Below, in pieces: positions 1 to 64,000 of a DNA stretch of 64,000 nt. This DNA is from Mariprofundus sp. EBB-1 (lineage in GTDB: Bacteria; Pseudomonadota; Zetaproteobacteria; Mariprofundales; Mariprofundaceae): positions 1 to 64,000 of the forward strand of contig NZ_RCFQ01000003.1 of the NCBI RefSeq assembly GCF_003665155.1, in the 5' to 3' direction. Made by a program: the position numbers and the translations under genes. The notes below the pieces were generated by a model. The model had not been told where the DNA came from. It worked only from the letters and a program-made list of their open reading frames with translations, and ran no database searches. The stretch's first letter is position 1; the number at the start of each line of letters is the position of its first letter.

Positions 1-121
1 TGTTGTCGCCTAATTGTTCATTCATAGCATCGGCACGCGTTTCCACACTGGTAAAAAAACCTGCACTAGTCGCCGGTAGTGCAAACGCAAATAGTGTAAA
101 TAATAATAAAACAGCTTTCAT
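1..121 (-). CDS. Secreted protein of unknown function, N-terminal part only
   Basis: A reading frame begins with ATG at 121 and runs off the left edge, so only 40 residues are visible. It starts Met-Lys-Ala and has a hydrophobic Leu/Phe-rich core ending in a Thr-Ser-Ala site at about residue 20, which is a typical Sec signal peptide. After it comes a short polar stretch with Glu, Arg and Asp. A good ribosome site (AGGGGG) sits six to eight bases before the ATG, which supports this short start as real. The mature protein is probably periplasmic or secreted. Too little is visible to name a family. Confidence 0.6.
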   Translation of the reverse strand, partial: MKAVLLLFTLFAFALPATSAGFFTSVETRADAMNEQLGDN

Positions 122-182
122 ATATCCCCCTTGTTTTGCTAGTGTCACCAAGTATAGCAGAAAATATCGATTTCTCAGCCTA

Positions 183-824
183 TTATTTCTGTAATAACTC
201 GAGCTCACGTAACAGCGCCTTGCGTCGTAATAACAGGCTCAAATGGCCCCCGCCATGTTGATGCCAAAGATGCGCGGCACGCAAGCCCGCCATTAACAAT
301 GCACGAACACGCTGTGTATGATTCGTTTGACTCAAAAATTCTGATTTACCACGCACAATGATGCGTGGTTTCATCGTACTGATGGTATCACCATACAGGT
401 CCGCAATCGCAGCAATCACATTATGATGCATGGCATCACCGAAGTATTGACGTTGATTGCTGATGCGGATCATGCCATTGGCCAGTTTGTTGCGCATGTC
501 GGCATCTTTTGAAAGCTTTCGCTCAAGAGCGGTCAAACCGGCGCTGTAAAGCATCAGATCTTTTGCTTCAATCAGTTTCTCTCCCTGCAACAGCTTGATG
601 CAAATACGTATTCCGGTTTCCAGATTCCTGACACCACCATACATATCCAGCACCGTCTGCTTCGGTTGGATGGAGGCATCTGAAAAAATACTTTCCATCA
701 TCACGCGACTATCTTCAGTATCCACCACGCCTTTGCGGGCAATACCATTCACCAGGTAAATAGCCTGCGTCATAGCAGCAAGGGCAGTAGCACGTTGGGT
801 TAAATCTGAAGAGTGAGAAGACAT
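183..824 (-). CDS. hflD: HflD-like protein (high frequency lysogenization protein D family)
   Basis: This 213-residue all-helical protein matches the HflD family along its length. The best-conserved parts are the LERKL stretch in the middle, the ISxxxPRI motif and the C-terminal RAxLxAGxRAxxLWHQxGGG block. In E. coli HflD is a peripheral membrane protein that affects lambda lysogeny by contacting CII; its normal cell role is unclear. The frame is open up to 887, but I chose ATG 824 because the family begins near here and because this leaves a 38-bp gap to the divergent gene at 863. The usual partner mnmA is not in this window. Confidence 0.85.
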   Translation of the reverse strand: MSSHSSDLTQRATALAAMTQAIYLVNGIARKGVVDTEDSRVMMESIFSDASIQPKQTVLDMYGGVRNLETGIRICIKLLQGEKLIEAKDLMLYSAGLTALERKLSKDADMRNKLANGMIRISNQRQYFGDAMHHNVIAAIADLYGDTISTMKPRIIVRGKSEFLSQTNHTQRVRALLMAGLRAAHLWHQHGGGHLSLLLRRKALLRELELLQK

Positions 825-862
825 GCCTGTATGCTGAAGATGGAAGAGAGGATGCTCAAGCA

Positions 863-1663
863 ATGAATGAAATGCGCCACATGGCAACAGAGTGCCTTAA
901 CGCTGCTGATCCCGATGAAAAACTGCGCGGCGTTCGCGCCTTAATGCGATCCTGGCAGCAGGGCAATGTTCGCCTGGATACTAAGGTGGCCATGCCATCA
1001 CTGTGCCAACCCGGCAGACCTGACAAACCATCGCTCGTTCGTGGCAGCGACACTCCCCGTCGTGGTTTTGGCACATCCGAAGGGCGGGCGATTATGATGC
1101 ATGCCATTGCGCATATTGAATTTAATGCCATCAATCTGGCCCTCGATGCCGTACAGCGATTCGCCAATATGCCTGATCAATATTACACCGACTGGTTACA
1201 GGTTGCCTTTGAAGAGGCCTATCATTTTGAGTTGGTGCGCGCCCATCTACGCCATCTTGGTGGTGAATATGGCGATTATGTTGCACATGGTGGTTTATGG
1301 GAGATGTGTGAAAAAACTGCTCACGATGTATTGATTCGTATGGCGCTCGTGCCGCGTGTGCTGGAAGCGCGAGGGCTGGATGTCACACCCGGTATTCAAA
1401 AGAAGTTAGCGCAGGCGAACGATCATAATGCAGTCAGTATTCTGGATATTATTTTACGCGATGAAATAAACCACGTTGCCATTGGTAATCGATGGTATCG
1501 ATACTGTTGCGATCAGCGTGATCTGGATACAGTAGATACATTTACCACACTGTTGGCGGAGTTTTATCCTAAAGGCTTGATGGGGCCGTATAATATGGTT
1601 GCGCGTGAACAGGCTGGTTTCACAGCCTCTGAATTATCCCTCTTAAATCAGCCTTCATCATAA
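863..1663 (+). CDS. DUF455 ferritin-like protein
   Basis: The 266-residue product looks like the DUF455 (COG2833) family, a four-helix ferritin-like fold whose members remain biochemically undefined. Candidate di-iron ligands are visible: HIE at about residues 83-85, then EEAYH at about 117-121, and DEINH at about 199-203. This is the Glu and ExxH pattern expected of a di-iron carboxylate centre. The family is distantly related to tRNA hydroxylase MiaE-type proteins, so an oxidoreductase or hydroxylase role is plausible but inferred. The gene is divergent from hflD and ends 16 bp before the convergent serB. Confidence 0.75.
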   Translation: MNEMRHMATECLNAADPDEKLRGVRALMRSWQQGNVRLDTKVAMPSLCQPGRPDKPSLVRGSDTPRRGFGTSEGRAIMMHAIAHIEFNAINLALDAVQRFANMPDQYYTDWLQVAFEEAYHFELVRAHLRHLGGEYGDYVAHGGLWEMCEKTAHDVLIRMALVPRVLEARGLDVTPGIQKKLAQANDHNAVSILDIILRDEINHVAIGNRWYRYCCDQRDLDTVDTFTTLLAEFYPKGLMGPYNMVAREQAGFTASELSLLNQPSS

Positions 1664-1679
1664 AGTCGAGCGCGATGTA

Positions 1680-2366
1680 TCACCTTAATAGTGTGAGAGC
1701 CTGATCCAAAGGTCCTTCATTAAAAGCATAAGGAGCTTGTTCAACCACCTTGGGTTTGGCATGAAAGGCGATGCCTAAACCGGCTGCCTGAATCATTGGT
1801 AAATCATTTGCACCATCACCAATCGCGATGGTTTGCGACATCGGGATGCTATATATCTCCGCCTGTTCAAGCAGGCAACGGCGCTTGGTTTCTGCATCTA
1901 CAATATCACCAATGACGGAACCTGTTAATTTACCTTGATGAATTTCCAACACGTTGGAGCGGGTGAAATCCAAATTTAAACGCGCTTTAAACTTATCTGT
2001 AAAATAGGTGAAACCACCAGAGACCAAACCCACTTTCCAACCATGACTCTGAACCGTACGAATCAAGTTCTCCGCACCCTCTGTCAAGGCAATGCGCTCC
2101 ACATACACCTGTTCGAGTACCTCAGCATCAAGCCCAGCCAACAGCTGAACCCGTTCGATTAACGACTCGGAGAAATCCAGCTCTCCACGCATGGCGCGTG
2201 CAGTAATCTCAGATATTTGCTGTTTTATACCCAGAAAATCTGCAATTTCATCAATGCATTCGCACTGAATCAGGGTGGAATCCATGTCCATAAACAATAG
2301 GCCGGGCTGAGATAAAGAAGGAAGAGATGACATAAGCGCAATCATGCCACTTTTAAAATATTTCAA
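1680..2366 (-). CDS. serB: Phosphoserine phosphatase
   Basis: This is a HAD-superfamily phosphatase that would release serine from O-phosphoserine, the last step of serine synthesis. All HAD motifs are visible: DMDST at residues 27-31 (nucleophile and acid/base aspartates), SGG at 116-118, a conserved Lys at about 161, and GDGAND at 183-188 for magnesium binding. The cap contains the substrate-pocket ECIDE and MRGELDF motifs. It lacks the N-terminal ACT-like extension of E. coli SerB. The frame opens with a TTG codon at 2366; ATG at 2345 is an equally likely start. It converges on the DUF455 gene. Confidence 0.92.
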   Translation of the reverse strand: MKYFKSGMIALMSSLPSLSQPGLLFMDMDSTLIQCECIDEIADFLGIKQQISEITARAMRGELDFSESLIERVQLLAGLDAEVLEQVYVERIALTEGAENLIRTVQSHGWKVGLVSGGFTYFTDKFKARLNLDFTRSNVLEIHQGKLTGSVIGDIVDAETKRRCLLEQAEIYSIPMSQTIAIGDGANDLPMIQAAGLGIAFHAKPKVVEQAPYAFNEGPLDQALTLLR

Positions 2367-2480
2367 AAGGTGTAACTATTGAGTGATCATGAAAACAGCT
2401 TTTGCCAATATCTATATACATATTGTGAGCAGAGAAAAAGTCGTCTATGCTAATCGCTATGAAGTTATACAGACGTAATA

Positions 2481-4274
2481 GTGACCATCAATGCGATGAC
2501 TGAATCCGAAATCAATATAGAAGGCGTGGATAGCTTGCCTGCTGCATTTTTTCACACTGCGAAACGGCATGCTGACAGGCCAGCCCAGTGGCAGCGTCAT
2601 GATAGTGCGTATCAGCCCATCACGTATGCCGAGATGGAATTGCGTATTAAACACATTGCCTGCGGCTTAATTCGAGCCGGTGTTCAGGCCGGAGATCGTA
2701 TTGGCCTGTTGATGGAAAATCGCCCTGATTGGGCCGTGATCGATTATGCCATCCTCGCGATTGGGGCAGTCACAGTACCGCTGTATTGCACATACCGGGC
2801 TCAGGATATCACTCTGGTACTCAATGATTCCGAGGCAATTATATGCATCACATCAGATGGCAAACTGCTAAATAACCTACTGGAAGCGGTTGAGGCCTGT
2901 CCTCACGTACAACATATTTATGCTCTCAATAACAGCAGTGACAACGAGAAGGTTGTGCCTGTCAGTGATCTGGAATCTACAGAGATAGAAGAAAACAGCC
3001 TTGAGCAACGCTTAAATAATATCGACAGAAATACTCTGGCTACGCTCTCCTATACATCAGGCACTACTGCACAGCCTAAGGGGGTAATGCTCACGCATGG
3101 CAATATCCTCTGTAATATTGAATCAGTGCCTCAATTTGTAACCCTGAATACCGACCGTGATGGCGATCGCTTCCTCTCTTTCTTACCACTTGCGCATATG
3201 CTGGAACGCACCGCTGGTCATTTTATCCCCTATACATTTGGTCTATCGGTGGGTTTTGCCGAGCGCCCCGACACCATTGCTAAAAACATGCTGGAATGCC
3301 ATCCAAGCATTATGATTGTTGTACCCCGGATGCTGGAAGTGATTCGTGCACGTATTTTAGCGCAGCTAAAGCAGCAACCATTAATGAAACAGAAAATGTT
3401 TGAATTTTATATAAGTCGGGCAAAAAAGAATAAAAATGGTCTATTTACAGCCCGATTAACGAACCTGCTCGACAGGGTCGTTGGAAGAAAAATACGTTCT
3501 CGTTTTGGCGGCAGCTTACGTGCCTTTATGTGCGGTGGAGCACCACTTTCCATTGACCTTGCTGAATTCTTTGAAGCGATAGGCATTCCGGTGATGGAGG
3601 GCTATGGCCTGACCGAGTCCGCTCCTCTATTAACGGTAAACCCCATGTCGGATAGAAGACCCGGTACGGTAGGCACCGCAGGTAAAGGTGTTGAGCTGCG
3701 TGTTGCTGATGACGGTGAAATTCTGGCAAGTGGTCCGAATATTATGCTTGGATATTGGAACAACAAAGAGGCTTCACAGGAAGCCCTGATTGATGGCTGG
3801 CTACAGACCGGCGATATCGGCTTTATATCATCCGAGGGCTATCTGACCATCACGGATCGCAAAAAAGATATTATTATTAATTCAGGTGGAGAAAATATCT
3901 CACCGCAGCGCGTAGAAGGGGCGCTCATCGAACACCCAGAAATTGATCAATGTGTTATTTACGGAGATCAGAAACCTTATCTGGTTGCTCTCATTAGCCC
4001 GAACAAAGATGCTTGTATTGCCTGGGCCCAACAGCAGGGGCTGCCCGCATCGGACTGGCAATCGCTATGCGAATCGGACATTTTAAAGAAATACCTGCAG
4101 AACGGTATCAACACCATACTCAAACCGCTGAATCCATACGAACACGTGCGTCGCATTCATCTGCGCCCTGAACCATTCAGTATCGAGAGCGGCACCCTAA
4201 CGCCAACCATGAAGCTCAAACGTCGGGTCATTTATACGCGTTATGCCGACATTATCGGGTCACTCTATACATAA
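2481..4274 (+). CDS. Long-chain acyl-CoA synthetase (AMP-forming, FAA1-type)
   Basis: This 597-residue adenylate-forming enzyme would activate fatty acids with ATP and CoA. The motifs are in order: the P-loop-like SYTSGTTAQPKG at about 188-200, GYGLTES at about 374, TGD at about 443, and the hinge DRKKDIIINSGGENISP at about 459-475. The length and the FAA1-like sequence (COG1022) point to long-chain acyl-CoA synthetase rather than acetyl-CoA synthetase. The first codon is GTG at 2481; ATG 2496 is possible, and neither has a strong ribosome site. It stands alone, convergent with hemC. Exact chain-length preference cannot be read from sequence. Confidence 0.88.
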   Translation: MTINAMTESEINIEGVDSLPAAFFHTAKRHADRPAQWQRHDSAYQPITYAEMELRIKHIACGLIRAGVQAGDRIGLLMENRPDWAVIDYAILAIGAVTVPLYCTYRAQDITLVLNDSEAIICITSDGKLLNNLLEAVEACPHVQHIYALNNSSDNEKVVPVSDLESTEIEENSLEQRLNNIDRNTLATLSYTSGTTAQPKGVMLTHGNILCNIESVPQFVTLNTDRDGDRFLSFLPLAHMLERTAGHFIPYTFGLSVGFAERPDTIAKNMLECHPSIMIVVPRMLEVIRARILAQLKQQPLMKQKMFEFYISRAKKNKNGLFTARLTNLLDRVVGRKIRSRFGGSLRAFMCGGAPLSIDLAEFFEAIGIPVMEGYGLTESAPLLTVNPMSDRRPGTVGTAGKGVELRVADDGEILASGPNIMLGYWNNKEASQEALIDGWLQTGDIGFISSEGYLTITDRKKDIIINSGGENISPQRVEGALIEHPEIDQCVIYGDQKPYLVALISPNKDACIAWAQQQGLPASDWQSLCESDILKKYLQNGINTILKPLNPYEHVRRIHLRPEPFSIESGTLTPTMKLKRRVIYTRYADIIGSLYT

Positions 4275-4295
4275 CAAAGTTCAAGGAGTACGGGT

Positions 4296-5219
4296 CTAAC
4301 TCTCCGCGTACAGGGCTTCCAGAATAGGGCGTGCACCGGCATCGAGCACTTCATCCGCCAGTGCTGCACCTAGTGCCACACCATCGGCACGATTACCTGT
4401 TGTTTCGCGCACAATCATGACTGAGCCATCGACAGCGCCGACAAGGCCTTTCAGATGCAGGGTATCACCATCCAATGTGGCAAATGCTGCAATCGGCACC
4501 TGACAACCACCTTCCAGACGGGCCAGAAAAGAACGTTCTGCTCGGGTTCTATCCACGGTGTCTGTGTCATTAAGCTGATCAATCAAAGCATTGATCACAT
4601 CATCGGCATCGCGTGTTTGTACACCCAGCGTGCCCTGCGCGACGGCAGGCAAGAGTAATTCCGTATCCACAAACTGATGCATTTTATCCTGCATGCCCAT
4701 GCGACATACACCGGCAGCGGCCAGAATCACCGCATCTACTTCTTCACCCAGTTTGGACAGGCGTGTCTGGATGTTGCCGCGAATAGAAACAAATTTAAAG
4801 TGCGGGTATTTGCCAGCCAGCTGGGCAATACGGCGCAGACTTGAGGTACCAATCGTTGCACCTTCAGGCAAGGTATCCAGACCACCACCGGTGATTGTAG
4901 CAATCGCATCGCGCGGATCTTCACGTTTGGGATGCGCCCGAATACTGGTTCCCGCGGGCAGCTCGGTCGGCACATCTTTCATCGAATGCACTGCGATATC
5001 AGCACGCCCATCAAGCAGCGCTTCGTCGATTTCTTTGGTAAATAGCCCCTTACCGCCAACTTTTGCCAAGGGTACATCAAGGATTTTATCGCCACGGGTG
5101 ACAATCTTGACCAGCTCAGTGGTGACGTTCGGATCAAGCCGCTCCAGCTCAGATGCAATATATTCTGCCTGCCACAAAGCAAGCGGGGAACGACGGGTAG
5201 CAATACGAATAAGGGACAA
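4296..5219 (-). CDS. hemC: Hydroxymethylbilane synthase (porphobilinogen deaminase)
   Basis: The product joins four porphobilinogen molecules into hydroxymethylbilane in haem synthesis. It opens with the diagnostic RIATRRSPLALWQA. It also carries KDVPTELP, the arginine-rich GTSSLRR stretch and the EGGCQVP loop, whose Cys (about residue 238) binds the dipyrromethane cofactor. Length 307 is normal. The open frame reaches an ATG at 5231, but I chose TTG 5219: a perfect GGAGG lies five bases before it, and that GGAGG falls inside the codons that the ATG start would use. It lies 40 bp downstream of rsmD on the same strand. Confidence 0.94.
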   Translation of the reverse strand: MSLIRIATRRSPLALWQAEYIASELERLDPNVTTELVKIVTRGDKILDVPLAKVGGKGLFTKEIDEALLDGRADIAVHSMKDVPTELPAGTSIRAHPKREDPRDAIATITGGGLDTLPEGATIGTSSLRRIAQLAGKYPHFKFVSIRGNIQTRLSKLGEEVDAVILAAAGVCRMGMQDKMHQFVDTELLLPAVAQGTLGVQTRDADDVINALIDQLNDTDTVDRTRAERSFLARLEGGCQVPIAAFATLDGDTLHLKGLVGAVDGSVMIVRETTGNRADGVALGAALADEVLDAGARPILEALYAES

Positions 5220-5258
5220 TGGAACCTCCATGATTGTGCGAACGGTAACGCTAAGACC

Positions 5259-5792
5259 TCATTTTCTCAAAAGAAAATGCAAACAGCTATCACCATAGCG
5301 TCTGGAGTCCTGACAAATCCAGCCTTCAGGCCATAGTGGCTGGTAGCGCGCGGACTCTTCAATGACCAATTGATGGGCTGTAATGCCGTGTTGATCGAGC
5401 AGTTGAAGTACATTTTCAGCTTCACCCTGCGCATAAGGGGGGTCGGCAAAGATAAGATCAAATGATGATCCAGAAAGCAGTTTAATGCCTTTTTCCACGC
5501 TCATCTGTTTAATATGCCAGCGATCCTCCAGCTTCAAATGCTCGCGGGTCTGTTGAAGGCACTTGGCTGCAAGGTGATGAAGTTCAATCGATTGGGCTGA
5601 TTTGGCGCCGCGCGAAAGTGCTTCAAGAGCCATAATACCGGAGCCTGAAAACAGGTCGAGCATATCAAAATCTTCCACGGAGCCCAGCATATTAAACAGC
5701 GCCTGCCGCACCTTGGCGGGTGTCGGCCTTAACCCCGGCACATTCGCCACCGGCACAATACGGCTACGCATCTCGCCTGCCGTTATGCGCAT
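5259..5792 (-). CDS. rsmD: 16S rRNA (guanine966-N2)-methyltransferase
   Basis: RsmD methylates G966 of 16S rRNA during small-subunit assembly. The protein has 177 residues with the family opening RITAGxxR and RPTxxKVRQALFNML at about 22-36. The SAM-binding motif DLFSGSG is at 46-52 and the N6/N2-amino methyltransferase catalytic motif DPPY at 117-120. It sits between the M16 peptidase pair and hemC, all on the minus strand with short gaps, so co-transcription is likely. Confidence 0.93.
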   Translation of the reverse strand: MRITAGEMRSRIVPVANVPGLRPTPAKVRQALFNMLGSVEDFDMLDLFSGSGIMALEALSRGAKSAQSIELHHLAAKCLQQTREHLKLEDRWHIKQMSVEKGIKLLSGSSFDLIFADPPYAQGEAENVLQLLDQHGITAHQLVIEESARYQPLWPEGWICQDSRRYGDSCLHFLLRK

Positions 5793-5826
5793 ATCGAAAG
5801 CCCTGAGCTATTGAGGTGGAACATGA

Positions 5827-7167
5827 TCAGTGTGCGGCAGGAGCAACTGCCTGAAAAGCAGATGCAGGGCCAACACGAACCCGATTCCACTGTTCCGGTT
5901 TGAGATAGCGTTCGGCCTGGGCTTTAACTTGCTGCAAACTCACGCGCTCTACCTGTTCCGTCCAGGCGCTCAAATAGTTCAGTGGTAAGCCATAGAGTCC
6001 AATCATCGCAATCAGACCCACACGTTCACGGTTGGAATCCATGCGCTGTGCAAAACTACCAATCAGATTTTCTTTGCTGGCTTTAAGTTGTTTGGCACTA
6101 ATCTTACCTGCTGCCATGGATGCAATCACATCACGCACCACTTGTTCTGCTTCACCAGCCTGATCGGCACGGGTTTGCAAGGTAATCACAAAGGGTCCCT
6201 CAACTGCTAAGGGCATAAAATACGAGTAAACGCCATAGACCAGACCACGCTTTTCACGCACTTCTTCCATCAAACGGGAACCAAAACCACCGCCACCGAG
6301 CACATGGTTGAGTACAAAAGCAGGGAAAAAATCCGCATCACTACGTGACGGGCCCAAACGCAATAATTGCACCAGCATTTGAGTTGTTGGCAAGGTCACA
6401 TCTCGCTCCTGGCCTGCAACCACTTTCGGGCTATCGATATCATGTAACCCTTTGGTCGCTTTTCCTTTCCATGACGATAGGCGTGCGTTCAATAACGGTA
6501 ATAACTCACGCATGGTGATATCACCACTGACAGCCAGCACAGCACCTTCGGGTTTGATCTGAGTACGATACAGTTGTTTTAAATCGGTCATCTCAATGCG
6601 TGCCAGCGTCTGCATGCTTCCGCCGGGACGATGACCATAGGGATGCCCTGCAAACAGTAGATCGACACCGGCTTGTGAGGCCTGTGCGCCCGGCTCCTCT
6701 TTCTCCTTTTGTGCGGAGGCAATGGAATCCTGTTTCATAATGGCAAAGCGTTTCTGATTCCAACCCGGCTGCAACAGCAATTCAGCAAATGCATCCAGCC
6801 CCGGCTCCAGCGCATCTTTTAGAACCGTGAGTGAAACATTGAAATCATCACGGCCTGCACTTGCACCCAAATGAATAGCATCTGCATCCAGCAGATCGGC
6901 CCAGGCTGTAAAATCATGTTTGGCGGTATGATCAGATAGCATGCCAGCCAACAGACTGGCCGTTCCCGCTTTTTCTGGCGCATCAAAACGGCTGCCGGCA
7001 GGCATCACCAGCTTCATTGCCAGCATCGGTACATTATGCGCTTCCATTAACAGTACACGCACACCGTTATCCAGTTTTGCTTCTTCAATTGCCGGCACTG
7101 CCTGTGCTATTGAAACGCCGCTAAATAACGACAGACAGAGCGCTATTACATATCCACGTATCATCAT
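5827..7167 (-). CDS. M16 family peptidase-like protein, non-catalytic partner, secreted
   Basis: This 446-residue protein has a Sec signal peptide (about residues 1-23) and an M16 (pitrilysin/insulinase-like) fold with two halves. The zinc motif HxxEH is absent: the expected place reads LLAGMLSDHTAKHD. It keeps the glycine-rich stretch GGGGFGSRLMEEVREKRGLVYGVYSY of the C-terminal half. The pattern matches heterodimeric M16B enzymes, where one subunit cuts and the other shapes the chamber. Its start overlaps the stop of the catalytic M16 gene upstream by four bases, which fits equal translation of the two subunits. Likely periplasmic peptide degradation; the substrate is unknown. Confidence 0.88.
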   Translation of the reverse strand: MMIRGYVIALCLSLFSGVSIAQAVPAIEEAKLDNGVRVLLMEAHNVPMLAMKLVMPAGSRFDAPEKAGTASLLAGMLSDHTAKHDFTAWADLLDADAIHLGASAGRDDFNVSLTVLKDALEPGLDAFAELLLQPGWNQKRFAIMKQDSIASAQKEKEEPGAQASQAGVDLLFAGHPYGHRPGGSMQTLARIEMTDLKQLYRTQIKPEGAVLAVSGDITMRELLPLLNARLSSWKGKATKGLHDIDSPKVVAGQERDVTLPTTQMLVQLLRLGPSRSDADFFPAFVLNHVLGGGGFGSRLMEEVREKRGLVYGVYSYFMPLAVEGPFVITLQTRADQAGEAEQVVRDVIASMAAGKISAKQLKASKENLIGSFAQRMDSNRERVGLIAMIGLYGLPLNYLSAWTEQVERVSLQQVKAQAERYLKPEQWNRVRVGPASAFQAVAPAAH

Positions 7168-8513
7168 GATTTATCTCCCGCTGCCATGTGTTTAGCAGGC
7201 ATCATAATACCTGTTGTCGAACGCTCCTGTTTCAACCAGCGCGCCACCGCTTTCTGAATGTCTGCAGCCGTGACATGACTGATTGCTTTCAGCCACAAGG
7301 GGCGATTTTCAGCACCGGTTCCGACTACTTCCATGCGACCAATTTCTTTGGCGCGTAGATAGAGCGAGTCCTGAGCAAATACATTGGCTGCAATAACATT
7401 GCGTTTGGCGGCAGCTAACTCTTTGGCAGTTACCGGTTTTTTTGCCATATCATCCAGTAGCGCCCATAGGGATTTCTCAAATGCTTCGGTTGTCTGTTTG
7501 GGACCCAATAGACCATAGGCATACCATAAATCAAGCCCCATGGAGGATTCATCGTAGCCTGCACTGGCGGTAAATGCTTTGCGTTGTTTATCGACAATTT
7601 CACGCGTCATGCGGGCAGAACGACCACCGGCCAGAATATGCGTAGCCAGAGCCAGAGATGCCGCTTCATTATCATTTTTACCCGGCTTCCATACAGGCAC
7701 TGGAATGGTTACCGCCAACATAGGCAACTGTGCAGGCAGTGTCACTTGAATACGTTTAGGGCCAAAGGGTTCTGGTTCCACTGGATTGAAACGGGCCGGG
7801 ATATCACCGTGTACCTTTATCTTACCAAAGGTCTTGGCGACGGTCTTTTTTACCTGCTCAAAGTCCACATCACCAACGACCACTACAATAGCATTGCCCG
7901 GCACATAATGTTTGTTGTAAAAAGCACGCACATCTTCAATCGTCAGGGCTTGCAGATCCTGCATCCAACCGATGACCGGATTGCGATAGGGGTGCAGACG
8001 CAAAGATGCAGCAGAGAGCTCTTCAAACATGCGCGAGTTCGGATCGTCTTCGGTGCGCATACGGCGCTCTTCCATGATCACCCGAATCTCTTTCTGGAAA
8101 TCTTCATCGCGCAATCTGAGATGGGCAAAACGTTCGGCTTCCATGGCCAGCACTTCCTGTACACGCGCCGCTGGAACGGTTTCAAAATAAGCGGTGTAAT
8201 CGGTGCTGGTAAAGGCATTATCATTACCACCCATGGCGGATATGCGTTTGCTATATTCACCTGCGTCCAGCTTTTTTGAGCCCTTAAACATCATATGTTC
8301 AAATACATGTGCTAAACCGGTTTTGCCGGGCACTTCGTCGCGACCACCGACTTTCAACCAGACCTGCACCATTGCCACGGGAGCTGAATGATCTTCTTCA
8401 ACCACCAGCTTGGCGCCGTTTTTAAAGGTAGTCTGTTGTATTTCCCCTGCATTGGCATTGGATATAAAAAGACAGGTTGATAGCAAAAACATAACAATTC
8501 TTTGCAATGGCAT
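7164..8513 (-). CDS. M16 family zinc peptidase, catalytic subunit, secreted
   Basis: The product is a secreted 449-residue M16 metallopeptidase. A signal peptide ends near residue 22 (ANA). The inverted zinc motif HVFEH is at 69-73, and a downstream EERRMR region (about 142-150) supplies the third zinc ligand region. A GGN motif and the family ERFAHL stretch are also present. A GGAG ribosome site lies five bases before the ATG. The gene overlaps the non-catalytic partner by four bases; together they resemble the paired M16B peptidases found in many Gram-negative periplasms. The substrate is not predictable from sequence. Confidence 0.92.
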   Translation of the reverse strand: MPLQRIVMFLLSTCLFISNANAGEIQQTTFKNGAKLVVEEDHSAPVAMVQVWLKVGGRDEVPGKTGLAHVFEHMMFKGSKKLDAGEYSKRISAMGGNDNAFTSTDYTAYFETVPAARVQEVLAMEAERFAHLRLRDEDFQKEIRVIMEERRMRTEDDPNSRMFEELSAASLRLHPYRNPVIGWMQDLQALTIEDVRAFYNKHYVPGNAIVVVVGDVDFEQVKKTVAKTFGKIKVHGDIPARFNPVEPEPFGPKRIQVTLPAQLPMLAVTIPVPVWKPGKNDNEAASLALATHILAGGRSARMTREIVDKQRKAFTASAGYDESSMGLDLWYAYGLLGPKQTTEAFEKSLWALLDDMAKKPVTAKELAAAKRNVIAANVFAQDSLYLRAKEIGRMEVVGTGAENRPLWLKAISHVTAADIQKAVARWLKQERSTTGIMMPAKHMAAGDKS

Positions 8514-8584
8514 AAAATCTCCAGGGAGTTAAATATTCAAGCAGCCGGGATATTGATACATCCATATTACAAATCAATGAAATG

Positions 8585-10177
8585 TTAGCGCACGCCCTGA
8601 GACTTGAGATATTCCTCATAGGTTCCGTGATAATCAACGATGCCATCCGGGGTAATTTCAATAATACGGGTGGCTACAGTGGCAATGAGTTCACGATCAT
8701 GACTGACAAAAATCAGTGTGCCCGGATATGCTGCTAAGGCCACGTTCAATGATTCGATAAACTCCATATCCATATGGTTGGTCGGCTCATCCAGCAACAT
8801 CACATTGGGGTTCTGGAACATAAACTTACCAAACAGCATGCGTCCCTTTTCACCACCGGAAAGTGCTTTCACCGATTTGTTGATATCATTCTGTGAAAAC
8901 AGCATGCGCCCGAGATTACCACGCACTTCCTGTTCACCGTGCTCTTCCCGCTTCCACTGTGTCATCCAGTCAAACAGGGTGACATCCTCAGCAAAATCAG
9001 CTGAATGATCCTGAGCGTAATAACCCAGTTTTACATTTTCCGACCATTTGATTTCACCCGAAGTAGCTGCCAGATCACCAGCCAGACAACGCAATAGCGT
9101 GGTTTTACCAATACCATTGGGGCCAATCACTGCCACACGTTCACCTACAGGCACCATCAAATCAAAATTTTCAAACAGTAACTGATCATCAAAACCTTTG
9201 CTCAATTCATTGAGTTTAAGTGCAACTTTGTTCAGCGGTTTATCCTGTGAGAATTTCATATAAGGACTGACACGGCTGGAAGGTTTTACTTCATCGAGTT
9301 TGATCTTATCCAGTTTTTTGGCGCGTGATTGTGCCTGCGTAGCCTTGGATGCATTGGCTGAGAAACGGCGTACAAACGCCTGCAGTTCCTGAATCTCTTC
9401 GGTCTTCTTGGCATTGGCCGTTAACAGCTGCTCCTGAACCAGTGCTGCCGCTTCCATATAATTGTCATAATTGCCCGGGTACATGCGCAATTCGCCATAA
9501 TCCAAATCAGCCATGTGGGTGCAAACACTGTTAAGGAAGTGACGGTCATGGGAAATAATGATCATGGTACTTTTGCGTTCCTTGATCACGCCTTCCAACC
9601 AACGGATTGCATTGAGGTCCAGGTTATTGGTTGGCTCATCCAGTAGAATAATCTCCGGGTTACCAAACAGTGCTTGGGCTAGCAATACACGCAGTTTTAA
9701 ACCGGGCGCAATGGATTTCATTAGATTGTAGTGATCTTCAACCGGAATACCCATATCGATAAGCAGATCACCAGCATCGGGTTCGGCACTATAGCCATCC
9801 ATGTCGGCAAATTCGCTTTCCAGATCACCGGCACGCATGCCGTCCTCTTCGCTTAACTCTTCCTGAGAATAGAGAAACTCACGCTCCTGTTTCACCTTCC
9901 ACAGTTTCTCATGACCCATCATCACGGTATCGATTACGCTGATATCTTCAAAGGCGAAATGATCCTGACGCAATTTACCAAGGCGCTGATGCTCACCAAT
10001 GCTGACGTGGCCATTGGTAGGTTCCAGATCACCACCCAGAATTTTTATCAAGGTGGATTTTCCGCAACCATTTGCGCCAATCAAACCATAACGATTGTTA
10101 TCGCTGAATTTGACTGAAATGTTTTCAAACAGGGGCTTATCCCCGAATTGCATAGTAATACCAGATGTAGAAATCAA
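8585..10177 (-). CDS. ybiT: ABC-F ATPase, YbiT type
   Basis: This soluble 530-residue protein has two ABC ATPase domains and no membrane segments, as in the ribosome-associated ABC-F family. It is closest to YbiT: the opening (S)[19 protein letters not shown] and the ending [13 protein letters not shown] match that subfamily. Walker A sites are GANGCGKS and GPNGIGKT; the second domain has LSGGEKGRM. The [18 protein letters not shown] linker is present. ABC-F proteins act on the ribosomal E-site. The open frame runs to 10297, but I chose TTG 10177. It gives the family N-terminus and is preceded by GGA seven to ten bases upstream; ATG 10210 is the alternative. Confidence 0.9.
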
Positions 10178-10374
10178 TGAACTATTCCGTGAGACATAAA
10201 ATTTAACCATGCAATAGTCGTTGCAAAACATGGCTTGAAAAGTGGTGCAGCTTAGTGTTGAGCATAATATATACAAGTTAGAGATCGAATAATGCATTCA
10301 TAGCACTATCTCGAAAGCTTCAATACCGATGCTGAAATTCACATGCAACAGCGCTTACGCCCAAGGTGCCCGAC

Positions 10375-10797
10375 TTACTTAACAGCGTACTCCGCGACTT
10401 GTTCATAACGCGTGATCTGATGATGAATGGGATCACTATATTGCTCAACACCAAGCCACTGAATCGCTTTTTCAAGCCCATCACTGCGCAAAATGCGTAT
10501 TTCATCCAGGTCAGCCACTTCTGCTGCTGATTTATATATCCTGGCTAAGCCAAAACTCACGGCGCTTTTCGTAACAAAGGCAACCTTCCCATGCGAACGA
10601 AATTTCGCTTTTTTCATCCGTTTTCCAGCAGAGAAAATAGCTTTAAAGGATAGGTCGCGTGTTGATATGCTTTTGCACATCACAACCAAACCAAGTTTTC
10701 CGGGGCTGTCATATTGATCTTCAAGCATTCTGGAGATATGGGCATCCAACTGCTCATCAGTCACCAGCCCATGCAGAATGACCAGCATGAAATTCAT
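10375..10797 (-). CDS. Conserved hypothetical protein, possible STAS/SpoIIAA-like fold
   Basis: The 140-residue product alternates predicted strands and helices: FMLVILHG, then a helix DEQLDAHISRML, then KLGLVVMC, then KVAFVTKSAVSFGLARIYKSAAE, then an EIRILRSDGLEKAIQWL ending. This layout is like small STAS or SpoIIAA-like proteins, but I do not recognise the family with certainty. The first ATG is at 10797 and has no ribosome site. Eleven codons upstream a perfect AGGAG lies six bases before an in-frame ATC at 10825-10827, so the true start may be non-canonical (see findings). It lies downstream of cstA and may be co-transcribed with it. Confidence 0.6.
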   Translation of the reverse strand: MNFMLVILHGLVTDEQLDAHISRMLEDQYDSPGKLGLVVMCKSISTRDLSFKAIFSAGKRMKKAKFRSHGKVAFVTKSAVSFGLARIYKSAAEVADLDEIRILRSDGLEKAIQWLGVEQYSDPIHHQITRYEQVAEYAVK

Positions 10798-10829
10798 ATC
10801 ATCAAAATGTTCAAAATGAATGCCGATGG

Positions 10830-10934
10830 CTAACTCCTGGCGCGAAGCTTCTTGGTACCATCTTCATTAATAGCATAAAATTTCAAGAATACAATCTTGA
10901 TTAGGTGGTGCTGATCATCGCGAACAGCTTCCAT
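10830..10934 (-). CDS. Possible 34-residue small protein downstream of cstA
   Basis: A short frame starts with ATG at 10934, 13 bp after the cstA stop, and ends with TAG at 10830-10832, inside the ribosome site of the next gene. The product would be a lysine-rich peptide beginning MEAVRDDQHH. No ribosome site is visible before the ATG, and I know no family for it. It could serve only to couple translation to the following gene, whose apparent start lies within five bases of this stop. It is not the usual CstA-linked YbdD/YjiX protein. Treat it as speculative. Confidence 0.2.
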   Translation of the reverse strand: MEAVRDDQHHLIKIVFLKFYAINEDGTKKLRARS

Positions 10935-10947
10935 GCTGGTTGTTGTA

Positions 10948-12651
10948 CTAGGTCGTAGTTTGATCCAATTTTCTATCATCTCTCACTTGTTTGACCACCA
11001 GCAAGGCTTCAACCAACACCCAGAATGCCAGCATAAAAATCGCTGCTCCAACGGCAGCAACTGTCCATTGCCCATTCCCTACAGCCTTGAAGATGCCCAT
11101 CACCATGCCGGAGATGGTGGCCCCAAGTACAAGCAACATCGGTAACATGGTATAGAGAATAGGTTTTTTCTTACGATAGAGATAAATGGTAACGGTTAGC
11201 AGTGTTAAACCAGCCAGAATCTGATTGGTGGTGCCAAACAAAGTCCACAAAAATAGACCTGCTGGTTTGCCGTCCATGGTGAAAAAGGCAAAGAAACCAA
11301 TCGCAGCAATGGCCAGGGTTGTCGCAACATAACGATTCCCCAATGCTTTTACATGGATGGTTTCACCGATTTCTTCAAGATTAAAGCGTAATAGCCGCGC
11401 GCCGGTATCGACACTGGTCATGGCAAAACCGACGACAACAACCGAGATAAATGCTGCAGCATAATCCACGGGAATACCTAGTTGGTGAATAAAATTGGCA
11501 TTGCCCTGAATAAACACACCAAGTTTTTGATGTAGACCGGCGGCTTTTTCCCATGAACCATAAAAAGATTCCCACTCTGCACGCGACGAAAATGCCCCTG
11601 CCGTGGTCGCCAATACGGCCAACAGTGCTAACAACGATTCACCAATCATGCCAACATACCCCACAAAGGGAGCATCGCTCTCTTTATTCAGCTGTTTGGA
11701 TGTAGTGCCGGAAGCGACCAAGCCGTGGAATCCGGACACTGCCCCACAAGCAATAACGATAAACAAAAACGGCATCAGCGGCGGAGCACCGACAGGATTA
11801 GGGTTAACGGCGGGTGCAACCCAGTCAGGAGATAGCAAGAAGAACCCGGCCAGCATCATAAACAGGGCCAGATACAATAGCAGAGAATTGAGGAAATCCC
11901 GTGGCTGCAGTAGCAACCAGACAGGCAAAATACTGGCAATAAAGGCATACACCAACAGAGACCATGTCCAGTCGCTGGCTGTGAAGCCTGTGATAGGCAT
12001 TTCCAGTCCGATACTTGTAGTGACCAGCATTAATACAAAACCCACGGCAATCATGGGCCATAAGGGGAAATTCTTTTTATAGACCAGAAAACCAATCACC
12101 ATGGCGATTAACATCAATGAGTAGGTCGGAAAGACCGCTTCCGGATGCGCTGTGGCCGGGATGTTGGCTACATCCGGTGCTGCAAACAGGCCTGAAATAA
12201 CCAGCACAAAAACGCCCATTGCCAGAGCCACAAGGAAGAAGATCACCAACAGAAACAATAAGCGTGTACGTGGACTGATGACATCACGGGCAATCGAACC
12301 AACACTTTGTCCTTTATGGCGAATGGAGAGTACCAGCGCAGAAAAATCATGCACTGCACCCACCAGCAAGGTGCCAAATACCACCCAGCACAGTGCTGGT
12401 ACCCAGCCCCAGATCACCGCGATGGCAGGGCCTAGCATAGGCGCTAAGCCGGCAATGGATGCATAATGGTGGCCAAAAAGAATGTATTTGTTGGACGGCA
12501 CATAATCGACGCCGTCCTGCATGCTATGCGCTGGTGTGATGTTATCATCATTCAATTCAAATATTTTTTTACTTAAAATACCTTTGGCATAAAAGTGAAA
12601 AAACACGAGATACAGGCACAACACCGTAATCGTCATTACTACAGGACTCAT
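10948..12651 (-). CDS. cstA: CstA-family pyruvate/peptide transporter (carbon starvation protein)
   Basis: This 567-residue integral membrane protein has about 15 hydrophobic helices and the CstA signature around GHHYASIAGLAPMLGPAIAVIWGW. A second conserved block SGFHGLVASGTTSKQLNKESDA is near the middle. CstA proteins take up pyruvate or peptides and are often induced on carbon starvation. The open frame begins at 12738, but ATG 12651 is preferred: GGAGG lies eight bases ahead and the first helix begins right after it. It is divergent from the parvulin gene. No CstA-linked DUF466 protein is present. Confidence 0.9.
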   Translation of the reverse strand: MSPVVMTITVLCLYLVFFHFYAKGILSKKIFELNDDNITPAHSMQDGVDYVPSNKYILFGHHYASIAGLAPMLGPAIAVIWGWVPALCWVVFGTLLVGAVHDFSALVLSIRHKGQSVGSIARDVISPRTRLLFLLVIFFLVALAMGVFVLVISGLFAAPDVANIPATAHPEAVFPTYSLMLIAMVIGFLVYKKNFPLWPMIAVGFVLMLVTTSIGLEMPITGFTASDWTWSLLVYAFIASILPVWLLLQPRDFLNSLLLYLALFMMLAGFFLLSPDWVAPAVNPNPVGAPPLMPFLFIVIACGAVSGFHGLVASGTTSKQLNKESDAPFVGYVGMIGESLLALLAVLATTAGAFSSRAEWESFYGSWEKAAGLHQKLGVFIQGNANFIHQLGIPVDYAAAFISVVVVGFAMTSVDTGARLLRFNLEEIGETIHVKALGNRYVATTLAIAAIGFFAFFTMDGKPAGLFLWTLFGTTNQILAGLTLLTVTIYLYRKKKPILYTMLPMLLVLGATISGMVMGIFKAVGNGQWTVAAVGAAIFMLAFWVLVEALLVVKQVRDDRKLDQTTT

Positions 12652-12749
12652 CCCATACCCTCCATCTTCAAGGCAACCAAATGGGTGATTGCTTGTCGTA
12701 CAAGCGCAGCACGCTACCCTAGCGCCCAAACTGAACAAGGGGATCCGTT

Positions 12750-13589
12750 ATGCGGCAACTGATGTTATTCGCTTTACTGCTCAGCTTCACGGCATGCCAA
12801 CAGCAGGGCGATTTACCAAAACTTGAAGCCATCAATAGCAGCCCTGTGGTTGCGGTGGTCAACGGCATTAGTATTCATGAATCCGATATCGATAATGAAA
12901 TGGCCAACCTGCCAGATCCCATGATTCAATACCGCAATGACCCCAAGGCGCGCACGCATATTTTACGTTCACTCATTCGCCGCATTGCCATCAGCCAGAA
13001 AGCCAAACGCCTGGGGCTGGATATGAATCCGGCCATCAAGCAGCGTATGCAGGCTGCGCAACGCCAGATTTTAATTGGAGCTGCAAAATCCTGGCAGTTG
13101 GCACAAATGGTGGTCATTCAAACAAGCGAAATAGAAGCCTATTACAACAACCATTACGACGAATTCAGCGTACCAGAACAGGCCCATGCACGTCATATTC
13201 TGTTGGGTTCTGAAAAAGAGGCCTGGCAGGTACTGAAAAAGCTACGCCGCAATCGCAGCCTGTTTGAGAAACTGGCCGCGAGCCATTCTCTGGACAGTAA
13301 CAACAAATCACGCGGCGGAAACCTCAACTGGTTCCCGCGTGGGGTGATGGTAAAGGCATTTGACGATGTCGCCTTTTCTTTGAAAAAAAATGGCCTGAGT
13401 ACGCCGGTAAAAACAAAGTTTGGCTGGCATATCATTGAACTATTAGGCAAACGCCCGGCCATGCAAAAGCCTGTTGAAGAGGTGCGTGATGAGATCATCA
13501 GCACAATAGAGCATCAGCGTTTGCAACAATGGTATGAACTAGTGGAGAAAGAAATGAAGATCTCCATCACCAAACCGGAATACCAATAG
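12750..13589 (+). CDS. Peptidyl-prolyl cis-trans isomerase, parvulin-type lipoprotein
   Basis: The protein has a lipoprotein signal: a hydrophobic stretch ending LSFTAC, with the Cys at about residue 16. It is therefore probably anchored to a membrane facing the periplasm. An N-terminal SurA/PrsA-like chaperone part (about 30-140) is followed by one parvulin domain (about 145-235). That domain shows the typical ARHIL strand, SRGGNLNWFPRG loop, and FGWHIIELL ending. Such proteins help fold outer-membrane or secreted proteins. The gene starts about 100 bp from the divergent cstA and is the last housekeeping gene before the accessory island. Confidence 0.9.
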   Translation: MRQLMLFALLLSFTACQQQGDLPKLEAINSSPVVAVVNGISIHESDIDNEMANLPDPMIQYRNDPKARTHILRSLIRRIAISQKAKRLGLDMNPAIKQRMQAAQRQILIGAAKSWQLAQMVVIQTSEIEAYYNNHYDEFSVPEQAHARHILLGSEKEAWQVLKKLRRNRSLFEKLAASHSLDSNNKSRGGNLNWFPRGVMVKAFDDVAFSLKKNGLSTPVKTKFGWHIIELLGKRPAMQKPVEEVRDEIISTIEHQRLQQWYELVEKEMKISITKPEYQ

Positions 13590-13858
13590 TTCAAGGTGCT
13601 CGCCAGTGCGCCTTCATCTCAGTCAATCAATCACCGCTGTTATTCAGTAACTGAGTTTATATCTACGGTTAAAATTGGACCGTCAGTGCTTGTGAGAAAA
13701 TACCTGCTTTTCTTCCCGGAGCAGTATCAAATCAGATGACGAATCCGAGTTTAATACCCGTAAAGGGGAGCGTCCTCTTTAGCTTGCATAGAGGCCCAAC
13801 TTGCACTTCCTCTCTTTGTTGATTAATCTTATGAGTAAATTAACTCAACGGAGTAATC
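13590..13858 (+). other. Intergenic region ahead of the accessory ATPase/nuclease cassette
   Basis: There is no gene in this 269-bp gap. It should hold the promoter of the cassette. A GGAG ribosome site is at 13850-13853, five bases before the ATG. Just upstream lie a small palindrome GATTAATC (13821-13828) and an imperfect inverted repeat GAGT...ACTC (13834-13847), either of which could be an operator. A weak -35/-10-like pair (TTGCAC at 13801, TAATCT at 13824) is possible. No terminator with a T-run follows the parvulin gene. Confidence 0.35.
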
Positions 13859-15115
13859 ATGGCTATTGCTGGGTATCAGCGCAAAGAAGTTGACGCACTA
13901 CAACTCAGGCTTTCCGAGCCCCCCAGGTTCCTTCTGTTTATCGCAGGCCCACGACAAGTAGGCAAAACAACCATGGTTCAGCAGACTTTGGCACAGTACC
14001 CCTCTGCACAATACAGCTTTATCCCGGTTGATCGACCAGATGACGCACCCGCGTCAAGCATAACCAGCTCTTCCAGTGAACCTATTGATCTTTCTTTTGG
14101 GCCTCGTGATGCCCGATGGCTAGTAGGTAAATGGCAACAAGCACGCATAGCAGCACGACAATCTGAAAGCGGCCATATTCTTATCCTCGACGAAATTCAG
14201 AAAGTTCCGCAATGGTCGGAAGCTGTGAAAGGCTTATGGGACGCTGACCGTGCAGAAGGGTTGAACCTGCATGTGATTCTTCTCGGCTCATCTCCCTTGC
14301 TCATGCAGCAAGGGATGAGCGAAAGCTTAGCCGGGCGCTTTGAGTTGATTCCCCTCACCCATTGGTCGTTTGTAGAAATGCATGATGCCTTTGGTTTCGA
14401 TCGTGATGACTACATCTACTTTGGTGGTTATCCGGGGGCGGCTCCGCTCATTCAGGATGAGTCGCGATGGCGCAATTATGTAACCGGAAGTCTTATCAAG
14501 CCGAGCATTGAGAAAGACATTTTTGAGATGACCAGAGTTGATAAGCCAGCCTTGCTTAAACAGCTCTTTCATCTTGGAGCCGCCTATTCGGGGCAGATTG
14601 TGGCGTTAAGTAATATGAAGGGTCAGCTCCAGAATGCAGGCAATGAAACAACATTGGCTCACTATCTGGATCTGCTGGAGAACGCTGGACTATTAGTAGG
14701 CATGCAAAAGTATTATCGGGGTCAGATAAAGAGGCGTAAGTCACCACCAAAGCTTAACGTTCTGAACAATGCTTTGATGACGGCTACATCGGGATATTCC
14801 AAAGTGGAGGCTATAGCGGATCGAACATACTGGGGAAGAATCGTTGAAAGCGCAGTTGGTCAGCACCTGTACAATTCCGGTAGACCTGATTGTTTTTTGC
14901 ATTATTGGCGTGAAGAACCGAATGAGGTTGATTTTGTTATTGAGCGAGGCAATCGAATTGCCGCCATCGAAGTCAAGAGCGGCACAGTGCCGATACGTGC
15001 CAAAGGCCTAGAATTATTTGAAAAGAAGTTTGGCGCTTGTCAAAAACATCTAGTCGGCGATGGTGGCATCCCATTGGTCGAATTTCTTTCTTATCCGGCA
15101 GAGCATTGGCTATGA
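13859..15115 (+). CDS. AAA_14/DUF4143 ATPase with PD-(D/E)XK-like C-terminus
   Basis: The 418-residue product has an N-terminal P-loop ATPase: Walker A GPRQVGKTT at 30-38, Walker B ILILDEIQ at 107-114, and a GSSPLLM sensor at 143-149. A central winged-helix-like part follows (about 220-300). Its C-terminal DUF4143 region keeps the nuclease-like residues E330 (IVES), D358 (EVDFV) and E371-x-K373 (EVKSG). These proteins are common in accessory DNA; their role is mostly unproven. The last four bases (ATGA) overlap the start of the next gene, so the two are translationally coupled. I infer a defence or DNA-transaction role as partner of that gene. Confidence 0.85.
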   Translation: MAIAGYQRKEVDALQLRLSEPPRFLLFIAGPRQVGKTTMVQQTLAQYPSAQYSFIPVDRPDDAPASSITSSSSEPIDLSFGPRDARWLVGKWQQARIAARQSESGHILILDEIQKVPQWSEAVKGLWDADRAEGLNLHVILLGSSPLLMQQGMSESLAGRFELIPLTHWSFVEMHDAFGFDRDDYIYFGGYPGAAPLIQDESRWRNYVTGSLIKPSIEKDIFEMTRVDKPALLKQLFHLGAAYSGQIVALSNMKGQLQNAGNETTLAHYLDLLENAGLLVGMQKYYRGQIKRRKSPPKLNVLNNALMTATSGYSKVEAIADRTYWGRIVESAVGQHLYNSGRPDCFLHYWREEPNEVDFVIERGNRIAAIEVKSGTVPIRAKGLELFEKKFGACQKHLVGDGGIPLVEFLSYPAEHWL

Positions 15116-18100
15116 ATTCAGCCTCTCAGCCATTTCTTGTTCGTCGCTCCTGCACTCGTAAAGCTGAGAACAATCAGCAGGAAGAAAGTCAGTCGTTTGA
15201 ATCGTATAGGCAACTCCCTGCTTATGTGTTACTGGGTGATCCGGGGGCCGGAAAAACGGAATCGTTCAAGTTGGAAGCTGAAGAGTCAGGCGGCAAGTAT
15301 GTTCGGGCGCGGGATTTTGTAATTCCGGGACTCTGTAATCTTCAAAAGGATGAAACTATATTTATCGATGGGCTGGATGAGGTGCCCTCAGCAGGAGATC
15401 AGCGCCACCCGCTTGATCGGATTCGGGAAAGATTGGTGGCAATGGGTCGTCCCCGGTTCCGTCTTTCCTGTCGTGAGGCTGATTGGCTGGGAAAAAGTGG
15501 CGAAACAGACATGCAGGCAGTGTCACCTGGTGGTCAAATCGCCACACTTTATCTGGATGCACTGAATGACGATGCCATTATCGAAATTCTTGAACATAAT
15601 CAGGCCGTAACTGCCCCCTCAGCTTTTATGAAACAAGCAAGGCTTCATGGCCTTCACGAATTGCTTCGAAACCCACAAATGCTCGACATGCTGATTAAAG
15701 CTGTGGGTGATGGCTCATGGCCAAGCAGCCGAACCGAAATATATGAGATGGCTTGCAAGAAACTTGTGCGGGAAAAGAACCCAGTGCACAAACAGGCAAC
15801 CAAAGATAACGACCCCTCAGTCGAAGCAATGCTAAACGCAGCAGGCTATCTCAATGCCATCCATCTGATTGCTGGTCGTGGAGGTTTCGACCTTGATTGC
15901 GATGATAGTTCAGATCAATTTGTTTGCTGGAGAGAATTGAAAGAATCACAACTCCCCTTACTCCCCGTATTGAAAAGTAATCTGTTTCGGCTTGAAGGTG
16001 ATATGCGTACTCCTGTTCATCGCAGCGTGGCCGAGTTTCTAGGAGCGAGGTGTATATCGGAGCGCATAGATCAAGGGTTGCCATGCCATCGTATATTGGC
16101 GCTTATCTGCGGGGAAGATGGCGGCATCATCCCCGATCTGAGGGGGCTTGCTGCATGGCTTGCTGCTCACAATCGAAGTGCCAGAACCGCATTGATCGAG
16201 CGGGATGTGCTCGGTGTCGTGCTTTATGGTGATGTACGCAGTTTTTCGGTGGAGGACAAGAAGCGAGTCCTGGATGCACTGTATGCCGAAGCAGAGCGAT
16301 ATACCTGGTTCCGCTCGGATGATTGGGCCGATTCTCCGTTTGGAGCATTGGGAACCAGAGACATGGAGGAGACCTTTCTCGCCATACTCTCCTCACCCTC
16401 CCGTATCATTGCCGATCAGTCTCTGTTGAATTGTGTGCTTGATGCCATTCGTTACGGTGAGTCAATGCAGTCACTTTCTCAACCGCTCGAACGTATCGTG
16501 CGAGATAGCAGTTATTTGGGATATATCCGAAGAAATGCTTTTGAAGCACTGGTTCACGGAGTTCATGCCGAGATACTTTCGCTACATCAACTGGCAAAGG
16601 ACATTCGTGACGGGCTTGTCGAGGACAATGAAGATGAATTGATCGGCACATTACTTAGAGAACTTTACCCATCAGTTATCCAGCCGGCAGAGGTGTTCGA
16701 ATATCTCCATTCACCAAAAACTCAGGCGGTTAACAGCTATAGCATGTTTTGGCGTCATCACCTTGAGAGACAGACGCCAGACGAACGGCTACCAATTGTA
16801 CTCGATCAATTGGTAATAGAACGAAGCAAGAATAAAGAAACGTTCCACTCAAGTCGTTTCGATCGCATGGATGGCAATCTGTTGGCGCGCAGTATCGAAG
16901 CGCATGGCGATGCCATATCAGATGAACGGCTCCTCACATGGTTGGGGGTCGGTTCGGATGAGTTTGATATTCCAAGATTGGAAAAGGAAGATGTTGAGCG
17001 AATCGCGGCATGGTTTGGTGGCAGACCAGATCGATACAAGTCTTTAATCCAGTTGGTAGCCTCATTGAGCACAACCAAGCCTGATCCAATAGGCAGCTTG
17101 AATAAAATGATGTTCAGGCTTCAGTTGGCAAATGTGCCGACGGATATTGAAACATGGTGGCTTGAAAAAGCAGCTACAGAATCAAATGAAGAGTTAGCTC
17201 ATTTTTATTTCGTTCAGGCTGTTCGTCCGTCATTGATTCATGATGGAGGTAATGGCTTTTTGCCATTAACGAAAACCCAGATATTTGAAGCTTGGTTGGA
17301 ATACAATCCAAAGTTTGAACCGTATTTTGAGCCATTTATTTCGTGCAAGCTCGGAGATTGGGAACAGGAGCACGCCCAGCGTCAACAAAAACAGGAGGGA
17401 GAAGAAGAGGAGAAAAGAGACAAACTACTTGCTGTCTATCGGGAGCATATTGAGGCCATCCGGGATGGTAGCGCCTACCCACAAATTCTTCACGATCTTG
17501 CTTTGGCGTATAACGGGCATATCCATGATGCAAACGGCGACACACCAGAAGAGAGGTTGTATCAGTTCCTCGGTGGCGATTCGGAGTTGATTGAAGCAGC
17601 GGCGATAAGTTTCAGGCATACGCTTGATCGCCCCGACCTCCCGACCGTCAAGGAAATTGCCGACCTAGGGTTAGAAGGCAGAATGCACTATATCCGTCCG
17701 GCATGTCTGGTGGGCATGGATCAGCGCTATAGCCTTGATTCGGATAAGGCTCTGATTCTTCCCGATGAACTCCTTTCCCGGATGCTCTTATTTCGTTTAA
17801 CGGATGGTATGGGCGATGAACCAGCGTGGTTTGAAGCCTTGGTAAACACAAGGTCAGAACTCGTTGCTAATGCTTTTCTTGCCTATGTACTTCCCATGCT
17901 GCGTGCAAAAAAAGAACATATCCACGGTCTGCATTTGCTTACAGGTAAAAATGCCTATACTGAAGTGTCTCAGCTTACGCTCTCAAAACTGCTAGAAAGC
18001 TTTCCTGTCCGTGCCAATGTCAAACAACTGCCATTTATATTCAACGATCTGCTTAAAGGCGCACTCCGTTATCTAAATAAAAAACAGCTCTCGGATCTGT

Positions 18101-19167
18101 TGAGTCGAAAAGTATCCCTGAAAAGCATGGATGATGCACAACGCGTCTATTGGCTGGCTTGCGGCATATTGCTCGACCCAAAGGTCTACGAAAGCCAATT
18201 GTTCACATTCGTGGGTAAAAGCCAAAAGCGAAAAGCACACCTGACAAACTTTTTATATTCGGGCTTTAGAAATGACAGCTTTCCCGAATGGGTGAAGGTT
18301 TCCATTGACGCCCGTTCCCAATTGATCGAAATGCTGGGGCAAGATGTTTCAGATATCCGCATGGATGGCCTGGTTACCAACGAAATGCGCATGTCGGAGA
18401 TGGTCGGCTCATATATTCAGGTGCTTGGGCGCGAACCATCTGAAGAGGCTTCACATGAACTGCAACGATTGCTCGACCTCCCCTCTCTTTCAAACTGGCA
18501 CACTCGTTTGCGAATAGCCCAGCATGATCAGCAAATCATTCGACGCAAGGTAACCTTCCGCCAACCAAGCATTGCAGAAGTGGATCACACACTTGCCGAC
18601 CTCCAGCCAGCTAATGCAGCCGATCTTGCAGCCATTGTCATGGCTCATCTTCAGGGCGTTGCAGATAATATTCGCAACGGTAGTACCAATGATTACAAGC
18701 AGTTCTGGAGCTACGAAGAGAAGCACCAAAAAATGATCAATCCTAAACCCAAGTCGGAGAACGATAGCCGAGATGCCTTGCTATCCGACCTGAAAGAGCG
18801 GCTTGGAAAACTAGGTGTTGATGCTCAACCAGAAGCTCGTTATGCAGATGATAAACGGGCTGATATCCGAGTTTCGTTTGGAGGCACTGACGGATTCAGC
18901 ATACCTGTCGAAGTCAAAAAAGATTCGCATAAGGCCTTATGGAGATCGATTCGAGAACAGTTGATCGCCAAATACACCCGTGACCCTGACACCGATGGCT
19001 TTGGCATCTACCTCGTATTCTGGTTTGGCGGCAAGGGCATGCCCCTTCCACATGATGGGAAGAGGCCAAAAACTGCAAAAGAACTCAAAGAGAAATTACT
19101 GGAAACGCTTTCACTGGAAGAAAGACGGAAAATAAGAATATGCGTGATTGATTGCGCTTTGCCATAG
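15112..19167 (+). CDS. Giant STAND/NACHT-type NTPase with C-terminal PD-(D/E)XK-like nuclease
   Basis: This 1351-residue protein has an N-terminal NTPase: Walker A GDPGAGKTES at 42-51, Walker B IFIDGLDE at 83-90, and the RLSCREADWL sensor at 117-126. That triad is typical of NACHT/STAND ATPases. A long, mostly helical middle (about 200-1200) could be a sensor scaffold; it has one charged coiled-coil-like stretch near 760-790. The last 130 residues fit a restriction-endonuclease fold: D1251 (ADIRV), E1267-x-K1269 (PVEVKK), and a helix QLIAKY at 1283-1288. The start is ATG 15112, overlapping the upstream stop. The upstream frame opening at 15037 is only an accidental extension. Probable defence protein; the family is not recognised. 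Confidence 0.8.
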   Translation: MNSASQPFLVRRSCTRKAENNQQEESQSFESYRQLPAYVLLGDPGAGKTESFKLEAEESGGKYVRARDFVIPGLCNLQKDETIFIDGLDEVPSAGDQRHPLDRIRERLVAMGRPRFRLSCREADWLGKSGETDMQAVSPGGQIATLYLDALNDDAIIEILEHNQAVTAPSAFMKQARLHGLHELLRNPQMLDMLIKAVGDGSWPSSRTEIYEMACKKLVREKNPVHKQATKDNDPSVEAMLNAAGYLNAIHLIAGRGGFDLDCDDSSDQFVCWRELKESQLPLLPVLKSNLFRLEGDMRTPVHRSVAEFLGARCISERIDQGLPCHRILALICGEDGGIIPDLRGLAAWLAAHNRSARTALIERDVLGVVLYGDVRSFSVEDKKRVLDALYAEAERYTWFRSDDWADSPFGALGTRDMEETFLAILSSPSRIIADQSLLNCVLDAIRYGESMQSLSQPLERIVRDSSYLGYIRRNAFEALVHGVHAEILSLHQLAKDIRDGLVEDNEDELIGTLLRELYPSVIQPAEVFEYLHSPKTQAVNSYSMFWRHHLERQTPDERLPIVLDQLVIERSKNKETFHSSRFDRMDGNLLARSIEAHGDAISDERLLTWLGVGSDEFDIPRLEKEDVERIAAWFGGRPDRYKSLIQLVASLSTTKPDPIGSLNKMMFRLQLANVPTDIETWWLEKAATESNEELAHFYFVQAVRPSLIHDGGNGFLPLTKTQIFEAWLEYNPKFEPYFEPFISCKLGDWEQEHAQRQQKQEGEEEEKRDKLLAVYREHIEAIRDGSAYPQILHDLALAYNGHIHDANGDTPEERLYQFLGGDSELIEAAAISFRHTLDRPDLPTVKEIADLGLEGRMHYIRPACLVGMDQRYSLDSDKALILPDELLSRMLLFRLTDGMGDEPAWFEALVNTRSELVANAFLAYVLPMLRAKKEHIHGLHLLTGKNAYTEVSQLTLSKLLESFPVRANVKQLPFIFNDLLKGALRYLNKKQLSDLLSRKVSLKSMDDAQRVYWLACGILLDPKVYESQLFTFVGKSQKRKAHLTNFLYSGFRNDSFPEWVKVSIDARSQLIEMLGQDVSDIRMDGLVTNEMRMSEMVGSYIQVLGREPSEEASHELQRLLDLPSLSNWHTRLRIAQHDQQIIRRKVTFRQPSIAEVDHTLADLQPANAADLAAIVMAHLQGVADNIRNGSTNDYKQFWSYEEKHQKMINPKPKSENDSRDALLSDLKERLGKLGVDAQPEARYADDKRADIRVSFGGTDGFSIPVEVKKDSHKALWRSIREQLIAKYTRDPDTDGFGIYLVFWFGGKGMPLPHDGKRPKTAKELKEKLLETLSLEERRKIRICVIDCALP

Positions 19168-19339
19168 GTGTTCAGTCAAACTTTACTCTAGTAATGGAGA
19201 TCTAAATGTCCGCTTTTGGCTGCTTTGAGACAGTCGTGACGTCGTGCTTTTCCGACAGAGGCCAACCCTTGGTTGAATAACCGGGCGTCCCGAAGCCCAA
19301 CTCATTGCCAGCATAGACATTTTCATTTCTGGACATAGA

Positions 19340-19413
19340 GTGCGCGCCCGCATCTGGCACCGCTATATTGCATAGCAGCTAGGCGCACACCGTCACGGGA
19401 CAACCCGACGGTG
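19340..19413 (+). promoter_or_regulatory. Structured leader upstream of rplY
   Basis: Two successive stems are visible just ahead of the rplY ribosome site. The first is closed by GTGCGC (19340-19345) with GCGCAC (19383-19388) and contains an inner hairpin GCTAT/ATAGC (19362-19376). The second is CACCGT-CA-CGGG, loop ACAA, CCCG-ACGGTG (19388-19413). It ends six bases before the GGAGG (19420-19424). Only four T residues follow, so it is a poor terminator. It could be a ribosomal-protein leader that controls rplY translation. This is inference from base pairing only. Confidence 0.45.
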
Positions 19414-19430
19414 CATTTTGGAGGATACAC

Positions 19431-20066
19431 ATGACTAATCTTGTTGTTGAAGCAGAGCTTCGCGAAGAAACCGGCCGTTCGGCTACACGCCGCCTACGCC
19501 GTGCAGGCAAAATGCCTGGTATCATTTATGGTGGTGGTAAACCTGACATCGCTATTACAATGGAGTACTTCACTGTTTCCAAACAGCTGAATGATGAGCA
19601 GTTCCACACATCTTTGCTTGAAGTAAAGGTAAAAGGCTCACGTACTAAAAACACAGTTTTGTTGAAAGATGCCCAGTGGGATCCAGTCATGGACACAGCC
19701 ACTCATCTCGACTTTTTCCGTGTATCCGCCAAAGATACCGTCACAGTGGATGTTCCGGTTGTTACCATTAACGCTGAAAAATGCCCTGGCGTTGTGAAAG
19801 GCGGCCTGATTGATCTGGTTCGTCACTCACTTGAAGTGTCTTGTCGTGCTGACACCATTCCAGATAGCATTGAAGTAGATTGTGATAACATGGAAATTGG
19901 CGACACTGTACATATTGAAGATATTACCCTGCCTGAAGGCGCTGTAGTACATCACGACGTTAACTTCACAGTATTGAATATCGCTGCACCGAAAACAGGT
20001 AGTGATGAAGATGAAGACGAAGCTGAAACTGTAGAAGAAACTGCAGTAGAACCAGCAGCAGAATAA
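19431..20066 (+). CDS. rplY: 50S ribosomal protein L25 (general stress protein Ctc form)
   Basis: L25 binds 5S rRNA in the large ribosomal subunit. The 211-residue protein has the N-terminal L25 domain (about 1-95, with the RLRRAGKMPGIIYGGGK motif). A C-terminal TL5/Ctc beta domain follows (about 96-185), then a very acidic tail of Asp/Glu repeats. A GGAGG ribosome site stands six bases before the ATG. It heads the group rplY-pth-ychF, a very common order in proteobacteria; the prs gene that often precedes it is missing here and the accessory cassette lies upstream instead. Confidence 0.95.
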   Translation: MTNLVVEAELREETGRSATRRLRRAGKMPGIIYGGGKPDIAITMEYFTVSKQLNDEQFHTSLLEVKVKGSRTKNTVLLKDAQWDPVMDTATHLDFFRVSAKDTVTVDVPVVTINAEKCPGVVKGGLIDLVRHSLEVSCRADTIPDSIEVDCDNMEIGDTVHIEDITLPEGAVVHHDVNFTVLNIAAPKTGSDEDEDEAETVEETAVEPAAE

Positions 20067-20072
20067 TATAAG

Positions 20073-20654
20073 ATGAAACTGCTTGTCGGCCTCGGTAATC
20101 CGGGCAACAAGTATAAGGAAACACGTCACAATATCGGTTTCCGTTTCCTTGATATGTTAGCAAAACATGAGGGGCTGCGTTTTGACGCGGCCCCTCGTTT
20201 TCATGCAGAGACTGCCACCTGGAATCATAAGGCAGATAAAATTATGCTGATCAAACCACAAACATTCATGAACAACAGTGGTGAATGCATTGGTGCTTTG
20301 GCACGATATTATCAAATAGAAGAGAAAGATATCATTGTTGTTTACGATGATCTGGATCTACCCACACGTAAATTGCGCATCAAGAAAGGCGGTGGCCACG
20401 GTGGCCACAATGGTTTGCGCTCGATGCATGCCCATTTACCAACATCTGATTATGTACGCGTAAAAATTGGCATCAACCGCCCTACTCATGGCGACATTTC
20501 AGATTGGGTGCTTGGCCGTGCAGATGAAGGAGATCGGGCTGATGAAGCGTGCGTCTTTAGCGCGCTGCTTAAAGAGATCGACAGTCTGCTTGAAGGCGAC
20601 ACGGACACCGCTGCAAACCGTATTCATTTGGCAATCAGTTCTGGTAAGGAGTAA
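20073..20654 (+). CDS. pth: Peptidyl-tRNA hydrolase
   Basis: Pth frees tRNA from dropped-off peptidyl-tRNA. The 193-residue protein opens GLGNPGNKYKETRHNIGF, containing the catalytic His and neighbouring Asn. It goes on with the KPQTFMNNSG motif and the YDDLDLP motif with the conserved Asp. Next is GGGHGGHNGLRS, the tRNA-acceptor-binding loop. The length is normal for the family. It starts six bases after rplY on the same strand. Confidence 0.96.
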   Translation: MKLLVGLGNPGNKYKETRHNIGFRFLDMLAKHEGLRFDAAPRFHAETATWNHKADKIMLIKPQTFMNNSGECIGALARYYQIEEKDIIVVYDDLDLPTRKLRIKKGGGHGGHNGLRSMHAHLPTSDYVRVKIGINRPTHGDISDWVLGRADEGDRADEACVFSALLKEIDSLLEGDTDTAANRIHLAISSGKE

Positions 20655-20722
20655 AGGGTAAGAGGATAATAACGCCTTTCCCCACATCTCTTCACCACCC
20701 ACCCTTAACGAGGTTATAAAAC

Positions 20723-21817
20723 ATGGCATTAAGTATCGGAATCGTAGGACTACCTAACGTAGGCAAATCTACGCTGTTCAACGCATTAAATGGCGGGGGG
20801 GCTGAAGCAGCCAACTACCCGTTCTGCACCATTGATCCCAATGTTGGTATCGTGCAAGTGCCTGATCCGCGCATGGATGCACTTGCAGAGATTGTTCAGC
20901 CGCAAGCGATGCAACATGCGATTATTGAATTTGTAGATATTGCCGGCTTGGTTGCAGGGGCGGCCAGTGGCGAAGGGCTGGGTAATAAGTTCTTAGCCAA
21001 TATTCGTGAATGCGCTGCTATTGCCCATGTTGTGCGCTGTTTCGACGATGAAAACGTCACCCACGTGTCAGGCACTGTTGATCCACTATCGGATATCGAA
21101 GTCATTGATACAGAGCTGATGCTCAAAGATATGGAAACAGTCCAGAAAGCGGTCATGCGCACAGAAAAACAGTGCAAATCAGGCAACAAAGAGGCCCAGA
21201 AGGCTCTTGAGTTACAGCAGAAGGTATTAAGCGGACTTGAAGATGGCACCACTGTACGCCGTCAGAACCTTAGCGCTGATGAATTAAACGCTATCAATGA
21301 GCTATGCCTGTTAACAGTGAAACCGGTTCTCTATGTTACCAATGTTGATGATAGCGCACTACCTGATGGTAATGCCTACGTTGAAAAGGTGCGTGCCTTT
21401 GCAGAGCAGGAAGGCGCTCGTGTGGTTGTCGTATCAGCCCAAATTGAATCCGAATTGGCTGAAATGGATCAGGAATCGCAAATAGAATTCCTGTCTGATC
21501 TGGGCCTTACTGAACCGGGACTTAATACAGTCATTCGTGAAGCGTACACGTTGCTTGATCTGATCTCCTATTTCACTGCCGGTGTAAAAGAGGTGCGTGC
21601 CTGGACTATTCATCGCGGCGATACGGCTCCCAAGGCTGCTGCAGTGATTCATAATGATTTCGAAAAGGGCTTTATTCGGGCAGAGACCATCGCTTATGAA
21701 GACTTTGTAGGGTTTTGTGGCGAGGCCAAAGCCAAAGAGGCTGGTAAAATGAGACTTGAAGGAAAGGAGTACATCGTCAAGGATGGCGATGTTATGCACT
21801 TCAGATTCAACGTATAA
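20723..21817 (+). CDS. ychF: Redox-regulated ribosome-binding ATPase YchF (Obg-like)
   Basis: YchF is a universal P-loop protein of the Obg group that prefers ATP and binds ribosomes. The 364 residues show G1 GLPNVGKSTLFNAL at 8-21, the G3 DIAGLV motif near 72, a central coiled coil (about 130-180, KDMETVQKAVMRTEKQ), and the C-terminal TGS domain (about 280-360) ending in KDGDVMHFRFNV. A GAGG site is nine bases before the ATG. It follows pth by 68 bp. Confidence 0.96.
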   Translation: MALSIGIVGLPNVGKSTLFNALNGGGAEAANYPFCTIDPNVGIVQVPDPRMDALAEIVQPQAMQHAIIEFVDIAGLVAGAASGEGLGNKFLANIRECAAIAHVVRCFDDENVTHVSGTVDPLSDIEVIDTELMLKDMETVQKAVMRTEKQCKSGNKEAQKALELQQKVLSGLEDGTTVRRQNLSADELNAINELCLLTVKPVLYVTNVDDSALPDGNAYVEKVRAFAEQEGARVVVVSAQIESELAEMDQESQIEFLSDLGLTEPGLNTVIREAYTLLDLISYFTAGVKEVRAWTIHRGDTAPKAAAVIHNDFEKGFIRAETIAYEDFVGFCGEAKAKEAGKMRLEGKEYIVKDGDVMHFRFNV

Positions 21818-21848
21818 CCTAAGTATAGGTATAGGGGAGATTTAAAAC

Positions 21849-22388
21849 ATGGACATCACAAAAATTCCTGCCGGCAATAATCCGCCTGAAGACATCAACG
21901 TGGTTATTGAAGTGCCACAGCATGGTGATCCGATAAAATATGAACTGGATAAAGAGTCCGGTGCCGTATTCGTTGATCGCTTTATGCATACCGCCATGCA
22001 CTATCCGTGCAACTACGGCTTTATACCAAACACCTTGTCCGGCGATGGTGACCCGGCAGATGTGCTGGTGGTCTCTCAGTTCGCTCTGATTCCGGGCTGC
22101 GTGATTAACTGTCGTCCAATTGGCATACTGCTAATGGAAGATGAAGCGGGTATGGATGGCAAGATACTGGCAGTACCTTCGGAAAAATTAAAACCTGTGA
22201 ATTGTCGTGTGCATAGTCCTGAAGATCTGCCCTCATTCCTGACGGCTCAAATTAAACACTTCTTTGAACATTATAAAGACCTGGAAAAGAATAAATGGGT
22301 AAAAGTGCTTGGCTGGGGTGATAAAGAAGCAGCCCAGAAAGAAGTCCTGGAATCGGTAGCTTCTTACGAAGCGCAATGTAGCGAGTGA
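21849..22388 (+). CDS. ppa: Soluble inorganic pyrophosphatase (family I)
   Basis: This 179-residue enzyme splits pyrophosphate to phosphate in the cytoplasm. The metal-binding signature DGDPADVLV is at about 59-67, and other family I residues are visible: the KYELDK opening, an NYGFIP loop and the EHYKDLEKNKWVKVLGW ending. It lies directly before the membrane pyrophosphatase gene, but a strong terminator separates the two. It follows ychF by 31 bp with a GGGGAG ribosome site. Confidence 0.96.
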   Translation: MDITKIPAGNNPPEDINVVIEVPQHGDPIKYELDKESGAVFVDRFMHTAMHYPCNYGFIPNTLSGDGDPADVLVVSQFALIPGCVINCRPIGILLMEDEAGMDGKILAVPSEKLKPVNCRVHSPEDLPSFLTAQIKHFFEHYKDLEKNKWVKVLGWGDKEAAQKEVLESVASYEAQCSE

Positions 22389-22421
22389 GTTTAGTGTCTC
22401 ACGCATAACATATTGTAGAAA

Positions 22422-22450
22422 GGCGGTTGAGTAATCAATCGCCTTTTTTA
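22422..22450 (+). terminator. Intrinsic terminator after ppa
   Basis: GGCGGTTGA pairs with TCAATCGCC around a GTAA loop (one G-U pair), followed directly by TTTTTTATT. It ends the rplY-pth-ychF-ppa transcription unit before hppA. Confidence 0.9.
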
Positions 22451-22493
22451 TTGCTTAAATTAATGACATTGTAAAAATCATAGGGGTACACAC

Positions 22494-24497
22494 ATGGCAG
22501 AAAACATGATTCCAGCTCTGTTTGGTGCAGTAGGAATAATCATTGCGCTATTACTTTATCAAAAGGTGAAAAAATACCCTGCTGGTGAAGGCAAGGTGAT
22601 TGAAATTGGCGAGGCCATTCATCTCGGTGCCATGGTATTCATGAAACGTGAATACTTTATTTTGTCGGTATTTATTATCGTTGTCGCCACTGTTCTGGCC
22701 TTTACTCTGGGGGCCAATACGACCATCTCATTTTTGGTCGGAGCGATATGTTCTGCCCTGGCTGGTTATTTTGGTATGTTTGCCGCCACCAAAGCGAATG
22801 TGCGTACTGCTACTGCAGCGGAGAATGAAGGAACAGCGCGAGCCTTGGAAGTTGCCTTCTACGGCGGCTCTATTATGGGCTTAACCGTTGCATCACTTGG
22901 TTTGATTGGTCTTGGTACACTGTATCTATTTTTTGGTGGTGATCCTGAAACAGCGCATGCCATTCATGGTTTTGGCATGGGGGCCTCATCTGTAGCGTTA
23001 TTCTCACGTGTGGGTGGTGGTATTTTCACCAAGAGCGCCGATGTTGGCGCTGATCTTGTGGGTAAAATTGAAGCAGGTATTCCGGAGGACGATCCACGCA
23101 ATCCCGGCGTTATTGCCGATAATGTCGGGGACAATGTCGGTGATGTGGCTGGCATGGGTTCCGATATCTTCGAATCGTATTGTGGGGCTATTATTGCCAC
23201 CATCGCCATCGCTTCCACCATGACTCTGGATTTATACCAGCCTCTTGGCAGCCAGCAGTCACTGATGTTTCTGCCTTTGGCTCTGGCCAGTGCCGGCCTG
23301 ATCTGTTCCGTGCTTGGTATCGCACTGGTCAAGATGTTTGCCAACAAAGAGCCACAACTGGCTTTACGCATCGGAACCATCGGGGCCTCACTAGCGTTCA
23401 TTGTCAGCACCTATTTTCTGATCTCCATCACAGGTATCTCCGCATTAGTCTGGGGAGCTGTAATATCCGGAGCTGCCGGAGGCATTATTATCGGTATTGT
23501 TACGGAATATTATACCGGTGGGAAGCCTGTTCTTGATATTGCCAAGTCCGGTGAGACCGGTCCTGCCACGGTCATGATCTCAGGCCTTGCTATCGGCATG
23601 CAGTCGGTGGTGGTTCCCGTCCTGACCATTGCAGCCATCATTTATGTCTCTACTGATTTGGTGGGTATTTATGGCGTTGGTATTGCCGCTGTCGGCATGC
23701 TCGCAACGGTGGGCATCACCATGGCGATTGATGCTTATGGCCCTATTGCCGATAATGCCGGAGGCATTGCTGAGATGGCTGGTTTGGGAGAAGAGCCCCG
23801 ACAAATCACCGATTCGCTTGATGAGTTGGGCAATACTACTGCAGCTATCGGCAAAGGCTTTGCTATTGGTGCAGCGGCACTGGCGGCGTTGGCCATTATT
23901 GCTGCCTTTGTTGAAACCGTATCGCTACATCATCCGGGTTTCTCACTTAACCTGAATGAACCACTGGTGCTTATTGGTCTGTTTATCGGTGGTATTTTCC
24001 CATTCCTTGTCGCTTCATTAACCATGACAGCCGTTGGTGATGCCGCCTTTGAAATGATCAAGGAAATTCGTCGTCAATTTCGAGATATTCCCGGCTTGAT
24101 GGAGGGTAAAGCAGAACCGGATCATGCCCGCTGTATTGAAATTGCCACCAACGCAGCCTTGAAAAAAATGGTATTGCCAGGTGTGCTGGCTGTTTCAGCG
24201 CCCGTTGTCATTGGTTTCGGACTCGGCGCACAAGCGCTCGGCGGCATGTTAGCCGGAGCTTTGGTTTGCTGTGTGTTGATGGCACTGATGATGGCTAATG
24301 CGGGTGGCGCGTGGGACAATGCCAAGAAACACGTAGAAAAAGGTAATCTCGGAGGCAAAGGCTCGGATGTGCACGCTGCCGTTGTGGTCGGAGATACCGT
24401 TGGTGATCCGTTCAAAGATACCTCAGGCCCTGCGATGAATATTCTGATCAATGTGATGGCGATTGTGTCGCTGGTGATCGCACCTCTGCTTAGTTAA
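22494..24497 (+). CDS. hppA: Membrane-bound cation-pumping pyrophosphatase, K+-dependent type
   Basis: The 667-residue protein has about 16 transmembrane helices and would couple pyrophosphate hydrolysis to cation export. The pyrophosphate site is plain: [22 protein letters not shown] followed by [12 protein letters not shown], plus the [12 protein letters not shown] and DNAKK motifs. In the diagnostic stretch [10 protein letters not shown] the residue after GNTT is Ala, not Lys, which in this family marks potassium-dependent enzymes. Such enzymes can pump H+ or Na+; I cannot tell which without aligning helix 6. It has its own upstream region after the ppa terminator. Confidence 0.95.
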
Positions 24498-24603
24498 GAG
24501 CGCAGCACAACAGGCCGCTACTGCCTGTATCTATGCATCAAAACGTACAGAGACGTCCGGGAATGGAACCCTTTTCTACTCAGAGCGTGAAACGCTTAGC
24601 CGT

Positions 24604-25518
24604 TCAGTTTCTGGATACACGCAGTTGAATAACAAACTGGCGTTTACCCACACGCGAACTGCTGGAGAGCAGCGCGCTACCAAGCTTCTGAGCTTCACTG
24701 TTCGTGGCTGCGATGGTGACGGGCTGATCAACGGGGATGACTATTTCGGTAGCTGCACCGAGCAGTTCAATCACGGGTTGTGTTGCCATGCGAGGTTGGG
24801 CATTGAAGCGCATGTTGGCGCGGTTGCCGGCCGGAATGCTTGGCGCATTACTGCTGCCGAGATCCATCAACATCTCTTGCTGGCCCTGCACGTTAGTTTG
24901 CAGACGCTGCATCCATGGCACGATGCGTACACGTACCTGATCTGTGCCGACGGCCGATGTGGTAATATGGAATCCTGAGGTGACAGGCACTAGCTCAACG
25001 CTATTGGCTTGCACCACCCCATAGCCTGATAGCCACAGTCTGGTTTCACGCGTAAAGCTTTGAATGGTACCGGTCTCAATGCTGCCTTGCTGCATACTTG
25101 AGACGCGTAGCTGAAATGTTTGGCGGTGATTGGAATGTTGTTTCTGTTGTTGCCATTGCACTCTCATCCAGCCACCTGAAAGCTGTCCGAAGCTGGCGGC
25201 GCCGGAGGTTTGTAGGCTGCTGCGGGCGTTTGTTCTGATATCTTCGATGCTGACATGAGCCGTATATTGGCCGGGCGCATGATCGATGCGCTTGAGCAGG
25301 GCTTTGGCTTTGTTGATATGTGTGGTGTCATCATCAAGGATCAACAGGCGTTGTGAGGGTACAGTAGCAACTTTACCTGTGTCTGAGAGCTGACTGCGGG
25401 CGGCATCGGCAGCTTCTTGCAGTGAGAGGAAATAGACGTTCACGACATCGGTGGCGGCAAAGGCAGGTAGCGTGAAGCTAAAGCATAATAGCATCACTGC
25501 AGCGAGCAGACGCTTCAT
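24604..25518 (-). CDS. Periplasmic protein with secretin N-terminal-like domain
   Basis: The 304-residue product has a signal peptide (about 1-21, ending AFA). A region at about 25-85 (NVYFLSLQEAADAARSQL ... VPSQRLLILDD ... AKALLKRID) then looks like the N1/NolW-type repeat of type II/III secretins. The rest (90-304) is predicted beta-rich with no recognised motif. No secretin pore domain follows and no secretion operon is nearby, so it may be a stand-alone assembly or pilotin-like factor. Its start overlaps the stop of the CDF transporter gene by four bases. Function unknown. Confidence 0.65.
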   Translation of the reverse strand: MKRLLAAVMLLCFSFTLPAFAATDVVNVYFLSLQEAADAARSQLSDTGKVATVPSQRLLILDDDTTHINKAKALLKRIDHAPGQYTAHVSIEDIRTNARSSLQTSGAASFGQLSGGWMRVQWQQQKQHSNHRQTFQLRVSSMQQGSIETGTIQSFTRETRLWLSGYGVVQANSVELVPVTSGFHITTSAVGTDQVRVRIVPWMQRLQTNVQGQQEMLMDLGSSNAPSIPAGNRANMRFNAQPRMATQPVIELLGAATEIVIPVDQPVTIAATNSEAQKLGSALLSSSSRVGKRQFVIQLRVSRN

Positions 25519-26423
25519 GGTGCAAACTCGGGACGCGGCTCTTTCAAGCCGGCGGGATCTTCATGGATAATGATCTCAGCATCAGGAAATGCTGCTAACA
25601 GACAGGCTTCTACATCATCTGATATTGCGTGGGCCTGCATCAGCGTTAGGTGGCCATCAAGTTCCAAATGTAATTGAATGAATGTGGTTGTACCCGATCT
25701 GCGGGAGCGTAGATCATGCAAACCCCGTGCTTCCGGATGATTGCGCACGATGGATTTGATCTGCTCTCTCTCTTCGGTGGGTAACTCCCGATCCATCAAG
25801 AGATCAAGCGACTCCCTGGCTATCTCCCAGGCACTGTAGAGGATGAAAGCAGCAATACCTATGGCAAACAGCGGATCGAAACCGGGCCAGCCATAGTAGG
25901 TTAGCAGTAGGGCTATCACCACACCAATATTAACCAGTAGGTCTGTTTTGTAATGCATGTGATCTGCTTTGATGGCGGTGGAATTGGTTTTATTGATGAC
26001 ATGTTTCTGAAACATCAGTAACCCGAGCGTGGCGACAATAGAGATGATCATGACCCAGATACCCGTTGACATGGCGGTAAGAGGCACAGGGTTCAAAAAA
26101 TGTGAAGCGGCTTCCAATATGAGAAAAAGGGCGGAGCCGGTGATAAAGGTGGTCTGCCCAAGGCCCGACAATGCTTCTGCTTTACCATGTCCGAATCGAT
26201 GCTCTTTATCTGCCGGTGCCAGCGCATGACGAACGGCAAATAGATTCAATATTGAGGCCAGTGCATCAAGGCATGAATCCAGCAGCGTTGCCATGATGCT
26301 GACCGATCCAGTCATAAACCAGGCAATGAGTTTGATGATGATGAGGCTGACGGCGACGGTAGTGGATGCGTAGGTCGCCATGCGCATCAGTTGAGCTTTA
26401 TCGTGATCCATATTAGAAAACAT
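25515..26423 (-). CDS. Cation diffusion facilitator, FieF/YiiP-like metal exporter
   Basis: This roughly 300-residue transporter has six hydrophobic helices and a cytoplasmic C-terminal domain. The transport-site residues are visible: DSCLD in helix 2 and HYKTD in helix 5, the DxxxD and HxxxD pair of CDF proteins. HRFGHGKAEAL in loop 2-3 and the C-terminal HDLRSRRSG are also FieF-like. It would export Zn2+ or Fe2+ against protons. The open frame extends to 26708, but that part overlaps the divergent ampD and does not resemble the family. ATG 26423 or 26411 is the likely start. Confidence 0.88.
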   Translation of the reverse strand: MFSNMDHDKAQLMRMATYASTTVAVSLIIIKLIAWFMTGSVSIMATLLDSCLDALASILNLFAVRHALAPADKEHRFGHGKAEALSGLGQTTFITGSALFLILEAASHFLNPVPLTAMSTGIWVMIISIVATLGLLMFQKHVINKTNSTAIKADHMHYKTDLLVNIGVVIALLLTYYGWPGFDPLFAIGIAAFILYSAWEIARESLDLLMDRELPTEEREQIKSIVRNHPEARGLHDLRSRRSGTTTFIQLHLELDGHLTLMQAHAISDDVEACLLAAFPDAEIIIHEDPAGLKEPRPEFAP

Positions 26424-26522
26424 GCAGCAATTGTGCCGGAAACTAAGGATGAATAAAGGTAAATATACTGAACGCTGAGGTGTGAGGGGGGAAGCGAGAG
26501 AGGCTGGAAAGGCATGTGACTT

Positions 26523-27098
26523 GTGCGCGTTGCTTTTCCAGACCATGATAAGCCTATGCGTTATCTCAATTCCCCCCATCAAAACGCGCGCCCTGACGAG
26601 ACAGTGATAGATTTGATTGTCTTGCATGCGATTAGCATGCCAGACGGTGTGTTTGAGATGCAATATATCGAAGACCTGTTTATGGGCCGTCTGGATCATC
26701 AAGCACACGCTGAATTTGTTATTTTGAAAGACTTAAAGGTTTCAGCACATTTTGTAGTAGATCGGGATGGGAAAATTACCCAGTTCGTGGCTACAGATCG
26801 CCGCGCCTGGCATGCCGGTGCTTCTTTATGGGAAGGGCGTGTGGAGTGCAATGACTTTGCTATAGGCATTGAAATGATCGGTGATGAGGAACAAACATTT
26901 ACCGGTGCGCAGTACCGGGAAACAGCACGTTTGTGCAGGGTATTAATGCAGCGTTATCCGGCTATTTCTAGCGAGCGCATTGTAGGGCATCAGGACATTG
27001 CACCTGGTCGCAAATGGGATCCAGGGAAGCAGTGGGATTGGCACCGTTTTCATCGTGCGTTGCGCCATATTCACAAGCTGCATCTGAACACTAAATAA
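26523..27098 (+). CDS. ampD: 1,6-anhydro-N-acetylmuramyl-L-alanine amidase
   Basis: AmpD removes the peptide from anhydro-muropeptides in the cytoplasm during cell-wall recycling. The protein follows E. coli AmpD closely: SPHQNARPDE, VLHAIS (zinc His), VSAHFVVDRDGKITQFV, RAWHAG, CNDFAIGIEM and GHQDIAPGRKWDPG (second zinc His and Asp). Length is about 191 from a GTG at 26523; ATG 26556 is the alternative and gives the family-like MRYLNSPH. It is divergent from the CDF gene and convergent with lpxC. Confidence 0.93.
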   Translation: MRVAFPDHDKPMRYLNSPHQNARPDETVIDLIVLHAISMPDGVFEMQYIEDLFMGRLDHQAHAEFVILKDLKVSAHFVVDRDGKITQFVATDRRAWHAGASLWEGRVECNDFAIGIEMIGDEEQTFTGAQYRETARLCRVLMQRYPAISSERIVGHQDIAPGRKWDPGKQWDWHRFHRALRHIHKLHLNTK

Positions 27099-27140
27099 CC
27101 GATCTTTAACGACGAGTCTTTAGCTATATTGTGAACAGGT

Positions 27141-27180
27141 AAAACGAAACAGGCCGACACTCCTAAAGAATGCCGGCCTG
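27141..27180 (-). terminator. Terminator at the end of the dcw/lpxC transcription unit
   Basis: Read on the minus strand, 27180-27168 pairs with 27162-27150 as a 13-bp stem that includes two G-U pairs, around a five-base loop. It is followed by a T-rich stretch (TTTCGTTTT). On the plus strand the same stem has two mismatches, so the signal is best for minus-strand transcripts ending lpxC. Confidence 0.75.
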
Positions 27181-27212
27181 AATACACACAGAAACACAGA
27201 GTTACAGAAAGG

Positions 27213-28112
27213 TTAAGCTTGTTGCGGTTGACCTACGACTTCTTGGCTGGAAGAAGATTCTTCCTGGAGTTCTTCAATACGGTAGCTTGATGGATCGGCT
27301 AACAGTGTTGTAACCAGCTGATGGTTCATATCATGGCCGGTAAGTTCGCCTTCAAAGGCACCTACGATGGGATAACCGGACAGTGATAGATCGCCCAGCG
27401 TATCCAGAATTTTGTGGCGTACGCATTCATCTTCGTAACGCAGGCCACCTTCATTGACGACACGATGCGTGTCTAAAACAATAGCATTTTCTAATGAACC
27501 ACCAAGCGCTAAGCCAGCTTTTTGCAAGGCTTCAACTTCATGCAAAAAACCAAAGGTGCGGGCGCGTGATATTTCACGGGTATAAGCCTGACGTGAAAAG
27601 TCGACGCTGACCTGACGTTTACGCAGCAGAGGGTGATCATAATCTAACAGATATGAAATTTTGAATCCGGCCGATGGGTAGAGCGCACAGCGTTTGTTAC
27701 CGTCAACGACTTCAACGCGCTTAAGAATGCGTAAAACCTTTTTGGCAACCGACTGTTCACGAATACCGGCACATTGAATGAGAAATACAAACGGAGCAGA
27801 TGAACCATCCATAATTGGCACTTCCGCGCCGCTGACTTCGATGCGTGCATTATCCACGCCCAGGCCCGCTAAAGCGGATAACAGATGTTCAACAGTGGAT
27901 ACTTGTGCATCACCCTTACCAATAGTGGTGCATAAACGGGTATCCGTGACATATTCAGCTTTGGCTGGAAATTCAACACCCAGATCAGAACGAATAAATG
28001 TGATACCACTGTTCTCTTCCGCCGGATGCAGAATAAGCTCAATTTTTCGGCCGGAATGAAGTCCAATACCACTACAGCGTATCGAATGATCCAGCGTTCT
28101 TTGTGCTATCAT
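27213..28112 (-). CDS. lpxC: UDP-3-O-acyl-N-acetylglucosamine deacetylase
   Basis: LpxC performs the committed step of lipid A synthesis. The 299-residue protein begins AQRTLDHSIRCSGIGLHSG and shows TVEHLLSALAGLGVDN (zinc His), the catalytic-region MDGSSAPFV, and RHKILDTLGDLSLSG (second zinc His and Asp). The frame opens at 28157, but ATG 28112 has a GGAGG five bases ahead and matches the family start. It lies downstream of ftsZ as in E. coli, after a 273-bp gap, and ends the cluster. A long tail of Glu/Ser/Gln ends the protein. Confidence 0.95.
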   Translation of the reverse strand: MIAQRTLDHSIRCSGIGLHSGRKIELILHPAEENSGITFIRSDLGVEFPAKAEYVTDTRLCTTIGKGDAQVSTVEHLLSALAGLGVDNARIEVSGAEVPIMDGSSAPFVFLIQCAGIREQSVAKKVLRILKRVEVVDGNKRCALYPSAGFKISYLLDYDHPLLRKRQVSVDFSRQAYTREISRARTFGFLHEVEALQKAGLALGGSLENAIVLDTHRVVNEGGLRYEDECVRHKILDTLGDLSLSGYPIVGAFEGELTGHDMNHQLVTTLLADPSSYRIEELQEESSSSQEVVGQPQQA

Positions 28113-28311
28113 CAATGCCTCCTTCAATTGGCTGACACAGCAAATGCAAGTGCCCATGTCGTGCGTGAACCTTACAGGGCATGCGTGAAATGCAGTGATT
28201 TATATCACTAAATAAAATAGCTACGATGATTCTATAACTATCAAGCGCCGTATTATGGCATAAATAACCATAAAATAAAAATTTTACATCTTTTAAGATT
28301 CCAGCATACCA

Positions 28312-28338
28312 TGGTTTTCCTTTGCATTTGGAAAACCA
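28312..28338. repeat. Perfect 9-bp inverted repeat between ftsZ and lpxC
   Basis: TGGTTTTCC (28312-28320) and GGAAAACCA (28330-28338) are perfect complements around a nine-base loop. No T-run follows on either strand, so it is not a standard terminator. It could be an operator or an RNA processing hairpin ahead of lpxC. The rest of this 273-bp gap is AT-rich with no gene. Confidence 0.6.
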
Positions 28339-28385
28339 CAGCACTCTGAAGTCTTAATGATTCATTAGGTTGATCTGTCTATGCT

Positions 28386-29573
28386 TTAGTCAGCCTGCCT
28401 GCGCAGGAAGGTAGGCACAGCGTATTCATCATCATTAAATCCAATGTCGCCAAATGATTGAGGTTGCGCCTGTGGCGTAGCTGGTTGCTGACTCGGCATA
28501 TGCTGCTGAGTCGGTGCTGCCGCAATCGGTTGAATATTTGGCATACGTTGCTGTGGCGCAGCAACAGGTTCGCGTTGCTCGATGCTGGCCAGGTTGATGG
28601 ATGATTCGCCGGATAGACCGGTTGCAACTACGGTAACGCGAATGCTGTCATCTGCTTCCTGATCATAGACCATGCCGCAAATGATGTTGGCATCTTCATC
28701 AGCCATATTATGAATGATTGAAACCGCTTCATCATATTCTGCCAATGTCATATCTTCATTGCCGGTAACATTGACGAGAATACCCTGAGCACCGTGAATA
28801 TCGATATCTTCCAATAGTGGCGAAGAGATCGCACGTTCCGCCGCTTCAATGGCGCGGCTTTCACCCGATGCAAAACCGGATCCCATCATGGCAACGCCGC
28901 GGGTTTCACTCATGACTGCTTTCACATCGGCGAAATCCACATTCATGTAGCCGGTATGCGTAATCAGTTCAGCGATACCACGTACGGCTTGTAATAGTAC
29001 ATCATCCGCCTTGCGGAAGGCTTCCAGCATACTGGTGTTCTTACCAACAGCACCAATGAGTTTCTGGTTTGGAATGGTGATTAAGGTATCGACAGATTTG
29101 CGTAGTTCCGCGATGCCTGCATCAGCTTGCTTCATGCGGCGCTTGCCTTCAAAACTGAAGGGTTTGGTGACAACTGCAACGGTCAGGATGCCCATTTCAC
29201 GTGCTACTTCTGCAATGACGGGAGCAGCTCCTGTACCAGTGCCGCCGCCCATGCCAGCGGTAATGAATACCATGTCAGTATCCAGTAGGAAGTCAGCCAT
29301 GCGCTGACGCTCTACTTCAGCGGCTTCGCGACCGATCTGTGGATTAGCACCTGCACCAAGACCGCGTGTAATGTCTGCACCCAGCTGCAGTTTATGGTCT
29401 GCCATATTGCGTTCAATTGCCTGTGCATCGGTATTGGCAACGATAAACTCTACGCCACGCAATTTTTGACTGATCATATTGTTCAGGGCGTTACCGCCCC
29501 CGCCCCCAACACCAATAACCTTGATTTTGGCTGATTGCGCTGCGGTGTCTTCAAATGTGAATAATGTTGTCAT
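28386..29573 (-). CDS. ftsZ: Cell division GTPase FtsZ
   Basis: FtsZ forms the division ring. The 395-residue tubulin-like protein shows the N-terminal IKVIGVGGGGGNALNNMI nucleotide loop, the tubulin signature GGGTGTGAAPV at about 105-115, and NVDFADVK of the T7 loop region. A Gln/Pro-rich linker (about 315-375) leads to the conserved C-terminal tail DEYAVPTFLRRQ, the binding site for FtsA. The ribosome site is AGGAGAAGG shortly before the ATG. The gene follows ftsA after 66 bp that contain a CA-repeat tract. Confidence 0.98.
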   Translation of the reverse strand: MTTLFTFEDTAAQSAKIKVIGVGGGGGNALNNMISQKLRGVEFIVANTDAQAIERNMADHKLQLGADITRGLGAGANPQIGREAAEVERQRMADFLLDTDMVFITAGMGGGTGTGAAPVIAEVAREMGILTVAVVTKPFSFEGKRRMKQADAGIAELRKSVDTLITIPNQKLIGAVGKNTSMLEAFRKADDVLLQAVRGIAELITHTGYMNVDFADVKAVMSETRGVAMMGSGFASGESRAIEAAERAISSPLLEDIDIHGAQGILVNVTGNEDMTLAEYDEAVSIIHNMADEDANIICGMVYDQEADDSIRVTVVATGLSGESSINLASIEQREPVAAPQQRMPNIQPIAAAPTQQHMPSQQPATPQAQPQSFGDIGFNDDEYAVPTFLRRQAD

Positions 29574-29594
29574 ACCCCTTCTCCTGTATTTTTC

Positions 29595-29620
29595 TGTGTG
29601 TGTGTGTGCGTGTGTGTGTG
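29595..29620. repeat. TG/CA dinucleotide repeat between ftsA and ftsZ
   Basis: Thirteen dinucleotides, (TG)7-CG-(TG)5 on the plus strand, read as a CA-rich tract in the ftsZ leader. The tract ends about 20 bp before the ftsZ start. The purity broken by one unit is seen directly; any effect on ftsZ expression is inference. Confidence 0.9.
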
Positions 29621-29639
29621 GTTTGCTGCGTGTTATTTA

Positions 29640-30872
29640 TTACGATGTATCTCCGAACCAACTTCGCATGCGTGTCCATACGCGAGCGAATATGTTGTGC
29701 TCTGTTGATTTGATGGGTTGTGCGCTTTGCCTGTAGCGGTGACCGTATAAAATCAGACCGACACCAGTGGCGTACATTGGGCTTGATACCACATCAGCCA
29801 GTCCACCTACGCCTACCGGCCGACCAAGACGAACAGGCATATCAAAGACGTCCTCTGCCAGTTCTACCATGCCTTCCAGCAGGGATGAACCGCCTGTGAG
29901 TACCATGCCTGCAGCAACCAGCTCTTGATAACCTGAGCGCTGCAATTCATCACGGATCATTTCAAACATCTCTTCCACCCGTGGTTCCAGGATCTGTGCC
30001 ATCACCTGACGTGGCATTGGTCGCGGTGAGCGGCCGCCAACACTGGGTATCTCAATCTGATCTTCCGGAGAGACTAAGGATGTCATACAAGCGCCGTATT
30101 TGCGTTTGAGCTGGTCGGCTTCACGCGCCGATGTGCGCAGGCCAATCACCAGATCGTTGGTAAGATGATCCCCACCGATAGGGATGACATGGGTATGACG
30201 AATTGAACCGTTAAGGAAAATAGCTACATCTGTTGTGCCGCCACCGATATCAATCAGCACGACGCCCATATCCTTCTCATCCTGCATCAATACAGCTTCT
30301 GCCGATGCCACCTGCTCAAGCACCATGTCGGATACATCCAGATCACAACGGTTGCAGCACTTGATGATATTCTGAGCCGATGAGACAGCGCCTGTCACCA
30401 CATGTACTTTTGCTTCCAGACGAACACCGGACATACCAATCGGTTCACGAATGCCATCTTGATTATCAATGATATATTCTTGCGGCAGGATGTGCAGAAT
30501 TTTCTGATCGGCAGGAATATTCATGGCACGCGCGGCATCAATCACACGATCGACATCTTCGCGGCCCACTTCGTTGTTTTTGGTTGCAACCACGCCATGG
30601 CTGTTATAACCACGAATATGAGAACCTGCGATGCCGGTAAATACGGATTGAATATCAACACCTGCCATCAACTCCGCTTCTTCGACAGCTAAACGGATGG
30701 ATTCCACGGTGCTTTCAATGTTCACCACAACACCCTTGCGCAGTCCGCGCGAGGGATGGGTGCCGATGCCGATAACATCGACTTTTCCATCCGGCCCTGC
30801 TTCTGCCACGATGCATGCTATTTTGCTGGTACCAATATCTAGCCCAACCAATACTTGATCATGTTTGGACAT
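29640..30872 (-). CDS. ftsA: Cell division protein FtsA
   Basis: FtsA is the actin-like protein that ties FtsZ to the membrane. The 410-residue product opens VLVGLDIGTSKIACIV (phosphate-1 motif), has the phosphate-2 motif VLIDIGGGTTDVAIF at about 200-215, and the adenosine motif VLTGGSSLLEGM. It ends with an amphipathic basic helix (RVWTRMRSWFG) that fits membrane targeting. The open frame begins at 30941; ATG 30872 has GGAGGAG ahead and overlaps the ftsQ stop by one base. Confidence 0.97.
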   Translation of the reverse strand: MSKHDQVLVGLDIGTSKIACIVAEAGPDGKVDVIGIGTHPSRGLRKGVVVNIESTVESIRLAVEEAELMAGVDIQSVFTGIAGSHIRGYNSHGVVATKNNEVGREDVDRVIDAARAMNIPADQKILHILPQEYIIDNQDGIREPIGMSGVRLEAKVHVVTGAVSSAQNIIKCCNRCDLDVSDMVLEQVASAEAVLMQDEKDMGVVLIDIGGGTTDVAIFLNGSIRHTHVIPIGGDHLTNDLVIGLRTSAREADQLKRKYGACMTSLVSPEDQIEIPSVGGRSPRPMPRQVMAQILEPRVEEMFEMIRDELQRSGYQELVAAGMVLTGGSSLLEGMVELAEDVFDMPVRLGRPVGVGGLADVVSSPMYATGVGLILYGHRYRQSAQPIKSTEHNIFARVWTRMRSWFGDTS

Positions 30873-31639
30873 TAAATCACTCCTCCATGGCCTGCGGGTC
30901 GAATAAACCAGCGAGATTGCAGCCGTGCATCGACGCGCCATTGTTGATTACGCCAGCGGGGTTGTTGCATTAAATCATTGATGTGCTTGATCACATTTAC
31001 CTCATTATCTTGCGGAATGGTCCACGAAACGCCGCGTGAGAAATAGATTTGCCAATATTGATTACCAGCACGAATTTCGCTCAAGCTTGCTAACTGATGT
31101 CTGCCTTGCAGCTGATCCTGTTCAGCAATCATTTCGATCATCTGTTTGGCTTGCGGGAGCTGTTTCAGGTTGACACGCAACAGAGGTAAATCAGGTGATT
31201 CACCTTTGCTAAGTGGTCGATAAGCAACGCCCAGTTCATCGAATAGATGTAACTGGCCCTGAGCATCCTGCCAAAGTGCAGTGGGAACCCGGGCATCGCC
31301 TTGAATGTAGAGCGTGTCGGGCAGTACGCGTGTGATGCGTATCGCTTGCAGGTCAGGGATTTCTTGCAGCATGTGTTGGCGTAACCGGTCAGGCATCATG
31401 GTAATGAAATCTTTCGTAGGAATGGCTGCCAGTTGTGCTTCAATGGCTGCCTTGATTGGTGCATCTGCCGTAATCTGCCAAACTGTAGTGCTCCACTTTT
31501 CATTCAGCCAAACAGCACTGCTTGCCGTTGCTGTGATCACAACTGCGAACATGAAGATGCGGCCGATGCGTTTGAAACTGATGCGGCGTGCCTGTTTTTT
31601 TATTTTAGGGTTGATGCGACGTTGATTGGATCTACTCAT
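30872..31639 (-). CDS. ftsQ: Cell division protein FtsQ
   Basis: FtsQ links early and late divisome proteins. The 255-residue product has a basic cytoplasmic N-terminus, one transmembrane helix (about 28-48), a POTRA domain (about 50-125, with IRITRVLPDTLYIQ) and a beta domain. The sequence is weakly conserved, as usual for FtsQ, so the call leans on layout and position between ddl and ftsA. Its start overlaps the ddl stop by four bases. Confidence 0.92.
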   Translation of the reverse strand: MSRSNQRRINPKIKKQARRISFKRIGRIFMFAVVITATASSAVWLNEKWSTTVWQITADAPIKAAIEAQLAAIPTKDFITMMPDRLRQHMLQEIPDLQAIRITRVLPDTLYIQGDARVPTALWQDAQGQLHLFDELGVAYRPLSKGESPDLPLLRVNLKQLPQAKQMIEMIAEQDQLQGRHQLASLSEIRAGNQYWQIYFSRGVSWTIPQDNEVNVIKHINDLMQQPRWRNQQWRVDARLQSRWFIRPAGHGGVI

Positions 31640-32571
31640 ACGACACCCCCCTGATCATTGGTGCTGGTGGCGTGTTCAAGTTGTGCACTTTCAAGCACAG
31701 CCATACATAGCGCGCCAAAATCAATGCCTGCGGCAGCAGCGGCTTTCGGCAGCAGGCTGGTTTCGGTCATGCCGGGGATAGTGTTGATTTCCAGAATCAT
31801 CGGTTCACCACCGGATGGCACAATCATGTCCACACGCGGGGCTCCACTACAAGCGCATGCTTTTACCGCTTGCTCAGCACGCTGCATGCAATGGCGCAAT
31901 GTTTCTGCGGGTAAACGGGCAGGGCAGAAATAATTGGTCGCCCCCGCAGTATATTTGGATGCGTAATCATACACGCCGGAATGGGGAGCGACTTCAACCG
32001 GCATCAGCGCTTTTCCATGCAATACGGATACTGCAATTTCCACCCCTTGAACAGGTAGCTCTGCCATCCATTGGCTTGCATCCTGTAAGGTTAACTGTTG
32101 CCAGTCGGATGGCGAATGCAGATGATGTAAACCGATGCTTGAACCTTCAGCTACAGGTTTAATGAAAACCGGATAGCGAGCAGGCCCTTCTGCTGTAATG
32201 TTAATATCTACAGGTGTTTGTAAGCCGGCATTTCTGAGTATCTGTTTGCACAAGAGTTTATGCATACACAATGCCGAAGCGGTAACACCAGAGCCTGTAT
32301 ATGGGATAGCCAAGGTTTCAAGCAAACCCTGTATGCATCCATCTTCACCGAGTGTGCCATGCAATGCGATAAAGGCAGTTTGGATTTCGGCACCTTGAAT
32401 CTCCGCAGCCCACTGGCTTGATGTCTGACTGGCTAAATTGATCGCTACCACATCAAGGCCTGCTGATTGCAATGCAGCAAATACGGCGTTACCTGATTTT
32501 AACGAGATGTCGCGTTCAGCAGAGTTGCCGCCCATCAACACACCAACACGGCCATAAGAAGTATGCGTCAT
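31636..32571 (-). CDS. ddl: D-alanine--D-alanine ligase
   Basis: Ddl makes the D-Ala-D-Ala dipeptide for the wall stem peptide. The 311-residue ATP-grasp enzyme shows GRVGVLMGGNSAERDISL at the N-terminus, HGTLGEDGCIQGLLE, PYTGSGVTASALCMHK, the ATP-grasp stretch FIKPVAEGSSIG, and the metal-binding ending MILEINTIPGMTETSLLPKAA. The genes on both sides overlap it by four bases, so it is embedded in the dcw operon. Confidence 0.97.
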   Translation of the reverse strand: MTHTSYGRVGVLMGGNSAERDISLKSGNAVFAALQSAGLDVVAINLASQTSSQWAAEIQGAEIQTAFIALHGTLGEDGCIQGLLETLAIPYTGSGVTASALCMHKLLCKQILRNAGLQTPVDINITAEGPARYPVFIKPVAEGSSIGLHHLHSPSDWQQLTLQDASQWMAELPVQGVEIAVSVLHGKALMPVEVAPHSGVYDYASKYTAGATNYFCPARLPAETLRHCMQRAEQAVKACACSGAPRVDMIVPSGGEPMILEINTIPGMTETSLLPKAAAAAGIDFGALCMAVLESAQLEHATSTNDQGGVV

Positions 32572-33506
32572 ATCTGGCCTCCGGTTTCGCTATCGCGGAT
32601 CATGCGTACTTCCGGTTCCAGTTCGATGCCGGTCTGCTCTTTCACGAGTAACTGCGCGCGTTCAATTAAGGCTAGAATGTCAGCACTGCTGGCATCTCCT
32701 TCATTGACGATAAAATTGGCATGTTTTTCTGAAATGCGCGCGCCACCAATGCTAAATCCTTTTAATCCGGTCGCTTCAATCAATCGTGCCGCATGATCAC
32801 CATCCGGATTCTTGAACACTGAACCACAGTTCGGTTGTGCTAATGGTTGTGTGGCCGAACGACGGCTGCGCATGCTGCGCATGCGTTCGCGGATCTGTTC
32901 AGGGCTATCCGGGTGCAAGGTGAAACTGGCAGATAGCACGATGCTACCGGCAGGTAAATCCGTGTGCCGATAACTAAAATGCAAGGCTTCGGCTTTGATA
33001 CTCTGCACATCCCCATTGGGCAGCAGCACCTCAATTTCTATCAAACTATCAGATACCTGTTGTGCAAAACAACCGGCATTCATGGCTACTCCACCACCGA
33101 TATCACCGGGTACAGTGGCCATAAATTCGCAGCCACTCAAGCCATGGTCAGCGCATTGACGAGCAAGCCGACTCATGCGCCCCCCTGCTTCAGCACGCAC
33201 GGTGAAACCGTTAAATTCAGTGCTGTTCAGATCACTCAAATCGATGACCAATCCATCATAGCCTGTGTCCTGAATGAGCATATTACTGCCCCGTCCAAGT
33301 GGTAAAATTCGCACATCAGAAGGGCATAAGCGCATGGCTTCAATCGCTGCAGTACGATCTGTGGGCCTGAAAAACCATCGCGCTGCGCCGCCCACGGCCA
33401 GGGTGGTATGGCGTGCCATGGGTTCATGTTCAAGGAATGTACCAAGCAGGCTGATCTGTTGTAACCACTCTTGTGTCATGGCTGTAGAGGCGATGCTACT
33501 GTTCAT
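32568..33506 (-). CDS. murB: UDP-N-acetylenolpyruvoylglucosamine reductase
   Basis: MurB reduces enolpyruvyl-UDP-GlcNAc to UDP-MurNAc with NADPH and FAD. The 312-residue protein has the FAD-binding LPLGRGSNML near 75-85, GCEFMATVPGDIGGGVAMNAG at about 125-145, and NCGSVFKNPDG with the catalytic Ser near 220. The GLKGFSIGGARIS and FIVN motifs and the shorter length place it in the type II class seen in Bacillus rather than the type I class of E. coli. Its start overlaps the murC stop. Confidence 0.96.
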   Translation of the reverse strand: MNSSIASTAMTQEWLQQISLLGTFLEHEPMARHTTLAVGGAARWFFRPTDRTAAIEAMRLCPSDVRILPLGRGSNMLIQDTGYDGLVIDLSDLNSTEFNGFTVRAEAGGRMSRLARQCADHGLSGCEFMATVPGDIGGGVAMNAGCFAQQVSDSLIEIEVLLPNGDVQSIKAEALHFSYRHTDLPAGSIVLSASFTLHPDSPEQIRERMRSMRSRRSATQPLAQPNCGSVFKNPDGDHAARLIEATGLKGFSIGGARISEKHANFIVNEGDASSADILALIERAQLLVKEQTGIELEPEVRMIRDSETGGQI

Positions 33507-34876
33507 ATCGTCACCTCTTCACGCAGCTGGCTGGCCAAGCTGCCAATCGAGCCTGCGCCCATCATCAATACGATATGACCGGCGGCCAGTGCTGCATTGG
33601 CCATCGTATGGGCGTCGTTTAGATCGTTCAATAGCGATACGCCGTGATGGCCACGAGCGACCATACCTTCTTGCAGACATGCACTATTCACGCCTTCGAT
33701 AGGTGATTCACTGGCTGCATAAATGGGTAGTAGTGCTACGTCATTAGCCGCATCAAATGCGCCCATGAATTCATCCATTAAATCACGTGTGCGGGTAAAA
33801 CGATGCGGCTGGAAAATGGCTACGATATGTCGATCCGGCCAGCAATCACGGGCTGCAGAAAGTGTTGCCATCAGCTCTTTGGGATGATGGGCATAATCAT
33901 CAACCAATACCCCATCGCCAACCTGAGTACGTTGAAAGCGACGCTGAATGCCTTCAAATGATTCCAATGCATCACGAATAGTTTCAATACCAATGCCCAG
34001 ATCCAATAATACAGCTATAGCGGCCAGTGCATTCTCAGCATTGTGGCGTCCTGGCATGGGAAGCCTGAAACTACCTAAATGACCGAGTTCCCTGCTGGCG
34101 GCGGTAAATATCTGTCCTTTGCCATCAGCATTTGTTTGCAGCAAATGGATGTCTGCCTGCGGGCTACTGCCGTAGCTGGTAACCGGTTTATGCAATGACG
34201 CTCTGAGTGCCGCGACATTGGGATGTTCATGGTGCAGTACAACACGACCATAAAATGGCACCAGATTGACGAACGTCGTGAAGGCCTGCATCAGTGTTTC
34301 GAAGTCGCCATAATGATCCAGATGTTCGGGATCAATATTGCTAACAACGGCAATTGTGGGAGAGAGGCGCAGAAATGAACCATCACTTTCATCTGCTTCT
34401 GCCACTAGCCAGGGGCTGGCACCGAGGCGGGCATTATTGCCGCAGGCGGTTAAGCGACCACCAATGACATAGGTGGGGTCGAGCCCCGCGGCTTCCATAC
34501 CATGGGCAATCAGAGAGGTCATGGTCGTTTTGCCATGGCTTCCTGCAACAGCGATGCCCTGCTTCATGCGCATAAGTTCGGCTAACATATCGGCGCGAGG
34601 AATGACTGCGACGCCATTTTTCTGTGCGGCAGCAATCTCCGGGTTAGCTGAGTTGATTGCTGAGGAGACAACCACAACTTGTGCATCACCCAGATTTTCT
34701 GCCCGATGGCCGATATAGACATCAATACCAAGCTCACGCAAACGTTTGACGTTCGGGCTTTCAGCCGCATCACTGCCTTGCACATGAAAGCCTTGGTTAT
34801 GTAACAGTTCAGCAATACCGGACATGCCAATACCACCAATGCCGATCAAATGGATGCACTGTACGCGTGTTTTCAT
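33503..34876 (-). CDS. murC: UDP-N-acetylmuramate--L-alanine ligase
   Basis: MurC adds L-alanine to UDP-MurNAc. The 457-residue Mur ligase has the N-terminal HLIGIGGIGMSGIAELL nucleotide fold, the P-loop AGSHGKTTMTSLIAH at about 112-126, the NIDPEHLDHYG metal region and GRHNAENALAA. The C-terminal DDYAHHPKELMATL motif is specific to MurC. It overlaps its neighbours murG and murB by four bases each. Confidence 0.97.
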   Translation of the reverse strand: MKTRVQCIHLIGIGGIGMSGIAELLHNQGFHVQGSDAAESPNVKRLRELGIDVYIGHRAENLGDAQVVVVSSAINSANPEIAAAQKNGVAVIPRADMLAELMRMKQGIAVAGSHGKTTMTSLIAHGMEAAGLDPTYVIGGRLTACGNNARLGASPWLVAEADESDGSFLRLSPTIAVVSNIDPEHLDHYGDFETLMQAFTTFVNLVPFYGRVVLHHEHPNVAALRASLHKPVTSYGSSPQADIHLLQTNADGKGQIFTAASRELGHLGSFRLPMPGRHNAENALAAIAVLLDLGIGIETIRDALESFEGIQRRFQRTQVGDGVLVDDYAHHPKELMATLSAARDCWPDRHIVAIFQPHRFTRTRDLMDEFMGAFDAANDVALLPIYAASESPIEGVNSACLQEGMVARGHHGVSLLNDLNDAHTMANAALAAGHIVLMMGAGSIGSLASQLREEVTI

Positions 34877-36015
34877 GCTTGCACCCCTTTGTTTTGTCTC
34901 TTTTTCGGTAAATACAGTAACGGCCCCGGTAGATATTCTCCAAGCACCTTCAGTTGATTTTCGCTGGCATCAAATGGCGCTGCATCCAGAGCTGCTTTAC
35001 TCATGCGGTTTAACAAGTATGTATCAAACAGATGTGTGTCCAGTTGCCGCGCCAGCAGGTCTGTTGTCATGGCACGCTGATCCAACACTAAAGCACCACC
35101 GACATTTGCCAGTACATTAGCATTGTGGCGCTGATGATCATCTGCAGCACTTGGCAGGGGCACAAAAAGCGTGGGCATACCAGAGCATGCCGCTTCACAT
35201 ACGGTCATAGCTCCGGAGCGTGCAATCATGAGGTCACCGCTGGCATAAAAGGCTGCCATATCATCACAGAATGGCAGTATGTCTGCTTTGATATCTGCTT
35301 CTGCATACATCTCAGTTACCTTTTTTAATGTCTCTTTATCAGACCCGACGATATGGGTGACTACAAACTCACGACCTTCGCGTATGAGATGCTGACATGC
35401 TTCCGGTACGTTATTGTTCAAAAACAATGCACCCTGAGAACCGCCTAAGACCAATAGACGTGGTGGGCTATGTGGCTGCCAACGGGTCGCCATAATATGC
35501 TCTCGGACAACATTGCCAGTGACAATGCTGTGGACGTGTGAATGCATATGCTCAGTGGCATCAGAGAAGCCCAGCATCATGCAGCGGCTGAATTTGGCCA
35601 GCGTACGATTGACGAGCCCAGGCATGGCATTTTGTTCATATAAAACGACGGGGATCCGGCTGATTAAAGCCGCCGCAACGCCGGAAATACTGGCATAACC
35701 ACCTACACCTACCAACAGGTCAGGGCGTTCAGTTTTCCAGGCTCGACGAATGGTAAGTACTGCTTTCGGTAACTCCCACAGCAATACTCGTAAGCGTTGG
35801 AACAGGCCTGCGCCTTTCACGCCATGCATGGACAGCAGCAGAACGTTCTCTCCGCGTTCAGGCAGTAGTTTTGCTTCCAGCCCACGCTCAGCACCAATAA
35901 AGTTCACCTGCAATTCAGGCCATTTTGCACGTGCAGCATCAGCCAGTGCCAGTGCAGGCATGACATGGCCGCCAGTGCCGCCGCCAGCGATAGAGAGGAT
36001 AGGAGTGCGACTCAA
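34873..36015 (-). CDS. murG: UDP-GlcNAc: undecaprenyl-PP-MurNAc-pentapeptide GlcNAc transferase
   Basis: MurG converts lipid I to lipid II on the inner face of the membrane. It begins SIAGGGTGGHVMPALALAD with the first glycine loop, then GVGGYASISGVAA, and later the third loop LVLGGSQGA and the AARSGAMTVCEAACSGMPTLFVPLP donor-site motif. Only TTG 36015 gives a sensible start: it lies in a TTGA that overlaps the ftsW stop, with GGAG about ten bases ahead. The longer open frame to 36162 runs through ftsW. Length from TTG is 380, slightly long because of a basic C-terminal tail. Confidence 0.95.
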   Translation of the reverse strand: MSRTPILSIAGGGTGGHVMPALALADAARAKWPELQVNFIGAERGLEAKLLPERGENVLLLSMHGVKGAGLFQRLRVLLWELPKAVLTIRRAWKTERPDLLVGVGGYASISGVAAALISRIPVVLYEQNAMPGLVNRTLAKFSRCMMLGFSDATEHMHSHVHSIVTGNVVREHIMATRWQPHSPPRLLVLGGSQGALFLNNNVPEACQHLIREGREFVVTHIVGSDKETLKKVTEMYAEADIKADILPFCDDMAAFYASGDLMIARSGAMTVCEAACSGMPTLFVPLPSAADDHQRHNANVLANVGGALVLDQRAMTTDLLARQLDTHLFDTYLLNRMSKAALDAAPFDASENQLKVLGEYLPGPLLYLPKKRQNKGVQA

Positions 36016-37223
36016 AACAGGTGCTCCAGGCCATCTTGGGAGGGTGTTGTGCTTGCCGGCATTGTACTTTTGCGCTGCTGACTTGTTGTGGCACGTTTTC
36101 CATGGCGCTTGTTGCCAGGCATATGGCGTTGCACAGATAAGACTAAGCCCAGCAGGATACATTCACCAAACAGGGCGCTGCCGCCATAGGATACAAATGG
36201 CATCGGCATGCCCTTGGTTGGTAGCAAGCCCATGGCGGCCCCCAGATTAATCATCAGGGCTGTACCAAGCATCACCACACAACCGATAATAAGCAGGCGG
36301 GAGAACATATCTTCGCAACGAATTGCCAGCCAGATTGCACGGCCAAGCAGCACTGAAAAGAGTATAAGCAGGCTTATAATGCCCACTAATCCCAGTTCTT
36401 CACCAATACTGGCCGAGATAAAATCAGTAAACACTTCGGGAAGGTAGAACAGTTTCTGCACCCCTTGACCAACACCTGTACCAAACAGGCCACCACTGCC
36501 AAAAGCAATCATCGATTGAATCAACTGATAACCCGTACCATAGGGGTCATTCCATGGTTCAAGGAAACTGGTCAGGCGTTGCATGCGATACGGGGCGGCA
36601 ACCATTGCGATGCCTGCAATAGGTATAAATGTAAGCAACAATAGTGACATGTGACGAATAGGTACTCCTCCGACAAACCACATGGCGAAACAGACACTTG
36701 ATAGCAGAACGGCACTGCCGAAGTCAGGCTGAAGCAACAATAGAGAGAGAGAAACGCCAAGTACTACCAGCATTGGCGCAAGGCCTGATGCAAAATGCTG
36801 TAAACGTTCGGAATGGGAACTCATATAATAGGCCATGTATATAATGACAGTTGGTTTCAATAACTCGACGGGTTGTAGGGTCAGGCCGAAGAGTGAGAAC
36901 CAACGTTGGGCACCATTAATTTCCCGACCTAGCCCTGGAATCAGCACAGCGATCATGAGCAATACGCCGAAACCAAGTAGTGGCAATGCAATCGCACGCC
37001 ACCAGTTCACATTGACGCGGGATAAGCTCCACATGATAACAAGACCAATAGGAATATAGATCAGCCAATGGCTGATAATGCGCAGCGGATCTCCATAGCG
37101 TACTTCTGCGACACTGATGCTGGTGCTATATACCATTAAGATGCTAAAGCTTAACAGTGCGATCACACAGCCTGTAAGAACCGGATCCAGTGGAGATAAG
37201 GTCTTAACCACAGGCTTACTCAT
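36012..37223 (-). CDS. ftsW: Septal peptidoglycan glycosyltransferase FtsW
   Basis: FtsW is the SEDS-family polymerase that works with FtsI at the septum. The 403-residue protein has about ten transmembrane helices and the SEDS signatures GINGAQRWF-like (REINGAQRWFSLFGLTLQPVELLKP) and PYRMQRLTSFLEPWNDPYGTGYQ. The conserved ending GLLPTKGMPMPFVSYGGSA is also present. The frame opens at 37340; ATG 37223 overlaps the murD stop by eight bases and gives the family start MSKPxxKxLSPLD. It overlaps murG by four bases. Confidence 0.96.
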   Translation of the reverse strand: MSKPVVKTLSPLDPVLTGCVIALLSFSILMVYSTSISVAEVRYGDPLRIISHWLIYIPIGLVIMWSLSRVNVNWWRAIALPLLGFGVLLMIAVLIPGLGREINGAQRWFSLFGLTLQPVELLKPTVIIYMAYYMSSHSERLQHFASGLAPMLVVLGVSLSLLLLQPDFGSAVLLSSVCFAMWFVGGVPIRHMSLLLLTFIPIAGIAMVAAPYRMQRLTSFLEPWNDPYGTGYQLIQSMIAFGSGGLFGTGVGQGVQKLFYLPEVFTDFISASIGEELGLVGIISLLILFSVLLGRAIWLAIRCEDMFSRLLIIGCVVMLGTALMINLGAAMGLLPTKGMPMPFVSYGGSALFGECILLGLVLSVQRHMPGNKRHGKRATTSQQRKSTMPASTTPSQDGLEHLF

Positions 37224-38631
37224 TGTGCTTATCCATCTCAAGTGCTTGCACTGCTGCTGCAAAGGCATCGCCACGTTGCATATAGTTTTTAAACTGATCC
37301 TGACTGGCTGCAGCTGGTGAGAGCAGTACAGGCACACCATTTTGCAATTGCGCGGCTTGTTTGACTGCCTGTTCGATGGTTTTCACAAATTTATACGAGA
37401 CACCGGACGATTCGGCCAATTTGACAAATGGATTGGCTTCGGTGCCTATAATAAACATATGTTCGACATGGTTGGATACGGCTGATTGTAAAGGCATGAC
37501 ATCGAGCCCTTTACGCAGACCACCGCAAATCCAGACGACCTGATTGAAGGATGTTAATGCCGCTTTTGCGGCATCAGGATTGGTGGCTTTGGAATCGTTG
37601 AACCATTCGCGACCCTTTACGATACCGAGTGATTGCAATCGATGTGGCAGTCCTCTGAATGAAGTCAAAGATTGACGAATGACACTGGCTGTAAGGCCGT
37701 GATCGGCGGCAGCCTGTGCAGCGACAGCAAGATTCAAATGCTGATGCATACCTTGTGCAGGCACGTCATCAGAAGCGATTTCATGTGTAATATCATAATG
37801 ATGCCAGAACAGGTGCCATGAACCATCATCATGTAACTGCACTCCTGAATCGAGGGTGTCAGAAGAACCGATGCCAAAGCGGCGCACAAAGACACCACGC
37901 TCCACTAATGTGTTGGCCAGTTTATCCCAATGACTATCGGCGGGTAACATCGCTTTATCACCCTCACTTTGACGGGCAAAGAGCTGTACTTTTGCAGCTT
38001 CATAGGCTGCCATATCTGTATGCATGTCGGCATGATCAGGTTGCACGTTGAGCAAAGCAGCCCAATGAGGATGAATAGGGTTGGCGCGTTCAATTTGGAA
38101 GCTGGAGAGTTCAAGTACTACGCGTTGCGGTTGTCCGTCACGAATCAGGTCCAGCATCGGAGTGCCAATATTGCCGCCAGCTTCAATACCACCATGCAAT
38201 ACATCCAGCATGGTATTAATCAGCGATACCGTTGTGGTTTTTCCATTGGTGCCGGTGATGGCAATCAAATCACCTTGATATTGTTGAGAAAACAGCTCCA
38301 AATCACCATACATAGGGATGTTGGCATGGCGCAGTTCCTGCAATACAGGGTGATGCCAATTGATACCCGGGCTGACAATGATTTGGGAATACTGTTTTAA
38401 CAGTTCGGCATTGAAGGGGCCGGTATGCAGTTCAAACTTCACATTATCCTGCATTGGGAAATCCATGCAGGCATCAGCTGATTCATCAAATGCGCTGCAA
38501 ACAACACCCCGTTCGAGAAGAAAACGGGCGACAGCCTGACCTGTTTTACCCAGGCCGATAATAGCTGTTGCACCAGCTTCACTTGGCATGTGAGGGGATG
38601 TGGCGTTTGAATGATTCAATGGACTGTTCAT
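37216..38631 (-). CDS. murD: UDP-N-acetylmuramoylalanine--D-glutamate ligase
   Basis: MurD adds D-glutamate to UDP-MurNAc-L-Ala. The 471-residue protein has an N-terminal Rossmann part ([20 protein letters not shown]), then the ATP loop [26 protein letters not shown], and SSFQIE. The ligase-specific [15 protein letters not shown] stretch is also present. The frame opens at 38715, but ATG 38631 lies in an ATGA shared with the mraY stop. A Ser/Asn-rich leader of about 15 residues precedes the fold. Confidence 0.96.
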
Positions 38632-39698
38632 CGGATCTTCAGGGTGGACAGTGCCACCAATGCTAAAATAATGGAGATGATCCAGAAGCGCACAATCACT
38701 TTGGGTTCCGGCCAACCCTTTAATTCATAATGATGGTGAATGGGAGCCATGCGGAAAACGCGCTTACCGGTTAATTTAAAGCTTGCCACCTGTACCATTA
38801 CCGATACCGCTTCCAATACAAACAGGCCGCCAGCAATGGCGAGCAATAACTGTTGATGCACTGCGCAGGCAACAAAACCTAAGGCGCCACCAAGTGCCAA
38901 TGCGCCAACATCACCCATAAACACTTGTGCGGGATAAGAATTAAACCAGAGGAAACCAAGGCAACTACCTACCAGGGCACCACAAAATACTGCCAACTCG
39001 CCTGAGCCGGGAACAAATGGAATCATTAGATAGGCTGAAAACTTGGCATGTCCGGCCAGATATACGACTACAGCCAGTGCGCTGGCCACCATGAATGTCG
39101 GTGCCACAGCCAAGCCATCCAAACCATCGGTCAGGTTGACTGCATTGGAGGAACCTACCAGCACAAACAGGACGAATATCACATAGAACCAGCCCATATC
39201 CCATTGCATATTAAGAAATGGGATATCGACAATCGGGTCTGTCATCATCATCAATCCGCCTGCTGCGATGCCGCCAAACAGGCATTGTAATAACAGCTTC
39301 CAGCGCCCCGCTAAACCTTTGGGATCGCGACGAATGATCTTCAAATAATCATCCCACCAGCCGATCAGGCCATAACCCAGTGTCACCAGCAGCGCCAACC
39401 AGATGAAGCCGTTGCTGAGGTCGGTCCATAGCAATGTTGTGATGGTTAAGGAGAATAAAATGAGCAGGCCACCCATGGTTGGAGTGCCCTGTTTGACCAA
39501 ATGTGTTTGTGGGCCGTCATTGCGAATCGGTTGGCCCTTGCCCTGATTGGCTTTTAGCCAGCGAATAAAAAGTGGGCCCAATAACCAGCACAGCACCAGA
39601 GAGGTGATTAACGCGTACACGGTACGGAACGTAATGTACTGAAACAGATTAAAAAATGAATATTGATCGGCCAGTGGATAAAGGAGGCTATAAAGCAT
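38628..39698 (-). CDS. mraY: Phospho-N-acetylmuramoyl-pentapeptide transferase
   Basis: MraY attaches phospho-MurNAc-pentapeptide to undecaprenyl phosphate, making lipid I. The 356-residue protein has ten hydrophobic helices. Family motifs are [16 protein letters not shown] (catalytic aspartates), [29 protein letters not shown] and the [13 protein letters not shown] stretch. ATG 39698 lies inside the end of murF (11-base overlap); the upstream part of the open frame to 39731 does not belong. It overlaps murD by four bases. Confidence 0.97.
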
Positions 39699-41070
39699 GT
39701 GTGCCCCCCTGTTTCTGTAATAGCTGCACAACTTTTTCTAATGCCATTGAGTGTGAGGCTTTGATGAGTACAGTCTCGTCGGATGAGAAGCTGACTTCTG
39801 CTAAAGCCACAAGTGCTTCATCAGTGCTGGCAAACCAATGCGCATGGGAATGCAATGCAGCCAGCGCCTGCATGTGGGAGCCGATGAGATAAACACTATC
39901 AACGCCTTTCAGGTCAATGTTTTGATGTGCTGATACAGCCGTTTCACCCAGCTCAGCCATATCACCCAGAATGGCGACTTTATGCCCTTCAAGCGCACAT
40001 AAAGTATCAATGGCAGCCTGCATGGATACCGGATTGGCATTGTAGCTGTCATCCAGAATCACACAGTTATTTTTACCTATTGAGGGCTGTAAACGACCCG
40101 CCGACGGTTGCCAGCCTGCAATGGCATTAGCGACACGGCTAAGGGATACTTTTTCACCATTAGCATTGAGATGGCGCAGCATGATGGAGGCTGCAAAAGC
40201 AAGATTGGAAGCCCAGTGTGCCGCAGGTAAACGCAATGTGATGGAGGCCTCTTGCAGAGAAGCTTGCTGGTCGTGGTATGCCAACGTCAATTCACAACCG
40301 TTTAAGTTCCAACGAACAGGTTCATCCTCGCTTTGATCAATGGAGAACCCCTGTTCCGGCAGTGCTATATGGTTGCTTTGTAGTAGATCAGCAACACCTG
40401 TTCCGAGCGCACACCATTGTGCATTTTCCAGCAATAGTGCTTTTTCACGAACGACTCCAGAGAGCCCTCCAAGGCCTTCAGTGTGTGCTGCCGTAATACC
40501 GGTAAGCACCGCGATATCTGGTTGTACAATGGCAGCCAATCGCGACATTTCGCCTGTTTCGCTGATGCCACATTCAATAATGGCGATATCAGCATTTTCA
40601 GGCACGGCCAATAAGGTTTGTGGTACGCCAATTAAGTTGTTGAGATTGGCATGCGTGGCTGCGATATTGAGATCCAATGCGCGAAAGCCAGTCTCAAGTA
40701 TGGAGCGTAAACTGGTTTTACCATATGAACCGCTAATAGCGATGACAGTGGTATTGTTTAAGCGTGAGCGCCATGCGTGGGCTATGTCACCAAAGGCTTG
40801 CAAGGTGTCATTGACTTCCAATATACTATTATTCAATTGTAATTCAGACCATAGGCGTACCCCGGTGCTATCTCCGATGAATGCCAGGGCGCGGTCTGCT
40901 ACAGATGCAGCAAAACTGTGGCCGTCAAAGTTAGGGCCGCGCAACGCCAGAAATGCTTCGCCTGTTTGAAAATCACGCGTGTCGGTCGTCACCTTGTGCA
41001 GGGACTCCGGTACCGGGCCATGCCAATGGCCGGCAGTAGCGCGCTGGATATCAGCTCCGCTTAATTTCAT
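39688..41070 (-). CDS. murF: UDP-MurNAc-tripeptide--D-alanyl-D-alanine ligase
   Basis: MurF adds D-Ala-D-Ala to the stem tripeptide. The 460-residue ligase has an N-terminal substrate domain with [18 protein letters not shown], the ATP loop [15 protein letters not shown] at about 110-124, [12 protein letters not shown], and the C-terminal [18 protein letters not shown] and [11 protein letters not shown] motifs. The start ATG 41070 overlaps the murE stop as ATGA; the open frame to 41130 is an accidental extension into murE. Confidence 0.97.
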
Positions 41071-42617
41071 GTGGCGTATGCCTCGTGTTTCTGGTGCAGA
41101 TATTTGTCTGCCATGCTGGCATCGCTCCATGGCAGACGTTGACCACCAACATCCATGTAGGCTTCGTGCCCTTTGCCTGCGATGATTAATACGTCGCCGT
41201 CTTGAATGGCCGCGATGGATTCTGCGATAGCAAGCTCTCGGTCCAATTGTAGATGCACTTCAGCTTTATAAGCTTGATGTGCACCGGCTTGGCGCATACC
41301 TGCTTCAATCTCGGATGCGATTACAGCCGGCACTTCTCCGCGTGGATTGTCAGAGGTGATCCACACCATATCGGCCAGATTAACGGCTATTTCGCCCATC
41401 TTAGGCCGCTTTTCCCGATCGCGTTCTCCTCCACAGCCAAATAACACAATCAGGCGCTTGCGTGCCAGCTTGCGGGTGGCTTTGAGACAGCTTTCCAATG
41501 CTTCAGGTGTATGGGCATAGTCGATGTAAACTTGACCTAAACTTGCATCCAGCTCTTGCATGCGGCCTGGAGGAGCACTGATGTTGCGCAATAACAATGG
41601 TAATTCTGTGAGTGGAATTGCCATAGAAACCATAAGCGTTAATGCAACGCAGGCTACGTTTTCAGCATGGAAGTCACCGAGAGGGATATCTTCAATCACA
41701 ATCTCTTCATCGCGGCTTTTTAAACGCAATAAACCAGGCAGTTCCTGTTCCCATGCCAGATCAACATCATCGCGGAACAAGCCATGCCCATACCAGCAGG
41801 TTTGCTCGGGTGCGTATTCGCGGATGTCTTTATGATCGGCGTTGGCCACTACATTGCCACCATGCGATGCTGTCTGCTGAATAAAGCTGGCTTTGGTCGC
41901 AAGATATGGGGCATAACCACCATGATCCTGCAAATGATCATGGCCCATGTTGGTCCATATAGCGGTGTTGAAATCAAGACCTGCGATGCGCTCTTGCGCA
42001 ATACCATGCGATGATATTTCACAAGCAACTGCATGCACATCGGCCAAACAGGCAGAGGCCAGCATGGCATGCATGGTCAACAGTGAAGGCGTGGTATTAC
42101 CGATGTCACGAATATCATCATTATCACGCATCCAGCCTAAGGTGCCACAACTCCAGACTGGTTTATCCTGAAGGCGGGTTAATGCTTCACGTAACATCCA
42201 AGTTACACTGGTTTTTCCATCTGTGCCGGTAACGCCGTAATAATGGCTACCTGCACCTTCAGTGTGAAACATACGGCGCAGCAATTGACCTGCTTGCAAC
42301 ATGCTATCAAGTTGTAATAACGGTAGATTGGTTTGTACTTCTACGCCGACGGCAATGATAGCGACAGCGCCTTTTGCTTCTGCGGCACTTGCATATGCAC
42401 TGGCCTGTTCCTTACTGCGCGGTAAGCAGAGTAGTGCATATCCGGCTCTGGCAAAACGTGAATCATCACATATGCCAAGGATACTGACATCTTCTTCCTG
42501 TGAATGATCACCAAAATGGATGTGGCCAAGCTGATAAGCCAGCTCATTTAGAGAAAATCCGCGATTAAATTCAGTCGCACGGGTTTGCGCCGATTGCTTC
42601 AAGCTTGCATCACTCAT
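41067..42617 (-). CDS. murE: UDP-MurNAc-L-Ala-D-Glu--meso-2,6-diaminopimelate ligase
   Basis: MurE adds the third stem-peptide residue. The 516-residue protein has the substrate domain with ICDDSRFARAGYALLCLP, the ATP loop GVTGTDGKTSVTWML and NTTPSLLTMHAMLA. It also has VDYAHTPEAL-type IDYAHTPEALESCL and GCGGERDREKRPKMGEIA. The DNPR motif (SDNPRGE near the C-terminus) marks diaminopimelate rather than lysine specificity, so the wall is expected to contain meso-DAP. It overlaps ftsI by eight bases and murF by four. Confidence 0.97.
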   Translation of the reverse strand: MSDASLKQSAQTRATEFNRGFSLNELAYQLGHIHFGDHSQEEDVSILGICDDSRFARAGYALLCLPRSKEQASAYASAAEAKGAVAIIAVGVEVQTNLPLLQLDSMLQAGQLLRRMFHTEGAGSHYYGVTGTDGKTSVTWMLREALTRLQDKPVWSCGTLGWMRDNDDIRDIGNTTPSLLTMHAMLASACLADVHAVACEISSHGIAQERIAGLDFNTAIWTNMGHDHLQDHGGYAPYLATKASFIQQTASHGGNVVANADHKDIREYAPEQTCWYGHGLFRDDVDLAWEQELPGLLRLKSRDEEIVIEDIPLGDFHAENVACVALTLMVSMAIPLTELPLLLRNISAPPGRMQELDASLGQVYIDYAHTPEALESCLKATRKLARKRLIVLFGCGGERDREKRPKMGEIAVNLADMVWITSDNPRGEVPAVIASEIEAGMRQAGAHQAYKAEVHLQLDRELAIAESIAAIQDGDVLIIAGKGHEAYMDVGGQRLPWSDASMADKYLHQKHEAYAT

Positions 42618-44520
42618 TTAACCAAACCTCAAGTGTTTCACCATGTTCTAATGTGCTGCTAGCGGTTGGTTTTTGTCGTGTCACCCAGCCGGATCCATGC
42701 ACATGCAATCTCAGCCCGCGTTGGGCGGAAAAACGTCTAACTTCACGCATGGACATGCCAAAGACCGACTCAGCATCAATCATCGAATGTTCTGCGGCAA
42801 TAGGCATGGTTTGCCATGTGGAGGTACCGTTATCATGTTCGTCTGTCTGATGATCACCGAGACCATCGTTGTGGGCGGAAATACCAAGATAAGGCAGTAC
42901 ATTTTCTGCAATATTACGGAATATCGGTGCTGCAACCTGACCGCCATAAATACTCTTTTTAGGCTCGTCAACCAACACCACAATGACTACTTGAGGGTCA
43001 TATGCAGGGGCGAAGCCGGCAAATACTGCGTCATATTTTCCCTTGCTGTATCCGCCTCTTGGATTTGGTTTTTGCGCCGTGCCTGTTTTTCCTGCCACGC
43101 GGTAACCACTTGGAACGGCTTTTGAGCCAGTACCCTCTGTGCTGGTTGCATATTCCAGCATTTGACTAACCTGATGCGCAATGGTGCTGCTCATGATGCG
43201 TGTTGGCGTTTGTTGATCTAGTCGATTAGCAAACAGCGTCGGGGGCATGTACAGGCCATCATTGGCCAATACGGAAAATGCCGTCGCGAGTTGCAACGGC
43301 GTGACAGCGATACCCTGTCCGAAAGCTATATTGGCAGTTTCGACTGGCCCCCAGCGTTCGGGGGGAAGGACAATGCCAGAGGATTCTCCACTCAATCCTG
43401 TTCCGCTTCTGGTGCCGAACCCTGCCTTGGTCATCATTTCGTACAGAGATCGAGCGCCAATATCCAGAGCCATTTTAGCAGAGCCGATATTACTTGAGCG
43501 AACCAATACGCCGGTCACATCCAGCCATTCCTCGGGATGATCATCATGAATAGTGTAATCAGCGACTTTCATGGAGCCTTTTTCGCAATAAATTTTTGTA
43601 TCCGGCTGCCAGCGACCCGTTTCAAGCGCTGCGGCAATGGTGAAAGGCTTCAGTGTTGAGCCGGGCTCGAAGACATCTGTGATGGCGCGATTGCGCCACT
43701 CGCTTGGATGATAATGGCGAAAGTTGTTCGGGTTATAACCAGGCCAGCTGGCCATCGCTAAAATAGCGCCATCCTTCGGACGCATGACAACAACTGACCC
43801 ACCCTTGGCATTTTGGCTGAGAACACCTTCGGCCAATGCAGCATAGGCAACGCTTTGAATAGATGAATCCAGTGTCAGGGTAATGGCTTGCCCTGCTTTT
43901 GGAGCGCGCACCCAGCGTCCGTCAGGCAATGAATGGCCGCGGGCATCGCGGCGAACCTGTCTTAAACCCGCTTCGCCAGAGAGTTGTTTGTTCCATGTGC
44001 GTTCAATGCCTTCAAGTCCACGTCCATCAACGCCAACAAAACCGAGTAGATGGCCTGTTTCAGGGCCTAGCGGATGATAACGCTGCCATTCAGACTCCTG
44101 GCGTACGCCAGGAATGTTTAGTGCCATTACGTTTGCAGCGACCGCTGGTGGTATTTGTCGGGCCAGCCAGACAAATCCTTTGCGCTTGCCCAGTTTGCGC
44201 TGTAATTTTTTATGTGACATGCCAAGTGCTCGGGCCAGTTCAGCGATACGATCGGAGGGGACTTCATCCGCTATTGCAGCCAGCGACGGTGTTTGGAGGC
44301 TTTCAGCCAGCATGCGTCCTTTTTGATCAAGAATCGGGCCGCGTGGCGCTATAGTGGTAAACTGACGATAGCGTTGTTTTTCGGCTAAATTACTTAGATG
44401 CTCAGATTGAAACCATTGCAGATCGACTGCACGCACTGCCAACAACAGGACACCAAGCACCAATAGCCCTGCGATTGCTTCAATGCGGCGACGAATATAT
44501 GTGTGTTCCTTGTTAATCAC
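42610..44520 (-). CDS. ftsI: Septal transpeptidase FtsI (PBP3) with C-terminal PASTA domain
   Basis: This class B penicillin-binding protein cross-links septal peptidoglycan. The 636 residues include one N-terminal transmembrane helix (about 12-32), a dimerisation/pedestal region, and a transpeptidase domain with the active-site motifs GSTLKPF (Ser near 280), SSN near 337 and KTGTAQK near 480. The last 60-70 residues read like a PASTA domain (VFGMSMREVRRFSAQRGLRLHVHGSG and a WVTRQKPTASSTL strand). E. coli FtsI lacks this domain, but many other phyla have it. The gene overlaps ftsL and murE. Confidence 0.96.
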   Translation of the reverse strand: MINKEHTYIRRRIEAIAGLLVLGVLLLAVRAVDLQWFQSEHLSNLAEKQRYRQFTTIAPRGPILDQKGRMLAESLQTPSLAAIADEVPSDRIAELARALGMSHKKLQRKLGKRKGFVWLARQIPPAVAANVMALNIPGVRQESEWQRYHPLGPETGHLLGFVGVDGRGLEGIERTWNKQLSGEAGLRQVRRDARGHSLPDGRWVRAPKAGQAITLTLDSSIQSVAYAALAEGVLSQNAKGGSVVVMRPKDGAILAMASWPGYNPNNFRHYHPSEWRNRAITDVFEPGSTLKPFTIAAALETGRWQPDTKIYCEKGSMKVADYTIHDDHPEEWLDVTGVLVRSSNIGSAKMALDIGARSLYEMMTKAGFGTRSGTGLSGESSGIVLPPERWGPVETANIAFGQGIAVTPLQLATAFSVLANDGLYMPPTLFANRLDQQTPTRIMSSTIAHQVSQMLEYATSTEGTGSKAVPSGYRVAGKTGTAQKPNPRGGYSKGKYDAVFAGFAPAYDPQVVIVVLVDEPKKSIYGGQVAAPIFRNIAENVLPYLGISAHNDGLGDHQTDEHDNGTSTWQTMPIAAEHSMIDAESVFGMSMREVRRFSAQRGLRLHVHGSGWVTRQKPTASSTLEHGETLEVWLNE

Positions 44521-44780
44521 GGCTGTATCACCTGCATGGGTTTTGGTGGAGCCATGTTTAAAGTGTCGCGCGCGTATTGGCGTAGCTGTTCAGGCCGAGT
44601 CAGACTGGCTATTTCAAGTCGAAAACGACTGGATTCCTGCACGATAGATTTTTTTTCAGCCATCATGCGCTGACTTTCAAGCGAAAGTTCATAACGAACA
44701 TGTGACAGCCAAATTAAACAGCCGGCCAATACCGCCACGCTAGCGGGGATGCATACCCAGGGTTTCAACCACGCGCGCAT
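44517..44780 (-). CDS. ftsL: Cell division protein FtsL
   Basis: This small 87-residue bitopic protein has a short cytoplasmic start, one transmembrane helix (about 10-28) and a periplasmic coiled-coil-like stretch (LSLESQRMMAEKKSIVQESSRF). It ends with a LxRPEQLRQYARDTLNM-type segment typical of FtsL. FtsL sequences drift fast; the call rests on this layout and on its place between rsmH and ftsI. Its ATG overlaps the rsmH stop and its stop overlaps the ftsI start. Confidence 0.9.
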   Translation of the reverse strand: MRAWLKPWVCIPASVAVLAGCLIWLSHVRYELSLESQRMMAEKKSIVQESSRFRLEIASLTRPEQLRQYARDTLNMAPPKPMQVIQP

Positions 44781-45775
44781 CAGTGTAATCCGCCGCTGTA
44801 GCCGGCAAGTTTGATGGCTTCCTCGTCTGTTAAACGCTGTGCGACTCGCAGCATGGAAGAGCGGCTGCGAGGGTTTTCCAGCAGTTCTTGTTCATTGGCT
44901 CTGACTGGCTTTTTCTGCAGCCAGCGCATGCTAGGTTTTTTGCCGCATACACACATGGGCATTTCCGGTGGACATGTGCAGGGGCGTACCGCTGATTCGA
45001 TGAGATCACGAATGCGTCGATCTTCTCCCGAATGGAATGAAATGACAGCCAGCTTGCCGCCTGGAGCCAGCAGAGTGATTGCCGCTTCTATGGCCGTGTC
45101 GATCTGATCCATTTCGCCATTCACCCAAATGCGCAGGGCTTGAAAGGTGCGCGTGGCCGGGTGGGTGCTGCCGTATCGCGCTTGTTTGGGTACAGCGTGA
45201 AAGCAGATGTTTTCCAGGTCGGATGTCGTGTTCAGTTCCTTGTTATGTTTAGCTTTTAGTATGCCGCTAGCGATGCGACGTGCGTACCGTTCATCCCCGA
45301 AGTTATGCAGTATATCAACAAGCTCACGCTCAGATACGTGATCAAGCATGCGACTTAATGGCTGGCCACTTTCGGAGTCCATACGCATATCCAGCGGGCC
45401 ATCTTTCCGGAATGAAAAACCACGCTCAGCGTTATCCACTTGTGGGGATGAGACACCAAGATCAAAGCCGATGCCGATCACCTTGTCACATTTCTCCTGC
45501 TCAAGAACGGAAGCAATTTGGGCGAAGTCACTATGAAAAATGGTAAAGCGAACATCTTGCTGCTCAAGCCTTTTGCCTTCTGTAATAGCTTCCGGGTCTC
45601 GATCAAAAGCAATGAGTTTGCCTTTGTCTGACAGGCGTTCAAGGAGAAGTCGGCTGTGCCCACCGCGACCAAAGGTGCAGTCGAGATAGGAACCATCAGG
45701 ATCGGAAAACATGGCATCGATAAATGCATCGCGGAGCACCGGGATGTGTTCGGGATACTGTTCGGTGATATCCAC
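44780..45775 (-). CDS. rsmH: 16S rRNA (cytosine1402-N4)-methyltransferase
   Basis: RsmH (MraW) methylates C1402 of 16S rRNA. The 331-residue protein opens HIPVLRDAFIDAM, then DCTFGRGGHSRLLLE (SAM site). It goes on with GIGFDLGVSSPQVDNAERGFSFRKDGPLDMRMD, THPATRTFQALRIWVNGE, and LAVISFHSGEDRRI. The C-terminal RSSMLRVAQR also fits. It begins one base after mraZ stops, as in most dcw clusters. Confidence 0.97.
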   Translation of the reverse strand: MDITEQYPEHIPVLRDAFIDAMFSDPDGSYLDCTFGRGGHSRLLLERLSDKGKLIAFDRDPEAITEGKRLEQQDVRFTIFHSDFAQIASVLEQEKCDKVIGIGFDLGVSSPQVDNAERGFSFRKDGPLDMRMDSESGQPLSRMLDHVSERELVDILHNFGDERYARRIASGILKAKHNKELNTTSDLENICFHAVPKQARYGSTHPATRTFQALRIWVNGEMDQIDTAIEAAITLLAPGGKLAVISFHSGEDRRIRDLIESAVRPCTCPPEMPMCVCGKKPSMRWLQKKPVRANEQELLENPRSRSSMLRVAQRLTDEEAIKLAGYSGGLH

Positions 45776-45776
45776 G

Positions 45777-46205
45777 TTACATGTCCAGTTCGAAGTCTTG
45801 CAGCGCTGCCAGATCGGTTACAAGCTGCTTGTCCCAGCTGGCTTTGTCCCATATTTCAAAGGTTTCCCCGGTGCCTGCAAAATGGACGGCGCGAGAGAGT
45901 GATGCATGTTGACGCAGCACGCCGGCCAATAAAATACGGCCCTGTTTATCTGGTGAAAACAGTTGCGATGGGGTGATGACAGCGCGTTTGAAATGAGGCC
46001 TTAGTTTGGCAGGCATCTCTTTGACGGCTGCCTGGAGGCGTTTCCACTCACGCGTGGGATAGGCAATCAGGCAATCGGTGTTGTGCGAGCGTGTGATGAA
46101 CAATTGTCCATCGGCATGGTGGGTTTTTAGGGTGTCACGAAAAGGAGCAGGGATGCTAACGCGCCCCTTCTCATCCATGTTATTGCTGAACTCACCCTGA
46201 AACAT
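45777..46205 (-). CDS. mraZ: Transcriptional regulator MraZ
   Basis: MraZ is the DNA-binding regulator of the dcw cluster and usually represses its own promoter. The 142-residue protein has two SpoVT/AbrB-like domains, each with the DxxxR signature: MDEKGRVSIP near residue 11 and PDKQGRILL near 83. I chose ATG 46205, which gives the family start MFQGEFSNNMDEKGR; the open frame to 46250 crosses the operator boxes. Three MraZ boxes lie 40-64 bp upstream. Confidence 0.95.
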   Translation of the reverse strand: MFQGEFSNNMDEKGRVSIPAPFRDTLKTHHADGQLFITRSHNTDCLIAYPTREWKRLQAAVKEMPAKLRPHFKRAVITPSQLFSPDKQGRILLAGVLRQHASLSRAVHFAGTGETFEIWDKASWDKQLVTDLAALQDFELDM

Positions 46206-46244
46206 TGCGCTGCTGGCCTCTCCCTGTGGTCGTGTGGTTAAATT

Positions 46245-46269
46245 CCCCACGATTCCCCACTAAATCCCA
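46245..46269 (-). promoter_or_regulatory. MraZ operator: three TGGGN boxes with exact 10-bp period
   Basis: On the minus strand TGGGA (46269-46265), TGGGG (46259-46255) and TGGGG (46249-46245) are separated by two five-base spacers. This is the known MraZ box layout (TGGGN repeated with five-base gaps), so autoregulation of mraZ and the dcw cluster is expected. The boxes adjoin or overlap the expected transcription start. Confidence 0.85.
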
Positions 46270-46297
46270 ATAGTGTACCCTGTGCAAGCCTTGTCAA
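46269..46297 (-). promoter_or_regulatory. Probable sigma-70 promoter of the dcw cluster
   Basis: A consensus -35 TTGACA lies at 46297-46292. The matching -10 is imperfect: ACTATT at 46274-46269 gives a 17-bp spacer, while TACACT at 46277-46272 is closer to consensus but only 14 bp away. The position directly upstream of the MraZ boxes fits a repressible promoter. Confidence 0.6.
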
Positions 46298-46717
46298 CCC
46301 ACTTTTCATTTATTGTAACCGGCTTAAAGCGTTTAGTTGTAGGTGATTTAACCGTTATTTACGTGCTTTTGATGGGTGGGGATCTGTGGGTGTGGAGAAT
46401 GATAATCCATTGCCGAGTTGTTGGAAGAGATGTGATTCAGTCAATCATTCAGTAATTTATGTTTCATTGCTAATGCGTTTTATTGGCAGTGGATGCGGTT
46501 GTGACCCATTGTGAAGGTGACCATAATCTACCCGCTGCTGAAGTGCTATTGTAACGTGTTCTGAATTCAATCAATTCATCGTTTTTGTACTGTTGGGTGA
46601 AGAGTGTGGGCTGCAAATGACCGAATAAAGCTAAGATGCGTTTGTCGTTTTGACGATTCTGAGCGAAAATTTAAAGGCCCTCTAAAATAGATTATGTGTT
46701 TGAATGGTTTATGAAAC
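46298..46717. other. Long non-coding stretch between the divergent dcw and fab operons
   Basis: No credible gene is present in these 420 bp; a 60-codon plus-strand frame (46273-46455) begins with GTG without a ribosome site and resembles nothing. The stretch holds two further TGGG boxes on the plus strand at 46377-46381 and 46387-46391 with the same 10-bp period (see findings). It is otherwise AT-rich and featureless, and may hold the longer control region for both operons. Confidence 0.5.
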
Positions 46718-46745
46718 TTGACCCGTTAAGGACTTTCACGATAAT
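46718..46745 (+). promoter_or_regulatory. Probable sigma-70 promoter of the yceD-rpmF-plsX-fab operon
   Basis: TTGACC (46718-46723) and GATAAT (46740-46745) are separated by 16 bp, both one base off consensus. The start of yceD follows 32 bp later with a CGGAGGA ribosome site. Confidence 0.7.
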
Positions 46746-46777
46746 GCGCGCCTGCTTGAAAATGGCTCGGAGGAAAT

Positions 46778-47335
46778 ATGCAGCGACACTGGCTGGTGAC
46801 ATTGCAAAATATTTCGTCTTCCGGAAGAAGCTGGGATGCGGATGTTCCGAAGGCCTTGTTACAAGATGAGACCTGCGGTTCGGTAAATGTGCTGCCGGGC
46901 TTGACCGGTGATGTGCATTGGCGATTGGAGTTGACTCGTGTGGCTAAGTTTTTTCACCTTAGTGGTGATTGGAAGGCTGGCCTAATGCGCGACTGTAGTC
47001 GCTGTAATGCCGAGTTTGAATGGTCAACAACAGGCAAGACGGAACGTTTTTTTCAGTTTGGCTCCCCGATCAAAGAGAAGGGTGACGAGCAGGATAGTGA
47101 TGAGGAAGACGAACGGGCGTATGATTTTATTGCCAAGCCGGGTGACATTAATTTACTCGACGTGTTGCGAGAAGATGTGTGGCTGGCATGGAAGGCTGAT
47201 GTGATTTGCAGTGATTCATGCAAAGGGCTGTGTCAGGGTTGCGGTGTTAACTTAAATACCGACACGTGTCAGTGCGAGCAGGATGATAGTAATAATCCCT
47301 TCGCTGCTTTGCGCAGCTTGAAGTTGGATGGCTAA
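46778..47335 (+). CDS. yceD: YceD/DUF177 large-ribosomal-RNA accumulation protein
   Basis: The 185-residue product belongs to the DUF177 family, which nearly always precedes rpmF and is needed for normal 23S rRNA amounts in E. coli and plants. Visible marks are the DCSRCNAEFEW strand near 73-83, an acidic Asp/Glu linker, and the C-terminal cysteine cluster CSDSCKGLCQGCGVNLNTDTCQC with the typical NLN. It is the first gene of the operon, led by a strong ribosome site. Confidence 0.9.
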   Translation: MQRHWLVTLQNISSSGRSWDADVPKALLQDETCGSVNVLPGLTGDVHWRLELTRVAKFFHLSGDWKAGLMRDCSRCNAEFEWSTTGKTERFFQFGSPIKEKGDEQDSDEEDERAYDFIAKPGDINLLDVLREDVWLAWKADVICSDSCKGLCQGCGVNLNTDTCQCEQDDSNNPFAALRSLKLDG

Positions 47336-47400
47336 GAAAGTGTTAGTTAGATTTAGTTTTTAAGACGGGTCCGGTTGGATCAATCTTGTAGGAGAGTAAG

Positions 47401-47583
47401 ATGGCAGTACCAAAGAGAAAAACCAGTGTATCCAAGCGTAAAATGCGTCGTTCGCATCACGCAATCGTTCCAGCAGGCATGTCTGAATGTCCTGAGTGTG
47501 GCGAAATGATGCGTCCACATCACGCATGTCCGCATTGCGGCACATATAAGGGCCGTGCTGTAAAGTCTTCAGCTGAAGATTGA
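47401..47583 (+). CDS. rpmF: 50S ribosomal protein L32
   Basis: This 60-residue basic protein begins MAVPKRKTSVSKRKMRRSHH, a nearly invariant L32 start. It keeps the zinc-ribbon cysteines CPEC and CPHC (about 28-46). It lies 65 bp after yceD and before plsX, the standard order. Confidence 0.97.
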   Translation: MAVPKRKTSVSKRKMRRSHHAIVPAGMSECPECGEMMRPHHACPHCGTYKGRAVKSSAED

Positions 47584-47638
47584 TCTAAAGGATAATTGCC
47601 TTGGCTGAATCTGACCGCGACTCCAGTGCGACTGCTTT

Positions 47639-47712
47639 AACGCGCATGCATTTTACCCACTCTATGATATGAAATATCATCACAGGGTGGAAAAAAAGCA
47701 TGCAAGCGCGTT
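47639..47712 (+). promoter_or_regulatory. Long hairpin in the leader of plsX
   Basis: AACGC (47639-47643) pairs with GCGTT near 47708-47712, then GCATGC (47644-47649) with GCATGC (47698-47703). Next come TTTT with AAAA and ACCC with GGGT, with small bulges, and the tip holds a short GATAT/ATATC hairpin. The stem ends only ten bases before the plsX ATG, where no ribosome site is visible. Translational control is inferred. Confidence 0.55.
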
Positions 47713-47721
47713 GTTTGTTAC

Positions 47722-48759
47722 ATGTTAACAAAGAGCGAAATTCGATTATTGGTTGATGGTCATGGCGGCGATAGTGCGCCAAGCATGGTGATTGAAGCGC
47801 TAATGATGGCGCTTTCTAAAACATTTACACGTCAGTTTGATAGTCCTATCAAGTTTGGCATTGTCGGTCAGGAAGAACTCATTCGCCCGCTTTTAGAGCA
47901 GCACGGTCTTGAAGACCGTGTTGTTTTGGTTGCTTCTACAGACGTTGTTGGCATGTGTGATTCACCGTCGCATGCCTTGCGACGGAAAAAAGATTCATCC
48001 ATTCATGTGGGTGCGCGCCTGGTGCGTGATGGTGAGTGGGATGCCTTGGTTAGCGCTGGTAATACCGGCGCACTGATGGCTATTTCCAAACTGCTATTGA
48101 GAATGGTTCCGGGCATTGACCGTCCGGCGATCGCTTCCATGATTCCGGCCGTTGATAATGGTCGTACCTTGATGCTGGATGCCGGCGCCAACTCGGAATG
48201 TACATCTGATCATCTGGTTCAGTTTGCTATCATGGGTAGCTGTTATTTACAGGCTGCGGAGGGCATTGAAAGTCCGCGTGTAGGTTTGTTGAATATTGGC
48301 AGTGAAGACATTAAAGGAACTGATGTTATCAAGTTAACATCGAGTAAGTTGTCTGACACAACGCTGAATTATATCGGTAATGTTGAAGGTACCGATCTGT
48401 TTGGTGATAAGGTGGACGTGGTTGTATGTGATGGTTTTGTTGGCAATGTGGCCTTGAAAACCATGGAAGGCACGGCGCGTTTCCTGGCGGATAGTATGAA
48501 GCAGGAGCTTACATCCGGTCTTGTTTCCAAGGCGGGTGCGTTAATTGCCAAACGTGCATTGAAGCGCTTTAAAGATAAAGTGAATCCGGGTAAATATAAT
48601 GGTGCTCCATTGCTTGGTTTGAATGGTATTGTGGTGAAAAGTCATGGTGGAGCAGATGCCGAGAGTTTTGTCAGTGCGATAGCTGTTGCCGCTCGCGAAG
48701 TCAGTGAAAACCTTACAAGTCGTATTTCCGAATCAGTACAGGAGCAGATAGAATCATGA
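47722..48759 (+). CDS. plsX: Phosphate acyltransferase PlsX
   Basis: PlsX makes acyl-phosphate from acyl-ACP to start phospholipid synthesis. The 345-residue protein opens RLLVDGHGGDSAPSMVIEAL (family DxMGGD replaced by DGHGGD). It carries SAGNTGALMA, RPAIASMIP, LDAGANSECTSDHLVQFA, and VVCDGFVGNVALKTMEG. The ATG at 47722 has no clear ribosome site and follows a long hairpin. The last codon overlaps fabH by four bases. Confidence 0.95.
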   Translation: MLTKSEIRLLVDGHGGDSAPSMVIEALMMALSKTFTRQFDSPIKFGIVGQEELIRPLLEQHGLEDRVVLVASTDVVGMCDSPSHALRRKKDSSIHVGARLVRDGEWDALVSAGNTGALMAISKLLLRMVPGIDRPAIASMIPAVDNGRTLMLDAGANSECTSDHLVQFAIMGSCYLQAAEGIESPRVGLLNIGSEDIKGTDVIKLTSSKLSDTTLNYIGNVEGTDLFGDKVDVVVCDGFVGNVALKTMEGTARFLADSMKQELTSGLVSKAGALIAKRALKRFKDKVNPGKYNGAPLLGLNGIVVKSHGGADAESFVSAIAVAAREVSENLTSRISESVQEQIES

Positions 48760-49775
48760 CTCTTTCCTCAGTGCATATTATTGGTGTCGGCGGTTATCTG
48801 CCTGAACGCATTATGACCAATGCGGATTTGGAAGCTTTGGTTGATACGACGGATGAATGGATCGCTGAACGCACCGGTATTCGTCAGCGCCATATTATTG
48901 CAGAAGATCAGATGACCTCTGATTTGGCCGTTGAGGCTGCCAAAATGGCACTGCTTGATGCAGGCATCACGATTGATGATATTGATGCGCTGGTGGTTGC
49001 GACAACTACACCGGATATGATTTTTCCTTCGACGGCAACAGTGGTGCAGAGCAAGCTCGGTGGCAAAGAGTTTCCTGCCTGGGATGTTCAGGCTGTCTGT
49101 TCCGGTTTTGTTTACGGATTAGCCCATCTTGAAGGCATGATGCGCGCTGGTATGTATAAACGTGTACTGATGATCGGTGCTGAATCGATGAGCCGTATTG
49201 TTGATTGGACCGACCGTGGTACTTGTATCTTGTTTGGCGATGGCGCCGGTGCGGTTGTGCTTGAAGCGGGCGGGCCGGATGCTGAAAATGGTATGGTTGG
49301 TTCTATTTTGCACGCCGATGGTTCTTATCGTGAATTGTTAAAGGCGCATCATACTCATCCTAAGTTAAGCCCTGAAATGCATCATCAGAAAATTGATTTT
49401 CGCATTGATTCTGCTGGTACGGCTGCCGTTGAAATGAAAGGCAATGAAGTCTTTCGCATTGCTGTTACCAAGCTTGGTAGTGTAGTGAAAGAGATTCTCG
49501 CCAAACATGAATTAACCGATTCTGATATTGATTGGCTGGTACCGCATCAGGCCAATATTCGCATTATTCAGGCGACAGCAAAAAAGTTGAAGATGGATAT
49601 GGACCGGGTGGCACTTACCGTGGCGACCCATGGCAACACCTCTTCTGCCAGTGTGCCGCTGGCACTCAATGATCTCTATCGTTCAGGTAAACTTGAAAAA
49701 GGCCAGTTGATTCTGCTTGAAGCATTTGCGGGTGGATTTGCCTGGGGTGCAAACCTCTTACGCTGGTCGAAGTGA
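48756..49775 (+). CDS. fabH: 3-oxoacyl-ACP synthase III
   Basis: FabH starts fatty-acid synthesis by condensing acetyl-CoA with malonyl-ACP. The 339-residue thiolase-fold enzyme has the catalytic Cys in VQAVCSGFVYGL near 115, the His in VPHQANIRI near 264, and the Asn in HGNTSSASVP near 294. ERTGIRQRH and GDGAGAVVLE are also typical. It overlaps plsX by four bases. Confidence 0.97.
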   Translation: MTLSSVHIIGVGGYLPERIMTNADLEALVDTTDEWIAERTGIRQRHIIAEDQMTSDLAVEAAKMALLDAGITIDDIDALVVATTTPDMIFPSTATVVQSKLGGKEFPAWDVQAVCSGFVYGLAHLEGMMRAGMYKRVLMIGAESMSRIVDWTDRGTCILFGDGAGAVVLEAGGPDAENGMVGSILHADGSYRELLKAHHTHPKLSPEMHHQKIDFRIDSAGTAAVEMKGNEVFRIAVTKLGSVVKEILAKHELTDSDIDWLVPHQANIRIIQATAKKLKMDMDRVALTVATHGNTSSASVPLALNDLYRSGKLEKGQLILLEAFAGGFAWGANLLRWSK

Positions 49776-49793
49776 TGAATAAATAGTCAAAGG

Positions 49794-49880
49794 CTTTTAC
49801 CGCAAAGGACGCAAAGAAATCCTTTAAGCATTTCATTCTGGATGGTTTGACCTTTACTTTGCGTACTTTGCGGTGAAAAG
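49794..49880. repeat. Long inverted repeat between fabH and fabD
   Basis: The left arm (49794-49816) and right arm (49857-49880) are complementary over 23 bases, with one mismatch and one extra base, around a 40-base loop. Each arm contains the same CGCAAAG(G)-type unit twice. It has the look of a dispersed palindromic element. No T-run follows, so it is not a plain terminator. Confidence 0.75.
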
Positions 49881-49920
49881 TTTTATAGTTGAATGATTAA
49901 AACGAATGAAGGATGTAAAC

Positions 49921-50862
49921 GTGGCTGATTTTGTATTTTTATTTCCCGGTCAGGGATCACAATCCAAAGGTATGCTGGATGCGTTTGATGGCATTGATAT
50001 TGTAGCGCGTACGCTTGAAGAGGCGTCTGATGCCCTGGGCTTTGATATGGCCGCTCTTATTCGTGATGATGCGGATGATAAGCTTGGTCAAACGCAATTT
50101 ACCCAGCCAGCTCTGTTAACGGCATCGACTGCGATGCTACGCTTGTGGCAAGAGCAGGGCGGCCCTGCTCCCGTTCAGGTGGCTGGCCATTCGCTGGGTG
50201 AGTACTCAGCGCTGGTTGCTGCTGGCGTGATCGCTTTCTCTGACGCTGTCAAATTAGTCTCATTTCGCGGCAAAGCGATGACAGAAGCTGTGCCTGCTGG
50301 TGTGGGTAGCATGGCAGCGATTTTAGGATTAGCGGATGATGTGATTGGCGATCTGTGTAGCACTGTTTCTGATTCAGAGCATAAAGTGTGGGCGGCGAAT
50401 TATAATTGTCCCGGCCAGTTGGTGGTTGCCGGCCACGCGAGTGCAGTAGAACGTTTAATTGTAGCGGCCAAAGAGGCTGGTGCAAAACGTGCATTACCAT
50501 TGGCTGTGAGTGCTCCGTCACACACGCCATTAATGCAGTCGGCTGCAGATCAAATGGCACAGCGTTTACAGGACGTGGCATTTAATACTCCAGCCTGCCC
50601 TGTTTGGGGTAATGCAAATGCGACAACGGAAACGAATGTTGATAACATTAGAGCAGCACTTGTAGCGCAACTTGTATCACCAGTGCGCTGGACAGAAACT
50701 GTTCAGCAGTTATCCAATGCTGGTGTTAGCAAAGCCGTTGAAATGGGCCCGGGCAAGGTGTTGGCCGGTCTTGTTAAACGCATTGACCGTAACATGGTTG
50801 TTGGTCCTGCTTTTGGGCCTGATAAGATTGAAAGCAGCATTGCTTTGATGAATGCTGATTAA
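49921..50862 (+). CDS. fabD: Malonyl-CoA:ACP transacylase
   Basis: FabD loads malonyl onto ACP. The 313-residue protein has FLFPGQGSQ at the start, the nucleophile motif GHSLGEYSAL with Ser near 90, and the His in SAPSHTPLM near 199. The open frame includes an ATG at 49906, but GTG 49921 has GAAGGA seven bases upstream and gives the family N-terminus, so I prefer it. Confidence 0.96.
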   Translation: MADFVFLFPGQGSQSKGMLDAFDGIDIVARTLEEASDALGFDMAALIRDDADDKLGQTQFTQPALLTASTAMLRLWQEQGGPAPVQVAGHSLGEYSALVAAGVIAFSDAVKLVSFRGKAMTEAVPAGVGSMAAILGLADDVIGDLCSTVSDSEHKVWAANYNCPGQLVVAGHASAVERLIVAAKEAGAKRALPLAVSAPSHTPLMQSAADQMAQRLQDVAFNTPACPVWGNANATTETNVDNIRAALVAQLVSPVRWTETVQQLSNAGVSKAVEMGPGKVLAGLVKRIDRNMVVGPAFGPDKIESSIALMNAD

Positions 50863-50875
50863 GAAGGGAGCTAGC

Positions 50876-51616
50876 ATGAGTGATTCTAAAACAGCATTGG
50901 TGACCGGCGCTAGTCGGGGGATTGGTAACGTGGTTGCCAGAGCATTGGCAAAAGCTGGTTTTAATCTGGCTATTTGCGGTACGACTCAGGCCACCATTGA
51001 TAAAGCTGCTGAAACCCTGCGTGCAGACTTTGGCGTTGAAGTGCTGGCTAAAGCGGTGGATGTATCTGATCGTGAACAGATGCAGAGCTTTGTGCAGCAG
51101 ACAGCTAAACATTTCGGTGGCTTGAATGTGCTGGTTAATAACGCTGGCATCACCCGTGATAATCTCTCTATGCGTATGAAAGAAGATGAGTGGAACGCGG
51201 TGATCGATACGAACCTCTCTTCGGTGTTTCATGCCATGCAGGCTGCATTAAAACCCATGATGCGCGCCCGTGGTGGCCGCATTATTAACATCTCATCGGT
51301 TGTGGCGGGCATGGGTAATCCCGGTCAGCTTAATTATTGCGCCAGTAAAGGTGGTGTGGAAGCAATGACACGCTCATTAGCGCGTGAAATTGGTTCGCGT
51401 AATATTACCGTTAATGCAGTTGCTCCGGGTTTTATTGCCACGGATATGACTGCGGATTTGGGTGACGATGCGCATGCGAAGTTAACTGGCCAAATTCCTT
51501 TAGGACGCCTTGGACAGCCAGAAGATATTGCAGCAGCAGTTGCTTTTCTTGCCAGTGATGCAGCGGGCTACATTACCGGACAGGTGTTGCATGTAAATGG
51601 CGGCATGCACATGTAA
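50876..51616 (+). CDS. fabG: 3-oxoacyl-ACP reductase
   Basis: FabG reduces the 3-keto group with NADPH in each elongation cycle. The 246-residue short-chain dehydrogenase has TGASRGIGN near 11-19, NNAGITRDN near 86, catalytic Ser in ISSV and the YCASKGG motif near 153-159, and the ending ITGQVLHVNGGMHM. ATG 50876 has GGAG five bases ahead; the frame extending to 50852 lies in the end of fabD. Confidence 0.97.
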   Translation: MSDSKTALVTGASRGIGNVVARALAKAGFNLAICGTTQATIDKAAETLRADFGVEVLAKAVDVSDREQMQSFVQQTAKHFGGLNVLVNNAGITRDNLSMRMKEDEWNAVIDTNLSSVFHAMQAALKPMMRARGGRIINISSVVAGMGNPGQLNYCASKGGVEAMTRSLAREIGSRNITVNAVAPGFIATDMTADLGDDAHAKLTGQIPLGRLGQPEDIAAAVAFLASDAAGYITGQVLHVNGGMHM

Positions 51617-51721
51617 TTCGTTTTATGGCGTAGCTGTAAAACAGATTTCACACTTGTGCGGTACTTGTGTGGATATAAACCTTATGATAGAAGCCGCACT
51701 ATAAAAATTTCGGGAGGACTT

Positions 51722-51961
51722 ATGTCTGCAGAAATCGAAGCTAAAATTATTAAAATTGTATCTGATCAGTTGAATGTTGATGAAGGTGAAATCAGCCCTG
51801 ATTCTTCTTTTGTTGACGATCTGGGTGCAGATTCACTGGATACTGTTGAGTTGGTAATGGCATTTGAAGAAGAGTTCGGTGTTGAAATTCCAGACGAAGA
51901 TGCTGAAGGCATCCAAAGCGTGCAGAACGCAATCGACTACATCGCTGCTAAAGCAGAATAA
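51722..51961 (+). CDS. acpP: Acyl carrier protein
   Basis: ACP carries growing acyl chains on phosphopantetheine. This acidic 79-residue protein has the DSLD attachment motif ([19 protein letters not shown]) with Ser at about 38. ATG 51722 has GGGAGGA a few bases ahead; the frame to 51656 is not coding. A 105-bp gap after fabG suggests an extra promoter for this highly expressed protein, but I see no clear one. Confidence 0.98.
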
Positions 51962-51967
51962 TTCCTT

Positions 51968-53212
51968 ATGACCAGACGCGTAGTCGTCACTGGTGTTGGG
52001 CTGGTTACTCCGCTCGGCACTGGTACAGATGTTACTTGGAATAATTTGATTGCCGGCAAGTCCGGTATTCGCCGAATAAGCCATTTTGATGCGGAAGCAA
52101 CCGGCATGGCCTGCACTATTGCAGGCGAAGTTCCCGATTTTAAAGTCGAGGATTATGTGAATCGCAAAGATGCTCGTAAAATGGATACCTTTATTCAGTA
52201 CGGTATCGCTGCGGCTGATATGGCACTCAAACAGTCGGGTCTGGAAATTACCGATGCCAATGCAGATCGAGTAGGTGTAGCGATCGGTTCTGGAATTGGT
52301 GGTATGCCGGCGATTGAAAAAACCATGCGTGCCTATGAGAAAGGTGGTGCTCGCAAGATATCACCATTCTTTATTCCCATGACCATTATCAATATGGCAT
52401 CTGGCTGGGTCTCCATGCTGACTGGTGCCAAGGGGCCGAATGTGGCAACGGTTACCGCCTGTGCTACAGCTACCCATGCGATTGGTGAAGCATTTGAAAT
52501 TGTCGCCAGTGGCAAGGCAGACGCCATGATTGCCGGTGGTACAGAAGCATGTATTTGTGAACTGGCTGTGGGTGGTTTCAGTGCATCTCGTGCGCTTTCC
52601 ACACGCAATGACGAACCTGAACGTGCATCCCGTCCATGGGATGTTGATCGTGATGGATTTATTATGGGTGAGGGCGCCGGTATTTTGATGCTGGAATCCT
52701 TGGAGTCCGCTCAGGCCCGTGGTGCTACTATTCTGGCTGAATTGTCCGGTTTTGGTATGTCATCAGATGCCTATCATATTACCACACCATCGCCACGCGG
52801 TGAGGGTGGTGGTCGTTGCATGAAGATGGCGCTTGATTCAGCTGGTGTGAAGCCTGAAGATGTTGATTATATCAATGCTCATGGTACCTCAACACCTGCC
52901 GGTGATATCTGTGAAACACAGGGTATCAAGGATCTGTTCGGTGACCATGCTGCCAAACTGATGGTTTCATCGACCAAGTCGATGACTGGTCATCTGCTCG
53001 GTGCTGCCGGTGGTATTGAAGCTGCATTCACTGTGTTGGCGTTGCATCATGGTATTGTGCCTCCTACGATCAATTTGGAGAATCAAGATCCGGAATGTGA
53101 TTTGGATTTTGTTCCGAATGAAGCGCGTCATGCGGATATCAAGGTGGCTATTTCCAACTCCTTCGGATTTGGTGGTACCAACGCTTCAGTTGTTATTCGC
53201 AAGTTCGACTGA
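51968..53212 (+). CDS. fabF: 3-oxoacyl-ACP synthase II
   Basis: FabF performs the elongation condensations. The 414-residue protein opens RRVVVTGVGLVTPLGTGTD and has the catalytic Cys in TACATATHAIGEAF near 164, the first His in NAHGTSTPAGD near 305, and the second in STKSMTGHLLGAAGGIEA near 342. It follows acpP by six bases and is the last gene of the fab unit; a MITE-like palindrome follows. Confidence 0.98.
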   Translation: MTRRVVVTGVGLVTPLGTGTDVTWNNLIAGKSGIRRISHFDAEATGMACTIAGEVPDFKVEDYVNRKDARKMDTFIQYGIAAADMALKQSGLEITDANADRVGVAIGSGIGGMPAIEKTMRAYEKGGARKISPFFIPMTIINMASGWVSMLTGAKGPNVATVTACATATHAIGEAFEIVASGKADAMIAGGTEACICELAVGGFSASRALSTRNDEPERASRPWDVDRDGFIMGEGAGILMLESLESAQARGATILAELSGFGMSSDAYHITTPSPRGEGGGRCMKMALDSAGVKPEDVDYINAHGTSTPAGDICETQGIKDLFGDHAAKLMVSSTKSMTGHLLGAAGGIEAAFTVLALHHGIVPPTINLENQDPECDLDFVPNEARHADIKVAISNSFGFGGTNASVVIRKFD

Positions 53213-53336
53213 CAGTAACTATTCAGCTCACCCCCTGATTTTCCTAATGCCTGTGTTAAAAATGCTCACTTACACTAGTAAGCTCCGCTTTTTTACCTTG
53301 TCCTTAGAAAAATCAGAGGCAATCTGAACAGTTACT
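53213..53336. mobile_element. MITE-like palindromic element after fabF
   Basis: Outer arms 53214-53226 and 53324-53336 are complementary in 12 of 13 bases; inner arms 53235-53247 and 53304-53316 also in 12 of 13. The centre holds CTTAC-ACTA-GTAAG. The whole 124 bp folds on itself and carries no gene, like a small non-autonomous transposable element. No target duplication is obvious. Confidence 0.5.
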
Positions 53337-53344
53337 ATAGATAG

Positions 53345-54673
53345 ATGCCTGACGTGATATTCCGCGTCATAAAAAATCGAGGCCGTAAGCTTAGTGCTTA
53401 CGGCCTTTTTTCTGCATCCCCGGATAGTTTTGCAGCTTTGCTTGAAGACCCTTCTGGTAATGGACGCCAGTTCCTTGTTTCAAAAGCAGGGTCATCTACG
53501 TCATTGCGGCAAGGTACTGATCAACAAGCTGCTGAATCATTCTTTCACGCATGGAAGCAGGCGTTGGCTGGTGATATTGAACCATCGCCTGCAATTCGCT
53601 GCCTTTTTTATGCTGCTTATGAGGCATCTTTATTGATTGAGCATTTACCAAGTGCTAAAAGCGATGTGCCCGGGCCGGTATTGTGGACATTGATACCGGA
53701 TTATTCCATTTGCTTTGATGGTGATCAGATTCATCTGGCTGCCAGAAATGAGCATACAATCCGGACTGTATTGGATATGCTGGATAGCCATGCAGGCGAG
53801 TCTGTTGCGCATAAAACATGCTCTGCTGACCTGTCAAAGATTTCGGGCTTGGCATCGGAGCAATATACATTGGCAGTGGAAGCTGTGAAGTCATACATTG
53901 CTGGTGGTGATGTGTTTCAGGCTAATATCGCTCGATTCTGGTCCTTGCCGTTTCGATCTGCTGATCTGCAGGCTTTATATCATAAGCTGCGCCAGGTGAA
54001 TTCCGCCCCTTTCTCTTCTTATGTTCAGATCGACTGCGATGACGAATCGCAAGAGAGCACCTTGCATTTAATATCAGCTTCTCCAGAGCGACTGTTTCGC
54101 ACATTCGCCGATGGGGAGGTTGATACTCGTCCGATTGCAGGCACGAGAAGGCGCGCTGAAGGGGAGATGGACGATTCGCTAAGAGCAGAGCTTCTATTGT
54201 CTGAAAAAGAGCGTGCTGAGCATATCATGCTCGTTGACCTTGAGCGTAATGATCTGGGGCGAGTCTGTCGGCCGGGCAGTGTTGAAGTAAATGAACAGAT
54301 GGTTATTGAGCAGTATGCGACAGTTCAACATATTGTCTCCAATGTGCGTGGATATCTGGCTGAGGGGATGGATGTCGTTGATCTGTTCAAAGCCATGTTC
54401 CCCGGCGGTACAATAACCGGCTGTCCCAAGGTGCGCTGTATGGAAATTATCCATGAATTGGAAAACAGTGCCCGCGGCCCTTATACCGGTGGATTGGGTT
54501 ATGTTAGCTGGGATGGTTCATCGGATATGAATATTCTTATCCGTACCTTCTGGCACTTTGAGGGCCAGCTCAACTGGGCCGCCGGTGCTGGTATTGTGGC
54601 TGATTCTGATCCCCAACACGAATTGATTGAAACAGATCATAAAGCTGAAGGCCTGCTGCGCGCCCTGTTTTAG
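53345..54673 (+). CDS. pabB: Chorismate-binding enzyme, aminodeoxychorismate synthase component I-like
   Basis: The 442-residue frame belongs to the PabB/TrpE/isochorismate synthase family. Conserved blocks are QANIARFW near 195, PIAGTRRRAEG near 260, ERAEHIMLVDLERNDLGRVC, MFPGGTITGCPKVRCMEII and GPYTGGLGYVSW with the C-terminal GAGIVADSDPQHE. No trp genes are nearby and folP is 3 kb away, so PabB is favoured; but the Ala in PIAGT is typical of TrpE (PabB usually has Lys). The ATG at 53345 has no ribosome site and lies just before a terminator within the frame; TTG 53438 is a possible later start. Confidence 0.75.
   Translation: MPDVIFRVIKNRGRKLSAYGLFSASPDSFAALLEDPSGNGRQFLVSKAGSSTSLRQGTDQQAAESFFHAWKQALAGDIEPSPAIRCLFYAAYEASLLIEHLPSAKSDVPGPVLWTLIPDYSICFDGDQIHLAARNEHTIRTVLDMLDSHAGESVAHKTCSADLSKISGLASEQYTLAVEAVKSYIAGGDVFQANIARFWSLPFRSADLQALYHKLRQVNSAPFSSYVQIDCDDESQESTLHLISASPERLFRTFADGEVDTRPIAGTRRRAEGEMDDSLRAELLLSEKERAEHIMLVDLERNDLGRVCRPGSVEVNEQMVIEQYATVQHIVSNVRGYLAEGMDVVDLFKAMFPGGTITGCPKVRCMEIIHELENSARGPYTGGLGYVSWDGSSDMNILIRTFWHFEGQLNWAAGAGIVADSDPQHELIETDHKAEGLLRALF
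53381..53411 (+). terminator. Strong intrinsic terminator overlapping the pabB start
   Basis: GGCCGTAAGC (53381-53390) and GCTTACGGCC (53396-53405) form a perfect 10-bp stem with loop TTAGT, followed by six T. AAAAAA precedes the stem, so it may work in both directions. It is the natural end of the fab operon, yet it lies at codons 13-22 of the pabB frame. Confidence 0.9.
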
Positions 54674-54685
54674 AGCGCTTGTAAG

Positions 54686-56029
54686 TTAGCAGATAAGCTC
54701 GGAAATCGCTTGTTTGAGTGGTTCGCCAATATCAAGCATCAGTGATTCGTCTTCAGCTTCTATCATAATGCGTAATTTAGGCTCTGTACCCGACATACGC
54801 ACATTGATGCGTCCATCGGCACCTAAGCGTTCTTCGGCGTCAGTAATGAGAGCCTGCACTTTCTTGTCAGCCAATACATCCTTGCGCTCGGGCATAACGA
54901 TGTTCCACAATTTTTGAGGAAAGAGAGTCATATCTGCGGCCATTTCTGACAGTGGTTTGTTCTGCTCACTCATGGCTGAGAGTAGTTGCAATGCTGTCAT
55001 CAGGCCGTCACCCGTGGTGTTATGGTCGAGCAGGATCATGTGGCCGGATTGTTCGCCACCAAGGTTACAGCCTTTTTCACGCATCACCTCAAGCACATAT
55101 CGATCACCAACTGCCGCGCGGTGCATGGTAAGCCCCATATCTTTCAGGTAACGCTCCAAGCCCATATTGCTCATCAATGTTGTTACAACACCACCACCGG
55201 TTAACAGGCCATGGTTATGGGTATGTTCCGCTAGAATCGCAATGACTCTGTCACCGTCAATAAGTTGGCCATTGCCATCACAGGCAATCAATCTGTCAGC
55301 ATCTCCATCGAGAGCCAGACCAATGTCCGCACCTTTTTCTATGACCTGTTGCATCATATATTCAGGGTATGTGGAGCCACACTGCCGATTGATATTGTAA
55401 CCATCCGGTTTATCAAACATGCGGATCACTTCACAGCCAAGTTCTTTTAAGATGCGAGGAGCAACGTCATAAGCCGCTCCGTTGGCGGAATCGATAACGA
55501 CTTTAATGCCATCAAAGCGCATGCCGCGCGGTAATGAGCCTTTGAGAAACTCAATGTAGCGGCCACGGGCATCATCAATACGGAACGCTTTACCAATTTC
55601 CAGTGCCGCTGGCAGGGCTGGAAGATCATCGATACATGCTTCAATTTCAAGCTCGATACTGTCAGGTAATTTGAATCCATCGGAGGCAAAAAATTTGATG
55701 CCGTTATCGCCGGCCGGATTGTGTGATGCAGAGAGCATCACGCCGGCATCGGCACGTAAGCTGCGTGTTAAATAAGCTACTGCGGGAGTGGGAATTGGCC
55801 CTACAAGTAGCACATTCATACCTTGTGCCGTCAGCCCTGCACATAGTGCTGATTCGATCATATAACCTGAGAGACGCGTGTCTTTACCGATAAGAATCTG
55901 CGGCTGATGATCCATATGACGGGTTAACACATGCCCCGCTGCTCTCCCCAATGTTAATGCAAATTCGGCAGTCATAGGTGGTTTATTGACAGTGCCGCGA
56001 ACCCCGTCGGTTCCAAAATAACGTCTCAT
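54686..56029 (-). CDS. glmM: Phosphoglucosamine mutase
   Basis: GlmM converts glucosamine-6-phosphate to glucosamine-1-phosphate, a precursor of UDP-GlcNAc. The 447-residue protein has the FGTDGVRGTVN opening, the phosphoserine loop MLSASHNPAGDNGIKFF with Ser near 100, the metal loop DGDADRL near 240, GGEQSGHMI, and RMSGTEPKLRIM. It overlaps the cdaR-like gene by four bases. In Firmicutes and others cdaA-cdaR-glmM forms one operon and GlmM binds CdaA. Confidence 0.97.
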   Translation of the reverse strand: MRRYFGTDGVRGTVNKPPMTAEFALTLGRAAGHVLTRHMDHQPQILIGKDTRLSGYMIESALCAGLTAQGMNVLLVGPIPTPAVAYLTRSLRADAGVMLSASHNPAGDNGIKFFASDGFKLPDSIELEIEACIDDLPALPAALEIGKAFRIDDARGRYIEFLKGSLPRGMRFDGIKVVIDSANGAAYDVAPRILKELGCEVIRMFDKPDGYNINRQCGSTYPEYMMQQVIEKGADIGLALDGDADRLIACDGNGQLIDGDRVIAILAEHTHNHGLLTGGGVVTTLMSNMGLERYLKDMGLTMHRAAVGDRYVLEVMREKGCNLGGEQSGHMILLDHNTTGDGLMTALQLLSAMSEQNKPLSEMAADMTLFPQKLWNIVMPERKDVLADKKVQALITDAEERLGADGRINVRMSGTEPKLRIMIEAEDESLMLDIGEPLKQAISELIC

Positions 56030-56721
56030 AATGGGTCTCCTGGCACAGTGGCCGGTGTTGGTCGTATTGATTTTTTCAGCAAAGTGCCCTGAATAATGAT
56101 TTCGGTATTGTTATCGGTCAGGCGGATTGCCTTGCCGGAAGGACTTTCAATACCTGTGCTGGTCTTAAAAGCGCCCTCCTTTAAGGTTAGGCGAATAGGT
56201 GCAGTATCCACTTCACGCAATGGTTCCAGCCAGACTTCAGGGCCTGTGAGTTTGACTTGCTGTGGTTTAATGTTGATGTCATCAACGTACCAGCCTTCGG
56301 GTAACTCAAAACTGGCTTTAATGGGAATGGAGCGCGTGACCAATCGATCCACTTGTAGTTGAAGTCGATCAGGTTGTACTTTATCAATATGTAACCCCAC
56401 CGGTAGAGAGACCGCCGACAATTGCGGTGCTCTTTCAACCACCCCTGGAGTGGTTAAATCAGATGCATTGATAGGTATCGATAAGTTGCGTTCACGCAGA
56501 TCTTTTAAGCGGGACTGTAATCCATTGATGGATACGCGAACATGATCAGGGAAATCATTCACGATGACCATATCTGCAGGAAGGCCATGTACCTGCAAAG
56601 GCACATCCATGCTGACAGAGCCTTCTCCTTGCCCATGTACGTGTAGCCACAGGGATAAGGCGATAGCAATGGCCCAGAAATGTAAGTTATAACGCCGGAA
56701 CAGTGCAAGTGACTTAGCCAC
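56026..56721 (-). CDS. cdaR: CdaR-like YbbR-domain protein
   Basis: The 231-residue protein has an N-terminal transmembrane anchor (about 12-30) and two to three YbbR-like beta domains on the outer face, with VRVSINGLQSRLKDLR, VQPDRLQLQVDRLVTRSIPI and IKPQQVKLTGPE as the repeat marks. CdaR regulates the diadenylate cyclase CdaA in Gram-positive bacteria. Position between cdaA and glmM with touching ends makes this role likely here. Confidence 0.85.
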   Translation of the reverse strand: MAKSLALFRRYNLHFWAIAIALSLWLHVHGQGEGSVSMDVPLQVHGLPADMVIVNDFPDHVRVSINGLQSRLKDLRERNLSIPINASDLTTPGVVERAPQLSAVSLPVGLHIDKVQPDRLQLQVDRLVTRSIPIKASFELPEGWYVDDINIKPQQVKLTGPEVWLEPLREVDTAPIRLTLKEGAFKTSTGIESPSGKAIRLTDNNTEIIIQGTLLKKSIRPTPATVPGDPL

Positions 56722-57515
56722 TATGCTTCTCCGCTTATGGAATTGCTGACTTGAGAGCGCGCTCCTGAAAAGAGCTGGTCTTCCAGTGCCTTGTGCAATG
56801 TCTTGCTATCCATTCGGCTACCCATTTGCCCCTCTTTTACCAAGTGTACATCACCATTTTCTTCAGAAATGACAATGACCAGTGCATCTGTTTCTTCTGA
56901 AATGCCGACAGCAGCACGGTGGCGGGTACCAAAGTGGCCTGATACAGTGTTGGATTGTGCTAGCGGAAGCAAGACGCGTGCAGCCAATATTCGGCTTCCA
57001 CGCTCATCTCTGGCGACCATGATGGCACCATCATGCATGGGAGCCTCAGGACAAAATAGCGACTGAATCATGTCAGCACTCAGTGGTGCATCCATGGTGA
57101 CACCTGAATCAAACAGATGTCTTAAGCCGGTGTCGCGTTCTATTACGATTAAGCCGCCCCAGCCGCGATGCACCAATGAAAAAGAGGATTCAACCAGTGC
57201 ATCAATCATGCCTTCAATGGGGCCAGCGTTAGCAGCCAGTGGATTAATAGCGACACGCATCAATGCGCGTCTGATCTCTTGCTGAAACAGTACTACTAAA
57301 ATGACCATGAAGGCTGAGAAGAAATGACCGAACATCCACTCTACAGTGAACAGGCCAAAGGTGCGTGCCAATTGATAAGTGATGACAACGACAGCAACGC
57401 CGATGAGCATTTGTACGGCACGGGTACCACGAATGAGGTGCAGGAAAAAATAAACAACAACGGCAACAACCGCGATATCTATAAAGTCTGTAATGCCGAA
57501 TTGCCAATTGGACAT
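56721..57515 (-). CDS. cdaA: Diadenylate cyclase CdaA (c-di-AMP synthase)
   Basis: CdaA joins two ATP into cyclic di-AMP. The 264-residue protein has three N-terminal transmembrane helices (about 10-90) and a DAC domain with the catalytic motifs PMHDGAIMV near 170 and FGTRHRAAVGISEETDAL near 205-222. The ending is hydrophilic. ATG 57515 (MSNWQFG) is the likely start; the frame to 57539 is open. Its stop touches the cdaR start, so the cdaA-cdaR-glmM unit is translated together. Confidence 0.95.
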   Translation of the reverse strand: MSNWQFGITDFIDIAVVAVVVYFFLHLIRGTRAVQMLIGVAVVVITYQLARTFGLFTVEWMFGHFFSAFMVILVVLFQQEIRRALMRVAINPLAANAGPIEGMIDALVESSFSLVHRGWGGLIVIERDTGLRHLFDSGVTMDAPLSADMIQSLFCPEAPMHDGAIMVARDERGSRILAARVLLPLAQSNTVSGHFGTRHRAAVGISEETDALVIVISEENGDVHLVKEGQMGSRMDSKTLHKALEDQLFSGARSQVSNSISGEA

Positions 57516-57686
57516 GGGCGTGATGCACCTCAATAACATTATTTAAGCTGTAGAAGTTCGTTGATGCCTGACGCTTTCAATGACGTATGCACAGAGCTTC
57601 TTTTGTCTGTTTCGCTGTACATGATGAGAGCAAAGCGGAACAGGTTGAACCGAATCTGTAAATGACGAACTTAAGCTAGTGTGATT

Positions 57687-57709
57687 GCTTTAGCTTGCAA
57701 GCTAAAAGC
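57687..57709. repeat. Palindrome containing the folP stop codon
   Basis: TTTAGCTTGCAAGCTAAA (57689-57706) is a perfect 18-bp palindrome, extended by GC on both sides. The folP stop codon (57702-57704) lies in it. No T-run follows on the minus strand, so any terminator role is weak. The gap to cdaA (57540-57701) has no gene. Confidence 0.6.
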
Positions 57710-58550
57710 TGGGGTGGAGTGAGAGTGCTGATGCGACCTGCATGGCACGGCGTTGCAATGGCACATCATGCACGCGCAATATGTCGGCTCCGTTAGCTAT
57801 GCCTATAGCACCGGCTACGGCAGTTTCAATTTCACGATCATGGATGGGGCTATCTGTTAACTGGCCCAGAAATGATTTGCGGGATACCCCCAATAACAGG
57901 GGCATATTAAAGTGTTGTTTGAAATGACCAAGACCTTGAATCAAGGCGATATTATCCTGCAAGCGTTTGCCAAAACCTATGCCCGGATCAAGTGTGATGG
58001 CAGATGCCTGAATGCCAGCCTGCAGGCATGCATCAATACGTTGGTTAAAAAACAGACTTACATCTGCAACTGCATCGCTATATTTGGGCTGTTGCTGCAT
58101 GGTTTTTGGTAAGCCCTGCATATGCATGAGGCACACATCTACATGGCTATCAGCGATAACAGCCAGGCTGTCAGGATCAAAGGTCAGCGCACTTACATCA
58201 TTGATCATGCTGGCTCCGGCTTTAATTCCCTGATGCATAACCTCAGCTTTCATGGTGTCCGCCGAGACGAAGCAGCCTTGATCAGTTAAGGCCTGAATAA
58301 CCGGAATAACACGGGCCAACTCTTCTTCTAGTGGAACTGTTTCTGAACCCGGGCGGGTGGATTCTCCACCGACATCAATGATCGCGGCACCCTGTTCAAA
58401 CATATGCAGACCGTGCTCAATGGCACTTTCAATGTTAAAAAAATTACCGCCATCCGAGAATGAATCGGGGGTGCAATTTAGCACCCCCATGATCCATGCA
58501 TCACTGCTTACACCGCTGTCAGATTGCGGTCGGTGCCAGCGGGATTGCAT
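57702..58550 (-). CDS. folP: Dihydropteroate synthase
   Basis: FolP joins p-aminobenzoate to the pterin in folate synthesis and is the sulfonamide target. The 282-residue TIM barrel has MGVLNCTPDSFSDGG near 20-35, IIDVGGESTRPGSE near 58-71, SADTMKAEV, MINDVSAL and ITLDPGIGFGK. It follows ftsH by nine bases, the order found in E. coli (ftsH-folP-glmM), here with the cda genes inserted before glmM. Confidence 0.97.
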   Translation of the reverse strand: MQSRWHRPQSDSGVSSDAWIMGVLNCTPDSFSDGGNFFNIESAIEHGLHMFEQGAAIIDVGGESTRPGSETVPLEEELARVIPVIQALTDQGCFVSADTMKAEVMHQGIKAGASMINDVSALTFDPDSLAVIADSHVDVCLMHMQGLPKTMQQQPKYSDAVADVSLFFNQRIDACLQAGIQASAITLDPGIGFGKRLQDNIALIQGLGHFKQHFNMPLLLGVSRKSFLGQLTDSPIHDREIETAVAGAIGIANGADILRVHDVPLQRRAMQVASALSLHPSF

Positions 58551-58559
58551 TGATGTTAC

Positions 58560-60494
58560 CTAGCTGGTTTTGCTGGCCTGACCAGCTTCATCACCGGATG
58601 ATTTTTTCTCATCATCTCCGACATCAACCTTGGCTTCAGGTTCTTCTGAAGGGGGCGGTGTTGCGGAGCTTTTTTGCTCGGCATCTTTGATCAGCAAGGG
58701 CTCTTTGCCCTCCATAACGCGGTCAATATCAGTGGTATCCAGCGTTTCATATTTGATTAGCCCCTTGGCTAGCAGATGCAGTTGATCCATATGCTCTTCG
58801 AGAAGGAGCTTGGCTCTGTCGTAATTTTCTTCAATAATCTTACGTACTACACCATCAATTTTACGTGCTGTTTCTTCTGATATATTGGTTTGACGGGTTA
58901 TATCACGACCCAGAAATGGTTCGTGTTCGCGTTCGCCATACACCATAGGACCAAGTTCAGACATGCCCCACTGCGTTACCATATTGCGTGCTAATTGTGT
59001 TGCGCGTTCAAAGTCATTGGATGCGCCGGTAGTCATCTGGCCCAGTACCAACTCTTCGCCCAGACGGCCACCCATCATGATGGAAATCTGATCCAGCAGA
59101 TATTCTTTATCGTGATTGAAACGGTCTTCTTCAGGCATTTGCATGGTGATGCCGAGAGCCTGACCGCGTGGAATGATGCTTACCTTATGCACCGGATCAG
59201 CATTTTTCAGGTGTTTAGCAACCAGTGTATGACCTGCTTCATGGTAGGCTGTTGTCTCTTTTTGATCATCAGAGATCAACATAGATCGGCGTTCGGTGCC
59301 CATCATTACTTTGTCTTTAGCGGTTTCAAAATCTGCGCGCATTACTTTGTCACGATCAAAGCGTGCAGCATTGAGGGCTGCTTCATTGACCAGGTTGGCC
59401 AGATCTGCGCCGGAAAAGCCCGGTGTACCACGCGCCAGTTCTTTGCCGTTTACATCGGATGAAAGTGGCACTTTGCGCATATGTACTTTCAGGATCTGTT
59501 CGCGACCCAATAAATCCGGGCGAGGAACCACAACCTGACGGTCAAATCGACCTGGACGCAAGAGTGCAGGATCCAGTACATCCGGACGGTTGGTGGCAGC
59601 TACCAGAATTACGCCTTCATTGGACTCAAACCCATCCATCTCTACCAGCATCTGGTTCAGTGTCTGTTCGCGCTCATCGTTACCGCCGCCGACACCGGCA
59701 CCACGATGACGGCCCATAGCATCAATTTCATCAACAAAGATAATGCATGGTGCATGTTTTTTGGCCTGTTCAAACATATCACGTACACGTGAAGCACCCA
59801 CACCCACAAACATTTCAACAAAGTCAGATCCGGAAATGGAGAAGAATGGTACTTCTGCTTCTCCGGCAATGGCACGGGCGAGCAATGTTTTACCGGTGCC
59901 GGGAGGGCCAACCAATAACACGCCTTTAGGGAGCTTGCCGCCAAGGCGTGTGAATTTTGATGGATCACGCAGGAATTCGATGACTTCGGTAACTTCCTGT
60001 TTTGCTTCATCACAACCTGCAACATCTTCAAATGTGACCTTGGCTGTATTTTCATTCAGCAACTTGGCTTTACTCTTACCAAAGCCCATTGCTCCGCCTT
60101 TACCGCCGCCCTGCATTTGACGCATGAAAAATACCCAAACACCAATCAGTAGCAACATAGGGAACCATGAAATCAGTATTGATAACAGGAATGGCACTTC
60201 ATCCGGAGCTTTAACATTGATGACAACATGCTGATCAAGCAGACGTTGTGAAAGCGCTGTATCATTGCCCGGTACGGTGACGTTGTAGTTTTTTAATTCA
60301 CCGGAGTTGTCGCGGTACTGACCATTAACCAGATTATCTTTGATGGTGGCAGTCTCAACCATGCCGTTGTCCACTTTTTCAATATACGTTGAGTAGGCCA
60401 TTTTTTCGGCCTTCTGCATTGGTGCTGAAAACATATTGAAAAGGCTCATCATGGTTAGACCAATCACTAACCAGAGCAGTAAATTTTTACCCAT
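58560..60494 (-). CDS. ftsH: ATP-dependent zinc metalloprotease FtsH
   Basis: FtsH is the membrane AAA protease that removes misfolded membrane proteins and regulators such as LpxC in E. coli. The 644-residue protein has two transmembrane helices (about 5-22 and 100-122), then the AAA domain with [31 protein letters not shown] and second-region-of-homology [21 protein letters not shown], and the zinc site HEAGH near 417. The C-terminal tail is Glu/Ser/Lys-rich. A GAGGAA ribosome site precedes the ATG. A target lpxC lies in the same window. Confidence 0.98.
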
Positions 60495-60584
60495 AAAAAC
60501 AGTTCCTCGTCATTTTTTGTTGCGTGGTATACATGCTTGTTGAGCGTAAGCATCTTATTTTATTGTGAAAACAGCATTAAACAT

Positions 60585-61592
60585 CTAATTATTGTGTGCA
60601 AAATCTGCTCTAGTTGGCTGTAGATGCAAGCAGCCTCGCTTTCTGTAGAGACGGCAGCGTGATAAATCAACCCCCCCCCGGCCACTTTTTGTTGTCCATG
60701 TTTCAACCAGTTCGATGTGACGGCGACCGGGGGTGATGCCGTCGCCAAGCAGATGCGCCATCATTTTTTGTAATAATCGGGCGCGAATAACGCTGGAACA
60801 AGACTTCCACGTCAGCCATGGAATAGTAATTATATTTTGCGCATTTTGGGCTGTAGGCTGCCACAATGCGTCTGCTTGTAGATCAATGTGCCGAATGAGG
60901 ATATCGGCCTGTTGCTGCCAGCGCAGAAACAGGCTCTGTGGAGAAATGCCGGCCTTTTCCATGCGGGGAAACAGCTGATGCCTGATGCGATTGCGCCAGA
61001 TACTCATGTCGCGGTTGCTTGGGTCTTCAAACCAGCTGATATTCGTATCAATCAGTGCCTGCCTTAAATCCTGTGCCGGCACATGCAATAGCGGCCGTAC
61101 AATGCGTAGTTCACCAAACAGGCGTTCGTGACGCATGCCCTGGCAACCACCTGCTCCGGCACCTTGCAAGAGGCGCATGCAGACGGTTTCAGCCTGATCA
61201 TCAAGGTGTTGAGCCAGGCAGAGGGTAGAAATACCCGTTGTATGGCCCCATTTTTGAAATTGTGCCAGACGGCCATGGCGTGCCTCTGCTTCGCGGTTTT
61301 TGCCGGATGGAGAGGGTAGGCGGCCGTTGATAAATGTAATGCCCCAGGATGCAGCTTTGTTCCGCAATAGCTCCGCTTCCCGTTGAGATGAGTCACGCCA
61401 GCTATGATCTACATGCCAGGCTTGAACGTCATGTCCGGCATCCTTCAAGGCCAGCAGCAGTGCAGTTGAATCGGCACCTCCTGACCATCCTACAGCCAGT
61501 TGTTGCGGTAAGGGTGGTATATTGGCATGCATCAGCCAGTGTTTGTAAGGGAACCGTAATGTAGCCGAGTTCGCCTGATTGGGCATCATCAT
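60585..61592 (-). CDS. tilS: tRNA(Ile)-lysidine synthase, short form
   Basis: TilS makes lysidine at C34 of tRNA-Ile(CAU), so the tRNA reads AUA. The 335-residue protein has the PP-loop GWSGGADSTALLLAL near 35-48, the AWHVDHSWR and RNKAASWGI region, and LAQHLDDQAETVCMRLLQGAG. It is about 100 residues shorter than E. coli TilS, so part of the C-terminal domain is reduced; short TilS forms are known. The start overlaps the upstream gene's stop by four bases. Confidence 0.92.
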   Translation of the reverse strand: MMMPNQANSATLRFPYKHWLMHANIPPLPQQLAVGWSGGADSTALLLALKDAGHDVQAWHVDHSWRDSSQREAELLRNKAASWGITFINGRLPSPSGKNREAEARHGRLAQFQKWGHTTGISTLCLAQHLDDQAETVCMRLLQGAGAGGCQGMRHERLFGELRIVRPLLHVPAQDLRQALIDTNISWFEDPSNRDMSIWRNRIRHQLFPRMEKAGISPQSLFLRWQQQADILIRHIDLQADALWQPTAQNAQNIITIPWLTWKSCSSVIRARLLQKMMAHLLGDGITPGRRHIELVETWTTKSGRGGVDLSRCRLYRKRGCLHLQPTRADFAHNN

Positions 61593-63862
61593 TTCCAGTG
61601 CATCAATCCGCGTTCAATAATACGTTTGCTTACCATGCTATCAGCATCCAGTAGCTCAAACACATCTATATCCACACCGCCCAAATTTGTTTTGCCGGCC
61701 TTTAATAACATCCAGGGAGCGTCATTCTCGGATGCTGTCTGCTGGATGACCAGCAGTTCCAGACCGCCATGCGGCAAACGGAATTCATCCAGAACGCCTT
61801 GCACCTGGCTTTTGTTCAAGCGAAAGCTTTTGATGCTGGCTTTTTTTGCAAGCAGTGTGGTCAATTCGGTCATGGCGGCAGCGGTAAAGGCGAAACCGGC
61901 ATTGTGCAATACCTGTATGATATGCCCTTCCGCTGTTTTGACAGGTTCAATGTTTACAGACCCTAAGGGGCTGGTGTTGTTCGCGCTATTGCGCTCATGG
62001 ATGAGTTGGCCAATGCGACTGTCACGCCTGAGTCCTGCCTCGGCTTGCGTTACAGCAAGCGAAAAGGCAATGCGATATTGCCCTATATTTGGATCTTTGA
62101 ATTCAGAAAAGCTCCACTCTCCGGTCATGTCCATACACATCGAAATGGCTGGAACTGCGAGCTTGTCATCGATCTTCTGCTGTGATGATGATGCAAACCA
62201 CTGTTTTAATTGTTGGCGCAAAGCAATGCCTGTTTCTGTGAGATGCAGTACTGAGCCGCGCAAGTTACATCCTGAAGCAGAGCAGGCGTCAAGAAACACA
62301 CCATCTCTGGCATCGATCAAGGATAATATGCCCGGTAAAAAGGTGTTGGTGATATAGGGGCCTGCATCCAAGCCATGCCAGGCCTTTAACCCGGCTAGAT
62401 ATTCCGACCATTCGATGCGCAGGCAGCCCTGACGTTGGGATAAGGCTTTACCGCTGTGTAGTGCTTTAGTGACATCCGGCTGAATGAGAACCAAATCACC
62501 ATCGCGCCAGGCTTTTTCCAGCAGCGCATCGGTTTCGCCACCGCTGCCTTTTCCACTGTTTACATTGCCACCACTGCGTAAGCCACCCGCACTGCGCATG
62601 CTGTTTGTAGAGCGACCTGTAGGGGTACTCTTTTCTTTAGCGGCAAGGCTATCTTTTCTATCGAGCCATGATTTTTCAGATATGCGTCGCGCTACTTCAA
62701 TTTTCACATCTTCATCAAATACTCTGAAAGCCATCAGTGTGATGTTGTCTTCCAACCAAGGCTCATCAGTTTTCTTGGCGGTGCGGTCGCCTTGCATCCA
62801 GGCCAAGAGCCATTTCGCTACCGGTGACTCTTGATTGGCTTTAAGATTATCTATTGCCGCTGTATCCGGTAGAACCTGTCTGGCTAGCAGTTGATCCAGC
62901 TTTTTGGCATCCAGTACATAACGCATCCAGCCACTAAAGTTGCTGTCCATACCGAGCTTCCACAGTGATAAGCGGGCCCAGCAACGGCGCTGTAAATGTG
63001 CCCCGAGTTGATCTTTGGCAAGTAACTGCAGCATGCCACCTTCATTATGCATACCAACCTTGCTTCGCAACAGTCGCATGCGAGGTACGATCTCTGGCTC
63101 TAATCCATAGGCTCGAATCACCCGACTATCATCAGCCAGTAAGGATGCATCCGGTTGATACTGTAAAAAGGCCATTGGTGTGGCCGGTAACATCATCGAC
63201 TCATAAGTGGCGATGCGTGTTACTTCAACGACACCTTCCAGATATCGTTGCAAAAAGCGTTGCAGCGCCCAAACATACAATCCTCCAATAACAGACAAGA
63301 GCACATGGTTGGTTTTCTCAATATGTTCATCGGACAGTTTACCAATGCCTTCACGAATAAGTTTTAGTAGTAGCACATTGATGGCAGGAACCCAGGGGGC
63401 CGCATCTGCTTGATCCTGTTTCCAGCCCTGCTCCCACATCACCTCACATACTTGTAGCAGTGCGTTTGCACCTTCCGGATCTGCACACCAGTGATGTAGC
63501 AGATCCCGTGAAATATGTGGATTCTGCTTGCGCAGATAGGCCACCATACGGCGCACTTTATCGTCCATGTTGGGCAGTTTGTGGGCCGATATTTTTTCGC
63601 CACGCACTTCATAACGCACGGCGTAATCCTGTAGTCGGTGCAGAGCGGTCGAAATGGTTCGCGCCACTTGCGGGTGAATGACATAGGGAATGTATTCACG
63701 GGCATCTTCGCCGGACATACGAATGGGCAATCGATGCACATCAACGGCACAGCGCTGCGCCGGTTGTTCATGACGATTCAGGATTGGCCTGTACCAGCTC
63801 CAGCGGAACGAAAAATAGTCAGGAGAGATCATAGACAAGCAGTTTCCATATAAGCGTGTCAT
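61589..63862 (-). CDS. Hypothetical protein, 757 residues
   Basis: I do not recognise a family. The N-terminal 100 residues contain a basic stretch. The region about 80-420 is helix-rich (LLLKLIREGIGKLSDEHIEKTNHVLLSVIGGLYVWALQRFLQRYLEG). A Ser/Gly-rich low-complexity linker lies at about 425-465 (STPTGRSTNSMRSAGGLRSGGN). A C-terminal part follows with DACSASGCNLRG and a strand-rich end. No clear membrane helix or catalytic motif is seen. The start is uncertain (63862, or ATG 63832). It overlaps tilS by four bases and probably shares its transcript. Confidence 0.7.
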   Translation of the reverse strand: MTRLYGNCLSMISPDYFSFRWSWYRPILNRHEQPAQRCAVDVHRLPIRMSGEDAREYIPYVIHPQVARTISTALHRLQDYAVRYEVRGEKISAHKLPNMDDKVRRMVAYLRKQNPHISRDLLHHWCADPEGANALLQVCEVMWEQGWKQDQADAAPWVPAINVLLLKLIREGIGKLSDEHIEKTNHVLLSVIGGLYVWALQRFLQRYLEGVVEVTRIATYESMMLPATPMAFLQYQPDASLLADDSRVIRAYGLEPEIVPRMRLLRSKVGMHNEGGMLQLLAKDQLGAHLQRRCWARLSLWKLGMDSNFSGWMRYVLDAKKLDQLLARQVLPDTAAIDNLKANQESPVAKWLLAWMQGDRTAKKTDEPWLEDNITLMAFRVFDEDVKIEVARRISEKSWLDRKDSLAAKEKSTPTGRSTNSMRSAGGLRSGGNVNSGKGSGGETDALLEKAWRDGDLVLIQPDVTKALHSGKALSQRQGCLRIEWSEYLAGLKAWHGLDAGPYITNTFLPGILSLIDARDGVFLDACSASGCNLRGSVLHLTETGIALRQQLKQWFASSSQQKIDDKLAVPAISMCMDMTGEWSFSEFKDPNIGQYRIAFSLAVTQAEAGLRRDSRIGQLIHERNSANNTSPLGSVNIEPVKTAEGHIIQVLHNAGFAFTAAAMTELTTLLAKKASIKSFRLNKSQVQGVLDEFRLPHGGLELLVIQQTASENDAPWMLLKAGKTNLGGVDIDVFELLDADSMVSKRIIERGLMHWK

Positions 63863-63907
63863 TAATCAAGGGATGGACTTTTCTAATTAGATGCTAGCAT
63901 ACGGCAT

Positions 63908-64000
63908 ATGAGAATTGTTCACCATTCATTTTATACGTTTTGCAGGGCGTTGGGTTTCGCGTTTTTGTTGAATTCAAGTGTTTCTTGTGCTGCAAAAGCA
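63908..64000 (+). CDS. Secreted protein, N-terminal part only
   Basis: A frame begins with ATG at 63908 and runs off the right edge (31 codons visible). It starts MRIVHHSF, continues with a hydrophobic core (ALGFAFLLN) and then SSVSCAAKA, which looks like a signal peptide; the Cys does not sit in a clean lipobox. No strong ribosome site is present. It is divergent from the 757-residue gene with a 45-bp gap. Family unknown. Confidence 0.45.
   Translation, partial: MRIVHHSFYTFCRALGFAFLLNSSVSCAAKA

Follow-up and report, generated by a model that had tools for sequence, protein, structure and literature searches.

STAND defence proteins of the bNACHT and Avs/AVAST type are built from an N-terminal effector, a central NTPase and a C-terminal sensor (PMC12169576). 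The NCBIfam model NF058535.1 carries the name 'NACHT domain-containing antiphage protein EruA' and a curated cut-off of 1000 bits; the cut-off for HyoA (NF058534.1) is 1200 bits. A literature search for antiphage EruA and HyoA found nothing, and the same name is borne by a different 'EruA' regulator of E. coli. Neither Eru, Hyo nor DUF4143 appears in the main text of the DefensePredictor paper. ATPases with a DUF4143 domain are widespread, and the literature searched on this name touches only Argonaute in Thermus. The PADLOC library includes the model PDLC04791 for PDC-S01, a label which we take to denote a single-gene candidate.

The window, a stretch of 64,000 nucleotides of Mariprofundus sp. 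EBB-1, a bacterium of iron-oxidising type, contains a relative of EruA together with a relative of PDC-S01. An AAA/DUF4143 gene and a gene for a 1351-residue NTPase had been described in an earlier note as sharing an ATGA and standing alone between a parvulin gene and rplY, and the open reading frames, the coordinates and the junction agree with this description. Both reading frames were present where that note had placed them: the AAA_14/DUF4143 ATPase gene, here called the partner, at 13859..15115 (plus strand, 418 aa) and the gene of the EruA-like NACHT NTPase-nuclease at 15112..19167 (plus strand, ATG at 15112, 1351 aa). The partner stop and the EruA start form the four-nucleotide ATGA overlap at 15112..15115 on the plus strand (junction ...CTATGAATTC...). 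An alternative in-frame TTG at 15037 would yield a product of 1376 aa; the ATG at 15112 is favoured because an NTGA overlap is conserved in nine of ten paired loci, the genes abutting in the tenth. Between the flanking genes ppiC (12750-13589, parvulin-type) and rplY (19431-20066) no further open reading frame of note was seen, no known defence gene adjoins the pair in the window, and a promoter scan detected none ahead of the operon. The G+C content of the pair, 0.47-0.50, is the same as that of the surroundings.

The pair is an accessory insertion missing from close relatives. Its limits, 13665..19251 (about 5.6 kb, no strand assigned), were set against the sister genome G006, which is 95 % identical up to position 13664 of the window and again from 19252 onwards, with unrelated DNA between, at both contig ends. 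In three other genomes (G012, G009, G014) ppiC and rplY are adjacent without the pair, and among 23 sampled genomes of the genus only the window genome has it. A housekeeping role was ruled out by this absence from the other 22. Neither the list of reading frames nor a repeat search revealed an integrase or terminal or insertion repeats around the insertion. Two contigs of G006 (C35 and C53; L070, L127) carry different foreign DNA in the gap between ppiC and rplY, and since the foreign DNA differs there, the gap may be a variable insertion site.

The large protein matched NF058535.1 with 997.3 bits (E 1.6e-299) over model positions 1-1317 of 1318, at equal length and with the same pattern of residues, 2.7 bits below the cut-off. 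Its paired relatives score 873-1032 bits against this model, and two of them, L184 (1018) and L124 (1032), lie above the cut-off. On account of the full-length match close to the cut-off and the scores of the paired relatives, we assign the protein by its sequence to the named antiphage family EruA or to its immediate border; hence it is not undescribed. It differs from the described family in its own score and in its company, as the loci above the cut-off in a sample of 398 Pseudomonadota genomes lack a DUF4143 partner. The relation to HyoA extends over parts of the protein, but at 133 bits it is far below the cut-off of that family. Neither Pfam nor PADLOC gave a match to the large protein itself, and sequence searches of the PDB returned nothing useful.

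An N-terminal NACHT/STAND NTPase module is predicted from conserved residues at about residues 36-330 (15217..16101, plus strand), with the Walker A motif at 42-49 and Walker B at 82-90. K48, D86, D89, E90 and R121 are kept in all rows of the EruA alignment that have letters there, so that the conserved Walker A and B residues mark a NACHT-type NTPase; the Pfam NACHT model matched 7 of 17 EruA relatives (best 3.4e-5), the window protein not among them. The C-terminus from about residue 1190 to 1351 (18679..19164, plus strand) probably forms a PD-(D/E)XK nuclease-like domain, as judged from conserved residues, a structure model and a fold search. The 26 EruA rows that cover this part agree without exception in seven residues (E1216, E1241, D1251, E1267-x-K1269, Q1283, Y1288), and the elements of the model (pLDDT 79) follow one another as in PD-(D/E)XK nucleases, alpha-beta-beta-beta-alpha-beta. 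The fold search produced nothing at E < 0.001; its weak matches included R.SwaI, Mus81, EndoMS and EcoRV, with Rab GTPases also ranked high. Conservation is lowest in the central region, about residues 331-1189 (16102..18678, plus strand): the mean pairwise identity among EruA proteins is 29-41 % there, 46 % in the NTPase and 54 % in the C-terminus. Such low conservation is what a sensor would show, and we presume a helical sensor or scaffold in this region. With bNACHT and Avs/AVAST the protein shares the STAND-type NTPase and the nuclease effector of some members (e.g., bNACHT25); in contrast to their tripartite order, its NTPase is N-terminal and its nuclease-like domain C-terminal, and the lacking PADLOC match also separates it from them.

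The smaller protein exceeded the gathering scores of Pfam DUF4143 (99.5 bits; gathering 28.1) and AAA_14 (85.3 bits; gathering 27), and matched PDLC04791 over its full length with 533.9 bits (residues 6-417). In its Walker A motif GPRQVGKTT (residues 30-38; 13946..13972, plus strand) K36 is kept in all 24 aligned DUF4143 rows, and D111, E112 and R160 are retained as well. The nearest folds to its model (pLDDT 86) are the archaeal Walker-type ATPases 2qen and 2fna, followed by Apaf-1 and ORC. The DUF4143 region at residues 218-375 (14510..14983, plus strand), given by the Pfam match, includes the PD-(D/E)XK-like residues E330, D358, E371 and K373; the first three occur in every DUF4143 row with letters there, and K373 in nine of ten paired proteins (R in L010). 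We take the partner to be a P-loop ATPase resembling ORC and STAND proteins, its C-terminal domain being nuclease-like. A loop distinguishes it from unpaired relatives. Between D58 and W87 all ten paired DUF4143 proteins have 26-33 residues, whereas all 14 unpaired ones in the alignment of 24 have 8; in the window protein this pair-specific loop covers residues 59-86 (14033..14116, plus strand) and is disordered in the model (pLDDT <50 at 62-79). Unpaired copies checked in a further gammaproteobacterial sample were short-loop, and the sole other long-loop copy of that sample, G565, is cut by a contig end.

The two-gene order was found in ten loci, which come from genomes of Mariprofundaceae, beta- and gammaproteobacteria and from one record of a viral contig; this answers the earlier suggestion to survey the adjacency in unrelated genomes. 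Recurrence of the same order in ten loci places the pairing beyond chance. Besides the window and G311 (L058), searches with the partner gave six pairs (L006 on a contig of G070, L007, L008, L009, L010 and, from a viral contig, L124), and searches with EruA, run in a gammaproteobacterial class and also in the order to which G311 belongs, contributed L181 and L184. Since L009/L010 and L007/L008 are close pairs, these loci represent about eight independent lineages. Most EruA relatives found stand alone. In the sample of 398 Pseudomonadota genomes, EruA matches above 500 bits came from the window and from 17 other loci, and of these 17 only G311 has an adjoining partner; of the other sixteen, G165 shows only about 300 bases upstream, too little to exclude a partner, and G070, cut by a contig end, is an additional paired case. 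Nine loci above the EruA cut-off in this sample have no adjacent DUF4143 gene of the paired kind. All three partner matches above 760 bits adjoin EruA, and for the next class (452-483 bits) no EruA neighbour was detected in these genomes. A scan of genome contigs with the large protein alone as query gave no relative, while the same scan with the partner found relatives; E. coli genomes searched with a solo EruA gene had no match. Two zetaproteobacterial reading frames of about 1450-1520 codons (L042 in G034, L045 in G022) match EruA partially and are possibly HyoA-like. The EruA genes of L057 and L183 have an internal stop codon or are otherwise broken and apparently decaying.

In the EruA tree all ten paired proteins fall into one clade of 13 rows (SH-aLRT 99); of the remaining three, L056 and L179 are solo, and the third lies where its contig breaks off. 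The ten paired DUF4143 proteins likewise form an exclusive clade (100/99), separate from the 14 unpaired relatives. Distance matrices of EruA and partner correlate with r 0.93 (Mantel p 0.0002, 8 pairs), and the NTGA overlap persists at a protein divergence of up to 47 % for the partner and 66 % for EruA. The pairing is real and specific, and confined to one branch of EruA. For the 13-row clade, one gain and a few losses of the partner would fit the trees, as might other histories. The view of the earlier note that both genes are one system is borne out to the extent that they behave as a heritable unit, with an exclusive partner clade, matching trees, a conserved overlap and an accessory insertion. 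That note had also named a finding that would speak against its idea, homologues of the large gene mostly without the partner and at a fixed site: most EruA relatives do lack the partner, but the sites are not fixed. Not every EruA needs the partner, then, for most EruAs are solo, among them two members of the partnered clade.

EruA alone could be the defence system, with the DUF4143 gene an uncoupled passenger that shares the operon as a second, stand-alone candidate of the PDC-S01 kind. The predominance of solo EruAs, two of them inside the partnered clade, the solo occurrence of DUF4143 relatives in many phyla and the single-gene label of PDC-S01 all favour this explanation, which we nevertheless hold to be unlikely. 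A passenger would not be expected to make up a clade of its own, marked by a loop that every unpaired relative lacks, to keep the overlap through such divergence, or to adjoin EruA in every high-scoring copy of the 398 genomes. Despite the full-length match to PDLC04791, the partner is not a single gene, overlapping or abutting EruA in the window and in nine other loci, and where the contig lets this be seen the long-loop branch is always with EruA. The matching trees are no proof of contact between the proteins, because co-transferred genes also match.

The pair might instead be directed at plasmids or other mobile DNA. A conflict system of that kind would follow an identical molecular logic, and EruA relatives do occur on plasmids; the family is named antiphage by NCBIfam, however, and its members accompany phage-defence genes and are also found in phage-like contigs, which leaves a target other than phages improbable. 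In the paired locus L124 a type I methyltransferase and a WYL regulator are nearby, and in the paired L184 a NERD-UvrD gene (PADLOC C3a187; 10194-12182) follows about 135 bases downstream of EruA. A distant solo relative (L065, 10107-14179) directly precedes the Gabija pair GajA/GajB identified by PADLOC, and type I restriction-modification genes lie beside the relative in L059. On the IMG/VR contig L179 the solo relative (7315-11430) is located amid phage-like genes. The reading of the earlier note is supported in so far as the large protein combines an NTPase with a nuclease-like domain and is connected with defence. We consider it similarly improbable that the DUF4143 protein restrains EruA like an antitoxin and that the pair is a toxin-antitoxin-like module of abortive infection. 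Its gene is first in order and translationally coupled, and the EruA nuclease is potentially harmful, yet solo EruAs bear the same nuclease residues without a partner, so restraint is not generally required.

Our preferred reading, to which we give a probability of about 0.6, is that both genes belong to a single operon acting against phages (or mobile elements), in which EruA takes a two-gene form with the DUF4143 ATPase as dedicated regulator or co-sensor. The observations behind it are the gene order and overlap, the conserved motifs, the partner's class of fold, the co-inheritance, the insertion and the defence neighbours of relatives. The earlier note had asked for a profile search against defence models and considered the pair a candidate undescribed system. 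That search gave matches to EruA (NCBIfam; 997.3 of 1000 bits) for the large protein and to the candidate PDC-S01 (PADLOC) for the partner. The large gene is thus not undescribed, whereas the pairing is in none of the libraries searched. PADLOC, Pfam and NCBIfam contain no named system for the pair, and the literature searched, whose coverage does not extend to the paper naming EruA, gave no published name. As far as found, the small gene is a co-inherited ATPase partner of one EruA branch only, apparently undescribed within these searches.

Under the two-gene reading, sensing, assembly, DNA cutting, contact between the proteins and the anti-phage effect are what we infer for the mechanism. 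EruA would be a STAND-type receptor of unusual order: a NACHT NTPase, a long, fast-evolving presumed sensor and a PD-(D/E)XK nuclease. Infection would be sensed through the N-terminal NTPase and the central region, a phage cue would lift the resting state, and NTP binding would drive assembly. The nuclease domains of the assembled EruA might then cut DNA and so halt either the phage or its infected host. The DUF4143 ATPase, encoded upstream and produced in concert with EruA, would act as dedicated regulator or co-sensor, with the pair-specific loop as the most plausible point of contact. More tentatively, and with doubt prevailing, the products may form an immune complex of two ATPases and two nuclease folds, in which a NACHT receptor of reversed order works only with a dedicated, loop-bound ORC/STAND-like DUF4143 ATPase.

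A DUF4143 branch strictly tied to a named antiphage receptor, and recognizable by a diagnostic loop, offers a handle on one function of these ATPases. The pair suggests that EruA systems exist in one-gene and two-gene forms, the latter of which would be missed by the EruA model alone. Should the two-ATPase complex prove real, one branch of the abundant DUF4143 ATPases would thereby gain a function.
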